A stretch of 64,000 nt of DNA, from NCBI RefSeq assembly GCF_904831005.1, contig NZ_LR882982.1, positions 806,001 to 870,000 on the forward strand. The letters are read 5' to 3'. Below the pieces are notes generated by a model. That model was given only the letters and a program-made list of their open reading frames with translations, searched no databases and was not told the DNA's origin. The number at the start of each line of letters is the position of its first letter. Position 1 is the first letter of the stretch. Both the position numbers and the translations under genes were made by a program. Positions 1-64,000 of this stretch are shown one piece after another. Source of the DNA: Microbacterium hydrocarbonoxydans (GTDB lineage: Bacteria > Actinomycetota > Actinomycetes > Actinomycetales > Microbacteriaceae).

Positions 1-62
1 TGCACGTCGGCAGCGAGCATGTGGACGGTGTTGGAACCGATGTCGAGAACTCCGAGGCGCAC
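1..62 (-). CDS. Ppx/GppA family phosphatase, N-terminal fragment
   Basis: The minus strand from a GTG at 62 reads MRLGVLDIGSNTVHMLAADV and runs off the window. The DIGSNT phosphate-1 motif right after the start is typical of exopolyphosphatase/guanosine-pentaphosphate phosphohydrolases of the ASKHA fold. These act on polyphosphate or pppGpp in the cytoplasm. Only about 20 residues are visible, so the exact activity (Ppx or GppA type) cannot be decided. The gene is divergent from coaA, and both start within a 37-base gap. Confidence 0.75.
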   Translation of the reverse strand, partial: MRLGVLDIGSNTVHMLAADV

Positions 63-86
63 GGATAGACACTACCGCTGCGCCGT

Positions 87-92
87 TACGAT
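87..92 (+). promoter_or_regulatory. -10 box of coaA (leaderless type)
   Basis: TACGAT lies exactly 6 bases before the GTG at 99, so transcription should begin at or next to the start codon. No Shine-Dalgarno sequence is present, and this supports the GTG start. Confidence 0.55.
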
Positions 93-98
93 GTATCC

Positions 99-1043
99 GT
101 GACCACCGTCGACCCCACGCTGCCGCTGTCCCCGTATCGGGAGATCGGCCGCGCTGAATGGGCGCGGCTCGCCGCAGGACTCGATCAGCCTCTCACCGAG
201 ACCGAGGTCGTCGAGCTCCGCGGCATCGGAGATCGACTCGACCTGACCGAGGTGCGCGAGGTCTACCTTCCCCTGAGCCGTCTGCTCAGCCTGTATGCCA
301 CCGCGACGAAGCGCCTCGGCGCCGCGACGAGCTCGTTCCTGCAGGAGGACGACACGACGACTCCGTTCGTGGTCGGTGTCGCCGGCTCGGTCGCCGTCGG
401 CAAGTCGACGATCGCACGACTGCTGCGCGAGCTCATGAGCCGGTGGCCGGGCACGCCGCGGGTCGAGCTCGTCACGACCGACGGCTTTCTGCACTCCAAC
501 GCCGAACTCGAGCGTCGGGGCCTCATGGACCGCAAGGGCTTCCCGGAGTCGTACGATCGCCGGGCGCTGATCGAGTTCCTCACCGAGGTCAAGAGCGGTG
601 CCGCCGAAGTGCGCGCGCCCTTCTATTCGCACATGCGGTACGACATCGTCCCTGACGCGCACGTGGTGGTGCGTCGACCCGACGTCGTGATCGTCGAGGG
701 ACTCAACGTGCTGCAGCCGCCCCCGGCGCCGAACGACGTCGCCGTGAGCGACCTCTTCGACTTCTCTATCTTCGTCGATGCCGACACCGCGCACATCGAG
801 AGATGGTACGTCGATCGGTTCCTCGCACTGCGCGAGGGAGCGTTCTCCAACCCGTCCTCGTACTTCAACGTGTTCGCCCACCTCACCGATGACGAAGCCA
901 TCACGACCGCTCTCGGGTATTGGAACGAGATCAACATGCCGAATCTCGTCGAGAACGTGATGCCCACCAAGCATCGAGCCCGGCTGGTGCTCAACAAGGG
1001 CGTCGATCACAGCGTCGAGAGCGTGCTGCTCCGCAAACTCTGA
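99..1043 (+). CDS. coaA: type I pantothenate kinase
   Basis: 314 residues from GTG, the normal length for bacterial type I PanK. The enzyme phosphorylates pantothenate with ATP, the first and regulated step of coenzyme A synthesis, in the cytoplasm. The Walker A loop GSVAVGKST lies near residues 97-105. It is followed by the family motifs TTDGFLHSN and GFPESYD, then YDIVPD and VIVEGLNVLQ, all in the order expected for CoaA. The C-terminal NLVENVMPTKHRARLVL block is also characteristic. The gene stands alone ahead of glmS with a 65-base gap that holds the glmS promoter. Function is very secure. Confidence 0.97.
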   Translation: MTTVDPTLPLSPYREIGRAEWARLAAGLDQPLTETEVVELRGIGDRLDLTEVREVYLPLSRLLSLYATATKRLGAATSSFLQEDDTTTPFVVGVAGSVAVGKSTIARLLRELMSRWPGTPRVELVTTDGFLHSNAELERRGLMDRKGFPESYDRRALIEFLTEVKSGAAEVRAPFYSHMRYDIVPDAHVVVRRPDVVIVEGLNVLQPPPAPNDVAVSDLFDFSIFVDADTAHIERWYVDRFLALREGAFSNPSSYFNVFAHLTDDEAITTALGYWNEINMPNLVENVMPTKHRARLVLNKGVDHSVESVLLRKL

Positions 1044-1095
1044 GCCCGGAGGCGTCGGTCGCGGTTCGTTCGGGCTCTTCGCAAAATCCCGCCCT

Positions 1096-1101
1096 TACGC
1101 T
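1096..1101 (+). promoter_or_regulatory. -10 box of glmS (leaderless type)
   Basis: TACGCT ends 7 bases before the ATG at 1109. No Shine-Dalgarno sequence lies in between. This favours ATG 1109 over any upstream in-frame start. Confidence 0.5.
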
Positions 1102-1108
1102 TGATCAC

Positions 1109-2956
<1,848 letters not shown>

Positions 2957-2982
2957 GTCCTCCTCCGCGTTCCGGGTCTCAC

Positions 2983-3053
2983 CTGCATGCTCGGAACTCG
3001 GATGCATGCCCGGATGCCGTGTCTCGGCATGCATCCGTGACCTGGGCATGCAT
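2983..3053. repeat. palindromic repeat, copy A (glmS-proximal)
   Basis: A 71-base element with nested dyad symmetry. The inner arms CGGATGCATGCC (2999-3010) and GGCATGCATCCG (3026-3037) are perfect reverse complements around a 15-base centre. Outer arms at 2984-2990 and 3046-3053 repeat GCATGC. Bases 3026-3053 match the reverse complement of 4034-4061 in copy B at 27 of 28 positions, so the two copies form an inverted pair around the gene at 3097-3948. It could also act as a transcription terminator for glmS, but no T-run follows. Confidence 0.85.
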
Positions 3054-3096
3054 GTGAGCGGAGCGACCGGGCGAGGAACGCGCATGCGGCCTGCGC

Positions 3097-3948
3097 TCAT
3101 GCGCGCGCGCGATCGAGGGCGGGCAGGATGGCCCGAACGACGGCCGCCCAGTCGTGGACGACCATCGAGTAGTCGAAGCGCAGAGTCTCGAATCCGAGGG
3201 CGGATGCGGCAGCATCCCGCTCGAGATCGTGATGGCGACGCTCTGCGCTCGCGTGGTTGGCGCGGCCGTCGACTTCGAGGATGAGGCGGCCGCCCACGAC
3301 GAAGTCGACGCGGCCGACGCCGTCGATCGTGATCTGACACTCCAGGAGCACGCCGAGCAGATGCAGTCGCAGGCGGAGCAAGGACTCCAGCCCGCTTTCC
3401 GAGTCGGAGCGCGCCAGATCAAGCACCCAGCGAGCTGCCGTCGGAAGCTCGCTCCGAATCCTGGCTCGGTCGTCTGCGGAGATCAGGCGCTTGTTCCACG
3501 CGGACTCGTAGGCCGCGAAGAACGCCTCGGTCGTGAGACAGCGATACGCATGGATCAGCGCCACGGCGATCGGAGCGACTCCCAGCCGCGCGGTGCCCGC
3601 CGAGTAGTGCGCGGTGCAGTCGCATCCGGCGTGCGGGTGACGGCGACCGGAACCGCCCATCCGCACATGCACGGACTCGTCTGCGGCGGGCAACACCCAT
3701 ACTCCGTGCGTGCGGAGCGCGTCTGCGCACGTGAGGGCGCCACCGTGCGCGCCCGCGGCGACGACCTTCGCGGCGGCGGTCGCGAGCACGTAGACCCCGG
3801 GACGCAGACGCCGGATCGATCCGTCTCGTACTGCCGCGGAGAGCTGACTGCGCGAGCATCCGAACTCCCGCAGGCGGCAGCCGTGAGCGATTCCGTCGAA
3901 ATGATGCAGGAGGTCTGCGGGTGCGAACATCCCTCGAGCATCCGACAT
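3097..3948 (-). CDS. AbiEi-like winged-helix / DUF559 (Vsr-fold nuclease) protein
   Basis: 283 residues from ATG 3948; an ATG at 3930 (MFAPADLL) is an equally possible start. The N-terminal 75 residues resemble the AbiEi-type antitoxin winged helix: a REFGCSRSQLSAAVRDGSI helix-turn-helix followed by RLRPGVYVL. The C-terminal about 100 residues look like DUF559/MTES_1575, a relative of Vsr and very-short-patch endonucleases. They contain VGRVDFVVGGRLILEVDGR (a PD-(D/E)xK-like D...ExD pattern), a conserved RRHHDLERDAA and a final FDYSMV strand. Such proteins are common, often multicopy, in Microbacteriaceae; their substrate is unknown to me. The gene sits alone between glmS and acpS on the opposite strand and is bracketed by inverted palindromes. 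No toxin partner gene is present, so a classical AbiE pair is not supported. Confidence 0.75.
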   Translation of the reverse strand: MSDARGMFAPADLLHHFDGIAHGCRLREFGCSRSQLSAAVRDGSIRRLRPGVYVLATAAAKVVAAGAHGGALTCADALRTHGVWVLPAADESVHVRMGGSGRRHPHAGCDCTAHYSAGTARLGVAPIAVALIHAYRCLTTEAFFAAYESAWNKRLISADDRARIRSELPTAARWVLDLARSDSESGLESLLRLRLHLLGVLLECQITIDGVGRVDFVVGGRLILEVDGRANHASAERRHHDLERDAAASALGFETLRFDYSMVVHDWAAVVRAILPALDRARA

Positions 3949-4033
3949 CGTCAGCCCGCCGACCGGCGAATCCTCGACATCCGCGGACGATCGAGCCGAC
4001 TGCTCGGCCGTGGAGAAGAAGTGTCCCGACCAC

Positions 4034-4104
4034 ATGCATGCTCAGGTCACGGATGCATGCCCGGACAACGGATCTCGGCATGCATCCGTCATCGGAGCAT
4101 GCAT
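4034..4104. repeat. palindromic repeat, copy B (acpS-proximal)
   Basis: A 71-base element of the same architecture as the copy at 2983-3053: CGGATGCATGCC (4050-4061), a 15-base centre, then GGCATGCATCCG (4077-4088), with outer ATGCATGC (4034-4041) and GCATGCAT (4097-4104). Its gene-facing half (4034-4061) is the inverted match of 3026-3053 with one mismatch. The far halves are much less alike (about 11 of 16), so similarity is concentrated on the side facing the enclosed gene. Confidence 0.85.
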
Positions 4105-4106
4105 CC

Positions 4107-4161
4107 GGCGGGTCAGAGGCGGGTCGGAGTCGGGTCAGAGGTGGGTCGGAGGCGGGTCAGA
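4107..4161 (+). repeat. 11-base G-rich tandem repeat (5 units)
   Basis: Five consecutive units of consensus GGCGGGTCRGA begin at 4107, 4118, 4129, 4140 and 4151. A further G-rich run follows up to 4180. The array lies directly upstream of the acpS -10 box. Its many GG and GGG runs could fold as a G-quadruplex. Confidence 0.85.
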
Positions 4162-4183
4162 GGGGCGGGGGAGGCGGGGGAAC

Positions 4184-4189
4184 TAGGCT
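4184..4189 (+). promoter_or_regulatory. -10 box of the acpS-alr-tsa operon
   Basis: TAGGCT lies exactly 6 bases ahead of the GTG at 4196, predicting a leaderless mRNA for the long acpS-alr-tsaE-tsaB-rimI-tsaD unit. Confidence 0.55.
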
Positions 4190-4195
4190 GAACTG

Positions 4196-4555
4196 GTGAT
4201 CATCGGGACCGGCATCGACCTCGTGGACATCCCGCGGTTCGAGCGGACGCTCGAGCGCACACCGCGGCTCCTGGAGCGGCTCTTCGCGCCGAACGAGCGG
4301 GCCCTGCGGCTGCCGTCGCTCGCCGCGCGATACGCGGCGAAGGAAGCGCTGATCAAGACGCTCGGCGGCTCGGATGGAGTGCACTGGATCGAGATCGAGA
4401 TCGCCTCGGAAGCATCCGGTCGACCGCATTTCGTGCTCTCCGGGACCACCGCCGAGGTCGTCGCCGCGCGCGGGATCGTACGGCTCCATCTGACCCTCAC
4501 CCATGATGCGGGGCTCGCCGCCGCATTCGTCGTCGCCGAAGGAGACCCGCTGTGA
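4196..4555 (+). CDS. acpS: holo-[acyl-carrier-protein] synthase
   Basis: 119 residues, standard AcpS length. It transfers 4'-phosphopantetheine from CoA to acyl carrier protein, so it activates fatty-acid synthesis. MIIGTGIDLVDIPRFERTL carries the first Mg-binding motif (GIDxVxIxRFE). The second motif appears as RYAAKEALIKTLG, with the LTLTHD block near the C-terminus. The stop overlaps the GTG start of alr by the GTGA arrangement, so the two are translationally coupled. Confidence 0.97.
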   Translation: MIIGTGIDLVDIPRFERTLERTPRLLERLFAPNERALRLPSLAARYAAKEALIKTLGGSDGVHWIEIEIASEASGRPHFVLSGTTAEVVAARGIVRLHLTLTHDAGLAAAFVVAEGDPL

Positions 4556-5658
4556 CCGTTCCGTTCCGCGAAGCGCGCATCGAGCTCGATGCCATCGGCG
4601 ACAACGTGCGCCACTTCCGTCGCCTGACCGGAGTGCAGGTCATCGCCGTCGTCAAGGCGAACGCCTACGGACACGGTGCCGCGGCCGCCGCCGTCGCGGC
4701 CCTCGCCGGGGGAGCGACCCGGCTCGGCGTCGCCGAGATCCCCGAGGCGCTCGACCTGCGGCGTCAGGGGATCACCGCCCCCATCCTCGCCTGGCTGCAC
4801 GCACCCGGGGAGCGGTTCGAGCAGGCGGCGGAGCACGACATCGAGGTCGGCATCTCGTCTTTCGACCAGCTCGAGGCCGCAGGCGCCGCCGCGTCGGTCG
4901 ATCGCCCCGTCGGCGTGCACCTGAAGTTCGAGACGGGGCTGTCGCGCAACGGCATCGCGCCGGCCGACTGGCGTCGTGTGCTCGCAGAGGCAGCCCGTCT
5001 CGAGCGCATCGGTCGGCTGCGCATCATCGGGCTCTTCAGCCACCTCTCCAACACCTCTCCGCAGGATGACCGTGAGTCGCTGGCGAAGTTCGAGCAGGCC
5101 GTCGCACTCGCAGCATCCTTCGGCATCCATCCCGAGATCCGGCACATCGCCGCGACCGCCGCGGCGATCGATCTTCCCGAGATGAGACTCGACGCGGTGC
5201 GCATCGGCATCGGGATCTACGGACTCTCGCCGTTCGACGACCGCTCGTCTGCCGAGCTGGGGTTGCGCCCCGCCATGACCCTGCGCGGCGCTGTCGCCGC
5301 GGTGCGCCGAGTCCCGGCAGGAGCAGGGATCTCGTACGGATACGACCACCGTGCCCCTCGCGACACCACGCTCGTGCTCGTGCCGTTCGGCTACGCCGAC
5401 GGAGTCCCCCGGCAGGCCTCGGGGCGGCTGCCCGTCTCGATCGCGGGACGGCGGTACACGAACGTCGGCCGCATCGCGATGGATCAGTTCGTCGTCGATG
5501 TCGGGGATGCGGCCGTCTCGATCGGAGACGAGGTCGTGCTGTTCGGCGATCCGACGCTCGGAGTGCCGTCTGCCGCGGAGTGGGCGAACGCCGCCTCGAC
5601 CATCGACTACGAGATCGTGACCCGCATCGGTGCACGGGTCCCGCGGAGGTCGGCATGA
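4552..5658 (+). CDS. alr: alanine racemase
   Basis: 368 residues. Alr interconverts L- and D-alanine with pyridoxal phosphate and supplies D-Ala to peptidoglycan. The PLP lysine is in AVVKANAYGHG (Lys35); GISYGYDH near 265-272 contains the second catalytic tyrosine region, and NVGRIAMDQFVVDVG is the C-terminal domain signature. GTGA overlap with acpS upstream and ATGA overlap with tsaE downstream mark it as an internal operon gene. Confidence 0.97.
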   Translation: MTVPFREARIELDAIGDNVRHFRRLTGVQVIAVVKANAYGHGAAAAAVAALAGGATRLGVAEIPEALDLRRQGITAPILAWLHAPGERFEQAAEHDIEVGISSFDQLEAAGAAASVDRPVGVHLKFETGLSRNGIAPADWRRVLAEAARLERIGRLRIIGLFSHLSNTSPQDDRESLAKFEQAVALAASFGIHPEIRHIAATAAAIDLPEMRLDAVRIGIGIYGLSPFDDRSSAELGLRPAMTLRGAVAAVRRVPAGAGISYGYDHRAPRDTTLVLVPFGYADGVPRQASGRLPVSIAGRRYTNVGRIAMDQFVVDVGDAAVSIGDEVVLFGDPTLGVPSAAEWANAASTIDYEIVTRIGARVPRRSA

Positions 5659-6152
5659 GCGTCGACCCCGCCTTCCTCGGCAGGCACGAGATCGAGACGT
5701 CGGATGCCATGGAGCAGCTCGGCTTCCGCATCGGCGAGCAGCTGCAGGCCGGTGACCTGCTGATCCTGACGGGACCGCTGGGCGCAGGCAAGACCACCTT
5801 CACTCGCGGCCTCGCCGAGGGGCTCGGCGTGCGCGGCCCCGTGCAGAGTCCCACGTTCGTCATCGCGCGGACCCATCCGTCGCTCGTCGGACGCGCACCC
5901 CTCGTGCACGTCGACGCCTACCGCCTCGGCTCCGGAGCGGAACTCGACGACCTCGACCTCGACCTCGCGCGTTCGGTCGTGGTGATCGAGTGGGGGCGCG
6001 GCATGGCGGAGGATCTGGCCGACCGCTGGTGGGACATCGAGCTGGAGAGGCCCGTGGGCGGTGGAGGCGACCTCGATCCGTCCGAGCTCGACTCGGACGC
6101 TCCGCGGCACGTCACGATCACGTGTGAGGGGCGCTCGGCGATCCCCGGGTGA
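5655..6152 (+). CDS. tsaE: t6A biosynthesis ATPase TsaE
   Basis: 165 residues from the ATG at 5655 that overlaps the alr stop. The Walker A loop GPLGAGKTTF, the VQSPTFVIARTH segment and the HVDAYRLG motif are typical of TsaE (YjeE). TsaE is the ATPase that resets the TsaB-TsaD complex making N6-threonylcarbamoyladenosine on ANN-decoding tRNAs. An in-frame extension to 5580 lies entirely inside alr and is not needed. The next gene either overlaps its stop or starts 21 bases beyond it. Confidence 0.95.
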   Translation: MSVDPAFLGRHEIETSDAMEQLGFRIGEQLQAGDLLILTGPLGAGKTTFTRGLAEGLGVRGPVQSPTFVIARTHPSLVGRAPLVHVDAYRLGSGAELDDLDLDLARSVVVIEWGRGMAEDLADRWWDIELERPVGGGGDLDPSELDSDAPRHVTITCEGRSAIPG

Positions 6153-6160
6153 ACCCCGAC

Positions 6161-6166
6161 TACCCT
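6161..6166 (+). promoter_or_regulatory. possible internal -10 box ahead of tsaB
   Basis: TACCCT is spaced exactly 6 bases from the GTG at 6173, the same geometry as other promoters here. It may give a second, leaderless transcript for tsaB-rimI-tsaD. It also argues for the 6173 start over GTG 6149. Confidence 0.35.
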
Positions 6167-6172
6167 GGAGAG

Positions 6173-6796
6173 GTGATCCTCGCCGTCGACACCTCCCTGG
6201 GCACCGCCGTCTCGCTCATCGACGCCGACGGCACCCTGCGCTCGCAGGTCTCCGCCTCCGATCCGCTCGGGCACGCCGAGGTGATCGGCGATATGCTGGC
6301 GCGTGCGCTGCACGACGCCGGCGACGGCCGGATCAGCCACGTCGTCGCGGGCATGGGCCCCGGGCCGTTCACCGGCCTGCGGATCGGCATCGCGGCGGCG
6401 CGCGCATTCGCCCTCGGCCGAGGGATCCCCGTCGTGCCGGTCCCCAGCCATCTCGCGGCCGCCCTCACCGCGATCGAGCGGGACGCCGTCGTGGGCGCCT
6501 TCGCGATCGTGACCGACGCGCGACGCCGAGAGGTCGCGATCACGGTGTTCGACGCGACGGACGCCGACGGGATCCCGGCCGTCGTCGCCGAGACCGTGCT
6601 CGTGCCGCGCGCCGACGCGGACGCGCATCTCGACGGCATCCACCGCATCGATGTCGACACGCTGGACGCAGCCGACCTGGCACGAGTGGGTGCGCGTGCG
6701 CTCGCCGCGGCACGAGTGCTGGCCGACGCAGAGCCGCTGTATCTGCGTCAGCCCGATGTCACCGTGCCTGGTGCTCCGAAGAAGGTGGGACTGTGA
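6173..6796 (+). CDS. tsaB: t6A biosynthesis scaffold protein TsaB
   Basis: 207 residues from GTG 6173, which gives VILAVDTSLGTAVSLID, the usual TsaB beginning. A GTG at 6149 that overlaps the tsaE stop would add 8 residues. TsaB is an ASKHA-fold, catalytically inactive partner of TsaD in tRNA t6A37 synthesis. GMGPGPFTGLRIGIAAARAF is the conserved family core. Its gene lies between tsaE and rimI, the widespread actinobacterial order. Its stop overlaps the rimI start. Confidence 0.93.
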   Translation: MILAVDTSLGTAVSLIDADGTLRSQVSASDPLGHAEVIGDMLARALHDAGDGRISHVVAGMGPGPFTGLRIGIAAARAFALGRGIPVVPVPSHLAAALTAIERDAVVGAFAIVTDARRREVAITVFDATDADGIPAVVAETVLVPRADADAHLDGIHRIDVDTLDAADLARVGARALAAARVLADAEPLYLRQPDVTVPGAPKKVGL

Positions 6797-7299
6797 CACT
6801 GCGCCTCGCCACCCCTGACGATCTCGACGCCATCATGGCGATCGAGCACCGCTCCTTTCCCACCGACGCGTGGAGCTCGGAGGCGATGGCGCTCGAGCTG
6901 GCGAGCCCGCACGGCCGCTACCTCGTCGACGAGCACGAGGGCTCGATCATCGGGTACGGCGGAGTCCGTGCGCTGCAGGGCTCGAGCGACGCCGACATCC
7001 AGACCATCGCGTTCGACGCGGAACACCGCGGCGCGGGACGAGGCCGCGCGCTGCTTCGGGCATTGCTCGATGCCGCCGTCGAGCGCGGAGCCCGCGAGGT
7101 CTTCCTCGAGGTGCGTGCCGACAACCCGGGCGCCGAGGGCCTCTATCGTTCCGAGGGTTTCGAGGAGATCGCCCGCCGCCCCCGGTACTACCAGCCCGAC
7201 GACGTCGACGCGATCGTGATGCGCCTCGCTCTGCAGCATCCGCGTTCCGACCACCGCGACGAGCGCGCACCGGATGCCGCGAAGGAGGCGACCGCATGA
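6793..7299 (+). CDS. rimI: GNAT N-acetyltransferase, RimI family
   Basis: 168 residues from GTG 6793, overlapping the tsaB stop. The GNAT acetyl-CoA motif appears as [19 protein letters not shown] near residues 74-92 and the C-terminal [18 protein letters not shown] is the family's motif B. RimI acetylates the N-terminal alanine of ribosomal protein S18 in enterobacteria; actinobacterial RimI proteins have broader N-terminal specificity. Placement between tsaB and tsaD is conserved and does not imply a role in t6A. Confidence 0.88.
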
Positions 7300-8366
7300 C
7301 CGAGCCGCTGGTGCTGGGTATCGAGACGAGCTGCGACGAGACGGGCATCGGCATCGTCAGGGGGCGCACCCTGCTGTCGAACACGATCGCGTCGAGCATG
7401 GACGAGCACTCGCGATACGGCGGCGTGATCCCCGAGGTCGCGGCTCGCGCCCACCTCGAAGCACTGCAGCCCTCGATCGACGCCGCGCTCGCGGAGGCCG
7501 ACGTGCGGCTCGAGGACCTCGACGCCGTCGCCGTCACGAGCGGTCCGGGCCTCGCCGGTGCGCTCATGGTGGGCGTGGGAGCGGCGAAGGGCCTCGCCGT
7601 CGCCCTCGACAAGCCTCTGTACGCGGTGAACCACCTGGTGGGTCATATCGCAGCCGATATCCTGACCCCCGACTCAGAGCCGCTCGAGTATCCGACGATC
7701 GCACTGCTCGTGTCAGGCGGTCACACGTCGCTGCTGCATGTGCGCGACCTCACGACCGACGTCGAGATGCTCGGCGAGACCATGGACGATGCCGCGGGCG
7801 AGGCCTTCGACAAGGTGGCGCGTCTGCTGTCGCTCCCGTATCCCGGAGGGCCCGAGATCGACCGCGCCGCGGCGACGGGCGACCCCACCGCGATCCGGTT
7901 CCCCCGCGGGCTGTCCCGCGCCTCCGACCTGGCCGCGCACCGGTACGACTTCTCGTTCTCCGGGCTCAAGACCGCCGTCGCCCGATGGGTCGAACGCTGC
8001 GAAGCCGACGGTCTCGAGGTCCCCGTCGCCGATGTGGCTGCGAGCTTCCGCGAGGCGGTCGTCGACGTGCTCGTCACGAAGGCGCTCGCCGCATGTGCCG
8101 ATCGCGGAGTGCCGCGTCTGCTGCTGGGAGGCGGGGTCATCGCGAATCGGCGGCTGCGAGAGGTCGCGCTCTCGCGGGCAGAGGCCGCGGGCGTCACCGT
8201 GCGCATCCCGCCGCTCTCGCTCTGCACCGACAACGGGGCGATGATCGCGGCGCTGGCCGCCGAGCTCATCAGTTCGGGCCGCCCGCCGTCGACGCTCGCA
8301 TTCGGCGCCGACTCGACTCTTCCCGTGACCCAGATCCAGGTCGATGAGCGGGTCGAGGTGCGCTGA
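7296..8366 (+). CDS. tsaD: tRNA N6-adenosine threonylcarbamoyltransferase
   Basis: 356 residues from ATG 7296, which has a good ribosome site (GAAGGAGG) and overlaps the rimI stop. The protein begins with [11 protein letters not shown], and metal-binding histidines lie in [18 protein letters not shown] and [15 protein letters not shown] complete the TsaD/Kae1 pattern. It transfers the threonylcarbamoyl group to A37 of tRNA with TsaB and TsaE. The TsaC/Sua5 enzyme that makes the precursor is not in this window. The TGATG overlap couples it to the next gene. Confidence 0.97.
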
Positions 8367-8884
8367 TGAGTGACGCGTCGGGCACGACCGGCCCCACGGA
8401 GGCCGAGGGCGTCGGACCTCGTGCGGTCATTCCGCCGGCGCGTCTCGAGCACCCCACGCCCGAGGTCGTGCGTCCGGCGGGAGCCGCCAGACTGCCCGGC
8501 GTCCCCCGCGAGGGATACACGAAACTGCCGACCGGCCCGGTGGGGATCGAACCCGTGGTCGTGAGCGGCCCCGAGCTCGACCGGCCCCCGCGCGAGTCCG
8601 AGTGGGAACCCACGGGCACCGCTGCGGTGCCCGTGATCGCAGACGAGACGAGGCTCGCGCCGTGGGCCCTCATGGCGGCGATCGTGGCACTGGTCGCCTC
8701 GTTCTTCGTCGGCTGGGGGATACCGATCGCCATCGTGGCGGTGATCGCCTCGATCATGTCGTTGAGGCGCCCGGTCGAGAGTCGAGCGATCGCGCGGTGG
8801 GCACTGGTGCTCGGGCTGTGCGCCACCGTCTACAGCCTGGGCTGGCTGGTATGGGCAGGCATGCAGTTCGAGAGACTCGGCTGA
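8366..8884 (+). CDS. DUF4190-like membrane protein
   Basis: 172 residues. The first about 95 residues are polar and Pro/Gly-rich. They are followed by a hydrophobic hairpin (LMAAIVALVASFFVGW and IPIAIVAVIASIMSL) and a third membrane segment (WALVLGLCATVYSLGWLVW). The small SLRRP loop between segments resembles DUF4190 proteins. Its start overlaps the tsaD stop, so it is co-translated with the operon. No catalytic motif is visible; function unknown. Confidence 0.75.
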   Translation: MSDASGTTGPTEAEGVGPRAVIPPARLEHPTPEVVRPAGAARLPGVPREGYTKLPTGPVGIEPVVVSGPELDRPPRESEWEPTGTAAVPVIADETRLAPWALMAAIVALVASFFVGWGIPIAIVAVIASIMSLRRPVESRAIARWALVLGLCATVYSLGWLVWAGMQFERLG

Positions 8885-8887
8885 CGG

Positions 8888-10105
8888 ATGCTCGACGCCG
8901 AGGAGACTGCACAGCTGCGGGCGCTTCAGGCGCGTGCCTACGGGCGTGACAGCGCCCTCACTGCGGCGGACGCCGCGCGGCTGGAGGAGCTCGAGGCCCA
9001 GCGGAACGGGGCGTCGCGCGCGGAGACTCCGACGCGGCCGACTCCGGATGAGCCCTCCGAGCTGACGTCGTCGGCGCAGTCCGCAGGACGCGAGACCTCG
9101 GAGAGGTCCCCGTTCTCGTCCGACGCTCCCGACGCTCCCGACGCCGACGGGTCCGACGAGTCCCCTGCCGCGACCGCAGCCGCCGAGACGCGCGCCACGG
9201 CGCGGGCGCTGCGCCCGGCGATCCGCCGACACTGGCGAGCCGTGGCGGTCGGCTGCGCCGGCCTCCTGGTCGTCGGCCTCGGCGCAGGCTGGGCGCTGTT
9301 CGGGCGCCACGACGGCGTTCCTCTCAGCGCGGACGAGAAGCAGCGAGGCGCCGCGATCGAATCCGCCGGGGACTACGACCCGGGGACTGTCGAGGCGATC
9401 GCTCGCGACGGCGACGCGATCGTGTGGTTCGGCACGAAGAAGAACGGCGAGATCGAGTGCATCGTCCTCGATGCCGCAGGGGAGTCGTCCAACGGCTGCC
9501 AGATCACCGCGGATCTCGACCGCGGCTACGGTCTCAGCGCCGCTGTGATCGATTCACGCCTCAGTGACGAGGGGATGGGCGAGCAGATCTCCGCCGTCGC
9601 AGGGCGCGCGCACGACGGAGACATGACGGCTCTCATCCAGCGCTGGGCGGTCGGCGCCGATGACTGGATGCAGCAGTTCGATGCGGAGGAGCGGGAGCGC
9701 GCCGAGGAGCTGCTCGACCGAGGGTATGAGCCGTATTCGCTGTCGATCATGGGCTATGCGGCAGGGGCACCCATCTGGACGGCGACGCGCACTGAGGAGT
9801 TCACCACCACGCAGTGCCTGATCGTCGATGCCGTCGATGCGACGAACTGCATCGACGCCGACAACGGCATGATCCCTGGAGAGGGTGTCGCCATCGAAGG
9901 CGTCAACGTCGACGATGCGGGCGAGCAGACGACCCCGTGGAGCGTCACGTTGGACTACACGCCGATGGGTCGCTCGTACCTCATCGTGACGGGGGAGATC
10001 CTCGGAGGCGACGGGACCGATGCCGAGGGGATCACCACCGGCACTGTCACGGTCCGGCCCGGTGAGTCGCCCGAGGTCGACGTGCCGTCGGGCGACGCGG
10101 GCTGA
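8888..10105 (+). CDS. membrane-anchored protein of unknown function
   Basis: 405 residues, starting 3 bases after the previous stop. The cytoplasmic N-terminus has a short leucine/alanine-rich helix (EETAQLRALQARAYGRDSA) and an acidic Pro/Ser/Asp-rich stretch. One membrane segment lies near 117-137 (AVAVGCAGLLVVGLGAGWAL). About 265 extracytoplasmic residues follow, without a family I recognise; they contain paired cysteines (ECIVL, NGCQI; TQCLIV, TNCID) that could form disulfides. Topology suggests a type II surface protein. Its place at the end of the tsaD operon does not tell its job. Confidence 0.7.
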   Translation: MLDAEETAQLRALQARAYGRDSALTAADAARLEELEAQRNGASRAETPTRPTPDEPSELTSSAQSAGRETSERSPFSSDAPDAPDADGSDESPAATAAAETRATARALRPAIRRHWRAVAVGCAGLLVVGLGAGWALFGRHDGVPLSADEKQRGAAIESAGDYDPGTVEAIARDGDAIVWFGTKKNGEIECIVLDAAGESSNGCQITADLDRGYGLSAAVIDSRLSDEGMGEQISAVAGRAHDGDMTALIQRWAVGADDWMQQFDAEERERAEELLDRGYEPYSLSIMGYAAGAPIWTATRTEEFTTTQCLIVDAVDATNCIDADNGMIPGEGVAIEGVNVDDAGEQTTPWSVTLDYTPMGRSYLIVTGEILGGDGTDAEGITTGTVTVRPGESPEVDVPSGDAG

Positions 10106-10107
10106 CG

Positions 10108-11328
10108 CTACTCGCCCGAGGAGCGGGTCGGAGCGACGCGATCGGCGAGGATCGCTCGACGCTGCGTTCCGATGCGCGTGAGGATCAGCGTCGCCGAGGC
10201 ATCGCCGCGAAGTGCGAGCTTCTTGCGGAAGGCGGCGGGGTCGATGTCCATTCCGCGCTTCTTGATCTCCAGTGTGCCGATGCCGTGCGCCTTCAGGGCG
10301 GAGCTGATCGCCTTCGGGTTCGCCGCCAGCACCTCTCGCACGCGGAACGACTGCACGAACGGACTCGTGAGTGCGGCATCGGAAGTCAGGTAGGCGATCT
10401 TCTGATCGAGCATCCCGGCGTCGAGGTCCCGGGCCACGTCGCCGATCAGCCTGGCCCGGATCACCGCGCCGTCGGGCTCGTGCACGAACGCTCCCAGCTC
10501 CCGGACGGGAGCGTCTTCCGCATCCGCCCCGGCCCTGAGCTCGTGCGACTCGTCGCCCCTGATGATCAGCGCCGAGCGTCGGACTCCCTCACGGGCCAGG
10601 ATGCCCGTCCACACCACGAGCTCCACCACGCTGCCGTCTGCGCTGACCCACTGCGTCTCGGCATCGTCGGGCAGCGCACCCCGATCGTGCCCGGGGCCGA
10701 GCTTGATGCCCGTCGGGATGCGCGATGCCACGGCGAACGCCCAGTCCAGCGGTGGCGAGTACTCGTCGGACGCGACGCGGCGCGTGTCGCCATGCCCCTG
10801 AGTGCGCCGAGCGGGATCCATCCAGACGGCCTGTGCGCCGTCCGCACCGTCGGGCACGTTCTCCTGCGCCGTGCCGTGGCGCACGATGGCGTCGTCGCCG
10901 AACGGCGCGAGGTTGTACGCGGCGATGGCGGCGGTGACCTCATCGGCGTCGACGGCGACGACGTCGAGGCCGGCTCCCGCGAACGCGAGTGCATCGCCGC
11001 CGATCCCGCATCCGAGGTCCGCCACTCGGGTGATCCCGGCCCTGCGCAGGCGCTGCGCATGCCGCGCTGCGACGCCGAGTCGGGTCGACTGCTCGAGTCC
11101 CGCTCGAGTGAAGAGCATCCGGCGTGCGAAGGGACCGAACTTCGACACGGCCTTCGAGCGGAGATGCGCTTGTCCGACCACCGCAGAGACGAGGTCGGGG
11201 GAGTGTCCTGCGGCTCGCAGCCGCGAGACCGCGCGCGCGACGTCTGCGACCTGATCGATCGGGCCCACCGCGTCCAGCAGTTCGAGGCCTTCGGGGGTGA
11301 GCAGGGCGCTCAGCTCGGACATCTCCAC
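10108..11328 (-). CDS. class I SAM-dependent methyltransferase with THUMP-like domain
   Basis: 406 residues from a GTG at 11328, with a leaderless-type -10 box 6 bases upstream. The N-terminal helical region is followed by the SAM-binding glycine loop VADLGCGIGGDALAFAG (near 103-119) and an acidic VVAVDAD strand. An MDPARR motif occupies the catalytic DPP(Y/F)-like position, and the C-terminal RVREVLAANPKAISSALKAHGIGTLEIKKRG is the THUMP-like domain. Related proteins are presumed RNA methyltransferases, but the target is not known. The gene converges on the preceding one with only 2 bases between the stops. Confidence 0.85.
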   Translation of the reverse strand: MEMSELSALLTPEGLELLDAVGPIDQVADVARAVSRLRAAGHSPDLVSAVVGQAHLRSKAVSKFGPFARRMLFTRAGLEQSTRLGVAARHAQRLRRAGITRVADLGCGIGGDALAFAGAGLDVVAVDADEVTAAIAAYNLAPFGDDAIVRHGTAQENVPDGADGAQAVWMDPARRTQGHGDTRRVASDEYSPPLDWAFAVASRIPTGIKLGPGHDRGALPDDAETQWVSADGSVVELVVWTGILAREGVRRSALIIRGDESHELRAGADAEDAPVRELGAFVHEPDGAVIRARLIGDVARDLDAGMLDQKIAYLTSDAALTSPFVQSFRVREVLAANPKAISSALKAHGIGTLEIKKRGMDIDPAAFRKKLALRGDASATLILTRIGTQRRAILADRVAPTRSSGE

Positions 11329-11334
11329 CCGTTC

Positions 11335-11340
11335 AGCTTA
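11335..11340 (-). promoter_or_regulatory. -10 box of the methyltransferase gene
   Basis: On the minus strand TAAGCT is followed by 6 bases and the GTG at 11328. It supports this start rather than the ATG two codons later. Confidence 0.45.
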
Positions 11341-11370
11341 GGCGGGTGCCCCATCGCTCCGCGTTCGCGG

Positions 11371-11397
11371 CTGGCACTCGCATTGCATGAGTGCCAG
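11371..11397. promoter_or_regulatory. CIRCE operator 1 (HrcA site)
   Basis: CTGGCACTC-N9-GAGTGCCAG is a perfect 9-base inverted repeat. It matches the CIRCE consensus TTAGCACTC-N9-GAGTGCTAA in its core. It overlaps a plausible -35 (TTGCAT, 11383-11388), so HrcA binding would block groES transcription. Confidence 0.92.
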
Positions 11398-11406
11398 CGC
11401 ACCGCA

Positions 11407-11412
11407 TAGACT
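11407..11412 (+). promoter_or_regulatory. -10 box of groES
   Basis: TAGACT lies 18 bases after TTGCAT (11383-11388). It sits between the two CIRCE operators, so the promoter is flanked on both sides. Confidence 0.6.
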
Positions 11413-11416
11413 GGTG

Positions 11417-11443
11417 TTAGCACTCTCGGGTTGAGAGTGCGAA
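11417..11443. promoter_or_regulatory. CIRCE operator 2 (HrcA site)
   Basis: TTAGCACTC-N9-GAGTGCGAA keeps the left arm exactly and 7 of 9 bases of the right arm of the CIRCE consensus. It starts 5 bases downstream of the -10 box, over the expected transcription start. Confidence 0.93.
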
Positions 11444-11483
11444 CAAGTCTTTCGTGTCAGCGTCAAGAAAGAAGAGGTAGACC

Positions 11484-11780
11484 GTGTCGGTTTCCATCAA
11501 GCCGCTCGAGGACCGCATCGTCATCAAGCAGGTCGAGGCCGAGCAGACCACCGCGAGTGGCCTGGTCATCCCCGACACCGCAAAGGAGAAGCCCCAGGAG
11601 GGCGAGGTCGTGGCCGTGGGCCCCGGCCGCATCGATGACAACGGCAACCGTGTTCCGCTCGACGTCGCCGTCGGCGACCGCGTGCTCTACAGCAAGTACG
11701 GCGGCACCGAGGTGAAGTTCGGCGCAGACGAGTTCCTCGTCCTGTCGGCCCGCGACGTGCTCGCGGTCGTCGTTCGCTGA
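11484..11780 (+). CDS. groES: co-chaperonin GroES
   Basis: 98 residues from GTG 11484, preceded by an AAGAAGAGG ribosome site. The 10-kDa lid of the GroEL folding chamber: [10 protein letters not shown] at the start, the mobile loop [14 protein letters not shown], and the [10 protein letters not shown] core are typical. The gene stands alone: it ends in a strong terminator and no groEL follows. Many actinobacteria keep a groEL copy elsewhere. Two CIRCE sites predict strong heat-shock control by HrcA. Confidence 0.97.
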
Positions 11781-11835
11781 TCAGCGGACCGCCCTGTTCC
11801 TGAGCCCGACGAGAGTCAGGGGCGCATGTTCCTCG

Positions 11836-11872
11836 GAGAGGGCCCGGATGCATCACGCATCCGGGCCCTCTC
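11836..11872 (+). terminator. terminator after groES
   Basis: A perfect 16-base-pair stem (11836-11851 with 11857-11872) around the loop ATCAC. It is GC-rich and lacks a long T-run, which is usual for actinobacterial terminators. The stem top reads CCGGATGC/GCATCCGG. Confidence 0.85.
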
Positions 11873-11873
11873 T

Positions 11874-11917
11874 GCATGTCCGGACACGGGGCGTGGCATG
11901 TCCGGACACGGGGCGTG
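11874..11917. repeat. 22-base tandem duplication
   Basis: Two identical 22-base units (11874-11895 and 11896-11917) begin GCATGTCCGGACACGG. Each contains the perfect 10-base palindrome TGTCCGGACA. The unit resembles the centre of the palindromic repeat at 4056-4070 (GCATGCCCGGACAACGG). It lies between the groES terminator and the rarD promoter. Confidence 0.8.
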
Positions 11918-11979
11918 CGATTCCTGCCAATCACGAGCCGGCGGCCGCTGACGGGCTCTGCGCACCTCCGCTCCGGGCG

Positions 11980-11985
11980 TAGTGT
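11980..11985 (+). promoter_or_regulatory. -10 box of rarD
   Basis: TAGTGT is 6 bases upstream of the GTG at 11992, giving a predicted leaderless mRNA. Confidence 0.5.
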
Positions 11986-11991
11986 TGTGCG

Positions 11992-12930
11992 GTGACCCTG
12001 ACGACGCCCACGGCCCGAGCGACCCAGACGGCGGGAGTCGCGTACGCCGGTGGTGCCTATCTCCTCTGGGGAGTGCTCCCGCTGTACTTCCTGCTGCTTG
12101 CGCCGACCGGCCCGTGGGAGGTCGTCGCCTGGCGGGTGCTGCTCTCGTTCGTGTTCTGCGCTCTTCTTCTCACGGTCACGCGCGGTTGGCAGGCACTGCG
12201 CGCGATCGTGCGCCAGCCGAAGCTGCTCGGGTGGACGGCGCTGGCCGGGGTGCTGATCTACGTCAACTGGCAGGTGTTCCTCATCGGCACCCTCACCGGT
12301 CACGTGGTCGAGACGAGCCTCGGGTACTTCATCAATCCGATCGCGACCGTGCTGCTGGGCGTCTTCGTGCTGAAGGAGCGCATCCGCAGGCTCCAGTGGG
12401 CGGCCATCGGCATCGCCGTCGTCGCCGTGGTCGTGATCGTCGTCTTCCACGGCTCGTTCCCCTGGATCGCACTCTCGCTCACGGCATCGTTCGGGGTCTA
12501 CGGGCTCGTGAAGAAGAAGATCGGCCCGGCCGTCGATGCGATCAGCGGGCTCACGCTGGAGTCGTTCTGGCTGATCCCGATCGCGGTGGTGCAGTTGATC
12601 CTCGTGGCGACGACGCCCGCAGGCATCACGATGGGGCAGTACGGCGCCTGGCACGCGGTGCTGCTCGCGTTCGCCGGTGTGGCGACCGCGGTTCCGCTGC
12701 TGCTCTTCGCGGCGGGCACCAGGCGCATCGACCTGACCGTGATCGGAATGATCCAGTTCGTGACTCCTGTGATGCAGTTCATCATCGGCGCGGCGGTGCT
12801 CGGCGAGCCCATGCCGATCGAGCGCTGGCTGGGGTTCGTGATCGTCTGGATCGCTATCGGCGTGTTCGTCGTCGACCTGCTGCTCGCCGCTCGCCGGGGT
12901 CGTCGAGCGACGCATCCCGACCCTCTCTGA
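11992..12930 (+). CDS. rarD: EamA/RarD family drug/metabolite transporter
   Basis: 312 residues with about ten hydrophobic segments, made of two EamA repeats. The N-terminal segment AGGAYLLWGVLPLYFLLL and the TNW-like NWQVFLIGTLTGHVVETSLGYFINP are hallmarks of RarD (chloramphenicol-sensitive protein) transporters. FVTPVMQFIIGAAVLGEPM is the second-repeat signature. Substrate is not established for the family. It is monocistronic, with its own promoter. Confidence 0.9.
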   Translation: MTLTTPTARATQTAGVAYAGGAYLLWGVLPLYFLLLAPTGPWEVVAWRVLLSFVFCALLLTVTRGWQALRAIVRQPKLLGWTALAGVLIYVNWQVFLIGTLTGHVVETSLGYFINPIATVLLGVFVLKERIRRLQWAAIGIAVVAVVVIVVFHGSFPWIALSLTASFGVYGLVKKKIGPAVDAISGLTLESFWLIPIAVVQLILVATTPAGITMGQYGAWHAVLLAFAGVATAVPLLLFAAGTRRIDLTVIGMIQFVTPVMQFIIGAAVLGEPMPIERWLGFVIVWIAIGVFVVDLLLAARRGRRATHPDPL

Positions 12931-13076
12931 GCCTCGGGCGCAGCAGGCGTGGCACTCGGTGTCGGATCGTTAACGCACCGAAACATCGGCGACCCCAAAT
13001 CGACCAATTCCGGTCCTAGTGTTAGAGCACCCGAGCGTGGTTCACAAATCCACGTTCAGTAACGCAAGGGAGCATC

Positions 13077-14351
13077 ATGAACTCACTGAAGGGCTCGCGC
13101 AAGGCGAGGGTCTTCGCCGGGATCGCGCTGGCCAGCGCGGCCGCCATCGTCATCGCGGGCTGCAGCAGCACGCCGACCGAGGAGCCGTCGGAAGGCGGTG
13201 GATCGTCGTCCTCCGAGGACCTCACCCTCAAGCTCGGCTCGCTGCTTCCGCAGACCGGATCGCTGTCGTTCCTGGGCCCGCCCATGGAGTCGGGTGTCGG
13301 CCTCGCCGTCTCCGAGGTCAACGAGGCAGCAGCCGGCATCACCATCGACCTCACCGCCGAGGACGAGGGCGACACCGACACGAAGGCATACGAGACTTCC
13401 ATCACGAAGCTCGAGGGCGCCGACGTCTCGGCGATCGTGGGTGCTGCGGCATCGGGCGTCTCGCGTCTGATCCTCGACGGCAACGTCAGCGCAGGAATCC
13501 TGCAGATCTCGGCCTCGAACACCGGCCCGGACTTCACGGACTGGGACGACAACGGCCTCTACTTCCGCACGGCTCCCAGCGACCTGCTGCAGGGCGAGGT
13601 GCTCGGCAACCTGATCGCCGAGGACGGCGCCAAGACGCTCGGTGTGATCTACCAGAACGACGCCTACGGCACCGGTCTGTTCGAGAACATCAAGTCGACG
13701 TTCGAAGGTGCCGGCGGCGAGGTCGTCGCCGACGCGTCGTACAACGTCGGTGACGGACAGTTCGACGCTCAGGTCGCGACCATCACGGCCGCGAACCCCG
13801 ACGCCGTCGCCATCGTCTCGTTCGATCAGTTCAAGACGATCGCACCGCTGCTGTCGAACGCCGGCGTCTCTCCGGAGAAGTGGTACCTCGTCGACGGAAA
13901 CCTGTCGGACTACGGCTCCTCGCCCGACACCAACTTCCCGTTCTCGCTCGAGGGCGCGCAGGGCACCAAGCCCGGCCCCGCACTCGAGGACGACTTCACC
14001 GACCGTCTCCAGACCTTCTGGACCGGTGAGGGCAACTCCGAGGTCAACGACTTCACCTACGCGGCCGAGGCGTACGACGCCGTCGTGCTCGTGGCCCTGG
14101 CGTCGCTCGCGGCAGGTTCCACCGAGGGCGCCGACATCGCGGCCAAGATGCAGGAGGTCTCGGGAGGCAGCGGAGACGGTGAGAAGTGCACCAGCTTCGC
14201 CGACTGCGCCGAGATCATCAACGGCGGCGGGACGGCCGACTACGACGGCTACTCCGGCGAGGTCACGTTCGACGAGAACGGCGACCCGCAGGGTGCCTCG
14301 ATCGGCACGTACGTCTACGGAGCGGACAACATGATCACCCGCACCAACTGA
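13077..14351 (+). CDS. Liv-type ABC transporter substrate-binding lipoprotein
   Basis: 424 residues, with an AGGGAG ribosome site before the ATG. The signal peptide has a lipobox (VIAGCSS, Cys near residue 28), so the protein is lipid-anchored on the outer face of the membrane. Periplasmic-binding-protein type I fold of the LivJ/LivK group: KLGSLLPQTGSLSFLGPPM, an NDAYGTG segment and AEAYDAVVLVALA. It faces the convergent permease/ATPase genes at 14483-18564 across a double terminator and should feed that importer. Branched-chain or another amino acid is likely; amides and urea are also carried by this family. Confidence 0.92.
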   Translation: MNSLKGSRKARVFAGIALASAAAIVIAGCSSTPTEEPSEGGGSSSSEDLTLKLGSLLPQTGSLSFLGPPMESGVGLAVSEVNEAAAGITIDLTAEDEGDTDTKAYETSITKLEGADVSAIVGAAASGVSRLILDGNVSAGILQISASNTGPDFTDWDDNGLYFRTAPSDLLQGEVLGNLIAEDGAKTLGVIYQNDAYGTGLFENIKSTFEGAGGEVVADASYNVGDGQFDAQVATITAANPDAVAIVSFDQFKTIAPLLSNAGVSPEKWYLVDGNLSDYGSSPDTNFPFSLEGAQGTKPGPALEDDFTDRLQTFWTGEGNSEVNDFTYAAEAYDAVVLVALASLAAGSTEGADIAAKMQEVSGGSGDGEKCTSFADCAEIINGGGTADYDGYSGEVTFDENGDPQGASIGTYVYGADNMITRTN

Positions 14352-14371
14352 TCTTCACGATCACTCACGCG

Positions 14372-14400
14372 AAGGCCCCGGATGCATCATCCGGGGCCTT
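14372..14400 (+). terminator. terminator of the binding-protein gene
   Basis: A 13-base-pair stem (14372-14384 with 14388-14400) around the loop CAT, reading CCCCGGATG/CATCCGGGG at the top. It lies about 20 bases past the stop codon. Confidence 0.85.
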
Positions 14401-14434
14401 CGTCGTATGCGGCCACCACGCAGCTGCAGGCACG

Positions 14435-14471
14435 AGAGAGGGGCGGATGCGTATCGCATCCGCCCCTCTCT
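14435..14471 (-). terminator. terminator of the livHMGF operon
   Basis: A perfect 17-base-pair stem (14435-14451 with 14455-14471) around the loop TAT, 11 bases beyond the stop of the last minus-strand gene. It carries GCGGATGCG/CGCATCCGC at the top. It is likely active in both directions. Confidence 0.85.
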
Positions 14472-14482
14472 TCTCAGCGCTC

Positions 14483-15234
14483 TCAGGCGGCCTCTGTGCC
14501 CAGGGTTCCCAGGTAGAGCCCGATGACCTTCGGGTCGTTCAGCAGGTCACGTCCGGTGCCCTCGTACGCGTCCTTGCCCTGGTCGAGCACATATCCTCGA
14601 TCACAGATCTGCAGGCAGCGGCGAGCGTTCTGCTCGACCATGATCGTGGTCACGCCTGCCTTGTTGATGTCGGAGACGCGGATGAACGCATCGTCCTGGC
14701 GCACCGGGCTGAGACCCGCTGAGGGCTCGTCGAGCAGCAGCACCGACGGGTCCATCATGAGCGCCCGTGACATGGCGACCATCTGCCGCTCACCACCCGA
14801 CAGGGACCCCGCACGCTGCTCGAGGCGCTTGCCGAGCTCGGCGAAGATGCCGGTCACGAACTCGAGCCGCTCGGCGTAGATCTTGGGGTTCTGGTAGAGC
14901 CCCATCTGCAGGTTCTCCTCGATGGAGAGCGAGGGGAAGACGTTGTTGGTCTGCGGCACGAACGCGACGCCGCGCTTCACGAGCTTGTCGGCCTTGAGCC
15001 CGACGATGCTCTCGCCGTTCAGGGTGATCTCGCCGTCTCGCACGTTCACGAGACCGAACATCGCCTTCAGGAGCGTCGACTTGCCCGCGCCGTTCGGACC
15101 GATGATTCCGATCAGCTCACCTTTTCGGGCGATGAGATTGGCGCCGTTGAGAATGTTGACGCCCGGCAGATAGCCGGCGTGCACGCCCTTCATCTCGACG
15201 ACGACTCGGTCGTTCTTCACAGAAGCGTCATCGG

Positions 15235-15238
<4 letters not shown>
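14483..15238 (-). CDS. livF: Liv-type ABC transporter ATP-binding protein LivF
   Basis: 251 residues. ATPase subunit of an amino-acid importer: Walker A GPNGAGKST near 47-55, Q-loop in AFVPQTNN, signature LSGGERQMVAMSRAL, Walker B VLLLDEPSAGLSP and the H-region replaced by MVEQNARR, the typical LivF form. Its start overlaps the livG stop, and it is the last gene before the operon terminator. Confidence 0.95.
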
Positions 15239-16234
<996 letters not shown>

Positions 16235-16245
<11 letters not shown>

Positions 16246-17212
16246 AGGTCATCTCCCTCTTGTCTCCGAGAATCCCCTGGGGGCGGAAGATCACGAGCAG
16301 CATCAGGGCCACACCGACGAAGACGAACACGAGTGTGGACGCCTGGCTGTCGGACATCGGGAGGATCCCCGACTTCGCCAGCGCGGGCAGCAGGTTCGCC
16401 AGGAAGGCGAAGACCACCCAGAAGAGCACCGCTCCGAGCGTGGGGCCGAATACGGTGGCCGCGCCACCGAGCAGCAGGATGGTCCACAGGAAGAACGTCA
16501 GCGACGTCGTGTAGCTGCCAGGGACCACGGCGGAGGGGAGCACGAAGATGATGCCGCCCGCCGCGCCGATGATGCCGCCGACGACCAGGGCCTGCAGCTT
16601 GTATGCGAAGACGTTCTTGCCGAGCGAGCGCACCGCATCCTCGTCTTCGCGGATGCCCTTGAGCACACGACCCCAGGGGCTGCGCATGAGCGACCACACG
16701 AGCAGGATCGCGATCGCGAGGACGATGAGTCCGAACACGCGGTTCCACAGGTCGTTGGCGGTGAAGGTCCACGGACCGAAGCCGTAGGTGCCCTCGGGGA
16801 ACGGGTTGGCGTCGCGGAACCCTCCGTTGAACTGCGCGAGTCCGTCGGCGGAGTTCGTGTACTCGTCGAACACCTGCGTCGTGAAGAGCAGACGCACGAT
16901 CTCGCCGGCGGCGATCGTCGCGATGGCGAGGTAGTCGGCCCGCAGTCGCAGGGTCGGGATGCCGAGGATGATGGCGAACACCGCGCCGCCGATCAGTCCG
17001 ATCAGCATGCCGATCCACCAGGGGAGCCCGAAGGTGAGCACCGAGATGGCGTAGCCGTAGCCGCCGATGGCCATGAACGCGGCCATGCCGAAGTTGAGCA
17101 GACCCGCATAGCCGAAGTGCACCGCCAGGCCGGTGGCCGCGAGCGCATACGCGATCGTGACGGGGCTGAGCAGGTAGACCGCGGTGTTGGAGAAGATGCT
17201 TCCGAAGTCCAT
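16235..17212 (-). CDS. livM: Liv-type ABC transporter permease LivM
   Basis: 325 residues from ATG 17212. About eight to ten membrane helices. The conserved FGYAGLLNFGMAAFMAIGGY and LRLRADYLAIATIAAGEIVR blocks are LivM signatures; the latter contains the EAA-like coupling loop. The frame is open upstream inside livH but the start 2 bases after the livH stop gives the usual protein. It forms the membrane channel with LivH. Confidence 0.93.
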
Positions 17213-17214
17213 CG

Positions 17215-18564
17215 TCAGCCCAACCTTTCCTTGCGTCCGAGCAGACCCTGCGGCCTCACCAGGAGGATCACGATGAGGATGACCAGCGCACTCGCGTACT
17301 TCAGGTCGGAGGGGATCCACAGGGTCGAGATCTCGACCGCGATCCCGACGATGAGCGAGCCGACGAGGGCGCCGAACGCGGTGCCGAGTCCGCCGAGGGT
17401 GATGGCGGCGAAGATCAGGAGCAGCATCTGCACGCCCATGTCCCACTTCACGCCCGGGCGGAAGTACGCCCAGAGGATTCCGGAGATGGCGGCGAGCGAA
17501 CCGGCCAGGATCCACACGATGCGGATCACCCGGTCGACGTCGATGCCCGAGGCTGCGGCGAGCTGCGGGTTGTCGGAGATCGCTCTGGTCGCCTTGCCGA
17601 TGCGCGTGCGGGTGAGGAACCACGCGACGCCGACGATGACGACGATGCTGACGCCCATGCCGATCATGTCGATGTACGAGAGCGAGACGGGGCCGAACTG
17701 GATCGGAGTCGGGCTCGCACCGGGGAGCTGGCGGGTGCCGCCCCCGATGAAGTACTGGAAGACGTACCGCAGCGCGAGCGAGAGGCCGATGCTCACGATC
17801 ATGAGCTGCACGATGCCGAGACCGCGCCGTCGCAGAGGACGCCAGAGCCCTGCGTCCATGCCCCAGCCCAGGAGGCCTCCGCCGATCACGGCGGCGACGA
17901 TGCCGAGCCAGAGAGGAAGATGCCAGAACGAGGTCACGACCAGAGCCACGAGCCCGCCCCACGTCACCATCTCGGCATGAGCGAAGTTCGACAGCCGGGT
18001 CGTGCCGTAGATCAGCGCTGCGCCCATGGAGGCGAGCGCGAGCAGCAGGCCGAAGTTCAGACCGCCCACGAGTCGCGACACGAGCTGGTCGATGAAGGAG
18101 ACCGTGATCCGCTCGCCCTCGCCGAGGAAGAGGTTCATGATCTTGGTGCCGGTGAGTCCGAACTCGACCTCGAACGAGGCGGTGGTGCCCGAGATCGGCT
18201 GGGTGCCTTCGGGGAGCTGAGCCGCATCGACGATCACGCCCTCGGGCAGGGTGTCCTCGTCGACCGTGAGCGTGTACGTCGCCTTCTCGGGAACGTACAG
18301 GCGCCACTTGCCCTCGGCATCCGTCTCGGTCTCGCCGTCGAAGCCCTTGCCCTCGATCGTCATGACCACACCTTCGACCGGGTCGTCATCGAAGGTGATG
18401 ACACCGGCGAAGTAGAAGTCGGTGATCTCCTGCCCGTCATCCGTCTCTTCAGCGGCGGCCGATGCGGGAGGCTGCAGCCACAGGAAAGCGATGGCGAGGA
18501 GCGACGCCAGCAGGATCGTGACCCACCGCATTCCGCTTCGCTTCGCCGAGATCGTCGGACGCAC
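17215..18564 (-). CDS. livH: Liv-type ABC permease LivH with N-terminal exported domain
   Basis: 449 residues from GTG 18564, which has a clean GGAGG ribosome site 4 bases upstream. The permease part (about residues 150-449) has LivH motifs GLLLALASMGAALIYGTTR and LGGLGTAFGALVGSLIVG. Before it is a signal-peptide-like helix (WVTILLASLLAIAFLWL...ASA), then about 90 residues with a GVVMTIEGKGFDGETETDAE...YVPEKATYTL pattern, a carboxypeptidase-regulatory/prealbumin-like beta-sandwich. That domain would lie outside the membrane beside the binding protein. Ordinary LivH proteins are about 290-300 residues and lack it. Confidence 0.92.
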   Translation of the reverse strand: MRPTISAKRSGMRWVTILLASLLAIAFLWLQPPASAAAEETDDGQEITDFYFAGVITFDDDPVEGVVMTIEGKGFDGETETDAEGKWRLYVPEKATYTLTVDEDTLPEGVIVDAAQLPEGTQPISGTTASFEVEFGLTGTKIMNLFLGEGERITVSFIDQLVSRLVGGLNFGLLLALASMGAALIYGTTRLSNFAHAEMVTWGGLVALVVTSFWHLPLWLGIVAAVIGGGLLGWGMDAGLWRPLRRRGLGIVQLMIVSIGLSLALRYVFQYFIGGGTRQLPGASPTPIQFGPVSLSYIDMIGMGVSIVVIVGVAWFLTRTRIGKATRAISDNPQLAAASGIDVDRVIRIVWILAGSLAAISGILWAYFRPGVKWDMGVQMLLLIFAAITLGGLGTAFGALVGSLIVGIAVEISTLWIPSDLKYASALVILIVILLVRPQGLLGRKERLG

Positions 18565-18681
18565 AGAACCTCCAGCCCAGTACAGGGGCCATGACGGAGT
18601 TGTGCATCGGCCCTGATGTACGACGGTATGAGCGTAATGTGTCGGCTCTGTTTCAACCAAGGCACGATCTGCGCACGGTGA

Positions 18682-20334
<1,653 letters not shown>

Positions 20335-20346
20335 TTCGGAAGAGAT

Positions 20347-20378
20347 GAAGGACCGGATGCGAAAGCATCCGGTCCTTC
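20347..20378 (+). terminator. terminator after guaB
   Basis: A 14-base-pair stem (20347-20360 with 20365-20378) around a GAAA loop, 12 bases past the stop, reading CCGGATGC/GCATCCGG at the top. Confidence 0.88.
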
Positions 20379-20509
20379 GTCATGCTGCGCCCTCGCCACG
20401 TGTGTTGATATGCCAGTATTTAGTGACACCCGCTCGACTTCCCCTCGAGCTCCCCGCGCGAAGGGCGCAGAGAGTCATTCCGGACACTGGCCGGTAGGGG
20501 ACTTCCCCG

Positions 20510-21568
20510 ATGAGAGCCGTATATATGTCTCAGGATGCTCCCCGCGTCCTCGTCGTCGATGACGACCCCGACGTCGCCCTGCTCGTGAAGACCGTGCTCG
20601 AGAGACGCGCGGGCTGCGAGGTCGCGGTCGAACACGACGGCCGCTCCGCTGTCGAGCGACTCGAGAACTTCGCGGCGGACGCGGTCGTGACGGACATCGA
20701 GATGCCCGGTCTCGACGGTCTCGAGCTGCTGGCGGAGCTGCGTCGCAGCGATCCGCTGCTCCCGGTCATCGTGATGACGGCGCATGTCTCGGTCGAGTAT
20801 GCGGTCTCGGCGCTGCGCGCTCAGGCGGACGAGTTCCTCACGAAGCCACTCGACAACGCGAAGCTCGTCGAGGCCGTCACCCGCCTCGTGACGGAGGGCC
20901 GCGCACGCCGCGAAGCCAACCGCTCGAAGGAGGTCGTGCTCGCCATCGGCGCGCATCCCGACGATGTCGAGATCGGCGTCGGCGGACTCCTCGCGGCGCA
21001 TGCCCAGGCCGGCGACTCGATCACCATCCTGACCCTGTCGCGTGGTGCACGCGGGGGAGACGCCGACAGCCGGCAGCACGAATCGCTCGCGTCGGCCGAG
21101 ATGCTCGGCGCTCGGCTGTTCGTCAAGGACCTCATCGACACCGAGATCTCGGGTGGGGGCGCCACGGTGCGTCTGATCGAAGAGGTCGTGCAGGAGGTGC
21201 AGCCGACCATCGTCTACACGCACTCGTCGAACGACCGGCACCAGGACCACCGCGCCGTGAGCGAGGCGACGATCGCCGCGACCCGACGGGTCGGAACCGT
21301 CGCCTGCTACCAGAGCCCCTCGGCGACGATCGACTTCCGCCCGACGCGCTTCGTGCGCATCGACCAGTACATCTCGCAGAAGCTGCGGCTGCTCGAATGC
21401 TTCGGCTCGCAGACCGCGACCAGGGACTACCTCGACCCCGACTTCGTGACCGCCACCGCCCGGTACTGGTCGCGCTTCGGAGGAGGAGCGGCTGTGGAGC
21501 CGCTCGAGGTCGTTCGTGAGACCGCCGAGTTCATCGGCGCCCATGAACTCACTCGACGGGAGAGCTGA
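20510..21568 (+). CDS. receiver domain fused to PIG-L family deacetylase
   Basis: 352 residues from ATG 20510; ATG 20525 is an alternative start. Residues 12-125 are a CheY-like receiver: acidic pocket VVDDDP, phospho-acceptor Asp62 in VTDIEMPG, Thr90 and Lys112 in FLTKPL. Residues 143-352 are a PIG-L/LmbE zinc deacetylase with AHPDDVEIG (148-156) and the second metal site NDRHQDHRAV (241-250). PIG-L enzymes remove acetyl groups from GlcNAc-containing molecules. There is no DNA-binding domain, so phosphorylation probably controls the enzyme itself. It is the first gene of a seven-gene overlapping unit. Confidence 0.9.
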   Translation: MRAVYMSQDAPRVLVVDDDPDVALLVKTVLERRAGCEVAVEHDGRSAVERLENFAADAVVTDIEMPGLDGLELLAELRRSDPLLPVIVMTAHVSVEYAVSALRAQADEFLTKPLDNAKLVEAVTRLVTEGRARREANRSKEVVLAIGAHPDDVEIGVGGLLAAHAQAGDSITILTLSRGARGGDADSRQHESLASAEMLGARLFVKDLIDTEISGGGATVRLIEEVVQEVQPTIVYTHSSNDRHQDHRAVSEATIAATRRVGTVACYQSPSATIDFRPTRFVRIDQYISQKLRLLECFGSQTATRDYLDPDFVTATARYWSRFGGGAAVEPLEVVRETAEFIGAHELTRRES

Positions 21569-22557
21569 TGACCGCTCGTGTACTGGTGACCGGCGCAGGA
21601 GGACCCGCCGGGGTCGCCGTGATCCGCTCGCTTCTGCGGCGCTCCGACCTCGAGGTCTTCGCCGCCGACATGGACGGGTGGGCGAGCGGCATCTACCTCG
21701 TGCCCTCGACGCATCGACGCCTGGTGCCGCCCGGACGCGATGACGACTTCGTGCCCGCGATCGCCCGTATGGTCGCCGAGGATGGACTCGACCTCGTGAT
21801 CTCGACAGTCGACGTCGAGCTCGCGGCGCTCGCCGGTCGACGCGAGGAGCTGGCGCCGGCCGTGCTCGCCGCGCCGTCGCAGGACACGCTCTCGGTCGCG
21901 CTCGACAAGCTGCTGCTCGCCGAGCGCTGCGAGGCGACAGGTCTCACTCCGCGCACCGTGCTCGCGGGCCCCGATGCGCAGGCGGTCGACTGGGAGTTCC
22001 CCGTCTTCGCCAAGCCGCGTCAGGGGGCGGGCAGCCGCGGGGTGCGTCTGGTGCCCGACCGTGCGGCGCTCGACGCCCTGCCCGACGACGAGGGGCTCAT
22101 CGTGCAGGACTTCCTGCCCGGCGAGGAGTACTCGGTCGACGTCATCGCCGATGCCGCGGGCTCGGTGGTGGCAGCCGTGCCGCGCACCCGCGCGAGAGTC
22201 GACTCCGGCGTGGCGATCGCGGGACGCACGGTGCACGACGAGGAGCTCGAGACCGCCGCCGCATCCATCGCGCGGGCCATCGGGCTGGTCGGCGTCGCGA
22301 ACGTGCAACTTCGTCGAGACCGAGCCGACCGCGCCGTGCTCCTCGAAGTGAACCCGCGCTTTCCCGGCGCGCTTCCGCTCACGATCGCCGCGGGGGTCGA
22401 CATCCCCTCGCTCGTCGCCGACCTCTTCCTCGGTCGCGAGCTGCCGTCGACCGTCGCGTTCCGCGAAGTCGCCTCGGTGCGGTTCCTCGAGGATGTGATC
22501 GTCGAGGTGGACGAGATCCTCGTCTCCGAGCACGCGGGGCATCAGGAGGAACTGTGA
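21568..22557 (+). CDS. ATP-grasp domain ligase (CarB-like)
   Basis: 329 residues; the ATG overlaps the preceding TGA. The N-terminal Rossmann-like region begins VLVTGAGGPAGVAVIRSLL. The ATP-grasp core has FPVFAKPRQGAGSRGVRLV, the hinge IVQDFLPGEEYSVDV, and the metal-binding LLEVNPRFPGALPLT. Such proteins form acyl-phosphate intermediates and make amide bonds, for example adding an amino acid to a sugar or peptide. The substrate cannot be read from the sequence. Its place between a deacetylase and a glycosyltransferase suggests envelope polymer modification. Confidence 0.85.
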   Translation: MTARVLVTGAGGPAGVAVIRSLLRRSDLEVFAADMDGWASGIYLVPSTHRRLVPPGRDDDFVPAIARMVAEDGLDLVISTVDVELAALAGRREELAPAVLAAPSQDTLSVALDKLLLAERCEATGLTPRTVLAGPDAQAVDWEFPVFAKPRQGAGSRGVRLVPDRAALDALPDDEGLIVQDFLPGEEYSVDVIADAAGSVVAAVPRTRARVDSGVAIAGRTVHDEELETAAASIARAIGLVGVANVQLRRDRADRAVLLEVNPRFPGALPLTIAAGVDIPSLVADLFLGRELPSTVAFREVASVRFLEDVIVEVDEILVSEHAGHQEEL

Positions 22558-23267
22558 CGCACGCCCTGTTGCGAGGAGACCACCACGTCCATTCGACGTT
22601 CTCGGATGACGCTGTCTCGACCCTGGCCGAGAACGTCGACGCCGCCGCTGCGGCGGGGCTCACGACAGTGCGCCTCGTCGATCACGTGCGTCAGTCCACG
22701 GCGTGGGTGCCCGACTACCTCGCCGCGGTGCGCGCGCTGCGCGTCCCCGACGGACTCACGGTGCTGACCGGGGTCGAGGCGAAGATCCTCGACGCCGCGG
22801 GCACGCTCGACATCCCCGAGCTGCCGACCGGTATCGATCGCATCCTCATCGCCGACCATCAGTTCCCCGGGATCGACGGTCCGCTCGGTCCGACCGCGGT
22901 GCGGGAGAGGATCGACGGCGGCTGGGCGACGGACGACGTGCTCGACCAGCTCGTCTCGGCTCTGATCGCGTCGATGCGCCGGCATCCGGGCAACCAGCTC
23001 GCGCACTGCTTCTCGATCCTGCCCAAGATCGGCCTGTCCGAGGGCGACCTCGGCGCTGAACGCGTCTCGGCCTGGGCACAGGCCGCTGCGGCGACCGACA
23101 CCATGGTCGAGGTGAATGAGAAGTGGGGGTGCCCCGGCATCCCTCTGCTCGACGCTCTGCGTCGTGCGGGCGCCGAGATCGTGGCATCGACCGACAGCCA
23201 CGTCGCATCCGACGTCGGACGCTATTCGCGCGTCAGTGAGATGCTCGACACCTGGGAGGGACGCTGA
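22554..23267 (+). CDS. PHP domain phosphoesterase
   Basis: 237 residues from GTG 22554, overlapping the upstream stop. The metal-binding motif GDHHVHSTFSDDA opens the protein, as in PHP-family histidinol phosphatases and polymerase-associated PHP domains. LVDHVRQ, GVEAKIL and the final ASTDSHVASDVGRY supply the other conserved His/Asp/Glu residues. It probably hydrolyses a phosphate monoester. hisJ-type histidine synthesis is unlikely, as no his gene is near; a role in the surrounding cluster is inferred from overlap only. Confidence 0.85.
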   Translation: MTHALLRGDHHVHSTFSDDAVSTLAENVDAAAAAGLTTVRLVDHVRQSTAWVPDYLAAVRALRVPDGLTVLTGVEAKILDAAGTLDIPELPTGIDRILIADHQFPGIDGPLGPTAVRERIDGGWATDDVLDQLVSALIASMRRHPGNQLAHCFSILPKIGLSEGDLGAERVSAWAQAAAATDTMVEVNEKWGCPGIPLLDALRRAGAEIVASTDSHVASDVGRYSRVSEMLDTWEGR

Positions 23268-24754
23268 TGGCCGATCTCAGCTGGCTCGAGACAGTCGTCG
23301 TCGTGATCCTTCTGGCCTGCGTGCTGGTCGGGACTCTTCCGGTGATCAACACCGGGCTGCAGTTCCTCGTCCTTCCTCTGCACGCGTTCCGGAATCACTA
23401 CGCCAAGGCCGCCCCGCATCATCCGCGCATCGCCGTGCTGATCCCGGCCTGGAACGAGGGGCTGGTGCTGGGACAGGCGATCGAACGCCTGATGCAGCTC
23501 GAGTACCCGGCCGATCGCCTGCGCATCTACGTCATCGACGACGCATCGACCGACGACACGCCTGAGGTCGTCGCGGCGAAGGCGGCGGCGTTCCCCGGAC
23601 GCGTGGTGCACCTGCGCCGCGACAAGGGCGGCGAGGGCAAGGCCCACACGCTGAACCACGGACTCGACATCGTGCTGGCCGATGACTGGACCGAAGCGGT
23701 TCTCATCATGGACGCCGATGTGATCTTCGCCCGCGACTCGCTGCGCAAGATGAGCAGGCACCTCGCCGACGAGAAGGTCGGGGCGGTCACCGCCTACATC
23801 GCCGAGGGCAGCCGTGACCGCAACTACCTGACCCGGTTCATCGCGATCGAGTACGTGATCGGGCAGCTCTCGGCCCGTCGCACGCAGAACGTCGGGGGAG
23901 CGATCGCCTGTCTGGCCGGTGGTGCGCAACTGCACTCGAGGGCGAACCTCGAAGCCATCGGCGGGCGGATCCCGACCGGCACCCTGGCGGAGGACACGAT
24001 GACGACGTTCGAGGGCCAGCTGGCCGGACGCCGCATGGTCTTCGAGCCGCACGCCGTGGTGCTGGCCGAGGAGCCCCGCACGATCGACAGCCTGTGGAAG
24101 CAGCGTCTGCGGTGGGCCAGGGGCAATGTGCAGCTGACCTCGATCTACCGCCATCTGTGGTTCCGGCCCAGCCGTGAGCACAACCTGGGGAGCTTCGCCT
24201 TCGGCCTCGCCTGGTTCACGATCCTGCTGCTGCCCGCGTTCATGGTGCTCGCCGCTACGGCGCTGCTCGTGCTGCTCATCCTGCACAGCGAGATCGCCGA
24301 GTTCGTCTTCCGATTCATGTGGATCGCCGCCGCCTGCATCTATCTCTTCTCGATGCTCTATGCGGTGCAACTCGACGGCCGCATCGGCCGGCAGTCCTGG
24401 CGGGAGGCTCTGATGTTCCCGGGACTCGGCGCCCTGATCCTCATGGCGATCGCCCTGTTCCCGTGGCTGTTCGAGCAGGGGCTCAGTGACCTCGGACTCG
24501 CCGTCACCGACGAGACCCGGTTCACCTGGGCCGTCATCTTCTACCTGTGGGGACCGATCTCCATGCTCGGCATCTGGCTCGCCCGTGTGGTGGAGTCGCT
24601 GCCGGGCGGACGCTTCTTCGCCGGCCTCCTGCTCTACGTCTGCGGGTACGGCTCGCTGCTGTGCGCCATCACCGTCGACTCGTACATCAAGGAGTGGCGT
24701 CATGCCGACGCCGCATGGATCAAGACCGAGAAGATCGGACGGGTCGACTCATGA
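23267..24754 (+). CDS. processive family 2 glycosyltransferase, membrane-bound
   Basis: 495 residues. A helix near 10-35, a cytoplasmic GT-A domain (52-300), then five or six membrane segments. The catalytic set is complete: Asp91/92 (VIDDAST), DAD 149-151 (LIMDADV), acceptor-base region LAEDTMT (Asp243), and QRLRW (279-283). This D,D,D,QxxRW pattern is that of processive beta-glycan synthases such as cellulose, hyaluronan and poly-N-acetylglucosamine synthases. The sugar is not decided by sequence. The neighbouring PIG-L deacetylase makes an N-acetylated amino-sugar polymer an attractive inference. Confidence 0.9.
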   Translation: MADLSWLETVVVVILLACVLVGTLPVINTGLQFLVLPLHAFRNHYAKAAPHHPRIAVLIPAWNEGLVLGQAIERLMQLEYPADRLRIYVIDDASTDDTPEVVAAKAAAFPGRVVHLRRDKGGEGKAHTLNHGLDIVLADDWTEAVLIMDADVIFARDSLRKMSRHLADEKVGAVTAYIAEGSRDRNYLTRFIAIEYVIGQLSARRTQNVGGAIACLAGGAQLHSRANLEAIGGRIPTGTLAEDTMTTFEGQLAGRRMVFEPHAVVLAEEPRTIDSLWKQRLRWARGNVQLTSIYRHLWFRPSREHNLGSFAFGLAWFTILLLPAFMVLAATALLVLLILHSEIAEFVFRFMWIAAACIYLFSMLYAVQLDGRIGRQSWREALMFPGLGALILMAIALFPWLFEQGLSDLGLAVTDETRFTWAVIFYLWGPISMLGIWLARVVESLPGGRFFAGLLLYVCGYGSLLCAITVDSYIKEWRHADAAWIKTEKIGRVDS

Positions 24755-24894
24755 CCGAAGCACCTTCGAGAAGCGCCGAGGAGGAGGAGATCGCCGCCGA
24801 TGCGCGTCGAGAGAAGCTCCTGATACCTCAGGCGCTCCTCGCCCTCGGAGTCGTCGTCGTCGTCGTGATCGTGCGAGAGCTGTTCCTGCGATGA
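24751..24894 (+). CDS. 47-residue single-pass membrane protein
   Basis: The ATG at 24751 overlaps the glycosyltransferase stop, and its own stop overlaps the next start by ATGA. It reads a charged amphipathic N-terminus (SAEEEEIAADARREK) and one hydrophobic segment (LLALGVVVVVVIV) with a short RELFLR tail. Its coupling on both sides supports a real gene. It may be an accessory subunit of the glycosyltransferase, like the small membrane partners of some polysaccharide synthases, but no homology is recognised. Confidence 0.7.
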   Translation: MTEAPSRSAEEEEIAADARREKLLIPQALLALGVVVVVVIVRELFLR

Positions 24895-25238
24895 CCGGGC
24901 GGCCTCTGGCCCTCGTGGTCGAGGACAGCGCAGATCAGACGGCGCTTCTGCAGCGATACCTCGACCGCGAGGGCTTCGACGTGTTCGCGGCGGTGGATGC
25001 GGAATCCGCGATCGCCGCGTTCGCCACGATCACGCCGGCCGTCGCCGTGATCGACCTCCTGCTCCCGGGTATCAGCGGCACCGAGTGCGCGCGCCTGATC
25101 AAGGAGAGGTATCCGGAGTGCTTCCTCATCGTGAGCTCGGTGCTCGATGAGGCCGACTACCCCATCGCGGACGCCGCGCTCCCGAAGCCCATCATCGGCG
25201 CCGATCTGCGTGCTCTCCTGCGGGACCTGCCCCGATGA
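24891..25238 (+). CDS. single-domain response regulator
   Basis: 115 residues, the size of one receiver domain, with nothing after it. Acidic pair Glu11/Asp12 (VVEDS), phospho-acceptor Asp55 (VIDLLLPG), Ser82/83 and Lys99 (LPKP). As a stand-alone CheY-like protein it would relay phosphate or bind a partner rather than DNA. It overlaps the kinase gene that follows, its most likely donor. Confidence 0.9.
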   Translation: MTGRPLALVVEDSADQTALLQRYLDREGFDVFAAVDAESAIAAFATITPAVAVIDLLLPGISGTECARLIKERYPECFLIVSSVLDEADYPIADAALPKPIIGADLRALLRDLPR

Positions 25239-27016
25239 CCCCGACGAGCACCGTGCAGCAGTCGATGGAGCTCAGCTGGCGCCGCTACTTCGACAACCCG
25301 ACCCCGCTCATGAAGCAGGGGCCGACGGTGATCGCGACAGCCGTCGCGGCCGTGCTCATGTGGACCGTGCCGGGCATCCCGGTGACCGACACCGCGGTCG
25401 TCGTCTTCGGGCTCATCGTCATCGCCGCGGTCACCGCATTCGCGGCCGTGCTCTCGGTGCGTGGCGTGTACGAGGGCTGGGTCGTGATGCTCGTGCCGAT
25501 GATCGACATCATCGCACTGGGCGCCATCAGGGCGGGCACCGGCGGTCCGGCATCGCTCTTCGGGTCGTTCGTGCTGCTGCCCGTGATCTGGATCGCGGCC
25601 GCGCCCGGACGCCGGCAGGTCGTCATCGTCGGCGTGCTGTCGTCGATCGCCCTGATCATGCCGAACATCATCGACCCGCCCGAGGACCCGGCCGCATGGC
25701 TGCGCGGCGTGGTGGGGCCGCTCGTCTTCGCGACGGTGGGCGCCATCGTCAACGAACTGTCGCGTCAGCAGCGCCTTCGCACCACGCAGGCCGAGGCGCA
25801 CGTGGTGGAGCGCACGGCCGCTCTCGCCGCCAACGAGCAGATCCTCGAGCAGCTGAGGGCCAGCGAGCAGCAGTACCGCTCGCTCTCGGAGTCGTTCACG
25901 AGCCTCTGGAACTCGATCACCGGGCAGGCGGTCATCGCCACAGACGACGCCGGAGTGATCACCGCGTGGAACCCGGGCGCTGTGCGTCTGCTCGGCATGG
26001 CAGTGCCGGACGCACTCGCCGGTGTGCGGATCGATCGGTTCTTCCCCTCGCACGCACTGGCGCAGTTCGTGACCGACGAGGTCGGCCACGCCGATGACGG
26101 CCTCCACCCGGGGCTGCGCGCCCTCTTCGACGACGCCGACGCGGGTCTGCCGGTGGACTCGCACGTCGACGTCGCGACGGTCGGCGGATCGACCGTGCCT
26201 GCGCGGGTGACCGTCACCCCGTACCAGGACGCCGACGGCTCGCGACGCGGATATCTGCTCGTGATCACCGACGAGACCCGGGCCGTCGAGGTCGCGCGCA
26301 TGAAGGATGAGTTCGTCGGGATGATCTCGCACGAGCTGCGCACTCCGTTGAGCGCGATCATCGGGTTCCTCGATCTTCTGCAGAACGACCCCGCGCAGCC
26401 GCTCACGAGCGATCAGCTGGAGTTCGTCGGGATCATCGAACGCAACGCGCAGCGGTTGCTGAACCTCGTCGGCGACCTGCTCTTCACCGCTCAGGTCGAG
26501 TCGGGCCGATTCCCGCTGGAGCGCGGCGAGGCCGACGTGGTCGAGCTCGTGCGCAGCGCCGTGGTCTCGGCAGGACCCCATGCGCAGCGGGAGGGCATCG
26601 AACTCGTCGCCGAGGTGCCGACGGCGCCGGTGCGGGTGCTGCTGGACTCCGGGCGGATCGGACAGGCCATCGACAACCTGCTCTCGAACGCCATCAAGTT
26701 CACGGCGTCGGGAGGACGCGTCATCGCCAGCGTGCGCACGGTCGAGGGGGCGGTCGAGCTCGCGGTGCGAGACACCGGTGTCGGAATCCCCGAAGACGAG
26801 CAGGGGATGCTGTTCACCCGCTTCTTCCGTGCGTCGACGGCAACCCGCAACGCCGTGCCCGGCGTCGGACTCGGGCTCACGATCACCAGGGCGATCGTGC
26901 TCGCGCACGGCGGCACGATGGATGTCACGAGCAAGGAGGGCGTCGGCACCGAGTTCCGGATGCTGCTGCCGATGGCTCCGCGCACAGAGGCCATCCAGGT
27001 CATCGGCCGCCGGTGA
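25235..27016 (+). CDS. membrane sensor histidine kinase with PAS domain
   Basis: 593 residues. The N-terminal about 190 residues hold six or so hydrophobic segments, forming a membrane sensor. A short coiled linker (QAEAHVVERTAALAANEQIL) leads to a PAS domain (about 210-345). HisKA follows with FVGMISHELRTPLS (His366). The ATPase domain shows IDNLLSNAIKFTASGG, VRDTGVGIPEDE and GVGLGLTITRAIV. Start overlaps the receiver gene. It likely phosphorylates the lone receiver and the receiver-deacetylase fusion, both lacking DNA-binding parts. Confidence 0.93.
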   Translation: MTPTSTVQQSMELSWRRYFDNPTPLMKQGPTVIATAVAAVLMWTVPGIPVTDTAVVVFGLIVIAAVTAFAAVLSVRGVYEGWVVMLVPMIDIIALGAIRAGTGGPASLFGSFVLLPVIWIAAAPGRRQVVIVGVLSSIALIMPNIIDPPEDPAAWLRGVVGPLVFATVGAIVNELSRQQRLRTTQAEAHVVERTAALAANEQILEQLRASEQQYRSLSESFTSLWNSITGQAVIATDDAGVITAWNPGAVRLLGMAVPDALAGVRIDRFFPSHALAQFVTDEVGHADDGLHPGLRALFDDADAGLPVDSHVDVATVGGSTVPARVTVTPYQDADGSRRGYLLVITDETRAVEVARMKDEFVGMISHELRTPLSAIIGFLDLLQNDPAQPLTSDQLEFVGIIERNAQRLLNLVGDLLFTAQVESGRFPLERGEADVVELVRSAVVSAGPHAQREGIELVAEVPTAPVRVLLDSGRIGQAIDNLLSNAIKFTASGGRVIASVRTVEGAVELAVRDTGVGIPEDEQGMLFTRFFRASTATRNAVPGVGLGLTITRAIVLAHGGTMDVTSKEGVGTEFRMLLPMAPRTEAIQVIGRR

Positions 27017-27084
27017 TCGACCCCCGCGCCGGTTGCTGATAGCCTGGTCGGCTCGCCATGCGGGCGGAAGGACGGCCACGCACG

Positions 27085-28773
27085 GTGGGATACATAGATG
27101 TGGCAGGAGTCTCGCTGACCCTGCCTGACGGCAGACCACTGCTGGACGAGACGACGTTCCGCGTCGGCTCGGGGTCGACGAGTGCGCTCATCGGACCCAA
27201 CGGCGCAGGCAAGACCACGCTGTTGCGGATCATCCGCGGAGATCAGACGCCGGATGCCGGCGTGGTGACGATCGACGGCGGTCTCGGCGTCATGGACCAG
27301 TTCGTCGGTCACGGTGAAGCCGGACAGACAGTGCACGAACTGCTCGTGCGGGTCGCTCCGCGACGCATCCGCGAGGCTGCGGAGGCACTCGAGGCGGCGG
27401 AGGACGCGCTGATCGAGCGAGACGAGCACGATACTCAGATGGCGTATGCGACGGCGATCGCGGAGTACGCGGATGCGGGCGGATACGAGCATGAGACTGT
27501 CTGGGATCAGTGCACCGTCGCGGCGCTCGGCGTTCCCTACGAACGGGCGCGCTTCCGAGAGCTCACGACCCTCTCGGGGGGCGAGCAGAAGCGCCTCGCG
27601 CTCGAGGCGCTGCTGCGCGGTCCCGACGAGGTGCTGCTCCTCGACGAGCCCGACAACTATCTCGATGTGCCCACCAAGCGGTGGCTCGAAGACCAGCTGC
27701 GTCAGACCGCGAAGACGGTGCTGCTCGTGTCGCACGACCGCGAGCTGCTCGCACGCGCCGTCGATCGACTGATCACACTCGAGCCGGGAGGTGCGGGTGC
27801 CACGGCGTGGGTGCACGGCGGCGGGTTCGCGACCTACCATCAGGCGCGGAGCGATCGGATGGACCGGCTCGACGAACTGCGCCGGCGATGGGACGAGCAG
27901 CACGAGAAGCTGCGGACACTCGTCGCGACCCTCAAGGTCAAGGCATCGGCGAACGACGGCTTCGCTTCGAGATACCAGGCGGCGCAGACCCGACTGCGCA
28001 GGTTCGAGGAGGCGGGTCCGCCCGAGGAGCGCCCTCCGGCCCAGGACTTCGACATGCGCCTCCGCGGCGCCCGCACGGGCAAGCGTGCCGTGATCGCCGA
28101 TCGGTTGGAGCTCACCGGCCTGATGCGCCCGTTCGACGCCGAGGTCTGGTTCGGCGATCGGGTCGCGGTGCTGGGGTCGAACGGCTCGGGGAAGTCGCAC
28201 TTCCTGAGGCTGCTCGCTCGCGGTGGCAGCGATCCGGATCCTGCTCTCGGCCATGTCACCTCGACCGGAGAGCAGCTCGCAGAGGTGCCGCACGGAGGCA
28301 GGGCGACCCTGGGTGCCCGCGTCGTGCCCGCACTGTTCGCCCAGACGCACTCCCACCCGGAGTTCATCGGGCGCACGCTGCTCGAGATCCTGCACAGAGG
28401 CGACGAGAGGCGGGCGGGCATGCCCCGCGACGCCGCGAGCTCGGCGCTGGATCGCTATGGTCTCGTGCGTCAGGCGCAGCAGGCGTTCGAGTCGCTGTCC
28501 GGTGGGCAGCAGGCACGCTTCCAGGTGCTGCTGCTCGAACTCTCCGGCGCGACGCTGCTGCTGCTCGACGAGCCGACCGACAACCTCGACATCGAGTCCG
28601 CCGAGGCGCTGGAGGCGGCCCTCGAGCGTTTCGAGGGCACGGTTCTGGCCGTGACGCACGACCGGTGGTTCGCCCGCTCGTTCGATCGGTTCCTGGTCTT
28701 CGGTTCCGACGGAGAGGTGTACGAGGCGGGCGCTCCGGTATGGGACGAACGGAGGGTCGCACGAGCGCGCTGA
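27085..28773 (+). CDS. ABC-F family ATPase
   Basis: 562 residues from GTG 27085 (GYIDVAGVSLTLPDGRPLL, the usual beginning); an in-frame ATG at 27058 would add 9. A GGAAGGA site lies 12 bases before the GTG, and TAGCCT at 27039 could be the -10. Two nucleotide domains on one chain with no membrane part: Walker A GPNGAGKTTLL and GSNGSGKSHFL, signatures LSGGEQKRLAL and LSGGQQARFQV, Walker B LLLDEPDNYLD and LLLDEPTDNLD. ABC-F proteins act on ribosomes, in translation or antibiotic protection. The second Walker A ends in Ser-His rather than Ser-Thr. Confidence 0.9.
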   Translation: MGYIDVAGVSLTLPDGRPLLDETTFRVGSGSTSALIGPNGAGKTTLLRIIRGDQTPDAGVVTIDGGLGVMDQFVGHGEAGQTVHELLVRVAPRRIREAAEALEAAEDALIERDEHDTQMAYATAIAEYADAGGYEHETVWDQCTVAALGVPYERARFRELTTLSGGEQKRLALEALLRGPDEVLLLDEPDNYLDVPTKRWLEDQLRQTAKTVLLVSHDRELLARAVDRLITLEPGGAGATAWVHGGGFATYHQARSDRMDRLDELRRRWDEQHEKLRTLVATLKVKASANDGFASRYQAAQTRLRRFEEAGPPEERPPAQDFDMRLRGARTGKRAVIADRLELTGLMRPFDAEVWFGDRVAVLGSNGSGKSHFLRLLARGGSDPDPALGHVTSTGEQLAEVPHGGRATLGARVVPALFAQTHSHPEFIGRTLLEILHRGDERRAGMPRDAASSALDRYGLVRQAQQAFESLSGGQQARFQVLLLELSGATLLLLDEPTDNLDIESAEALEAALERFEGTVLAVTHDRWFARSFDRFLVFGSDGEVYEAGAPVWDERRVARAR

Positions 28774-28779
28774 TCCGCG

Positions 28780-29862
28780 TCAGGGCAGGCGGAACGGTTC
28801 GGCCGCGCGGGCCGCGGGATCCAGCACGAGGTCCGCGAGCACTGCGCCGACCCCGGGTGCGAACTTGAACCCATGTCCTGAGAAACCGGCGCCGATGACG
28901 AGTCGACCGCTTCTGTCGAGCACGAACGCGTCGTCATCCGTCGACGTGTACGTGCAGCTGATCGGCACGGCCGAGGCGGGGTCGAGGCCCGGCATCCACT
29001 CGCGCACGTACTCAGCCAGTCCCTCGGCGTGCGTGGTGCGGTGGGGGCGCGCGTCGGGGTCGACGACATCGCCGACCCCGTGGAACCCGACCTTGACCCC
29101 TTCGCCGGGAGTCGGCATGCCGTAGACGGTCGCAGGGAACCGATCCGTGTCGACGTAGTGGTTGAACGACGGCCAGGTCTGCCCGCTCACGGGCAGGAAG
29201 TGGGCCGGTGTCTCCTCCGTGACCTCGAGGCGGGGAAGACGGATGCCGGAGAGCATCTTCTCGGACCAGGCCCCCACGGTCACGACGGCGACGCCGGCAC
29301 GCACCCGCCTGCCGTCGATCGTGAGATCGACGCCTTCTGCGGTCTGCTCGATGCGGGCGACGGGGGTGTGCCAGCGCACCTCGCCGCCCGCCCGAACGAT
29401 CCGCCGTTCGAGCTCGTCGAGCGCTGCCGCGGCGCGCACGACGCCCGCATCGCGGGAGAACAGCACGGGGCCCGCGAACCGCATGCCCGACCATCGCGCC
29501 GCGGCCTCGTCGGGGGACAGCAGCGCGGCGTCGATCCCGCGCTCCGCGAGGCGGCGCTCGACGGCGAGGAGGTCTGCGTCGCCGTGGGTCACGAGTCCGT
29601 GCAGACGCAGCAGCGGCTCATGGTCGTCCCGTGCCAGGGCGTCCCACCCCTGTCGGGCGCGGACGAGCAGATCGAGATAGTGCTCCTCCGTGTAGGCGTT
29701 GTTGAAGTTGCGGGTCGCGCCGTGCGATGCGCCTTCGTGATGCCCGCGGCCGTGTCGCTCGAAGACGACCGGCGTGAGTCCTCGCCGCGTGAGCTCCCAC
29801 GCGGTCGCGAGTCCCATCACGCCGCCGCCGACGACGGCCACCTCCACCGCATCCACCGACAT
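28780..29862 (-). CDS. FAD-dependent oxidoreductase, monomeric sarcosine oxidase-like
   Basis: 360 residues from ATG 29862, with a GGAGG ribosome site. The DAO fold starts with VAVVGGGVMGLATAWEL (dinucleotide-binding GxGxxG). SHGATRNFNNAY follows the family's SHG(A/S)xRxxR segment. Near the C-terminus PISCTYTSTDDDAFVLD carries a cysteine aligned with the covalent flavin Cys of monomeric sarcosine oxidase and N-methyltryptophan oxidase, then IGAGFSGHGFKFAPGVG. It probably oxidises an N-methyl or secondary amine acid, releasing hydrogen peroxide; the true substrate is not known. It is divergent from the GuaB3 gene. Confidence 0.88.
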   Translation of the reverse strand: MSVDAVEVAVVGGGVMGLATAWELTRRGLTPVVFERHGRGHHEGASHGATRNFNNAYTEEHYLDLLVRARQGWDALARDDHEPLLRLHGLVTHGDADLLAVERRLAERGIDAALLSPDEAAARWSGMRFAGPVLFSRDAGVVRAAAALDELERRIVRAGGEVRWHTPVARIEQTAEGVDLTIDGRRVRAGVAVVTVGAWSEKMLSGIRLPRLEVTEETPAHFLPVSGQTWPSFNHYVDTDRFPATVYGMPTPGEGVKVGFHGVGDVVDPDARPHRTTHAEGLAEYVREWMPGLDPASAVPISCTYTSTDDDAFVLDRSGRLVIGAGFSGHGFKFAPGVGAVLADLVLDPAARAAEPFRLP

Positions 29863-29920
29863 ACTGCCTCCCGAGCTCTCACCCAGTCTCTCAGCCGTCG
29901 GAACCGCGGCGTGCGCCCGG

Positions 29921-29926
29921 TAGTCT
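29921..29926 (+). promoter_or_regulatory. -10 box of the GuaB3 gene
   Basis: TAGTCT is 6 bases before the GTG at 29933. The geometry favours this GTG over the adjacent in-frame GTG at 29930. Confidence 0.5.
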
Positions 29927-29932
29927 GGAGTG

Positions 29933-31054
29933 GTGACCATGGAGATCGAGCTCGGCCGAGGCAAGCGCGCGCGACGCGCGTACACGTTCGACGACATCGC
30001 GGTGGTGCCGTCGAGGCGCACGCGAAACCCGGAGGACGTGTCGACCGCATGGACGATCGACGCCTTCGGCTTCGGCATCCCGGTGCTCGGCGCGCCGATG
30101 GACTCCGTCGTGAGTCCGCGCACCGCCATCATGCTCGGGCAGCTCGGCGGACTCGGAGTCCTCGACCTCGAGGGCCTCTGGACGCGCTACGACGACCCCG
30201 AGCCCCTGCTGGCCGAGATCGCGGGGCTCGACGAGGGGCGGGCCACCGCTCGCATGCAGCAGCTCTATGCCGAGCCCATCAGAGCCGAGCTGATCACCCA
30301 GCGCATCGCGGAGATCCGCGAAGCCGGCGTGACGGTCGCCGGATCCCTGACGCCTCAGCGCACGCAGGAGTTCTACGACACCGTCGCCGCCGCGGGAGTC
30401 GACCTGTTCGTGATCCGCGGCACCACGGTCTCGGCAGAGCACGTCTCCAGCGTCGACGAGCCGCTGAACCTCAAGAAGTTCATCTACGACCTCGACGTCC
30501 CCGTGATCGTCGGCGGTGCCGCGACCTACACAGCGGCCCTGCATCTGATGCGAACGGGTGCGGCGGGGGTTCTCGTCGGATTCGGCGGAGGCGCCGCGTC
30601 CACCACGCGCGCCACGCTCGGCATCCACGCGCCCATGGCGACCGCCGTCTCTGACGTCGCCGCCGCTCGTCGCGACTATCTCGACGAGTCCGGCGGACGC
30701 TACGTGCACGTGATCGCCGACGGCGGCGTCGGCACGTCGGGCGACATCGTCAAGGCGCTCGCGATGGGTGCCGACGCCGTCATGCTCGGCGTCGCCCTGG
30801 CGCGTGCCACTGATGCCCCCGGTCGTGGATTCCACTGGGGCCCCGAAGCCCACCACCCGAAGCTCCCTCGCGGTCGGCGCGTCGAGGTCGGCGGCATCGG
30901 CACCCTCGAGGAGATCCTCTACGGTCCTGCTCCCGTCGTCGACGGCACGGCGAACCTGATCGGGGCGCTTCGCAAGTCGATGGCGACCACCGGATACTCC
31001 GACCTCAAGGAGTTCCAGCGTGTCGAGGTCGTCCTGGCGCCCTACGAGGCCTGA
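29933..31054 (+). CDS. guaB3: GuaB3 family IMP dehydrogenase-related protein, cysteine-less
   Basis: 373 residues. An IMPDH/GMP reductase barrel: YTFDDIAVVPSRRTRN near the start, [38 protein letters not shown], and a C-terminal GVGT-type loop. CBS domains are absent. The catalytic-loop region reads GFGGGAASTTR where guaB has [11 protein letters not shown], so Ser223 replaces the catalytic cysteine. I find no cysteine anywhere in the chain. It therefore cannot use the usual covalent thioimidate mechanism. GuaB3 proteins are widespread in actinobacteria beside guaB and their role is uncertain. Confidence 0.92.
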   Translation: MTMEIELGRGKRARRAYTFDDIAVVPSRRTRNPEDVSTAWTIDAFGFGIPVLGAPMDSVVSPRTAIMLGQLGGLGVLDLEGLWTRYDDPEPLLAEIAGLDEGRATARMQQLYAEPIRAELITQRIAEIREAGVTVAGSLTPQRTQEFYDTVAAAGVDLFVIRGTTVSAEHVSSVDEPLNLKKFIYDLDVPVIVGGAATYTAALHLMRTGAAGVLVGFGGGAASTTRATLGIHAPMATAVSDVAAARRDYLDESGGRYVHVIADGGVGTSGDIVKALAMGADAVMLGVALARATDAPGRGFHWGPEAHHPKLPRGRRVEVGGIGTLEEILYGPAPVVDGTANLIGALRKSMATTGYSDLKEFQRVEVVLAPYEA

Positions 31055-31070
31055 GGCACTGCTCGACACC

Positions 31071-31877
31071 GTGACGTCACCATCCCTTTTCCCCCCGACC
31101 CTTCGCGAGGTCATGCTGCGGGGTCGTTGGATCGGGATGCTCGTGCTGTGCCTGGTGGTCGCGGGCGTCTTCGCCTGGCTCGGCCAGTGGCAGCTCGAGC
31201 GAGCGATCGACACAGACCCGCCGCCGCCAGGGGTGACGGAGCAGGTGCGTCCCCTCACCGACGTCCTGCAGCCGGGGGAGTACCTCGCCGAACCGCTGGT
31301 GGGCCAGAAGGTCGAGACCTCCGGCGTGTGGATACCCGAGGACTTCCTCGTGGTGTCGAGCCGCTACAACGACGATGTCGAGGGCTATTGGGTCACCGGT
31401 CAGCTGAGAGTCGCCGAGCGCACGTCGATCGCGGTGGCACTCGGGTGGACGGACGATCGTGCCGTCGCCGATGCGGCGGTCGACGAGCTCGCGGCCGAGG
31501 CGGAAGGCGGAGCCGAGGTCGACGTCGCCGGACGCATCATCTCGGACGAGGGACCGTCGACGCCGCCGGCCGACGATCCCACGCGCATGGACCGCATGTC
31601 GACCGCGGCGCTGCTCAGTTTCTGGCATGACACCGAGCAGCTCGACGTGTACCGCCCGTTCCTCGCCGCGGGCACCGCAGAGGCCGGACTGGTCGACATC
31701 TCGTCGCCCGCGCCCGATGAGATGTCGCCGGTGAACTGGCTGAACATCTTCTATGCGGCGGAGTGGGCGATCTTCGCGGGCTTCGCGTTCTACCTCTGGT
31801 ACCGGCTCGCGAAAGACGCTTGGGAGCGCGAGGTCGAGGAGTTCGAGGACGCGGCTTCGGGCGCAGCCGCTCTCTGA
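31071..31877 (+). CDS. SURF1 family cytochrome oxidase assembly protein
   Basis: 268 residues from GTG 31071. Two membrane helices bracket an extracytoplasmic domain: MLVLCLVVAGVFAWLGQWQLERA near the N-terminus and NIFYAAEWAIFAGFAFYLWYRL at the end. The LGQWQLERA motif and the VALGWTDDR and P-V-NWLNIFYA(A/I)EW segments are SURF1 (Shy1) features. SURF1 proteins help insert heme a into cytochrome c oxidase. It follows the GuaB3 gene by 16 bases. Confidence 0.88.
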   Translation: MTSPSLFPPTLREVMLRGRWIGMLVLCLVVAGVFAWLGQWQLERAIDTDPPPPGVTEQVRPLTDVLQPGEYLAEPLVGQKVETSGVWIPEDFLVVSSRYNDDVEGYWVTGQLRVAERTSIAVALGWTDDRAVADAAVDELAAEAEGGAEVDVAGRIISDEGPSTPPADDPTRMDRMSTAALLSFWHDTEQLDVYRPFLAAGTAEAGLVDISSPAPDEMSPVNWLNIFYAAEWAIFAGFAFYLWYRLAKDAWEREVEEFEDAASGAAAL

Positions 31878-31999
31878 TCTCGCGCGCATCCGCGCACGCA
31901 CGGTCGCGCATGCGAGCGTATTCGCGCACCGCTTTCTACCTTCGTCAGGGGCGGGTCCGGACGTTCGGTGAGGGCTTGGTTACCAATCGGAAAACTCCG

Positions 32000-32028
32000 T
32001 TGAGGTTGTCCGAGGGCCTCCGTATGCT
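32000..32028 (+). promoter_or_regulatory. sigma-A-type promoter of the secreted nuclease gene
   Basis: TTGAGG (32000-32005) and TATGCT (32023-32028) are separated by exactly 17 bases. The perfect palindrome TTGGTTACCAA (31976-31986) lies just upstream and may be a regulator site. A leader of about 80 bases follows. Confidence 0.6.
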
Positions 32029-32113
32029 CGCTCACATGTGCGCCAGCTGAGAGCCGCGCAGACGCGGTTTCACGAGAGCCGTCGCCAGATCACACCCGAG
32101 GAGACAAACACTG

Positions 32114-35100
32114 ATGATGTCCGCTCCCGACGCCGCGAACCACGTGGTTCCCGGTTCAGATCGCAGGGGTCGGGGGCGCATCGGCGTCCTGGCTGCCACC
32201 TGCGTCGCCGCTCTGGGCGCCAGCGCCCTGATCGCGGCCCCCGCTTCCGCCGACGTCGCAGGGACGGGGGTGGTCATCAACGAGGCGTACCTCTCGGGCG
32301 GCAGCGCAGGCTCGGCGTTCACGAACAAGTTCGTCGAGCTCTACAACCCGACGTCGCAGCCCGTCTCGCTCGACGGCTTCTCGCTGCAGTACCGCTCTGC
32401 GACCGGCACGGCCGCCTTCACCGGGGTGGCGCCGCTGACGGGCAGCATCCCGGCCGGTGGTCACTACCTGGTGCAGGGCGGCAGCAACGGCGCGAACGGC
32501 GCAGCGCTGCCGACAGCCGACGCGGTGGGTCCTCTCAACCCGAGCGGAACGAACGGCACGCTCGCCTTGGTGAAGGGCACCGCAGCCGTCACGCTCGCTC
32601 CGGGTTCGGTGGCGGGCGTCGACGGCGTGATCGACGTGCTGGGCTACGGCACGTCGAACACCTTCGAGACCACGGCGGCGACGCCGCCCGCGGGCAACAC
32701 CGATGTGAAGTCTCTGAACCGTACGGCAGGCGTCGACACGGACGACAACAGCGCGGACTTCACGCTCTCAGCGTCGATCACTCCTCAGAACTCCGGCGGA
32801 ACGGACCCGGGAACCGACCCCGGCACCGACCCGGGCACCGACCCGGGCGCCGACCCTGTGAAGGCGTCGATCGCCGAGGTGCAGGGCGTCACCGACGTCT
32901 CGCCGCTGAGCGGTCAGACCGTCACCGTCGAGGGCGTCGTGACAGCGGACTTCCGCACCGGCGGGTACAAGGGTGTCGTCATCCAGACCCAGGGCTCGGG
33001 CGGCGAGAACGACTCGACTCCGGGAGCCTCCGACGGCGTCTTCGTGTATCTCAACGCCCTCGCGCCGACACTGGCGATCGGCGACCTGATCTCGGTCACG
33101 GGATCGGTCGGGGAGTACTTCGGACAGACGCAGATCAATCCGAGCTCGCTCGCAGGTATCTCGGTGCTGCAGGCCGGTGCAGGCGTGCCCGCTCTCACCC
33201 CGCTGCCCGACACCGTGGTCGGTGCCGACCGTGAGCAGTACGAGAACATGTACGTGGCGCCGGCAGGCACCTATCGACTCGCCTCGAGCCACCAGCTGTA
33301 CAACTTCGGCACCCTGTGGCTCAACGCCGGTGACGAGCTGAACGTCAAGAGCACCGAGGTCGCCCGCCCGGGTGATGAGGCGGCGGCGATCGCGGCGGCC
33401 AATCGCGCGAACCGCATCCTGCTCGACGATGCGTGGTCGATCCAGGTGACGAACAGCGGACACCCGAACGACCAGCCGTACTTCACGAAGGACCAGGTCG
33501 TCCGCAACGGCGACACGGTCGAGTTCAGCGACAGCGGGTACGTGCTGCAGTACGGCTTCGACGACTGGCGTCTGCAGCCCGTGCTGCCGATCGACAGCAC
33601 GTCTCCGGCCGAGCTGAAGGCCGGGTTCACCGCGACCGATCCGCGCGCGGATTCGGCGCCGCAGGTCGGCGGCGACGTGCAGGTCGCGTCCTTCAACGTC
33701 TTCAACTACTTCACGACGCTGAAGAGCGAGAACTCGAATGCGCGAGGAGCGGCGAACGCCGAGCAGTTCGCGATCCAGAAGTCGAAGATCGTCGCGGCGA
33801 TCAACGGCCTCGATGCCGAGATCGTCTCGCTGATGGAGATCGAGAACTCGATCAAGCTCGGGGGCTCACTCGATGAGGCACTCGCCGACCTGGTCGACGG
33901 ACTCAACGATGCGCTGGGCGCCGACGAGTGGGACTACGTGCGCACACCGGACGAGCTGAACGACGCGACGACGACCGACTTCATCACGAGCGCCATCATC
34001 TACAAGAAGGATGACGTCTCGACGGTCGGCGACAGCCTCACCGTCAGGGACGAGTCGGTGTGGGGCAACGCGCGTGAGCCGATCGCCCAGGCGTTCGACG
34101 TGGACGGCAGGATCGTCACCGTCGTCTCGAACCACTTCAAGTCCAAGTCCGCCCCCGAGGGAGGCGGCGCAGAGCCCGCCGACGGCCAGGGATTCTTCAA
34201 CGCGGACCGTGTCGCGCAGGCGAACTCGCTCCTCGGATTCACCGAGGAGATCGAGGCGACGACCGGCAGCAGCGACATGCTGCTGATCGGAGACTTCAAC
34301 GCCTACGCCAAGGAAGACCCCATCGAGGTCTTCACCGGTGCCGGGTGGAGCGACGTGGCGCGCGAGAAGGCCCCGGAGCAGCACACCTATTCGTTCGACG
34401 GTGAGCTCGGTTCGCTCGATCACGTGCTCGCGTCGCCGTCGCTCGCGGCATCGATCACGGGGGCAGGCGTCTGGAGCATCAACTCGCCGGAGTGGAGCGA
34501 TCGCGGCTACGCGTTCGCGGCCGCAGAGGCCGGCACCCCGTTCCGCTCCAGCGACCACGACCCGATCGTCGTGGGTGTCTCCTCCGACATCCCGCCGGTG
34601 AGCATCGACGTCGTCACCATGAACGACTTCCACGGCCGCATCGAGGCCGACGGCGCAGCCGCCGGTGCAGCAGTCGTCGCGGGAGCGGTGCAGCAGTTCC
34701 GCAGTGAGAACCCCAACACGATCTTCGCCGGAGTCGGAGATCTGATCGGCGCCTCGACGTTCACGTCGTTCATCAACGACGACAACCCGACGATCGACGC
34801 GCTCAACGCGGCCGGTCTCGATGTGAGCGCGGCAGGAAACCACGAGTTCGATCAGGGCTGGGAAGACCTGCGGGACCGCGTGCAGGATCGCGCGGAATGG
34901 GAGTACATCTCCTCCAACGTGTTCCTCACCGAGACCGGGGAGCCCGCGCTCGCACCGGCCTGGGTCAAGGAGCTCGACGGCGTGAAGGTCGGCTTCATCG
35001 GCGCCGTGACCGAAGACCTCGACTCGCTCGTGTCCCCCGAGGGCATCGCCGACCTCGAGGTGCGCAGCATCGCGGACTCGGTGAATGCGGTGGCCGACGA

Positions 35101-36772
35101 CCTGCGCGACGGTGACGCCTCGAACGGTGAGGCGGATGTCGTCATCCTCCTCGTACACGAGGGTGCCGCGAGCAGCGAACTCTCGAGCATCACCCCGGAG
35201 TCGCCCCTCGGCGAGATCGTCTACGGAGTGGACGACGACGTGAACGCGATCGTGTCGGCGCACACGCACCTCGCCTACAACCACGTGATCGACGGGCGTC
35301 CCGTGATCTCGGCCGGCCAGTACGGCGAGAACCTCGGGCTGATGAACCTCCAGGTCGATCCGAAGACGAAGGATCTGATCTCGATCACGAACGAGATCAA
35401 GCCGCTCACGGCGAACGGTCAGGCGCTCTACCCGGCCGTCACCGAGGTCGCCGACATCGTCGCGAAGGCCAAGGCCGACGCCGACGTGCTCGGCGCCGTC
35501 AAGGTCGGCGACATCACCTCTGACTTCAATCGCGCGCGTCAGGCGAACGGTGCGGAGAACCGAGGCGGCGAATCCACGATCGGCAACTTCGTGGCAGACG
35601 TGCAGAAGTGGTCCACGGGTGCGGACATCGCCCTCATGAACCCGGGCGGAATCCGCGCGAACCTCACGTTCGCGTCATCGGGTGCCGGCGATCCGAACGG
35701 CAATGTCACGTACCGCGAGGCGGCGACGGTGCAGCCGTTCGCCAACACGCTGGTGACGCTCACCATGACCGGCGCCGAACTGAAGGGTGTCCTCGAAGAG
35801 CAGTGGCAGCCGGCGGGCGCCGCGCGTCCGTTCCTGAAGCTGGGCGTCTCGAAGGGGCTGGTGTACACCTACGACCCGGCAGCTGCTGCGGGATCACGCA
35901 TCACCTCCCTCACCCTCGACGGCACGGCGATCGATCCGGCGGCGGACTACACGGTCGCGGCGAACTCCTTCCTGGCTGCGGGCGGTGACAACTTCTTCAC
36001 CTTCCGTGAGGGGGAGAACAAGCGAGACACCGGAAAGATCGACCTGCAGTCGATGGTCGACTGGTTCGACGCCAACAAGACCGCGACTCCCGACCTCGCT
36101 CAGCGAGCGGTCGGAGTCTCGGTCAGTGCACCGGATGCCGACGGATACAGCGCCGGCGACCAGGTCACAGTCGCCCTCTCGTCGCTGGCGTTCAGCGCCG
36201 GGGAACAGGCGCCGGGAGCAGTCACTCTGTCTCTGGGCGATGCTCAGCTGGCCACCGGGGCAGTCGATCCCACGATCGTCGACACGACCGACGAGGTCGG
36301 GCGAGCGACGCTCGCCTTCACGGTGCCGTCGGGTGTCTCGGGAGACCAGTGGCTCACCGTCGCGGTCGCCGGGACAGGGACGACCGCACAGGTGCCGTTC
36401 ACGATCGTCGGAGAGGAACCCGTGGAATTCGCGGGATCCATCGACCTCGGATCCTCGAAGGTGGCGGCCGGCAAGAAGCTGGTGATCACCGGGGAGGGCT
36501 ACGAGTCGGCAGAGACCGTGACGATCGAGCTGCGCCCCAAGAAGGGCGCACCGCTCGAGGTCGGCACCGTGCAGGTCGCGGCTGACGGCACGTTCTCGAC
36601 GGCCGTCACGGTTCCCAAGAACGCGCAGCCGGGAAAGTACACGGTCGCGGTCGCGCAGGCCGACGGAGACGAGGCCACGGCCACAGTCACCGTCAACCGC
36701 GCTGGAGGCATCGGCGGCATCATCGGAGGCATCATCGATTGGCTGTGGGACCTCATCAACGGCTGGTTCTGA
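32114..36772 (+). CDS. secreted ExeM/NucH-type endonuclease fused to 5'-nucleotidase
   Basis: 1552 residues; start ATG 32114 (or 32117) after GAGGAGA. Signal peptide (18-45, ending ASADVAG). A lamin-tail domain (about 48-185, VVINEAYLSG), a DPGT linker, an OB-like region, then an endonuclease/exonuclease/phosphatase domain (about 520-825: ASFNVFNYF, LIGDFNAYAKEDP, SSDHDPIVVG). From 831 a calcineurin-like 5'-nucleotidase: TMNDFHGRI, GVGDLIGAS, AAGNHEFDQGW, VSAHTHLAYN, with its C-terminal substrate domain (PGGIRANL, 1130-1330). Two beta-sandwich repeats and a hydrophobic GIIGGIIDWLWDLINGW tail end it. It would break down extracellular DNA and then nucleotides to nucleosides and phosphate outside the cell. 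Confidence 0.93.
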   Translation: MMSAPDAANHVVPGSDRRGRGRIGVLAATCVAALGASALIAAPASADVAGTGVVINEAYLSGGSAGSAFTNKFVELYNPTSQPVSLDGFSLQYRSATGTAAFTGVAPLTGSIPAGGHYLVQGGSNGANGAALPTADAVGPLNPSGTNGTLALVKGTAAVTLAPGSVAGVDGVIDVLGYGTSNTFETTAATPPAGNTDVKSLNRTAGVDTDDNSADFTLSASITPQNSGGTDPGTDPGTDPGTDPGADPVKASIAEVQGVTDVSPLSGQTVTVEGVVTADFRTGGYKGVVIQTQGSGGENDSTPGASDGVFVYLNALAPTLAIGDLISVTGSVGEYFGQTQINPSSLAGISVLQAGAGVPALTPLPDTVVGADREQYENMYVAPAGTYRLASSHQLYNFGTLWLNAGDELNVKSTEVARPGDEAAAIAAANRANRILLDDAWSIQVTNSGHPNDQPYFTKDQVVRNGDTVEFSDSGYVLQYGFDDWRLQPVLPIDSTSPAELKAGFTATDPRADSAPQVGGDVQVASFNVFNYFTTLKSENSNARGAANAEQFAIQKSKIVAAINGLDAEIVSLMEIENSIKLGGSLDEALADLVDGLNDALGADEWDYVRTPDELNDATTTDFITSAIIYKKDDVSTVGDSLTVRDESVWGNAREPIAQAFDVDGRIVTVVSNHFKSKSAPEGGGAEPADGQGFFNADRVAQANSLLGFTEEIEATTGSSDMLLIGDFNAYAKEDPIEVFTGAGWSDVAREKAPEQHTYSFDGELGSLDHVLASPSLAASITGAGVWSINSPEWSDRGYAFAAAEAGTPFRSSDHDPIVVGVSSDIPPVSIDVVTMNDFHGRIEADGAAAGAAVVAGAVQQFRSENPNTIFAGVGDLIGASTFTSFINDDNPTIDALNAAGLDVSAAGNHEFDQGWEDLRDRVQDRAEWEYISSNVFLTETGEPALAPAWVKELDGVKVGFIGAVTEDLDSLVSPEGIADLEVRSIADSVNAVADDLRDGDASNGEADVVILLVHEGAASSELSSITPESPLGEIVYGVDDDVNAIVSAHTHLAYNHVIDGRPVISAGQYGENLGLMNLQVDPKTKDLISITNEIKPLTANGQALYPAVTEVADIVAKAKADADVLGAVKVGDITSDFNRARQANGAENRGGESTIGNFVADVQKWSTGADIALMNPGGIRANLTFASSGAGDPNGNVTYREAATVQPFANTLVTLTMTGAELKGVLEEQWQPAGAARPFLKLGVSKGLVYTYDPAAAAGSRITSLTLDGTAIDPAADYTVAANSFLAAGGDNFFTFREGENKRDTGKIDLQSMVDWFDANKTATPDLAQRAVGVSVSAPDADGYSAGDQVTVALSSLAFSAGEQAPGAVTLSLGDAQLATGAVDPTIVDTTDEVGRATLAFTVPSGVSGDQWLTVAVAGTGTTAQVPFTIVGEEPVEFAGSIDLGSSKVAAGKKLVITGEGYESAETVTIELRPKKGAPLEVGTVQVAADGTFSTAVTVPKNAQPGKYTVAVAQADGDEATATVTVNRAGGIGGIIGGIIDWLWDLINGWF

Positions 36773-36787
36773 TCTGACAGCGTGACG

Positions 36788-36820
36788 AGCGGGCCGGGGA
36801 GAGATCTCCGGCCCGCTTTC
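36788..36820 (+). terminator. terminator after the nuclease/nucleotidase gene
   Basis: A 13-base-pair stem (36788-36800 with 36805-36817, one G-T pair) around a GAGA loop, followed by TTTC. It begins 15 bases after the stop codon. Confidence 0.9.
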
Positions 36821-36879
36821 GTCATGCCCTCGCGTCCTCGCGAACAATCACACGCAGATCCAGAATCATGCTTGTCTTT

Positions 36880-36917
36880 ATGTTGTTTAATGTTGTAACG
36901 TGTGGGAAAGTTTTCCA
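36880..36917. promoter_or_regulatory. probable FruR operators and promoter of the fructose operon
   Basis: In an AT-rich patch, ATGTTGT occurs twice exactly 10 bases apart (36880-36886, 36890-36896). The imperfect palindrome GTGGGAAAGTTTTCCAC follows (about 36901-36917). TTGTCT (36872) and TAACGT (36896) could be -35 and -10. The position just ahead of a DeoR-type regulator suggests autoregulation. Confidence 0.5.
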
Positions 36918-36934
36918 CCAGCAACGGAGCAGCG

Positions 36935-37732
36935 ATGTACGCGATGGAGCGCCAGCAGCAGATCGAGCGGATCCTGGCCCACGAGGGCCGCATCGCGGTC
37001 GTGGATCTCGCGCAGCGGTTCGATGTCACGACCGAGACCATCCGCCGCGATCTCGCGGTTCTCGAGGAGGCGGGCGCACTCGTCCGTGTTCACGGGGGAG
37101 CCGTCGCGAAAGACGACGACAGCACCAACGAGCCGACCGTGCACGAGCGCGTCCTGCAGCACGGGCCGGAGAAGCGGGCGATCGCCGCGCGAGCTCTCGC
37201 GGCACTGGGAGCCGACTTCCGCGGATCCGTCTTCGTCGACGCGGGCACGACCGCTGCGGCCGTAGCCGAAGCGCTGTCCGGGCACGCCGACCATCCCTCG
37301 GGCGGATCCCGTGCTCGCGTCGAGGCCGTGACGCATTCGCTGACGATCGCGCCGGTGCTCGCGGGCGCGGACGACATCTCGCTCACGGTGGTAGGGGGCC
37401 GGATCCGCGGTGTCACCGCAGCAGCTGTAGGAGCCGAGACGGTCGCGACGATCGCCCGCCTGCGACCCGACGTCGCGTTCGTCGGGGTCAACGGCATCTC
37501 GGCGGGCTTCGGACTCAGTACGCCCGACCCCGAAGAAGCCTCCGTGAAGGCGGCCATCGTACGCGCCGCACGTCGGGTCATCGTGGTGGCGGACTCGAGC
37601 AAGCACGACAGAGAGCTGCTGGTCTCGTTCGCCTCGCTGTTTGACATCGACGTGCTGGTGACAGACGCCGCGCCGTCGACCGACCTCTCTGCGGCGCTCG
37701 CAGACGCAGACGTGGAGGTCTGGATCGCATGA
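36935..37732 (+). CDS. fruR: DeoR family transcriptional regulator of fructose uptake
   Basis: 265 residues from ATG 36935, with GGAG 5 bases upstream. The DeoR winged helix is clear: RQQQIERILAHEGRIAVVDLAQRF with recognition helix TTETIRRDLAVLEEAGALVRVHGGAV. The effector domain (75-265) has the isomerase-like VDAGTTAAAVAEAL, VTHSLTIAPVL and VVADSSKHDR motifs. It heads the fruK-fruA-ptsH operon, with ATGA overlap to fruK. It is expected to be released by a fructose phosphate. Confidence 0.9.
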   Translation: MYAMERQQQIERILAHEGRIAVVDLAQRFDVTTETIRRDLAVLEEAGALVRVHGGAVAKDDDSTNEPTVHERVLQHGPEKRAIAARALAALGADFRGSVFVDAGTTAAAVAEALSGHADHPSGGSRARVEAVTHSLTIAPVLAGADDISLTVVGGRIRGVTAAAVGAETVATIARLRPDVAFVGVNGISAGFGLSTPDPEEASVKAAIVRAARRVIVVADSSKHDRELLVSFASLFDIDVLVTDAAPSTDLSAALADADVEVWIA

Positions 37733-38667
37733 TCGTCACACTGACCGTCAACCCCGCTCTCGACCGCACGATCGCGATCGACGCAGCCCTGCGGGCAGGG
37801 CAGGTCCAGGCCGCGAGCTCGGCCCGCGAGGAGGCCGGCGGGAAGGGCATCAACGTCTCGCGGGTCGTCGGTGCGGCGGGCGCCGACACCGTCGCGGTGC
37901 TTCCGCTCTCGGTCGACGACCCCTATCGGGCCGCCCTCGGGGCTGCAGGCATCGCGGCGGTGCCGGTTCCCGTCACTCGGCATGCGCGCACCAACCTCGC
38001 GATCACTGATCCCGACGGGGTGACCACGAAGATCAATCTCGCCGGCACTCCGCTGACCCCTGCTGATTCGCGAGCCGTCGTGCAGGCGGTCGTGGATGCG
38101 AGTGCGGATGCTGAATGGCTGGTGCTCGCGGGCTCGCTCCCCGAGTCGACCGCCGCGTCGTTCTATCTCGACGTGATCCGTGAGGTGCGCGCTCGATGGG
38201 GCGTGAACGCACCGCGAATCGCTGTCGACGCATCGGGTCCTGCGCTGCGAGAGGTCGTCGCCCACGGCGCGGTCGACCTCATCAAGCCGAACGACGAAGA
38301 GCTCGCCGAACTCCTCGGCGCGGTGATCGACGGGACGAACGCGGAGGCGATCGTCGACGCCGTGCGCGCCATCGTGCCCGGCAGCGTCGGAGCCGCTCTG
38401 ATCACGCTCGGCGGTGCCGGTGCAGCGCTCGTCACGGCGCACGACGCGTGGTTCGCCGCGGCGCCTCGCATCCGTGTGGTCAGCACGGTCGGGGCGGGGG
38501 ACAGCTCGCTCGCCGGTTACCTGCTCGCAGACCTCGCGGGGGCCGACGCCCCGGCACGACTCACGTCCGCCATCCGCTACGGCGCTGCGGCCGCCTCTCT
38601 TCCGGGAACCCAGGTGCCGACACCGGCGGATCTCGGACACCACGACATCACCGTTCGATCGATCTGA
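37729..38667 (+). CDS. fruK: 1-phosphofructokinase
   Basis: 312 residues, PfkB/ribokinase fold. It makes fructose-1,6-bisphosphate from the fructose-1-phosphate delivered by the PTS. MIVTLTVNPALDRTI is the usual beginning; GGKGINVSRVV is the first signature, and STVGAGDSSLAGYL holds the catalytic aspartate with the anion hole. Its ATG overlaps the fruR stop, and fruA follows after 25 bases. Confidence 0.95.
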   Translation: MIVTLTVNPALDRTIAIDAALRAGQVQAASSAREEAGGKGINVSRVVGAAGADTVAVLPLSVDDPYRAALGAAGIAAVPVPVTRHARTNLAITDPDGVTTKINLAGTPLTPADSRAVVQAVVDASADAEWLVLAGSLPESTAASFYLDVIREVRARWGVNAPRIAVDASGPALREVVAHGAVDLIKPNDEELAELLGAVIDGTNAEAIVDAVRAIVPGSVGAALITLGGAGAALVTAHDAWFAAAPRIRVVSTVGAGDSSLAGYLLADLAGADAPARLTSAIRYGAAAASLPGTQVPTPADLGHHDITVRSI

Positions 38668-38692
38668 TCACTGACGACCACTGGAGGTCATC

Positions 38693-40744
38693 ATGTCCGA
38701 CACCATCACCACCGAGCTCGTCAGCATCGACGCACCCCTCGGCGCAGACAAAGCAGCAGTGATCCGCGCGCTCGCCGCACTGGTCGCTGCAGAGGGTCGC
38801 GCCGACAGCGCCGACGCGTTGTTCGCAGACGCCTGGGCACGCGAGGAGAAGGACGAGACGGGCCTTCCCGGCGGCATCGCGATCCCGCACGCCAAGAGCG
38901 CGTCGGTGACGATCCCGAGCCTCGCCTTCGCGCGGCTCACGCCCGGCGTCGACTTCGGCGCGCCAGACGGCCCCGCGGACCTGGTCTTCCTGATCGCCGC
39001 GCCGGACACCGCTGCGGAAGCCCATCTCGCGATGCTCTCGAAGCTCGCGCGCAGTCTCATGCAAGACGAGTTCACGGCGGCGCTGCGGGCGGCGACGACC
39101 GCTGACGAGGTGGTCGGCATCGTCGACGCCGCCATCGCGGACGAGCCCGTCGCTGATGAGGCCGTCGCGGTCGCGCCCGTCTCGGAGACTCCTGCTGTGC
39201 AGACCCCGGCCGCTGGTGCGGACACAGGGGGAGCCCGCGCGCGGATCGTCGCGGTCACCGCCTGCGCCACCGGCATCGCGCACACGTTCATGGCCGCTGA
39301 CGCTCTGACAGCGGCCGGTCGCGCCGAGGGGGTCGATCTGGTGGTCGAGCCGCAGGGCTCGAGCGGCTACAAGCCGCTGCCCCAGAGCGTGATCGACCAG
39401 GCGGATGCCGTGATCTTCGCGGTCGACGTCGACGTGCGCGAGCAGGAGCGCTTCGCCGGCAAGCCGGTCGTACGCTCGGGCGTCAAGCGCGGCATCGAGG
39501 AGCCGACGCAGATGATCGCCGAGGCGATCGCCGCTGCAGCCGACCCGTCGGCAGCACGCGTCGCCGGCGCTGCCTCCGCGTCGGCGGCGCCGGGCGGCTC
39601 GTCGACCGCTGCCCCGCAGTCGATGGGACGCCGGATCCAGCGCATCCTCCTCACCGGCGTGAGCTACATGATCCCCTTCGTCGCCGGTGGTGGTCTGCTC
39701 ATCGCCCTCGGCTTCCTGTTCGGCGGCTACGGCGTGAACACCGACAACCAGGCGTTCACGGTGATCCTCGAGAACGCCCTGTGGGATCTTCCTGCAGGGG
39801 GCCTCGGTCAGTACATCGGCTCCGTGCTGTTCGTGATCGGCGCGACTTCGATGGGCTTCCTGGTCTCCGCGCTCTCGGGATACATCGCCTTCGCGATAGC
39901 CGACCGTCCCGGCATCGCGCCCGGATTCGTCGCCGGGGCCGTGGCCGTGCTCATGAACGCCGGTTTCATCGGCGGTATCGTCGGAGGGCTCCTGGCCGGC
40001 ACGGTCGCCTGGGCGATCGGACGCATCGATGCCCCTCGATGGCTGCGAGGCCTGATGCCGGTCGTGATCATCCCGCTCCTCGCATCGCTAGCGGCATCCG
40101 GACTCATGCTGCTGTTCCTCGGCCGGCCGATCGCCTGGCTGATGCTCGTCCTCAACGACTGGCTGACGGGTCTCGCGGGTACCTCGGGAATCGTCCTGGT
40201 GGGCGTGATCCTCGGACTCATGATGTGCTTCGACCTCGGCGGCCCCGTCAACAAGGTGGCATACGCCTTCGCGACCGCAGGACTCGCCTCCGCATCGACC
40301 GACAACCCCACGCCGTACCTGATCATGGCGGCCGTGATGTGCGCGGGAATGGTGCCGCCACTCGCCATGGCTCTCGCATCCACCGTGCTCGACCGCCGTC
40401 TGTTCACCCCGGTGGAGCGCGAGAACGGCGTGGCCGCGTGGCTCCTGGGTGCGTCGTTCATCAGCGAGGGGGCGATCCCGTTCGCCGCGGCCGACCCGCT
40501 GCGTGTGATCCCCGCGTCGATGCTCGGCGGTGCGATCACGGGTGCGCTGAGCATGGCGCTGTCTGTGCAGTCGCTCGCCCCGCACGGCGGCATCTTCGTC
40601 TTCTTCGCGATCGAGCCCATCTGGGGCTTCCTGCTCGCGCTGGCGGTGGGAACCCTCGTGAGCGCGTTCGCGGTGATCGGGCTCAAGCGCTTCGCTCGGA
40701 GCAAGAGCGCACCCGAGGCAGCGCTCGTCGCCGCGACGGTGTGA
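38693..40744 (+). CDS. fruA: fructose-specific PTS permease, EIIABC
   Basis: 683 residues. Three PTS domains on one chain: EIIA (1-145) with the phospho-histidine His66 in [13 protein letters not shown] (182-285) with phospho-cysteine Cys191 in [15 protein letters not shown]; and EIIC (310-675) with about nine membrane segments, including the conserved [11 protein letters not shown] and [12 protein letters not shown] loops. It imports fructose as fructose-1-phosphate. A clear GGAGG site precedes the ATG. HPr is encoded directly downstream. Confidence 0.96.
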
Positions 40745-40791
40745 TCACCCGCACGTCATCCTGATAAGAACGACACGAGAGAGAGATCGAC

Positions 40792-41061
40792 ATGGCAGAA
40801 CGACAGGCGACCATCGCAAGCGGTTCGGGACTCCACGCACGTCCGGCGAAGCTGTTCGTCGCGGCAGTGCAGGAGAAGGGCATCCCCGTCACGATCTCGG
40901 TGGCAGGGGGATCGGAGCTCAACGCCGGGAGCATTCTCGCGCTCATGGGCCTCGGTGCCTCGAAGGGCACGACCGTCACGCTGCGCTCCGACGCCGATGG
41001 CGCGGAGCAGGCGCTCGACGAGCTCGCGACGCTGCTCGAGACCGATCTCGACGCGGTCTAG
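40792..41061 (+). CDS. ptsH: phosphocarrier protein HPr
   Basis: 89 residues. Phosphate carrier between enzyme I and sugar permeases: His15 in [13 protein letters not shown] is the phosphorylation site. [19 protein letters not shown] corresponds to the regulatory-serine helix (Ser47); actinobacteria usually lack the HPr kinase that would use it. The fruR-fruK-fruA-ptsH order suggests HPr supply is tied to fructose use. Enzyme I is not in the window. Confidence 0.95.
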
Positions 41062-41145
41062 AAGATCGGTCCCCGGCCTCATCCGGTCGGGGGCCGGCCC
41101 CGTCGCCCGCGCTCCCGAGCCGGAATCGGCGGGGAATCTCCCGGC

Positions 41146-41151
41146 TAGACT
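41146..41151 (+). promoter_or_regulatory. -10 box of the DUF3817-guaA pair
   Basis: TAGACT is 6 bases before the ATG at 41158, a leaderless geometry. Confidence 0.55.
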
Positions 41152-41157
41152 GGTGTC

Positions 41158-41670
41158 ATGCCCGAACCGAAAGTCGCCAGCTTTCCGGCGATCCGCGGTG
41201 CGCTGAAGTTCTACCAGATCGCGTCGATCATCACCGGAGTCATGCTGCTCCTGCTGTTGGCCGAGATGGTGCTGAAGTACACGCCGATCCACCTCGAACT
41301 CTTCGCGGGAGGCTCGGGCGGATTCCTCTGGTTCGCCGGAGTGCTCGCGGGCCCCGACTGCCAGTGGTGGTCGTTGTTCGCACCGTGGACGAACTCGTGC
41401 GAGATGACCTCTCTGGGAGACGGCGTCAACCTGTCGCTCTTCATCCTGGTCGCGCACGGGTGGTTCTATGTGGTGTACCTCTTCGCGTGCTTCCGCGTGT
41501 GGAGCCTCATGCGCTGGCCGTTCCCCCGCTTCATCCTGCTCGCGCTCGGCGGTGTCGTCCCGCTGCTCTCCTTCTTCATGGAGGCGATCGTCGCACGCGA
41601 GGTCAAGACCTATCTCTCCACTCGAGAGGCCGCCGCGGCCTCCGCCCCTGCCACGGAAGGTGTCCGGTGA
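41158..41670 (+). CDS. DUF3817 membrane protein
   Basis: 170 residues with about four hydrophobic segments ([57 protein letters not shown]). The [13 protein letters not shown] beginning and HGWFYVVYL are DUF3817 marks. A polar loop with two cysteines (DCQW, NSCEM) between the first and second segments is extra compared with the shortest members. It overlaps guaA by GTGA, a common pairing; no function is known. Confidence 0.85.
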
Positions 41671-43253
41671 CCGAACAGTCCGAGACCCAGCAGCGTCCTG
41701 CGCTCGTCGTCGACTTCGGCGCGCAGTATGCGCAGCTGATCGCACGCCGAGTGCGTGAGGCCGGTGTCTACAGCGAGATCGTGCCGCACACCGCCACGGC
41801 CGCAGAGATCGCAGAGAAGAACCCGGTCGCGATCATCCTCTCGGGTGGCCCGTCGTCGGTGTACGAGGAGGGCGCTCCGCGTCTCGACCCGGCCGTGTTC
41901 GACCTCGGCGTGCCCACGCTCGGCATCTGCTACGGCTTCCAGTACATGGCGCAGACGCTCGGTGGCGAGGTGGCGAACACGGGTCTCCGCGAGTACGGGG
42001 CGACGGATGCCGTCATCTCCGGTGACGGCGGCACCCTGCTCGGCGGCCAGCCGACCGAGCAGAACGTCTGGATGAGTCACGGCGACCAGGTCGCCAAGGC
42101 GCCCGAGGGATTCGACGTGCTCGCGACGACCGACGCGACCAAGGTCGCCGCGTTCGCGAACGAGGAGCGCGGTTTCTACGGCGTGCAGTGGCATCCCGAG
42201 GTCAAGCACTCCGACCATGGTCAGCGCGTGCTCGAGAACTTCCTGCACAAGGGGGCGGGCCTCGCTTCCGACTGGAACAGCGACAACGTGATCGCCGAGC
42301 AGGTCGAGCGCATCCGCGAGCAGGTGGGTGACGCGCGTGTCATCTCCGCGCTCTCCGGTGGCGTCGACTCCGCAGTCTCGACCGCGCTCGTGCACAAGGC
42401 GATCGGCGACCAGCTGACGGCGGTGTTCGTCGACCACGGTCTCCTGCGCAAGGGTGAGCGCGAGCAGGTCGAGAAGGACTACGTCGAGTCCACCGGAGTC
42501 CGTCTGATCACGGTCGACGCGGCCGATGTCTTCCTCGGACACCTCAAGGGCGTCACCGATCCCGAAGAGAAGCGCAAGATCATCGGGCGCGAGTTCATCC
42601 GCGCGTTCGAGAAGGTGCAGCTCGACCTCGTCGCCGAGGCGAAGGCGTCGGGCGGAGCGCCCGTGAAGTTCCTCGTGCAGGGCACGCTCTACCCCGATGT
42701 CGTCGAGTCGGGCGGCGGTGCGGGCACCGCCAACATCAAGTCGCATCACAATGTCGGCGGGCTCCCTGACGACCTCGACTTCGAACTCATCGAGCCGCTC
42801 CGGGCGCTGTTCAAGGACGAGGTCCGCGCGATCGGCCGCGAGCTCGGCATCCCCGAGGCGATCGTCGGACGCCAGCCGTTCCCCGGACCCGGCCTCGGCA
42901 TCCGCATCATCGGCGAGGTCACTCAGGATCGTCTCGAGATCCTGCGCGAAGCCGACGCGATCGCGCGTGACGAGCTCACCAAGGCGGGGCTCGACCAGGA
43001 CATCTGGCAGTGCCCGGTCGTGCTGCTCGCCGATGTCCGCTCCGTGGGCGTGCAGGGCGACGGTCGCACCTACGGCCACCCGATCGTGCTGCGTCCGGTG
43101 TCGAGTGAAGATGCCATGACCGCCGACTGGACGCGTCTGCCCTACGACGTGCTCTCGAAGATCTCGAACCGCATCACCAACGGCGTGCGCGACGTCAATC
43201 GTGTCGTGCTCGATGTGACGTCGAAGCCGCCGGGAACCATCGAGTGGGAGTGA
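41667..43253 (+). CDS. guaA: GMP synthase (glutamine-hydrolysing)
   Basis: 528 residues from GTG 41667. The class I glutaminase domain (1-205) has the nucleophile in [12 protein letters not shown] and the VQWHPEV histidine. The PP-loop ATP pyrophosphatase domain follows with [15 protein letters not shown]. The C-terminal dimerisation domain ends [18 protein letters not shown], the invariant GuaA ending. It converts XMP to GMP. Together with guaB it completes the guanine branch inside this window. Confidence 0.98.
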
Positions 43254-43273
43254 GCGCGTCGCTCACCTGACCT

Positions 43274-43309
43274 CGAACGGGCACGGACCATCAGGTCCGT
43301 GCCCGTTCG
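43274..43309 (+). terminator. terminator after guaA
   Basis: A perfect 16-base-pair stem (43274-43289 with 43294-43309) around an ATCA loop, followed by CGTTTC, about 20 bases past the stop. Confidence 0.9.
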
Positions 43310-43321
43310 CGTTTCTTCGGG

Positions 43322-43327
43322 CAGGAT
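43322..43327 (+). promoter_or_regulatory. -10 box of ldh
   Basis: CAGGAT sits 6 bases before the ATG at 43334, between the guaA terminator and the gene. Confidence 0.4.
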
Positions 43328-43333
43328 GAGCGT

Positions 43334-44272
43334 ATGACCAAGGCTCGGACGAAGATCACCGTGATCGGTGCAGGCAGTGTGGGTGTGAGCGTCGCGTACG
43401 CGGCCCTGATCCGGGGGAGCGCGGCCGAGGTCGCCCTCTATGACATCGCGACCGACAAGGTGGACGCCGAGGTGCTCGATCTCGCGCACGGCACGCAGTT
43501 CACCTCGGCTGCGGTGAGCGGCGGATCCGATCTCTCGGTCGTCGACGGCAGTGACGTGATCGTGGTCACCGCCGGCGCGAAACAGCAGCCCGGTCAGACC
43601 CGCATGGAGCTCTCGGGCATCAACGCCCGGCTGCTCGAGACCCTCATGCCGCAACTCGTCGAGCGGGCTCCGGACGCCGTGTTCATCATCGTCACGAACC
43701 CGGCCGACGTCATGACGGTCGTCGCGCAACGTGTCTCCGGACTTCCGCCGCACCGCGTCTTCGGCTCCGGCACCGTGCTCGACACCTCCCGCCTGCGCTG
43801 GCGTCTCGCCCAGAGGGCGAACGTGAACACTGCGAGCGTGCACGCCGACATCGTGGGAGAGCACGGCGACACCGAATTCCCGCTGTGGTCGAACGCGACG
43901 ATCGGATCCGTTCCGATCCTCGACTGGCCGGTGGACGAGCCGTTCACGGTCGAGGAGCTCGATCGGATCGCCGTCGAGGTCCGCGACGCGGCGTATGCAG
44001 TCATTCGCGGAAAGGGCGCGACCAATCTCGCGATCGGCGTCAGCTGCGCGCGCATCGCCGAGGCAGTGCTGCACGACGAGCGGGCGGTGCTCCCGGTCGC
44101 GACGCTGCTCGACGGCGAGTACGGCATCCGCGGGGTGGCGTTGTCGGTGCCATCCGTCGTCGGGGCAGCGGGTGCCGTGCCGTTGGCGCAGACGCCCATG
44201 AGCGGCCACGAGCACGCCCTGCTGCGGGCCTCGGCAGACGCGATCCGCGCGGCGGTCGACGAGCTCGGCTGA
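43334..44272 (+). CDS. ldh: L-lactate dehydrogenase
   Basis: 312 residues. NAD-dependent reduction of pyruvate to L-lactate. The NAD-binding [12 protein letters not shown] (12-23), substrate loop [12 protein letters not shown] with Arg90, [18 protein letters not shown] (150-159) and catalytic His178 in GEHGDTEF agree with L-LDH. Gln rather than Arg in the QQPGQTR specificity position argues against malate dehydrogenase. It is monocistronic. Confidence 0.95.
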
Positions 44273-44311
44273 CGTGGCTCGACAGGGGATCTCAGAAAAT
44301 CTTCACGGAGA

Positions 44312-44340
44312 TGTCGATCTGCGGCATTCCCGTTCGACGT
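44312..44340 (+). promoter_or_regulatory. candidate ECF sigma promoter ahead of the YCII gene
   Basis: TGTCGA (44312-44317), a 17-base spacer, then CGACGT (44335-44340). I recall TGTCGA/CGAC-like boxes for ECF42-type sigma factors. It lies about 48 bases before the YCII start, upstream of the sigma gene, so positive autoregulation is plausible. Confidence 0.5.
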
Positions 44341-44387
44341 CTTCAATGAGAGGGTCGACAGGCGGCCCCGGCACCGAGGAGAACACC

Positions 44388-44816
44388 ATGAAGTACATGC
44401 TGATCATGCGCTCGAACGACGACGCCGTCGAGGCATACAAGGAGATGCCCTTCGAGCAGGTCATCGAGGCCATGGGCAAGTACAACGAGTCGATGATCAA
44501 AGCCGGCGTGCTGGCTGCGGGCGAGGGCCTCAGCGACGCCGCGGAGGGGTTCGTCGTCGACTTCAGCGCCGAGACGCCGCTCATCACCGACGGCCCGTAC
44601 GGAGAGACGAAGGAGCTGTTCAACGGCTTCTGGATCCTCGAGGTGTCGAGTCGCGAAGAGGCGGCGGAGTGGGCCAGTCGGGCGCCGCTCGGCAAGGGCT
44701 CGTTCCTCGAGGTGCGGCGGGTGACGGATGAATCCGACTTCCCCGCCGACAACGAGTGGATCGAGAAGGAGAAGGGCTGGCGCGAAGAGGAAGAGGCGCG
44801 TCGCGCCCAGCAGTGA
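44388..44816 (+). CDS. YCII-related (DGPF) protein
   Basis: 142 residues from ATG 44388, with GAGGAGA upstream; the open frame to 44274 lacks support. MKYMLIMRSNDDAVE at the start and LITDGPYGETKELFNGFWIL contain the DGPF-type motif. The C-terminal tail is Glu/Arg-rich. DGPF proteins are the constant neighbours of ECF42-type sigma factors, and here the sigma gene starts one base after this stop. A dimeric ferredoxin-like fold is known; the chemistry is not. Confidence 0.9.
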   Translation: MKYMLIMRSNDDAVEAYKEMPFEQVIEAMGKYNESMIKAGVLAAGEGLSDAAEGFVVDFSAETPLITDGPYGETKELFNGFWILEVSSREEAAEWASRAPLGKGSFLEVRRVTDESDFPADNEWIEKEKGWREEEEARRAQQ

Positions 44817-44817
44817 G

Positions 44818-46101
44818 ATGAACGACGACCGCGAGACGGCCCGCTCCGCACCCGATGAGGGTGTGCGGCGGGCCGTCGCCGCCGTGTGGCGTATCGAGTC
44901 GGCCAAGATCGTCGCGACGCTCACCCGTGTGGTCGGCGACTTCGGGCTCGCAGAGGACCTCGCGCAGGAGGCGCTGCTGGATGCGCTGCAGCAGTGGCCG
45001 CTCGAGGGCGTGCCCCGCAACGGCGCGGCCTGGCTCACTGCGGTGGCCAAGCGCAAGGCGATCGACGGTTGGCGCCGACGCGAGCGACTGGATGATCGGA
45101 TGGCCGTGCTGGCCCATGATCTCGAGCGCGAGCAGGCGGATGCGGCGGGGTCGCCCCCGTGGGATCCCGATGCCGTCGACGACGATGTGCTGCGACTGAT
45201 CTTCATCTCGTGCCACCCCGTGCTCTCCCGTGAGGCTCAGGTGGCGCTCACCCTGCGTGTCGTGGGCGGTCTGTCGAGCGAGGAGATCGCCCGCGCGTTC
45301 CTCGTGCCGACGGCGACCGTGCAGCAGCGCATCGTTCGGGCCAAGAAGACCCTCGCCGCAGCGAACGTGCCGTTCGAGATGCCCCCTCGCGAGGAGCACA
45401 CCGAGCGACTGAGCGCGATCCTGGGCGTGCTGTACCTGATCTTCAATGAAGGGCACTCCGCCAGCGGCGGGCCCGACTGGATGCGTCCCGAGCTGAGCCT
45501 CGAAGCGATCAGGCTGACGCGAGTCCTCGCCGCGCTGATGCCGAGGGAGCGAGACGTGCACAGTCTGCTCGCGCTGATGGAGCTGACGGCCGCGCGATTC
45601 CCGGCACGCATCGATGCGCACGGGCAACCCGTGCTTCTCGCCGACCAGGACCGTCGGCGCTGGGATCGCAGCCGCATCGCACGTGGCAGGGCAGCCCTCG
45701 CTGCGGCGGATGCGCGGGGGTCGGGGCGTGGCCCCTACGGCCTGCAGGCGGCGATCGCCGAGTGTCACGCCCTCGCACCATCGGTCGACGACACCGACTG
45801 GGAACGCATCGTGCTGCTGTACGAGGCGCTCGGTCGCATCGCGCCCTCGCCGGTGGTGGAGCTGAATCGGGCGGCGGCCGTCGCGATGGCGACCGGCCCG
45901 GCATCCGCCCTGCAGATCATCGACCGGCTGTCGGCCTCGGGCGCTCTGGCCGGATACCATCTGCTGCCCGCCACTCGCGCCGAGCTGCTGCTGCGTCTGG
46001 GACGAGACGAGGAGGCACGCAGTGAGTTCGCGGTCGCGGCAGCTCTCGCGGGCAACGATCGGGAACGCGCTCTGCTCGAGGCCAAGGCGGCGAAGCGCTG
46101 A
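44818..46101 (+). CDS. ECF sigma factor, ECF42-like, with C-terminal TPR-type domain
   Basis: 427 residues, about twice a minimal ECF factor. Region 2 is present (FGLAEDLAQEALLDALQQWP...GAAWLTAVAKRKAIDGWRR) and region 4 (SREAQVALTLRVVGGLSSEEIARAFLVPTATVQQRIVRAKKTL). The remaining about 230 residues are helical (GVLYLIFNEGHSAS, LLALMELTAARFPARID, IVLLYEALGRIAPSPVVELNRAAAVA), matching the TPR-like extension of the ECF42 group. No anti-sigma factor is adjacent, which is normal for this group. The DGPF gene upstream is its probable target. Confidence 0.92.
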   Translation: MNDDRETARSAPDEGVRRAVAAVWRIESAKIVATLTRVVGDFGLAEDLAQEALLDALQQWPLEGVPRNGAAWLTAVAKRKAIDGWRRRERLDDRMAVLAHDLEREQADAAGSPPWDPDAVDDDVLRLIFISCHPVLSREAQVALTLRVVGGLSSEEIARAFLVPTATVQQRIVRAKKTLAAANVPFEMPPREEHTERLSAILGVLYLIFNEGHSASGGPDWMRPELSLEAIRLTRVLAALMPRERDVHSLLALMELTAARFPARIDAHGQPVLLADQDRRRWDRSRIARGRAALAAADARGSGRGPYGLQAAIAECHALAPSVDDTDWERIVLLYEALGRIAPSPVVELNRAAAVAMATGPASALQIIDRLSASGALAGYHLLPATRAELLLRLGRDEEARSEFAVAAALAGNDRERALLEAKAAKR

Positions 46102-46112
46102 CGGAAGACAGA

Positions 46113-46155
46113 GAGACGCCCTCTCCGTCAGCGATGCTGGGGGAGAGGGCGTCTC
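46113..46155. terminator. bidirectional terminator between sigma gene and GlsB gene
   Basis: A 14-base-pair stem (46113-46126 with 46142-46155) closes over an inner CAGC/GCTG mini-stem. The two flanking genes converge on it. Confidence 0.85.
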
Positions 46156-46173
46156 TTCGTGTACTTCGTGATG

Positions 46174-46446
46174 TCAGCTGCGCGCCTTACTGCCGCGGCT
46201 GACGACCAGACCGTAGATCAGCAGCACGATGATCGAGCCGCCGATGGCGAGGAGCCACGTGCCCAGGTCCCAGAACTCCGTGAGGGGACGGTTCAGGATC
46301 AGGCTTCCGAGCCAACCTCCGAGCAGTGCGCCCACGACGCCGAGCAGAAGGGTGATGAACCATCCGCCGCCCTGCTTGCCAGGAAGGATCAGCTTCGCGA
46401 TCGCACCTGCGATCAGGCCGAGAAGAAGGAATCCGAGAAAGCTCAT
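46174..46446 (-). CDS. GlsB/YeaQ/YmgE family small membrane protein
   Basis: 90 residues from ATG 46446, with an AGGAGC ribosome site. Three hydrophobic segments rich in glycine: FLLLGLIAGAIAKLILPG, WFITLLLGVVGALLGGWLG and WLLAIGGSIIVLLIYGLVV. The G-IAG-IA-L-LPG and GVVGALLGG patterns define the transglycosylase-associated/GlsB family. Such proteins are often induced by stress; the mechanism is unknown. Confidence 0.92.
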   Translation of the reverse strand: MSFLGFLLLGLIAGAIAKLILPGKQGGGWFITLLLGVVGALLGGWLGSLILNRPLTEFWDLGTWLLAIGGSIIVLLIYGLVVSRGSKARS

Positions 46447-46556
46447 GTTCAGCTCCTTTATTTCGTGAGCCCCGGGGTGCCAGGGCTCGTGTGATCCACT
46501 GTGCCCTCTCAGGTGATTATCAGCCAACCCCTTGCGCTGGGCCCTCCGGATATGCC

Positions 46557-46590
46557 AGGAGGCCCGTCTCCGTGGGGAGACGGGCCTCCT
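46557..46590 (-). terminator. terminator of the BI-1 gene
   Basis: A 15-base-pair stem (46557-46571 with 46576-46590) around GTGG, 16 bases beyond the stop of the minus-strand gene at 46607. Confidence 0.85.
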
Positions 46591-46606
46591 GATGAGGCTG
46601 CCGGCG

Positions 46607-47536
46607 TCAGTTGTTGCCGCGAGCGATCGCGATGATGCGAAGGATCTCGACGTAGAGCCAGACGACCGTGACCATGATGCCGAAGGCACCGAGCCAGCCG
46701 TACTTGCGGGGAGCGCCGTTGCGCACGCCCTGCTGGATCTGGTCGAAGTCGAGCACCAGCGAGTACGCGGCCATGATCACCACGAGAACACCGATGATCA
46801 GGCCGAGCGGGATGCCGAGGATCTCGACCTTGCTCAGGAGACCGAAGGCGGCACCTTCGCCCAGGACGCCGGTCCAGGTCAGGACGACGTTGAGCAGCGA
46901 GAAGACGAGGTACCCGATCATGGCGATCATGAAGATCTTGGTGGCCTTCTTCGACGCACGGATCTTGCCGCTCGCGAAGAGTGCCAGCGTCACACCGACG
47001 ACCGAGACGGTCGCGAGGGTGGCCTGGAAGACGATTCCCGGGTAGAGGACCTCGAAGAACGCCGAGATGCCACCGATGAACAGACCCTCGAAGGCCGCAT
47101 ACGCGAATATCAGCGCGGGACGCACCTTCTTGCGCGACGTGAACGAGATGACCATGGCGAGCACGAAGCCGCCGAGTGCGCCGACGATCCAGGGAAGCAT
47201 GTTCGGCTGGAACCGGTCGTAGGGGTTCTGCTCGGGGGCGACGATGCCGCCCAGGGTCATGAACCAGCCGACGGCCGCGGTGACGAGCAGGATGGCGAAG
47301 AGTCCGGCCGTCTTCCAGACGGTGTCTTCGACCGACATGCGGTCGGTCTCGATCGCGCCGGCCGGGGGAGCCGCGTACATCCCCTCGAGCTGCGCGTTCG
47401 CAGCGGCGTCCATCGTGCCGTGCTGGAAAGATGCGGTCTGTGCACCCTGAGCACCCTGCGGCGCCCCCGGGTAGGTCGCGACGTTGCGCGGGTCCTGCTG
47501 CTGGAACGCCGGATTGTTGAAGGCGAAGTTGCTCAT
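46607..47536 (-). CDS. Bax inhibitor-1/YccA family membrane protein
   Basis: 309 residues from ATG 47536. A polar Gln/Ala/Pro-rich N-terminus (about 75 residues, NPAFQQQDPRN) precedes seven membrane helices, including AYAAFEGLFIGGISAFFE and the C-terminal LYVEILRIIAIARG with the conserved acidic residues of the family. BI-1 proteins are leak-type calcium/pH-responsive channels in studied members. The substrate here is not shown. Confidence 0.9.
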   Translation of the reverse strand: MSNFAFNNPAFQQQDPRNVATYPGAPQGAQGAQTASFQHGTMDAAANAQLEGMYAAPPAGAIETDRMSVEDTVWKTAGLFAILLVTAAVGWFMTLGGIVAPEQNPYDRFQPNMLPWIVGALGGFVLAMVISFTSRKKVRPALIFAYAAFEGLFIGGISAFFEVLYPGIVFQATLATVSVVGVTLALFASGKIRASKKATKIFMIAMIGYLVFSLLNVVLTWTGVLGEGAAFGLLSKVEILGIPLGLIIGVLVVIMAAYSLVLDFDQIQQGVRNGAPRKYGWLGAFGIMVTVVWLYVEILRIIAIARGNN

Positions 47537-47612
47537 GGTGGGCCTCACTCCAAAGGGGGTCGTAGGTCGCTTTCCTCCACGATACCCGGAAGGGCGCGCC
47601 ACCTGGGTGTTC

Positions 47613-47618
47613 TACGCT
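47613..47618 (+). promoter_or_regulatory. -10 box of the GDPD gene
   Basis: TACGCT precedes the GTG at 47625 by 6 bases, which fixes the start in a frame open much further upstream. Confidence 0.5.
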
Positions 47619-47624
47619 GAGAGC

Positions 47625-48611
47625 GTGCCCAGGAAATCGCCTCTCGTGATCGGGCATCGCGGTGCGCCCGGTTACCGCCCAGAACACAGTCGGTCCTCGT
47701 ATGAACTCGCCCTCGCCATGGGCGTCGACGCGGTCGAACCCGATGTCGTGGCGACCAAGGATGGCGTGCTCGTCGTTCGCCACGAGAACGAGATCTCCGG
47801 CACGACCGATGTCGCGGAGCATCCCGAGTTCGCCGACCGCAAGACGACCAAGCGGGTCGACGGCGAGGCCCTGACCGGCTGGTTCACCGAGGACTTCACG
47901 TGGGACGAGCTCGCGACCCTGCGCAGCCGTGAGCGGCTCCCCGACGTGCGCGCCGCGAGTGCGAGCTTCAACGGCTCGCAGGCGATCCTGCGGCTGTCGG
48001 ACGTGCTCGACATCGTGCGTGAGGGCTCGGCGGAGCACGGGCGCGAGATCGGGGTGGTGCTCGAGATCAAGCACGCCACCTACTTCGCGAGCATCGGCCT
48101 CGACCTGGTGCCGTTGATCGAACGCGATCTGCGGGCGGCGGGCTGGGCGACCGGCGAGCTGCCGCTGATCGTCGAATCGTTCGAGTCGACGGTGCTCGCA
48201 CAGCTCAAGGCTCGCGGGATCGCGGCATCCTACGTCTACCTCATCGAGGCGGCCGGACGCCCCTACGACCTGTTCGTCGCGCACGGGTCGAAGGGGCAGA
48301 CCTACGCCGAAGCCGTCAGCGCTCGTGGTCTCGACGGCTGGAGGGGGGTCGTCGACGGCATCAGCGTCGACAAGAGGCTGCTGCTCGTCACGGGCAACAC
48401 CATCGTGGCCGACGCCCATGCACGCGGCCTCACGGTGTTCACTTGGACGTGCCGTCCTGAGAACAGGTTCCTGTCGTCGGAGTTCCGGACGGGCGGGGGC
48501 AAGAGCGCCTATGGCGACTACGAGTCCGAGTGGGGCGTCATCGCGCGTTCAGGAGTCGACGGGGTCTTCGTCGACCATCCGGATCTCGGCGTCGAGTTCT
48601 TCCGAGGCTGA
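47625..48611 (+). CDS. glycerophosphodiester phosphodiesterase
   Basis: 328 residues. TIM-barrel phosphodiesterase that splits glycerophosphodiesters into glycerol-3-phosphate and an alcohol. VIGHRGAPGYRPEHSRSSYELAL carries the catalytic HRG...PE(H/N)T motif, with EPDVVATKDGVLVVRHE following and EIKHATYF further on. His replaces the usual Asn in the PEN motif. No signal peptide is seen, so it acts inside the cell. Confidence 0.92.
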   Translation: MPRKSPLVIGHRGAPGYRPEHSRSSYELALAMGVDAVEPDVVATKDGVLVVRHENEISGTTDVAEHPEFADRKTTKRVDGEALTGWFTEDFTWDELATLRSRERLPDVRAASASFNGSQAILRLSDVLDIVREGSAEHGREIGVVLEIKHATYFASIGLDLVPLIERDLRAAGWATGELPLIVESFESTVLAQLKARGIAASYVYLIEAAGRPYDLFVAHGSKGQTYAEAVSARGLDGWRGVVDGISVDKRLLLVTGNTIVADAHARGLTVFTWTCRPENRFLSSEFRTGGGKSAYGDYESEWGVIARSGVDGVFVDHPDLGVEFFRG

Positions 48612-48648
48612 CGGTCTCTCCCCGGGCCGAGGGATCCGTGCGATCCGC

Positions 48649-49110
48649 TCAGAGGGGGCCGAGCACGTCGGGCACACGTCGATCGAGGTGCAGGGCTCTC
48701 AGCGGCTCGAGGATCTCGCGCTCCTCGTAGCGGAAATGCGACTCCATGATCGCGCCGACGCCGTCGAGGTGACGCTCGATCGTCTCGGGACCGGCGCCGC
48801 CCTCCACCGCTGTGCGCAGCGCAGCGAGCAGGTGGGAGAGCATCGAATGATCCTGCATGAGCCTGTCGATCACGTCGCCCAGCTCGGGATGCTCCTCCCG
48901 CAGTGCGGGAAAGAGCGCGCGGTCCTCGCTCGCGTGGTGTCCGTCGAGCGCCGAGCAGAAGCCGATGCAGAAGAGCAGGAGGTCGGAGGCGGCGTGCGGC
49001 ATCGCGCTGTCGTCGTCCAGCGCTTCGCGCGTCGCCTCGAGAGCGGCGCGCAGGCGGGTGTGTGCCCGGCGGAGTTCCTCGTCCCATGCGATCAGGCGGT
49101 CGGCATCCAT
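48649..49110 (-). CDS. hemerythrin domain-containing protein
   Basis: 153 residues from ATG 49110, all helical. Diiron ligands fit in the order HTRL, HHASEDRALFPAL (HxxxE), QDHSMLSHL and SHFRYEEREILEPL (HxxxE). Such proteins bind oxygen or sense redox or nitric oxide. A -10 box (minus-strand TAGACT, 49118-49123) is 7 bases upstream. Confidence 0.88.
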   Translation of the reverse strand: MDADRLIAWDEELRRAHTRLRAALEATREALDDDSAMPHAASDLLLFCIGFCSALDGHHASEDRALFPALREEHPELGDVIDRLMQDHSMLSHLLAALRTAVEGGAGPETIERHLDGVGAIMESHFRYEEREILEPLRALHLDRRVPDVLGPL

Positions 49111-49117
49111 CGCCGCC

Positions 49118-49123
49118 AGTCTA
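49118..49123 (-). promoter_or_regulatory. -10 box of the hemerythrin gene
   Basis: TAGACT on the minus strand, 7 bases before the ATG at 49110, leaving no room for a leader. Confidence 0.45.
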
Positions 49124-49142
49124 TGGCTGGGCGGGCGGACCC

Positions 49143-49538
49143 TCAGAGCGTGCGATCGAACGCTCCTCGGCGCGACACGATCTCTTTGCCGAGGGGCATC
49201 AGCGACACGGGCACCATCTTGAAGTCGGCGATGCCCATCGGGATGCCGATGATCGTGACGCAGAGCAGGAGACCCGACACGATGTGCCCGATCGCGAGCC
49301 ACCAGCCGGCGAGGATGACCCAGAGCACGTTCCCGAGGAACGAGCCGACGCCCGAGGTGGGCTTGGCGACGATCTCGCGGCCGAACGGCCAGATCGCGTA
49401 TCGCGCGATGCGGAACGAGGCGATGGCCCAGGGGATCGTCACGATCGGGATGCACAGCAGGATTCCCGCGAGCATGTAGCCGAGGAAGAGTCCGAGCCCG
49501 GCGAAGATCAGCCAGATGATGTTGAGGATCGTGCGCAC
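49143..49538 (-). CDS. YccF domain membrane protein
   Basis: 131 residues from GTG 49538. Two repeats of the YccF pattern: ILCIPIVTIPWAIASFRIARYAIWPFGREIV and LLCVTIIGIPMGIADFKMVPVSLMPLGKEIV (each read here in part), with helices between. Function unknown; in E. coli a YccF protein is an inner-membrane protein. A minus-strand -10 (GAGAAT, 49545-49550) is 6 bases before the start. Confidence 0.9.
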   Translation of the reverse strand: MRTILNIIWLIFAGLGLFLGYMLAGILLCIPIVTIPWAIASFRIARYAIWPFGREIVAKPTSGVGSFLGNVLWVILAGWWLAIGHIVSGLLLCVTIIGIPMGIADFKMVPVSLMPLGKEIVSRRGAFDRTL

Positions 49539-49544
49539 GACTCG

Positions 49545-49550
49545 ATTCTC
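49545..49550 (-). promoter_or_regulatory. -10 box of the yccF gene
   Basis: Minus-strand GAGAAT followed by 6 bases and the GTG at 49538. It supports the short 131-residue form. Confidence 0.4.
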
Positions 49551-49695
49551 CCATCGTGATCTGAGCATCCGCCGGTCGAGCGGTGCCGAGCGAATGTCCA
49601 CCCTGCGTTCACCGTCCGTGCACCAGCGGGTCGTCGGAGGGCCATGCGAAGTCGGTGATGTGGGGTGACACCCGTCTGCTTTCCTCAGGAGCCCC

Positions 49696-52600
49696 ATGTC
49701 CCGCCTGCACTCCGCGGCTGCGGTCACGACGGTCTGCGCCCTCAGCGCCGCCGCCCTACTCGCCGTGCCGCTCGCCGCCACCGGCGCCGAATCCGGCGTC
49801 CGCATCAACGAAGTCGAGTCCAGCGGGGGAGTGCCCGGCGACTGGATCGAGTTCACGAACACCTCTGACGCCGCGGTCGATCTGAGCGGCTTCGTCGTCA
49901 AGGACGACGGGGAGGACGAGTCGTACGTGTTCCCCGACGGCACCCTCATCGAGCCCGGGGCGTACCTCGTGCTCGACGAGCTCGCTGCGGGTGCCGGTGA
50001 CTTCGCCTTCGGCCTCGGCAAGGCCGACCAGGTGCGCCTGTTCGACCAGAGCGCCGCGCTCGTCGACGAGACCTCGTGGACGGCTCATGCCGCGGCGACG
50101 TGGGGATCGCGCGAGGTCGCAGGCATCGTCGAGTGGGCTGACACGTCCGAGGCGACGAAGGGGGCGGCCAATGTGTTCGCCACCGACACTCCGGCGGGCG
50201 GCTCGATCGCGATCAACGAGGTCGACTCGCAGCCGGCCGACTGGGTGGAGTTCTTCAACGCGGGCGATGCCCCTCTCGACATCTCGGGCTACGAGATCCG
50301 AGACAACTCCGACGACCACCGGTGGCAGTTCCTGCCCGGAACCGAGATCGGCGCGGGGGCGTTCCTCGTGGTCGAGGAGGGCACGATCGGTCTGGTCGAC
50401 GGCGTGCAGACGGCTTTCCGCGATCCGATCGGCATCGGCAGCGCCGATCGCATCCGCCTGTTCGACGCCGCGGGCGCCTTGATCGACGACACCCTCGCGT
50501 GGAGCGGCCACGCCGCGATCGACGGTGACGTCATCGCCGCGACCCTCGCGCGCTGCCCCGACGGCGAGGGCGCCTTCGTGCTCGCACACTCGACTCCGGG
50601 GGCCGCGAACTCGTGCGTCATGCCCGACGTCGTGATCAACGAGATCGAGTCCAACGGCGACGCGACCGACTGGGTCGAGGTGGTCAACACGGGCAGCACG
50701 CCGGTCGATCTCTCGGGCTGGACCGTCATGGACAGCGATCCGGTCGCCCATTCGGCAGAGACGACGCCGCTGCCCGCGGGCTCCGTGCTCGCACCCGGCG
50801 GCTACTTCGTCTTCGATCAGCCGTCGCAGTTCGTGTTCGGTCTGGGCAACGGCGACACCGTCACGCTGCGTGACGCGAACCTCGACGTCGTCGACGAGCA
50901 CGTCTACGCGGCGCACGCCGCCGGCGTTCTCGCGCGCTGTGCGGACGGCAGCGGCGACTTCATCGACATCGCGGTCTCGACCAAGGGCCAGCGCAACGCG
51001 TGCGGGAATCCCGTGCGGATAAACGAGGTCGAGTCCGACGGCGGCTCGCCCGGCGATTGGATCGAACTCGTCAACCCGACCTCAGCGACCATCGATGTCT
51101 CGGGCGTGGTCGTGAAGGACGATGACGACACCCACTCGTACGTCATTCCGGCCTCGACCACGGTGGCCGCCGGCGAGTACCTCGTGATCGAGGGTGCCGA
51201 CCTGGGCTTCGGCCTGGGCGACGGCGACTCCGTGCGTCTGTTCGACGGCGACCTGCTCATCGACTCCACCACGTGGGGTGCGGGGCATGCGGCGACCACG
51301 TGGGGCCGGTGCCCCGACGTCACGGGAGTCTTCGCGGTGACCGCTGAGAGCAGCAAGAACGCGGCGAACATCTGTGCCGGAGAGATCGCCGTGTCTCCGT
51401 GGCCGGGGTCGCAGGAGGTCAGGGTGCTCGACGGCACGCCGACCTTCCTCGAGGACAGCTCAGGGCTCGACGTGCAGGAGACCTCGGACGGCGCGTTCCT
51501 GTGGGCCGTCGACAACGGCGAGGGTCGCATCTGGAAGCTCGAGGTGCACGCCGACGGATCGTTCACGCAGATCGCCGGCTGGGAGTCGGGCAAGCGCGTG
51601 CGGTTCCAGAAGGATGCAGACGTTCCGGGCGCCGCAGGACCCGACACCGAGGGCATCACGGTCGACGGCAACGGGCTCGTCTACGTCGCCTCGGAGCGGG
51701 ACAACAGCGCGAAGGGCGTCAACCGGAACACGATCCTCGCGGTCGACCCCGAGGCGGCTGTGGGCGACCTCGTCGCCCAGCAGGAGTGGGACCTCACAGC
51801 CCTGCTGCCGGCCGTCGGTGCGAACCTCGGCATGGAGGCCGTGCAGTGGGTGCCGGACACCGCCCTCGACGGAGAGCTCTTCGACGTCAACACCGGTGCC
51901 GCATACGAACCGACCGACTACGCCGGTCATGGCGACGGACTGTTCTTCGTCGCGGTCGAGGACAACGGGCACGTCTATGCATTCGCGCTCGCCGCAGACG
52001 GCGGTGCCACGCTCGTCTCGGAGATCGTGCCGGGACTCCCCGGAGTGATGGCGCTCGACTACGACAGCGTCCTCGATGTGCTGTGGGCGGTGTGCGATGA
52101 CGGGTGTCACGGGCAGTCGGCTCAGATCACCCTGAACGGCAGCGACGCGCCCGGCATCTCGCACTTCGCACGGCCCGGCTCGATGCCCGACATCAACAAC
52201 GAGGGATTCGCCACCGGACCCGCTTCGCTCGCGGTCGACGGTCAGCGTCCGGTCTGGTGGTTCGCCGACGGCTTCGCCGCCGAGGCGCTGCGTGCCGGAA
52301 CCCTGCCGTTCGTGCCGGGGGAGAACCCGGGGACGGAGAATCCGGGGACCGAGAATCCGGGGACCGAGAATCCGGGGACCGAGAACCCGGGGACCGAGAA
52401 CCCGGGGACCGAGAACCCGGGGACCGAGAACCCGGGGACCGGGAACCCTGGCACCGAGAACCCTGGCACCGGGAACCCTGGCACCGGGAACCCTGGCACC
52501 GGGAACCCTGGCACCGAGAACCCGGGGAGTGAGAATCCGGGGACCGAGAATCCGGGGACCGAGAACCCGGGGACCGAGAATCCCGGAAGTGAGAACCCTG

Positions 52601-53049
52601 GCTCGGAGAACCCTGGCTCGGAGAACCCGGACGAGGGGCAGCCTCCGCTCCCCGGCTCGGCGCTCACGGACGACAATCGCAACGGTGTCACCGTGAATCC
52701 GTCCGTCGCAGGTCGCGGGGATCGGGTGACGGTCAGCACAGGCATCGCACACGCGGGCGAGCGGCTCGCGATCTGGATGTACTCCGAGCCCTCGTCTCTC
52801 GGAGCGAGCATGGCGTCCGACACCGGCGCGGTGACCGTCACGATTCCCGCAGATGCTCCGCTCGGTGCGCACCGCCTCGCGGCGTATGCAGCCGACGGAT
52901 CTCTCGTCGGCTGGGCGGACGTCACGATCACCGAGCCGCAGGGGCTCGCCGTGACCGGAGGTGAGGTGCCCGCCGTGGCCATCCTCGCGGCGATCATGAT
53001 GCTGATCGCCGGTGGTCTCATCGTGCGCGGGAGACGTCGCGCCGTCTGA
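49696..53049 (+). CDS. sortase-anchored surface protein: four lamin-tail domains, phytase-like domain, NPGTE repeat
   Basis: 1117 residues from ATG 49696 after TCAGGAGC. Signal peptide (1-35, ending ATGAES). Four lamin-tail domains begin at VRINEVESSG, IAINEVDSQP, VVINEIESNG and VRINEVESDG. Residues about 565-870 resemble the esterase-like/phytase-like beta-propeller (SSGLDVQETSDGAFLWAVD, DTEGITVDGNGLVYVASE). Then 20 NPG(T/S)(E/G) units (877-976), an Ig-like domain, and a sorting signal LAVTG (1084) with a membrane helix and RGRRR. LAVTG fits class E sortase of high-GC actinobacteria. It is exposed on the wall; substrate unknown. Confidence 0.9.
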   Translation: MSRLHSAAAVTTVCALSAAALLAVPLAATGAESGVRINEVESSGGVPGDWIEFTNTSDAAVDLSGFVVKDDGEDESYVFPDGTLIEPGAYLVLDELAAGAGDFAFGLGKADQVRLFDQSAALVDETSWTAHAAATWGSREVAGIVEWADTSEATKGAANVFATDTPAGGSIAINEVDSQPADWVEFFNAGDAPLDISGYEIRDNSDDHRWQFLPGTEIGAGAFLVVEEGTIGLVDGVQTAFRDPIGIGSADRIRLFDAAGALIDDTLAWSGHAAIDGDVIAATLARCPDGEGAFVLAHSTPGAANSCVMPDVVINEIESNGDATDWVEVVNTGSTPVDLSGWTVMDSDPVAHSAETTPLPAGSVLAPGGYFVFDQPSQFVFGLGNGDTVTLRDANLDVVDEHVYAAHAAGVLARCADGSGDFIDIAVSTKGQRNACGNPVRINEVESDGGSPGDWIELVNPTSATIDVSGVVVKDDDDTHSYVIPASTTVAAGEYLVIEGADLGFGLGDGDSVRLFDGDLLIDSTTWGAGHAATTWGRCPDVTGVFAVTAESSKNAANICAGEIAVSPWPGSQEVRVLDGTPTFLEDSSGLDVQETSDGAFLWAVDNGEGRIWKLEVHADGSFTQIAGWESGKRVRFQKDADVPGAAGPDTEGITVDGNGLVYVASERDNSAKGVNRNTILAVDPEAAVGDLVAQQEWDLTALLPAVGANLGMEAVQWVPDTALDGELFDVNTGAAYEPTDYAGHGDGLFFVAVEDNGHVYAFALAADGGATLVSEIVPGLPGVMALDYDSVLDVLWAVCDDGCHGQSAQITLNGSDAPGISHFARPGSMPDINNEGFATGPASLAVDGQRPVWWFADGFAAEALRAGTLPFVPGENPGTENPGTENPGTENPGTENPGTENPGTENPGTENPGTGNPGTENPGTGNPGTGNPGTGNPGTENPGSENPGTENPGTENPGTENPGSENPGSENPGSENPDEGQPPLPGSALTDDNRNGVTVNPSVAGRGDRVTVSTGIAHAGERLAIWMYSEPSSLGASMASDTGAVTVTIPADAPLGAHRLAAYAADGSLVGWADVTITEPQGLAVTGGEVPAVAILAAIMMLIAGGLIVRGRRRAV
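52324..52623 (+). repeat. 15-base tandem repeat encoding NPGTE (20 units)
   Basis: Twenty in-frame 15-base units coding NPGTE, NPGTG or NPGSE, with local blocks of identical codon choice (aacccggggaccgag versus aaccctggcaccggg), a sign of recent duplication. The array forms a rigid stalk between the propeller domain and the wall anchor. Confidence 0.95.
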
Positions 53050-53061
53050 CCGATCGACAGA

Positions 53062-53101
53062 CGGACGAGGAGTGCGCGGCGAGCCGCGCGCTCCTCGTCC
53101 G
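53062..53101 (+). terminator. terminator after the surface-protein gene
   Basis: An 18-base-pair stem (53062-53079 with 53084-53101, one T-G pair) around CGAG. No T-run follows. Confidence 0.75.
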
Positions 53102-53163
53102 CTGTCGCGCGAGTTCTCTTCTCGGCCGTCGACGGCTCACACCGTGATGTCGGTGCCTCGGCC

Positions 53164-53169
53164 TAGACT
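53164..53169 (+). promoter_or_regulatory. -10 box of pcrA
   Basis: TAGACT is 9 bases upstream of the ATG at 53179, so the mRNA leader would be zero to a few bases. Confidence 0.45.
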
Positions 53170-53178
53170 CGTAAGGCC

Positions 53179-55650
53179 ATGACAGAAGCCCCCCTCATCG
53201 TGCCCGGAACCGTCGGCCCCCGCTCCACCGGGAACCAGGGCCAGGACGATCTCCTCGCCGGTCTCAACCCGCAGCAGCTCGAAGCCGTCACCTACCGCGG
53301 CCCCGCGCTGCTCATCGTCGCGGGCGCAGGCTCGGGCAAGACGAGCGTGCTCACACGACGCATCGCCTCGCTGCTGCGCGCGCGAGAGGCGTGGCCCAGC
53401 CAGATCCTGGCCATCACCTTCACGAACAAGGCGGCGGGTGAGATGAGGGAGCGCGTCGAGGCGATCATCGGCGACGCGGCACGCGGCATGTGGATCTCGA
53501 CCTTCCACTCGGCGTGCGTGCGCATCCTGCGGCGCGAGGCCGAGCAGTTCGGATTCACCAAGTCGTTCACCATCTACGATTCGGGCGATTCGCGAGCGCT
53601 CATCAAGAGGCTCGTCAAGGAGCACGAGGCCGACGCCTACGGCCTGACTCCCGGTGCCGTGCAGTCGCGCATCTCCAAACTCAAGAACGAGCTGTCGGAC
53701 GCCGAGGGGTATGCGCGTCAGGCGAACATGTCGGATCCCGCCGAACGCATCTTCGTCGAGCTGTTCGCCGACTACCAGCGTCAGCTGCAGAAGGCCAATG
53801 CCTTCGACTTCGACGACCTGATCGGTCAGACGGTCTATCTGTTCCGGGCCTTCCCGCAGGTCGCCGACACCTACCGGCGACGTTTCCGCCACATCCTCGT
53901 CGACGAGTACCAGGACACGAACCACGCGCAGTACGCACTCATCCACGAGCTGACGAGGCCGGTGTCGGGCGATGCCCCCGATCCGTATGCCTCGAACGGC
54001 ATGATGATCTTCGAGCCCGACCCTTCGGCGGGCTCGGAGAACCGGGTGGGCGGAGCATCGCTCACCGTCGTCGGCGATTCCGACCAGTCGATCTATGCGT
54101 TCCGCGGCGCGGACATCCGCAACATCAGCGAGTTCGAGCGCGATTTCCCCGGTGCACGAGTCGTGCTCCTCGAACAGAACTACCGCTCGACCCAGAACAT
54201 CCTGTCCGCCGCGAATGCGGTGATCGGCAACAACTTCGATCGCAAGGACAAGAAGCTGTGGAGCGACAAGGGCGACGGCGACAAGATCATCGGCTTCACG
54301 GGGTACTCGCAGCACGACGAGGCGCAGTTCGTCGCGGATGAGGTCGAGTCTCTGCGTCGCTCGGGCATCCCCTATTCCGAGATGGCCGTGTTCTATCGCA
54401 CGAACTCGCAGTCGCGAGCGCTCGAGGAGATCTTCATCCGATCGGCCGTCCCGTACAAGATCATGGGCGGCACGAAGTTCTACGAGCGCGCCGAGATCAA
54501 GGATGCACTGGCGTACCTGGTCGCGGTCGCCAATCCCGCCGACGAGATGGCGGTTCGCCGCATCCTGAACAAGCCGCGTCGCGGCATCGGCGACGTCAGC
54601 GAGACTGCGATCGCGAGATTCGCCGAAGAGCACGGCATCACCTTCCGCCAGGCGCTGTCGGTTCCCGATCAGCTCGGTTTCGGCCCCAAGATCCAGGGCG
54701 CGATCGCGCAACTCGACGCGGTGCTGGCCGAGGCGACGGAGATCATGCTCCCGGCGTCGGGAGAGGTGCCGGCTCCGACCACAGTGGCCGACGGGTTGAG
54801 CGTGCTGCTCTCGAAGAGCGGCTATCTCGATGCACTGCGTGCGAGCCGCGATCCCCAGGACGAGGCTCGCGTCGAGAATCTCGACGAGTTCGTCGCGGTG
54901 GCGCGGGACTTCGCACGCAACAACCCCGAGGGCACGATCGTCGACTTCCTCACCGAGGTGGCGCTCGTGTCCGACGCCGACGACCTCGACGACGAGTCGG
55001 GCTCGGTGTCGCTCATGACGATGCACACGGCCAAGGGCCTCGAATACGACGCCGTCTTCGTCACCGGCGTCGAAGAGGATCTGATCCCGCACCGCATCTC
55101 GGCCGGAGAGCCCGGGGGTCCGCAGGAGGAGCGCCGCCTGTTCTACGTCGGCATCACACGCGCGCGCAAGCGGCTGCACCTCTCGCTCGCCATGACGAGG
55201 GCGCAGTTCGGAGAGGTGTCGGTCGCCATGCCGAGCCGCTTCCTGCAGGAGATCCCCGCCGGACTCATCGACTGGCGGCAGTCACCCGGCGATGTGAACT
55301 CGCGAGGAGGCATGCAGTCACGCGCCCTGAACGCCCGCCGCTCCGGGGGCTTCGGGGGGTCGAGCTCGGGATCGGGCGACCGATTCGGCGTCACGCCGCT
55401 CCCCGGTCGCGACTCGCTCAAGCCGCTCTCGACCGCCATGGACAAGTTCCCGAATCGTGTCACGGCGAGGATGCGAGACAACGGCGACCTCGAGTTGGCT
55501 GCGGGCGACCGCATCCGTCACTCCGATTTCGGCGAGGGTCGTGTCGATGCGGTCACGGGAGAGGGCGCGAAGCGCATCGCTCACGTGAGGTTCGATTCGG
55601 CCGGTCAGAAGAAGCTGCTGATCAAGGTCGCGCCCATCGAGAAGATCTGA
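53179..55650 (+). CDS. pcrA: ATP-dependent 3'-5' DNA helicase PcrA/UvrD
   Basis: 823 residues. Superfamily 1A helicase for DNA repair and replication-transcription conflicts. Walker A is AGAGSGKTSVLTRRI, motif Ia TFTNKAAGEMR, Walker B ILVDEYQDTN, motif III VVGDSDQSIYAFRGA, motif IV LEQNYRS, and the C-terminal VSLMTMHTAKGLEYDAVFV and YVGITRARKRL. The last about 70 residues form the Tudor-like domain that touches RNA polymerase (AGDRIRHSDFGEGRVDAV). Confidence 0.97.
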   Translation: MTEAPLIVPGTVGPRSTGNQGQDDLLAGLNPQQLEAVTYRGPALLIVAGAGSGKTSVLTRRIASLLRAREAWPSQILAITFTNKAAGEMRERVEAIIGDAARGMWISTFHSACVRILRREAEQFGFTKSFTIYDSGDSRALIKRLVKEHEADAYGLTPGAVQSRISKLKNELSDAEGYARQANMSDPAERIFVELFADYQRQLQKANAFDFDDLIGQTVYLFRAFPQVADTYRRRFRHILVDEYQDTNHAQYALIHELTRPVSGDAPDPYASNGMMIFEPDPSAGSENRVGGASLTVVGDSDQSIYAFRGADIRNISEFERDFPGARVVLLEQNYRSTQNILSAANAVIGNNFDRKDKKLWSDKGDGDKIIGFTGYSQHDEAQFVADEVESLRRSGIPYSEMAVFYRTNSQSRALEEIFIRSAVPYKIMGGTKFYERAEIKDALAYLVAVANPADEMAVRRILNKPRRGIGDVSETAIARFAEEHGITFRQALSVPDQLGFGPKIQGAIAQLDAVLAEATEIMLPASGEVPAPTTVADGLSVLLSKSGYLDALRASRDPQDEARVENLDEFVAVARDFARNNPEGTIVDFLTEVALVSDADDLDDESGSVSLMTMHTAKGLEYDAVFVTGVEEDLIPHRISAGEPGGPQEERRLFYVGITRARKRLHLSLAMTRAQFGEVSVAMPSRFLQEIPAGLIDWRQSPGDVNSRGGMQSRALNARRSGGFGGSSSGSGDRFGVTPLPGRDSLKPLSTAMDKFPNRVTARMRDNGDLELAAGDRIRHSDFGEGRVDAVTGEGAKRIAHVRFDSAGQKKLLIKVAPIEKI

Positions 55651-55663
55651 GGCGTCCGCGGGT

Positions 55664-55669
55664 TAGGCT
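55664..55669 (+). promoter_or_regulatory. -10 box of the SseB-like gene
   Basis: TAGGCT ends 7 bases before the ATG at 55677. Confidence 0.45.
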
Positions 55670-55676
55670 GATCCAT

Positions 55677-56837
55677 ATGGCCCTGTTCTCCCGCCGCAAG
55701 AAGTCCGCTGACGACGCCGTCACCGATCCGGCCGAGACCGCGAATGTCGATTCGATCGACGAGTCCGCGAACGACGTGTCGGCAGAACCCGCGAACGAAG
55801 CTGCACCCACCGACGAGACGCCGACGATCGGCATCTCCGTCCAGGCGTTCCGCGGGGTCGGAGCGCAAGCGGGGCCCGAGGTCTCGCTCGCTGAGCCCGA
55901 CGCGAGCACGACGAGCACCCCGTCGGCGACGCCCGCTGCGCCCGCTGCGCCCGCTGCGCCCGCAGCCCCGACAGGAGCAGCCGCGCCGACCGCTGAGCGG
56001 CGGCTTCCCCTCGCATCGCCGACGCCGCCGGAGCAGACCGAGACGGTCCCGGGGATGAAGGACAACGTCCTGCTGCGTGAGGCGCTGACCGAGATCGAGA
56101 AGGGCGCGACCAACGAGCAGCTGCTCGGAGTTCTCCGCCAGGCCCTGCAGGGGCACCTGTACATCCGCGTGAACGGTGACGCCCGCGCCCAGATCAGCGA
56201 GGGCAAGCCCCTCTCGGTCGCCGTGGTGCGCGATGGAGAGCGCCAGTTCATGCTGGGCTTCAGCTCGGCGGCCGCCGTGCGCGACTCCGTGCAGCTCGAG
56301 AAGGATCCGACCGCGACATCGGCGGTGGCGCAGCCGGTGACCTCGGTGTTCCAACAGGTCGTGTCCGGCGAGTTCGCCGGTCTCATCGTCGACAACGCGT
56401 CGGCTCCGAACCGCGTGGTCTTCCCTACCGAGCTTCTGCAGAAGACGCTCGAGCAGGCCGACGTCGACATGACGGTGAAATCGATCCTCGCCGCCCCGCG
56501 ACAGCAGGATTCGGCGGTCAAGCTCGGAGAGGCCCTCGCGGCCACACGCATGTGGGTCGCGGTGAACGACGGCGCCGGCACCGGACAGGTCGGGATCGCC
56601 GAGGCCCAGACCCCCGACGGCAAGCGATTCCTCCAGCTGTTCTCCCACCCTCTCGAGGTCATCGCGCTCGGTCGTGGCGATCGCCCGCTGCCCTTCGAGC
56701 CGCTTCAGCTCGCCAAGATCCTGTCGTCGCACACCGAGATGGCCGGCGTGATCGTCGACCCGGCGGGTCCGACGATGGTCGTCGAGCGCGATTCGCTCAG
56801 CGCGGTGCTGATCCTCGCGATCGATCTCGACGACTGA
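55677..56837 (+). CDS. SseB family protein
   Basis: 386 residues. About 120 residues of Pro/Ala/Thr/Asp-rich, low-complexity sequence come first (with an APAAPAAPAAPAAP run). Two SseB folds follow: NVLLREALTEIEKGATNEQLLGVLRQAL, then the C-terminal KLGEALAATRMWVAVNDGAG region. SseB-type proteins are cytoplasmic with no agreed biochemical role in actinobacteria. The gene follows pcrA by 26 bases with its own promoter. Confidence 0.82.
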   Translation: MALFSRRKKSADDAVTDPAETANVDSIDESANDVSAEPANEAAPTDETPTIGISVQAFRGVGAQAGPEVSLAEPDASTTSTPSATPAAPAAPAAPAAPTGAAAPTAERRLPLASPTPPEQTETVPGMKDNVLLREALTEIEKGATNEQLLGVLRQALQGHLYIRVNGDARAQISEGKPLSVAVVRDGERQFMLGFSSAAAVRDSVQLEKDPTATSAVAQPVTSVFQQVVSGEFAGLIVDNASAPNRVVFPTELLQKTLEQADVDMTVKSILAAPRQQDSAVKLGEALAATRMWVAVNDGAGTGQVGIAEAQTPDGKRFLQLFSHPLEVIALGRGDRPLPFEPLQLAKILSSHTEMAGVIVDPAGPTMVVERDSLSAVLILAIDLDD

Positions 56838-56874
56838 CAGGCTGCCCGGGGTTCCCTCGTCCAGACACGGCCTC

Positions 56875-56880
56875 TAAGGT
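56875..56880 (+). promoter_or_regulatory. -10 box of the LigD polymerase gene
   Basis: TAAGGT lies 6 bases before the ATG at 56887. Confidence 0.4.
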
Positions 56881-56886
56881 CGGAGC

Positions 56887-57957
56887 ATGGCATCCGAGCG
56901 CGTCACCCTGACCGTCGTCGATCCCGACGCTGAGCGCGAGGTCGTGCTCTCGAGTCCCGGCAAGGTCATCTGGCCCGACGTCGGCATCACCAAGCGTGAG
57001 CTCGCCGACTACTTCCAGGCGGTGAGCGGCCCGTTCCTCGAGGCGAACGGAGACCGCCCCGTCTCGCTCGAGAGGTTTCGGGACGGAGTCGGCTCATCGT
57101 CGGCCGAGAGGCCCGAGGGCTTCTTCTCGAAGAATCCGCCCAAGGGCACGCCCGACTACGTCGACGCGGTCACGGTCACCTACAACAGCGGGCGTCGGCA
57201 TCCGCAGATCGTGCTGAATCGACCGAGCGCCATCGTATGGGCCGCTCAGATGAACACCATCGTGTTCCACCCCTGGGCCTCTCTCGCGTCGCAGCCCGAC
57301 AACCCGGTGGAGCTGCGCATCGATCTCGACCCGCAGCCGGGAACCGGCTTCGACGATGCCGTGCCCGCGGCGCTGGAGCTGCGCCAGGTGCTGCGCGAGG
57401 TGGGGCTGACCGCGTTCGTCAAGACGAGTGGGAATCGCGGTCTGCACGTCTTCGCCCCGATCGAGCCCGAGCACGAGTTCCTCGATGTCAGGCACGCCGT
57501 GATCGCCGCAGGGCGGGAACTCGAACGGCGGATGCCCGAGCAGGTCACCATGAACTGGTGGAAGGAAGAGCGAGGCGAGCGGGTCTTCATCGACTTCAAC
57601 CAGGCCAACAGGGATCGCACCATGGCGGGCGCCTACAGTCCGCGGGCGCTCCCCGGTGCGACGGTCTCGACGCCCGTGCACTGGGAGGAGCTCGAGGGCC
57701 TTGACCCCGCACGCTTCACGGTGCGCAGCATCCCGAAGCGGCTCGAAGACGTCGGCGACCCGTGGGCCGGCATGCAGAGTGCGCCAGGCAGGATCGACAC
57801 GCTGCTCGCGTGGTGGGAGCGCGACAACGAAGCGGGGCTCGGCGAGCTGTCGTTCCCCCCGGAGTTCCCGAAGATGCCGGGTGAGCCCCCGCGCGTGCAG
57901 CCCAGCAAGAAGGTGGCGGCGAACTGGGATGAGAACGGCGATCCGGTCGACGAGTGA
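56887..57957 (+). CDS. LigD-type NHEJ DNA polymerase (primase-like)
   Basis: 356 residues, a free-standing LigD polymerase domain. SSPGKVIWPDVGITKRELADY is the family beginning; WAAQMNTIVFHPW and the metal-binding ELRIDLDPQPG (DxD) are the catalytic core; KTSGNRGLHVFAPIE and FIDFNQANRDRTMAGAYSPR complete it. It fills gaps at double-strand breaks with Ku and ligase. The ligase is a separate, convergent gene 16 bases away, so LigD is split here. Ku is not in the window. Confidence 0.95.
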   Translation: MASERVTLTVVDPDAEREVVLSSPGKVIWPDVGITKRELADYFQAVSGPFLEANGDRPVSLERFRDGVGSSSAERPEGFFSKNPPKGTPDYVDAVTVTYNSGRRHPQIVLNRPSAIVWAAQMNTIVFHPWASLASQPDNPVELRIDLDPQPGTGFDDAVPAALELRQVLREVGLTAFVKTSGNRGLHVFAPIEPEHEFLDVRHAVIAAGRELERRMPEQVTMNWWKEERGERVFIDFNQANRDRTMAGAYSPRALPGATVSTPVHWEELEGLDPARFTVRSIPKRLEDVGDPWAGMQSAPGRIDTLLAWWERDNEAGLGELSFPPEFPKMPGEPPRVQPSKKVAANWDENGDPVDE

Positions 57958-57973
57958 CCGTCGGTCGACGGCG

Positions 57974-59017
57974 TCAGCCGACGACGTCGGCGAGGTCGTA
58001 TCCGGCCACGGTGTCGAGCTGGTCGTACGTGCATGAGCGCGCGTCACGGTCGGGGCGCCAGCGTTCGAACTGCACCGTGTGACGGAAGCGAGCACCCTCG
58101 AGCTGGTCGTAGCGGACCTCGAGCACGAGTTCGGGCCGCAACCGCACGAAAGACACGTCCTTCGAGCCGCTGAACCGCGAGCGCTCACCCGCAGCCGTGA
58201 CGATTCCGCCGTCGTCGTCGCGCTCCACGAGCGGCGCGAGTTCGTGCACCAACTCCGCGCGCCTCTTGTCGCTCCACGCTGCCACCCCGCCGACCTGACG
58301 CAGCGTCCCGTCGGCGTCGTACAGGCCGACCAGCAGTGAGCCGACACCGGAACCCGACTTGTGGGTCCGGTAACCCAGCGCCACCACGTCAGCCGTGCGC
58401 GCGTGCTTCACCTTGATCAGCGTGCGCTTGCCCGGAGCATAGGGCTGACTGAGTGGCTTCGCCACGATGCCGTCGAGCCCCGCACCCTCGAACTCCGCGA
58501 GCCAGCGCACGGCGGCATCGCGATCTCGGGTCGTGCGTGTGATGTGCAGCGGGTGATCGACGTCGGCCATCAGCGACTCGAGCCGTTCGCGCCGTTCGCC
58601 GAATGCGACATCGAGCAGGTCTTCGTCGCCGAGGGCGAGCAGATCGAACGCCACGAACATCGCGGGCGTCTCGGCGGCGAGCTTCGCCACCCGGGATTCG
58701 GCGGGGTGGATCCGCTGGCTCAGCGCCTCCCAGTCCAGGCGTTGCGCCCCCTCCGGCCCCGTCGCGACCACGATCTCGCCGTCGAGCAGGCAGGGTTCCG
58801 GCAGAAGCCGCGGAATCGCCTCGACGAGCTCCGGAAAGTACCGGGTCAACGGCTTGGCCCCGCGCGACCCGATCTCGACGTTCTCGCCGTCCCACGCGAT
58901 CAGTCCGCGAAACCCATCCCACTTGGGCTCGAACAGCAGCCCGCCGACGGTCTTCTCGGGATCGGGGACGGATGCCGCCGCTTTCGCCAGCATGGGAGCG
59001 GGGATGTCGTAGCGCAT
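57974..59017 (-). CDS. ATP-dependent DNA ligase (LigD-type ligase domain)
   Basis: 347 residues from ATG 59017. The nucleotidyl-transfer lysine is in FEPKWDGFRGLI (KxDG), followed by LLDGEIVVA, FVAFDLLALG, LDGIVAKPLSQPYAPGKR and TLIKVKHARTADVV. An OB-fold ends the protein (FVRLRPELVLEVRYDQLEG). It seals nicks with ATP. It should partner the polymerase encoded convergently. Confidence 0.95.
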   Translation of the reverse strand: MRYDIPAPMLAKAAASVPDPEKTVGGLLFEPKWDGFRGLIAWDGENVEIGSRGAKPLTRYFPELVEAIPRLLPEPCLLDGEIVVATGPEGAQRLDWEALSQRIHPAESRVAKLAAETPAMFVAFDLLALGDEDLLDVAFGERRERLESLMADVDHPLHITRTTRDRDAAVRWLAEFEGAGLDGIVAKPLSQPYAPGKRTLIKVKHARTADVVALGYRTHKSGSGVGSLLVGLYDADGTLRQVGGVAAWSDKRRAELVHELAPLVERDDDGGIVTAAGERSRFSGSKDVSFVRLRPELVLEVRYDQLEGARFRHTVQFERWRPDRDARSCTYDQLDTVAGYDLADVVG

Positions 59018-59023
59018 GGGTCC

Positions 59024-59029
59024 ATCCTG
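59024..59029 (-). promoter_or_regulatory. -10 box of the ATP-dependent ligase gene
   Basis: Minus-strand CAGGAT, 6 bases before the ATG at 59017. It lies in the 46-base gap behind the next minus-strand gene. Confidence 0.4.
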
Positions 59030-59063
59030 CCCGTGGCGCGCTCGCGGCAGAAGGGGGCGTCGG

Positions 59064-60515
59064 TCAGGAGAACAGATCGTCGAGCGTCGCGCGGTGCCCG
59101 GCATCCGTCAACGCGGTACGGGCGGCGTGCCAGCCGGCCATGCCGTTGACTCCGGGGCCCGGCGGCGTCGAGGCCGATGCGAGGTAGACGCCGCGCATCG
59201 GCGTACGCCACGGTGCTGTGCCGAGCACCGGCCGCCGCAGAGCCTGAGGGATGGTGAACGCGCCGCCGAGGATGTCGCCGCCGATCTCGGACGGGTTGAC
59301 CGCCTCGCGCGCCGAGGCGGGCACGGAGTGGTGCGCGAGGATCAGGTCGCGGAAACCGGGGGCGAATCGCTCGACCTGCCGTGTGATCAGCTCGGTGGCG
59401 TCGAGGTCGGAGTTCTGCGGCACGTGGATGTACGTCCACAGCACCGCCTTGCCTTCGGGCGCACGAGTGGGGTCGAAGACCGACGGCTGCACGCCGAGCA
59501 CGTAGGGGCGCGGCGAGATCCGGCCGCGAGCGACCGCGTTCTCGCTCTCCCATACCTCCGCGGCGCTGCCGCCGATGTGCACGGTCGGCGCCTGTGCGAC
59601 CTCCGCATTGGTCCACGGGATGGGCCCATCGAGGGCGAAGTCCACCTTGGCGGCAGCTGGACCGTAGCGGTAGCCGCTGATCGCGCGCGCGTAACCGGAC
59701 GGGATGTCGGGGTGGGTGAGAGCGAGCCGGGGCGAGGTGTTCAGCAGCAGCAGATCGCCCCGGTCGGGGGAGCCCCAGTCGAGCGTGGCCAGATCGGTGA
59801 CATGTGCACCGGACTCGACGGATCCGCCGTGCGACTCGAGGTCGGCCACCATGCTGTCGGCGATGCGCTGCGCTCCGCCTCTCGGGTACATCCAGCCGCC
59901 CGCGTGCGCCTGCGCGGCCAGCAGGAGTCCTGCCGCCGCACCCGCGAGCGACGGCATGGGCGTGTTGGCATGCGCCAGCACCCCGGACATCAGACCCGCG
60001 GCCTCCGCCGTGCGGAACGTCCGACGAGCGAGCGGTGTTCCCTGATCCAGCATCCGCAGTGCGAAGCGCAGCGCGGTGATCGGCTCGTGCGGCACCCGCA
60101 GCATCTGGTTGCCGGTGAAGTCGACGACCCCCTCGACATGAGTGCTGAGCGGGCGCAGCAGGGCGAGCCACGCGCGCTCGTCGACGCCGAGTCCCGCCGC
60201 GGTGCGTTCGATGTCGCGCCAGGCGATCCCCGCCTTGCAGTCATCGAGCGGATGCGCATACGACACCTCGGGCGTGATCCACTCGACCCGCTCAGCGAGG
60301 CCGAACGCCTGGAAGAACGGCGAGGAGAGTGCCGCGGGGTGCACCGCGGCGCACACGTCGTGACGGAAGCCCGGCAGCGTCGACTCGTGGGTGCGCACGC
60401 CGCCGCCGATTGTGTCGGCGGCCTCGAGCACTCGCACCTCGTAGCCGCCGCGCGCGAGCGCCACGGCTGCCGCAAGGCCGTTCGGACCGGACCCGATGAT
60501 CGTCGCGCGTGCCAT
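59064..60515 (-). CDS. NAD(P)/FAD-dependent oxidoreductase, phytoene-desaturase-like
   Basis: 483 residues from ATG 60515. TIIGSGPNGLAAAVALARGGYEVRVLEA is the FAD-binding fold (shown in part by IGSGPNGL). GGVRTHESTLPGFRHDVCAAVHP and the C-terminal GVYLASASTPPGPGVNGMAGWHAAR fit the CrtI-like/pyridine-nucleotide-disulphide oxidoreductase domain family (PYROXD2 type). No carotenoid genes are adjacent, so a role in pigment synthesis is not supported. Minus-strand AAGACT (60522-60527) is 6 bases from the start. Confidence 0.85.
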   Translation of the reverse strand: MARATIIGSGPNGLAAAVALARGGYEVRVLEAADTIGGGVRTHESTLPGFRHDVCAAVHPAALSSPFFQAFGLAERVEWITPEVSYAHPLDDCKAGIAWRDIERTAAGLGVDERAWLALLRPLSTHVEGVVDFTGNQMLRVPHEPITALRFALRMLDQGTPLARRTFRTAEAAGLMSGVLAHANTPMPSLAGAAAGLLLAAQAHAGGWMYPRGGAQRIADSMVADLESHGGSVESGAHVTDLATLDWGSPDRGDLLLLNTSPRLALTHPDIPSGYARAISGYRYGPAAAKVDFALDGPIPWTNAEVAQAPTVHIGGSAAEVWESENAVARGRISPRPYVLGVQPSVFDPTRAPEGKAVLWTYIHVPQNSDLDATELITRQVERFAPGFRDLILAHHSVPASAREAVNPSEIGGDILGGAFTIPQALRRPVLGTAPWRTPMRGVYLASASTPPGPGVNGMAGWHAARTALTDAGHRATLDDLFS

Positions 60516-60556
60516 GCGGCCAGTCTTCCACGTCCGGGCATGAGATCCTTGAAGAG

Positions 60557-61042
60557 ATGAATGAAGTCCAGGGCCCGACCCCCACCGGCACCTCCCGTCC
60601 GTATCGCACCCTCGCGGAGGCGCTGCGCGCGCACCGCATCGCCGTCGAGAACCATGAGTTCATCACGGCGATCACGGATGCCGTCGGCATCTCCTCCTAC
60701 ATCGATCGGGGCCGCTACATCGAGGCGATCCGCCGTGGTGGAGGTGCTGCCCTGCATATCGGCAAGACCTACACCAACGGCTTCGCGGAGGATGAGGTCG
60801 TCGTGGTCGGCTCGACTGCGCTGCGACTGCGTCCGAGCGAGGGGCGTGCACCGTACTTCTACGTGACGCACCCGAGCGAGTTCCGTCCCATCGCGCCGGT
60901 GAAGGCGAAGCGATCGACGACCCCGCGTGTCGCGGCGGCACCGAAGGTCGAGCGCACGCCGAAGTTCGTCGAGCGAGACTACGGCGTGTGCGACGTCTGC
61001 TTCATGGTGAAGACTCCGGCCGGAGGCTGCGGCTGCGACTGA
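60557..61042 (+). CDS. protein of unknown function with Cys-rich C-terminus
   Basis: 161 residues from ATG 60557 (GATCCT 7 bases upstream may be its -10). An N-terminal helical part (SRPYRTLAEALRAHRIAVENHEFI), a compact middle (AALHIGKTYTNGFAEDEVVVV) and a basic Pro/Ala/Lys linker are followed by VCDVCFMVKTPAGGCGCD. The CxxC and CxC arrangement could bind zinc or iron at the very C-terminus. I do not recognise the family. It is divergent from the CrtI-like gene. Confidence 0.75.
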   Translation: MNEVQGPTPTGTSRPYRTLAEALRAHRIAVENHEFITAITDAVGISSYIDRGRYIEAIRRGGGAALHIGKTYTNGFAEDEVVVVGSTALRLRPSEGRAPYFYVTHPSEFRPIAPVKAKRSTTPRVAAAPKVERTPKFVERDYGVCDVCFMVKTPAGGCGCD

Positions 61043-61172
61043 TCGCCGCCGGGGACGACGTGTCCCGATAGGCACAGGTTGCTCCGCACAGCGCACGAAC
61101 GCACGGGAACGATGTGCACTCCGTGACACCGTGTGCGATTCGCGACAGTCGCCACCGGAGCGCCCCGGTCGC

Positions 61173-62408
61173 TCAGGCGAAGGCGCTCATGCCCGTGATG
61201 TCGCGCCCGAGCAGCAGGGCCTGCACGCTCTCGGTGCCCTCGTAGGTGTGGATCGCCTCGATGTCGGCCATGTGCTGCATGACCCCGTTCTCGAGCAGGA
61301 TCCCGTTGCCGCCGAGCAGGTCGCGCGCGATCGATGCCACGCGACGAGCCGCGCGGGTGTTGTGGAACTTCGCCAGCGATGCCTGGGTGGGGCGCAGCTC
61401 GCCCGCCGTCTCGAGGTCTGCCAGTCGCCGGCAGTAGAGCTGCATCGCGGTGAGGTCTTCGAGCATGTGCGTGAGACGCTCCTGCACCATCTGGAACTTC
61501 GCCAGAGGCTTGCCGAACTGGATGCGCTGGGTCGAGTAGGCGAGGGCGGCCTCGTAGCACGCGGTGGCGTGGCCCAGCGCCGACCAGGCGACTCCCGACC
61601 GGGTCGCGTAGAGAACGACCGAGGCGTCCTTGAACGACCTCGTCCCCGGCAGCACGGCATCCAGCGGCACCCGCACATCGTCGAGCACGATGTGCGCCTG
61701 GTGGATCGCGCGCAGCGATGCCTTGCCGCGGATCGGCGTGCCGGTGTATCCGGGGGTGCTCTGCTCGACCAGGAAGCAGCGGACGGCGCCGTGCTCCTCC
61801 GCGGTCTCGTCGTCGACCCGCGCCCACACGAAGGTGATGCCGCCTGAGGCGCCGTTGCCGATCCACTTCTTCGCGCCGCGGATGACCCACTCGTCGCCGT
61901 CGCGGCGTGCCACGGTCTCGAGCGACACCGAGTCGGAGCCGTGGTCGGGCTCGGTGAGTGCGAAGGATCCGAAGACCGAGCTGTCCGCGAGGGAGGTGAG
62001 CCATCTGTCCTGCTGAGCGGGTGAGCCGAACAGTGCCAGCGTGCGCAGAGCGAGTCCGCCCTGCACGGCCAGCACCGTGCCGAGTGACCCGTCCCCGCGG
62101 GAGATCTCCATGTTGACGAGCCCGGCGGCGAGGGGAGAGAGACGGGTCAGCGACGGATGCTCGATGCCGTCGACCACGAGGTCCATCTCGCCCATGCGGC
62201 GCGCGGCATCGAGCGGATACTCCGCGCGATCCCAGGCATCCGCCATCTGAGGTGCCACCTCGTCGATGTACGCCCTCGCGCGATCCCACGCCGAGCGGTC
62301 GGCGTCGGGGATGTCGGCGAAGACGGCGTAGTAGTCGCTGTCCTGACGTCCGGTGATGTCGTACGACGAGACGCGCTCGCCGGGGAACGGGGAAGCTGCA
62401 GCGCTCAT
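61173..62408 (-). CDS. acyl-CoA dehydrogenase, glutaryl-CoA dehydrogenase-like
   Basis: 411 residues from ATG 62408, after a GAAGGAGT ribosome site. FAD-dependent alpha,beta-dehydrogenation of an acyl-CoA. FGSFALTEPDHGSDSVSLET and KKWIGNGASGGITFVWA are FAD-binding motifs. QRIQFGKPLAKFQMVQERL and LLGGNGILLENGVMQHMADIEAIHTYEGTESVQALLLGRDITG (given here in parts) resemble glutaryl-CoA dehydrogenases, with Glu390 in TYEGTES at the catalytic base position. The natural substrate is not settled. A TetR operator-like palindrome lies in its promoter. Confidence 0.92.
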   Translation of the reverse strand: MSAAASPFPGERVSSYDITGRQDSDYYAVFADIPDADRSAWDRARAYIDEVAPQMADAWDRAEYPLDAARRMGEMDLVVDGIEHPSLTRLSPLAAGLVNMEISRGDGSLGTVLAVQGGLALRTLALFGSPAQQDRWLTSLADSSVFGSFALTEPDHGSDSVSLETVARRDGDEWVIRGAKKWIGNGASGGITFVWARVDDETAEEHGAVRCFLVEQSTPGYTGTPIRGKASLRAIHQAHIVLDDVRVPLDAVLPGTRSFKDASVVLYATRSGVAWSALGHATACYEAALAYSTQRIQFGKPLAKFQMVQERLTHMLEDLTAMQLYCRRLADLETAGELRPTQASLAKFHNTRAARRVASIARDLLGGNGILLENGVMQHMADIEAIHTYEGTESVQALLLGRDITGMSAFA

Positions 62409-62430
62409 GGTGACTCCTTCGTGGCACTAG

Positions 62431-62449
62431 GTATCGTACTACCCGATAC
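62431..62449. promoter_or_regulatory. probable TetR operator
   Basis: GTATCG-N7-CGATAC is a perfect inverted repeat 22 bases upstream of the acyl-CoA dehydrogenase start and behind the TetR gene. The minus-strand TACGAT inside it could be a -10, so binding would repress. Confidence 0.6.
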
Positions 62450-62487
62450 TCAGTTCCACGAGTCCCGACGAAGACGCCCGTGCGGGG

Positions 62488-63150
62488 TCAGGTGATCTGC
62501 GAGCGCAGCCGTCTGGTGACCTCGGCGATCGGCATCGAGCGCGGGAAGACGGCGACGACTATGTCGTCGGGGGCGTCCGTCGCGGCGTCCGAGGGCACGC
62601 CGTAGCGTCGCCGCACCTCGGCGAGTGCGGTCTGGAGCGTGGCGAGCGGCACCTTCTTCGTGCCGCGCAGGAGCTGGCGGAGCACGTGGTTGTGCACTGC
62701 GGTGACGGCGGCGGAGAATCCGACCGCGTCGAGCGGATCGATGCCGGGGAGCGAACTGCGCAGATAGTCGTCGAAGAGACGCTCGTAACGGAACACGGTG
62801 ATGATCTCGCGCTCGCGGAGCACCGGCACCTGACGCACGATCTGGTAGCGACGACGGGCGAGCTCGGGGTCGTGCGCGAAGTGGCTGAAGACCGATTCGG
62901 ATGCCGCGCACACCGCGCCCCACGGGTCGTCGTGTCCCTCGGCCAGGAATGAACGCAGCTGTTCCAGCAGCACCTCGTGGTCGGCGAACACGACGTCTTC
63001 CTTGCCGCCGAACTGACGGAAGAACGTCGAACGCGAGACCCCGGCGGCCTTCGCGATCTGCTCGACGGACGTCTGGTCGAAGCCCTGCGATGCGAAGAGC
63101 TCGAGCGCAGCGGCCACGACGCCGGTGCGCAGTTCTGCGGATTCGTGCAT
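62488..63150 (-). CDS. TetR family transcriptional regulator
   Basis: 220 residues from ATG 63150. The DNA-binding domain is clear: [53 protein letters not shown], seen here in order as helix, turn and [11 protein letters not shown] recognition helix. The C-terminal ligand domain (85-220) is not similar to one I know. It likely controls the acyl-CoA dehydrogenase downstream through the palindrome at 62431-62449, with an acyl-CoA as possible ligand. Confidence 0.9.
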
Positions 63151-63156
63151 GGGATG

Positions 63157-63162
63157 AGCCTA
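63157..63162 (-). promoter_or_regulatory. -10 box of the TetR gene
   Basis: Minus-strand TAGGCT followed by 6 bases and the ATG at 63150. It gives the regulator a promoter of its own. Confidence 0.5.
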
Positions 63163-63265
63163 GACCGCGGGAATGCGGAGATGTCGCCGTGCTTCACGCC
63201 CGCACGAGCGGGTCGGCGTGCCCGCGAACCATCCACAGCCGCCGGGAGCGTTCAGTTCGAGGTAG

Positions 63266-63298
63266 TAGGCTGGGCGACTGGTCGATGTCTCGACATCG
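63266..63298 (+). promoter_or_regulatory. probable sucC promoter and leader hairpin
   Basis: TAGGCT (63266-63271) is a possible -10. CGATGTC-TC-GACATCG (63283-63298) follows, a perfect 7-base inverted repeat that could be an operator or a leader hairpin. An AT-rich stretch and a GAAGGA ribosome site precede the start. Confidence 0.4.
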
Positions 63299-63336
63299 AG
63301 AGAATTACCAGACAGCAGCCCAGTGAAGGAACCACA

Positions 63337-64000
63337 GTGGATCTGTACGAGTACCAGGCACGAGACGTTTTCGAGAAGTACGGAGTGCCGGTCCTCGCCG
63401 GCATCGTCGCCGACACCCCTGAGGAGGTGAAGGCAGCCGCTGAGAAGATCGGCGGCGTCGTCGTCGTCAAGGCCCAGGTGAAGACCGGTGGTCGCGGCAA
63501 GGCGGGTGGCGTCAAGGTCGCGAAGACTCCCGAAGAGGCATACGAGGCCGCGAAGGCGATCCTCGGTCTCGACATCAAGGGTCACATCGTCAAGCGCGTC
63601 ATGGTCGCCCAGGGGGCGCGCATCGCCGAGGAGTTCTACTTCTCCGTGCTGCTCGACCGCGCCAACCGCTCCTACCTGAGCCTCTGCTCGGTCGAGGGCG
63701 GCATGGAGATCGAGGAGCTCGCGGTCGAGCGCCCCGAGGCTCTCGCACGCGTCGAGGTCAACCCGCTCACGGGTATCGACAAGGAGAAGGCCGTCGAGAT
63801 CGCTCGCGCGGCCAACTTCCCCGAAGACCTCATCGAGAAGGTCTCCGACGTCTTCGTCACGCTCTTCGACGTCTACAAGGGCGAAGACGCGACGCTGGTC
63901 GAGGTCAACCCGCTGGTGCGCACCGAAGAGGGTGACATCATCGCGCTCGACGGCAAGGTCACGCTCGATGACAACGCCTCCGAGATCCGTCACCCCGAGC
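63337..64000 (+). CDS. sucC: succinyl-CoA synthetase beta subunit, N-terminal part
   Basis: GTG 63337, then 220 complete codons to the window edge. It begins [19 protein letters not shown], the invariant ADP-forming SucC start. ATP-grasp features follow: [20 protein letters not shown], a hinge at YFSVLLDRA and the metal-site LVEVNPLV. The TCA-cycle enzyme couples succinyl-CoA hydrolysis to ATP or GTP formation. The rest of the gene, and normally sucD, lies beyond the window. Confidence 0.97.

What the first reader, a model, noticed from the sequence alone, without database searches (positions are those of the whole stretch)
20510..27016. Seven overlapping genes join two-component signalling directly to polymer enzymes
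Every junction in this unit is a start/stop overlap (TGATG, GTGA or ATGA). The order is receiver-PIG-L deacetylase, ATP-grasp, PHP, processive GT2, 47-residue membrane protein, lone receiver, PAS histidine kinase. Neither receiver has a DNA-binding domain, so the kinase output should be control of enzyme activity, not transcription. The enzyme set suggests synthesis, deacetylation and amino-acyl decoration of an amino-sugar polymer. I know of no described system with this make-up.
Basis: partly seen in the sequence, partly recalled or inferred. Interest (0 to 1): 0.75.

Follow-up and report, generated by a model that had tools for sequence, protein, structure and literature searches.

The report
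Phosphorelay-switched deacetylase in exopolysaccharide operon
Seven overlapping genes appear to let a bacterial sensor switch a sugar-modifying enzyme directly, inside an uncharacterised pathway that probably builds and exports a surface polysaccharide and that recurs from soil actinobacteria to proteobacteria.

Summary
The seven genes and their six overlapping junctions are real. Gene A probably starts at 20525, giving 347 aa. The unit recurs widely. Orthologs of glycosyltransferase D occur in 39 of 247 genus, 23 of 249 family and 5 of 296 class genomes, and each of those genomes also has a relative of A's PIG-L domain. That holds even in 4 genomes where D lies elsewhere on the chromosome. 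In Proteobacteria the same GT2, PIG-L and ATP-grasp sit beside a TPR/beta-barrel protein whose best Foldseek match is cellulose exporter BcsC; it is present in 6 of 6 proteobacterial loci with a complete D. This supports an exported polymer. Where B and D were lost, the PIG-L active site decays in 6 of 16 loci, against 0 of 59 loci that keep the enzymes, while receiver residues stay intact. Best reading: a synthase-dependent exopolysaccharide pathway, not found in my literature searches, whose cytoplasmic amino-sugar deacetylase is set by phosphorelay. Substrate, polymer and amide decoration are inferred. D's closest solved fold is an archaeal mannosyltransferase, so a glycolipid is the main rival.

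The parts
20525..21568 (+). A: receiver fused to PIG-L N-deacetylase (RR-PIG-L); alternative upstream start at 20510
   Evidence: Pfam PF00072 108.9 bits and PF02585 86.6 bits; catalytic residues kept in 59 of 59 fused loci that keep the enzymes; start from homolog lengths and conserved Shine-Dalgarno-like stretch
21568..22557 (+). B: ATP-grasp ligase (PylC / carbamoyl-phosphate-synthase-like)
   Evidence: PF15632 107.6 bits; nearest PDB sequence 2pn1 E 2e-18, PylC 4ffl E 0.0026; in 58 of 58 loci with complete D
22554..23267 (+). C: PHP-family phosphoesterase, GTG start
   Evidence: PF02811 37 bits; YcdX the one PDB sequence match, E 5e-5; the listed H, E and D residues of its metal site invariant in 32 of 32; in 52 of 58 loci, the other 6 being proteobacterial
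23267..24754 (+). D: membrane GT2 with processive-synthase motifs
   Evidence: PF13641 107.9 bits; DD, DxD, ED and QxxRW residues invariant in 42 aligned sequences; AF2 pLDDT 91.6; Foldseek and VIA-align matches to PcManGT, hyaluronan and cellulose synthases
24751..24894 (+). E: 47-aa protein with one C-terminal hydrophobic segment, likely subunit of D
   Evidence: No Pfam family; hydrophobic ORF directly after D in 51 of 58 loci, 47 with the same 4-bp overlap; still in the A locus in 2 of 4 genomes where D has moved (L043, L052)
24891..25238 (+). F: lone receiver, shortened
   Evidence: PF00072 48.3 bits; D55, S83 and K99 invariant in 29 of 29
25235..27016 (+). G: membrane PAS histidine kinase
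   Evidence: PF00512, PF02518, PF13426; phospho-acceptor H366 invariant in 41 of 41; hydrophobic N-terminal region seen by eye, topology not computed

Best explanation
The seven genes encode a synthase-dependent surface-polysaccharide pathway whose sugar chemistry is set directly by a phosphorelay. The membrane kinase G phosphorylates receiver F (in many relatives also a second lone receiver) and the receiver of A. Phosphorylation changes the activity of A's cytoplasmic PIG-L domain, which removes N-acetyl from an amino-sugar precursor. B then acylates the freed amine with an amino acid or another carboxylate, C removes a phosphate, and D with small subunit E polymerises the sugar and moves it across the membrane. 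In diderms a TPR/beta-barrel protein carries the polymer through the outer membrane. Shown by computation: gene order, domains, intact active sites, co-inheritance, the TPR/beta-barrel in Proteobacteria, and linked loss of the enzymes and of the deacetylase active site. Inferred: the substrate, the order of steps, the amide ligation, and the sign of phospho-control.
Against: D's closest solved relative by all three methods is the archaeal mannosyltransferase PcManGT; D scores far below the NCBIfam cut-offs for PgaC and CelA. In the barrel's VIA-align list generic porins and TPR proteins fill the 50 rows shown and BcsC is not among them. RR-PIG-L plus kinase persists without B and D in 16 genomes, and 10 of those 16 keep the active site, as do the 9 further minimal loci, so the deacetylase may have another substrate. 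Receiver residues are degenerate in several loci that keep the enzymes, so phospho-control is not universal. Four loci without a kinase hit above 100 bits keep residues 19, 62 and 112 (L053, L123, L124, L141), although L123 has a divergent hybrid kinase. Mirror-tree values and co-occurrence odds are not corrected for shared ancestry. No substrate or phenotype is known.
Confidence: 0.6

Rival explanations
1. The pathway makes a decorated glycolipid or small amino-sugar compound, not a polymer. D transfers one sugar to a lipid, PIG-L deacetylates it, and B ligates an amino acid to the amine, as PIG-L plus ligase do in mycothiol and bacillithiol synthesis (recalled).
Against: Processive-synthase residues of D invariant in 42 sequences; TPR/beta-barrel next to D in 6 of 6 proteobacterial loci with complete D, best Foldseek match BcsC; BshB1 NCBIfam cut-off not reached by A (88.8 against 182.5).
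Confidence: 0.22
2. RR-PIG-L is mainly a signalling or wall-precursor switch with its own job. B, C, D and E are an accessory module that uses the same operon, and losing it leaves the signalling job intact.
For: 16 genomes keep A and a kinase without B or D; their receivers keep all three key residues (16 of 16); minimal loci are nested in full clades, so the switch outlives the enzymes (9 changes by parsimony, full ancestral).
Against: Without the enzymes the PIG-L domain diverges faster and loses active-site residues in 6 of 16 loci, against 0 of 59 with enzymes. Every genome with D in three samples has a PIG-L relative.
Confidence: 0.13
3. Ordinary operon packing: unrelated genes sharing a promoter in a GC-rich genome.
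For: Short start/stop overlaps are common in actinobacterial operons (recalled); the genus distribution is patchy, 41 of 247.
Against: Conservation of A, B and D across Actinomycetota and Proteobacteria; co-occurrence of unlinked D.
Confidence: 0.02

Closest known systems
Pga/Ica poly-N-acetylglucosamine systems
   Same: Membrane GT2 synthase with a small membrane partner, an N-deacetylase and, in diderms, a TPR/beta-barrel exporter (Pga make-up partly recalled; PMC9384988 seen in listing only).
   Different: D is far below the PgaC/IcaA cut-off (122.5 against 422.3 bits). The deacetylase is a cytoplasmic PIG-L fused to a receiver. ATP-grasp and PHP have no counterpart there as far as I recall.
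Bcs cellulose secretion (BcsA, BcsC)
   Different: No PilZ domain reported in D, CelA cut-off not met (65 against 699.1), phosphorelay to a deacetylase rather than c-di-GMP to the synthase (c-di-GMP control recalled).
REC fused to BcsA-like glycosyltransferase in Methanobacteriaceae
   Same: A receiver attached to a polysaccharide-type enzyme, so that signalling acts on enzyme activity (PMC5847659, section 14 read).
   Different: There the fused enzyme is the glycosyltransferase and the fusion is confined to three archaeal genera. Here it is the deacetylase, in several bacterial phyla, with kinase and export parts.
Mycothiol / bacillithiol PIG-L pathways (MshB, BshB)
   Same: PIG-L deacetylation of an N-acetylglucosaminide followed by ligation to the amine (recalled); 6p2t BshB among the nearest PDB sequences.
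   Different: BshB1 cut-off not met; here a membrane GT2 and, in Proteobacteria, a barrel exporter belong to the unit.

Membership tests
Response regulators with enzymatic output | Receiver domain with intact phospho-acceptor fused to a catalytic domain | tested here: met
   PF00072 and PF02585 in one ORF; D19, D62, K112 and H149, D151, D152, D246, H247 intact in the window protein
PIG-L / LmbE deacetylases | Family score above gathering and metal/catalytic motif AHPDD...DH | tested here: met
   86.6 bits against 28.2; motif intact in 59 of 59 enzyme-bearing loci
PIG-L / LmbE deacetylases | N-deacetylase activity on an amino sugar | not testable with these tools
   needs enzyme assay
Synthase-dependent exopolysaccharide systems | Membrane GT2 with processive-synthase motifs and synthase-like fold | tested here: met
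Synthase-dependent exopolysaccharide systems | In diderms, TPR/beta-barrel outer-membrane exporter encoded with the synthase | tested here: met
   6 of 6 proteobacterial loci with complete D; TPR in Pfam; model with 14 long strands; Foldseek rank 1 BcsC
Synthase-dependent exopolysaccharide systems | Secreted polymer | not testable with these tools
   no chemistry available
Pga/Ica PNAG synthase | PgaC/IcaA equivalog score (TIGR03937 cut-off 422.3) | tested here: not met
   122.5 bits
Cellulose synthase BcsA | CelA score (TIGR03030 cut-off 699.1) and PilZ domain | tested here: not met
   65 bits; no PilZ among Pfam hits
Bacillithiol deacetylase BshB1 | TIGR04001 cut-off 182.5 | tested here: not met
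   88.8 bits
Slam-type TPR/barrel secretion proteins (rival for the diderm barrel) | PF24575 TPR_Slam gathering score 35.2 | tested here: not met
   33.5 bits in L123 and 34.6 in L134, just below the cut-off

The most novel reading that the evidence does not exclude
A separate class of synthase-dependent exopolysaccharide machine, spread over Actinomycetota and Proteobacteria. Its polymer carries free or amide-capped amino groups, set after translation by a phosphorylated receiver-deacetylase. Several lineages that dropped the polymer enzymes turned the receiver-deacetylase into a catalytically dead signalling output while keeping its phosphorylation site.
Probability: 0.33. Interest if true: 0.85.

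Novelty: new variant of a known kind. Interest (0 to 1): 0.66.

Why it matters
Known control of exopolysaccharide synthases runs largely through c-di-GMP or transcription (recalled). Here a histidine kinase would set polymer chemistry within the cell directly, through a deacetylase. The natural loss series gives a ready test: full, D-relocated, minimal with active PIG-L, and minimal with dead PIG-L, all within one bacterial family. It also offers a candidate function for a block that public records call only 'response regulator' or 'PIG-L deacetylase'.

Tried and rejected
Anti-phage defence: PADLOC gave only generic hits, SduA to the receiver (E 9e-8) and PDC-M43B to the kinase ATPase (E 5e-6), and none for B-F; rejected. 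Mobile or plasmid spread: tblastn of A (E<=1e-30) and of a proteobacterial D (E<=1e-40) against 72,556 plasmid records found nothing. RNA elements and tRNAs in the window: none. Clues from unlinked D: neighbours are luciferase-like and FMN reductase, an ABC transporter, or chorismate mutase, with no shared polymer gene. Neighbours of minimal loci are nitrilase, aminotransferase, HtrA-like and similar genes, with no hint of function.

An early conservation count (44 of 44 intact catalytic residues, D246 43 of 44) was biased. My HPDD motif filter had silently dropped L062, L070, L071, L072 and L076; one search put them back and changed the conclusion. L075 (minimal, no kinase, receiver decayed, active site intact) was left out. 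With all 25 minimal loci the count is 6 of 25 against 0 of 59, Fisher p 4e-4.

Receiver changes: 7 of the 59 enzyme-bearing loci. Six of these (L082, L111, L114, L129, L134, L135) have no kinase hit above 100 bits within 10 kb (L082 is cut by a contig end upstream). The seventh, L116, has a divergent hybrid kinase. But L053, L123, L124 and L141 also lack such a hit and keep residues 19, 62 and 112, so kinase loss and receiver decay are associated, not strictly tied. G286 carries a second D copy (58%) elsewhere. VIA-align of the barrel model listed OmpG, FadL-type porins and TPR proteins; BcsC was not in the 50 rows shown.

Literature: ten searches gave no description of a receiver-PIG-L fusion or of this gene set. 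All listings only, except PMC5847659 (passages and section 14), PMC4558063 (passages) and PMC1183210 (passages); none of the three mentions PIG-L or LmbE. Galperin 2010 on response-regulator outputs (PMC3086695) is not held, so a mention there is not excluded.
Full report
Observation. The window lies in a 3.72-Mb single-contig genome whose nearest protein records are named Microbacterium. Seven ORFs from 20510 (better 20525) to 27016 overlap at all six junctions, by 1, 4, 1, 4, 4 and 4 bp. Pfam gives receiver+PIG-L, ATP-grasp, PHP, GT2, none, receiver, and PAS/HisKA/HATPase. guaB lies upstream and an ABC-F gene downstream. The A start at 20525 is preferred because most listed homologs are about 347 aa and a Shine-Dalgarno-like stretch precedes it in the window and four relatives.

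Distribution without reference to gene order. A relative of the PIG-L domain occurs in 41 of 247 genus genomes (E<=1e-20), 43 of 249 family genomes (24 of 85 genera) and 13 of 296 class genomes (E<=1e-15). D at E<=1e-50 occurs in 39, 23 and 5 of the same samples, and every D genome is among the PIG-L genomes (genus and family lists compared; the class list by eye). Chance odds by hypergeometric are 2e-43, 5e-21 and 7e-8, and 3e-9 counted by genus. They ignore shared ancestry, and the samples share some genomes. In the class sample one of the five, G026, has a PIG-L without a receiver (L086).

Linked and unlinked. Sixty loci were fetched and mapped. In four genomes of one genus, A-B-C-(receiver)-kinase remain together while D (56-58% identical) is elsewhere. 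Leifsonia loci L119 and L143 have the same reduced form, so that genus may be Leifsonia (inference). Small gene E stays behind in two of the four. Sixteen genomes have A plus receivers plus kinase only; none has a D ortholog (best 52.6 bits) or a B match. C was not searched genome-wide. On a tree of the fused protein these minimal forms are nested among full blocks, so the enzymes were lost several times.

A natural test of the pathway. With all loci aligned, the active-site residues H149, D151, D152, D246 and H247 are unchanged in 59 of 59 fused loci that keep the enzymes (26 full, 4 with D unlinked, 8 outgroup, 21 others). Among the 16 minimal loci six have changes: L062 D151S, L067 D246S, L070 H149Y with D246V, L071 and L072 D151N, and L076 H149R, D152E, H247S (Fisher p 4e-5; 2e-4 if L071/L072 count once; 4e-4 with all 25 minimal loci). 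Receiver residues D19, D62 and K112 are intact in all 16. Distance to outgroups rises mainly in the PIG-L domain (0.481 to 0.709; receiver 0.735 to 0.800). So deacetylase activity is firmly held where the enzymes are present, while phospho-signalling is kept with the kinase. Ten of the 16, and the nine other minimal loci, keep the active site, so an extra role is possible.

Beyond the family. A, B, D without PHP occurs in Rhodospirillales, Burkholderiales, Marinicella and two Legionella species, and A, B with contig ends or no complete D in Alphaproteobacteria and Lysobacterales MAGs. Occultella and Serinicoccus have A, B, C, D with a degenerate N-terminal domain in place of the receiver. A is 58 of 58 by construction. 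Gene trees of A, B and D correlate (r 0.90, 0.85, 0.82 over 39 loci), uncorrected for species history.

Diderm clue. In all 6 proteobacterial loci with a complete D, D is followed (directly or after E) by a protein with TPR repeats (4 scanned, 3 with D, all TPR) and a C-terminal barrel domain. The barrel model hits 8 of 144 loci, all proteobacterial; the two others, L125 and L132, lack a complete D on their contigs. The AlphaFold2 model of L114's protein has pLDDT 87, TPR helices to residue 211 and 14 long strands. Foldseek ranks E. coli BcsC first (E 1.6e-12, TM 0.49 by query) and PelBC fourth; VIA-align lists generic porins and TPR proteins. In L114 a histidine phosphatase (PF00300) follows B where Actinobacteria have PHP; ORFs of similar length and place occur in L125 and L129 (not scanned). 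That suggests C's job is phosphate removal.

Receivers. F keeps D55, S83 and K99 (29 of 29) and the kinase H366 (41 of 41). Receiver residues of A are altered in 7 of 59 enzyme-bearing loci, six of them without a strong kinase hit within 10 kb, but four other such loci keep them. The PIG-L stays intact in all, so phosphorylation may tune rather than enable it.

Novelty. Ten literature searches and three papers examined in part gave no description of a receiver-PIG-L fusion or of this set. The nearest precedent is a receiver fused to a BcsA-like enzyme in three archaeal genera (PMC5847659). I rate it a new variant of synthase-dependent exopolysaccharide systems.

Noticed in passing
L123:1673-2224 and 9-1688, minus strand: In a Marinicella MAG a haem-NO-binding (HNOB, PF07700) protein and a hybrid kinase-receiver ORF are divergent from the RR-PIG-L gene, suggesting nitric oxide as an input there (one search list for neighbours, for HNOB).
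   Followed up: partly
L087 and L088: More distant PIG-L, GT2 and ATP-grasp cluster; in L087 a UDP-GlcNAc 2-epimerase and a HAD hydrolase are next to it and a rho-like gene upstream. Similar weak sets occur in Actinoplanes, Geodermatophilus and Catenulispora.
   Followed up: partly
L077, L081, L093: PIG-L, ATP-grasp, GT2 cluster in which the PIG-L has an N-terminal hydrophobic stretch in place of a receiver (seen by eye).
   Followed up: no
L085:4683-10110: A receiver-PIG-L follows a PAS kinase and an OmpR-type regulator and precedes ABC exporter genes, a different setting for the same fusion.
   Followed up: no
L118:12627-15606: Two D-type glycosyltransferases in tandem in an Actinomycetes MAG.
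   Followed up: no
L136:1195-3273: A GlmS-like protein (SIS and glutamine amidotransferase domains) lies about 6 kb from a receiver-PIG-L in a Myxococcales MAG without D on the stretch.
   Followed up: no
window 32114-36772 and 49696-53049, plus strand: Two large ORFs (1552 and 1117 aa) with lamin-tail domains; the first also has 5'-nucleotidase and metallophosphatase domains.
   Followed up: no
L068 / L149: A minimal locus followed by three further kinases of the same type in a row.
   Followed up: no
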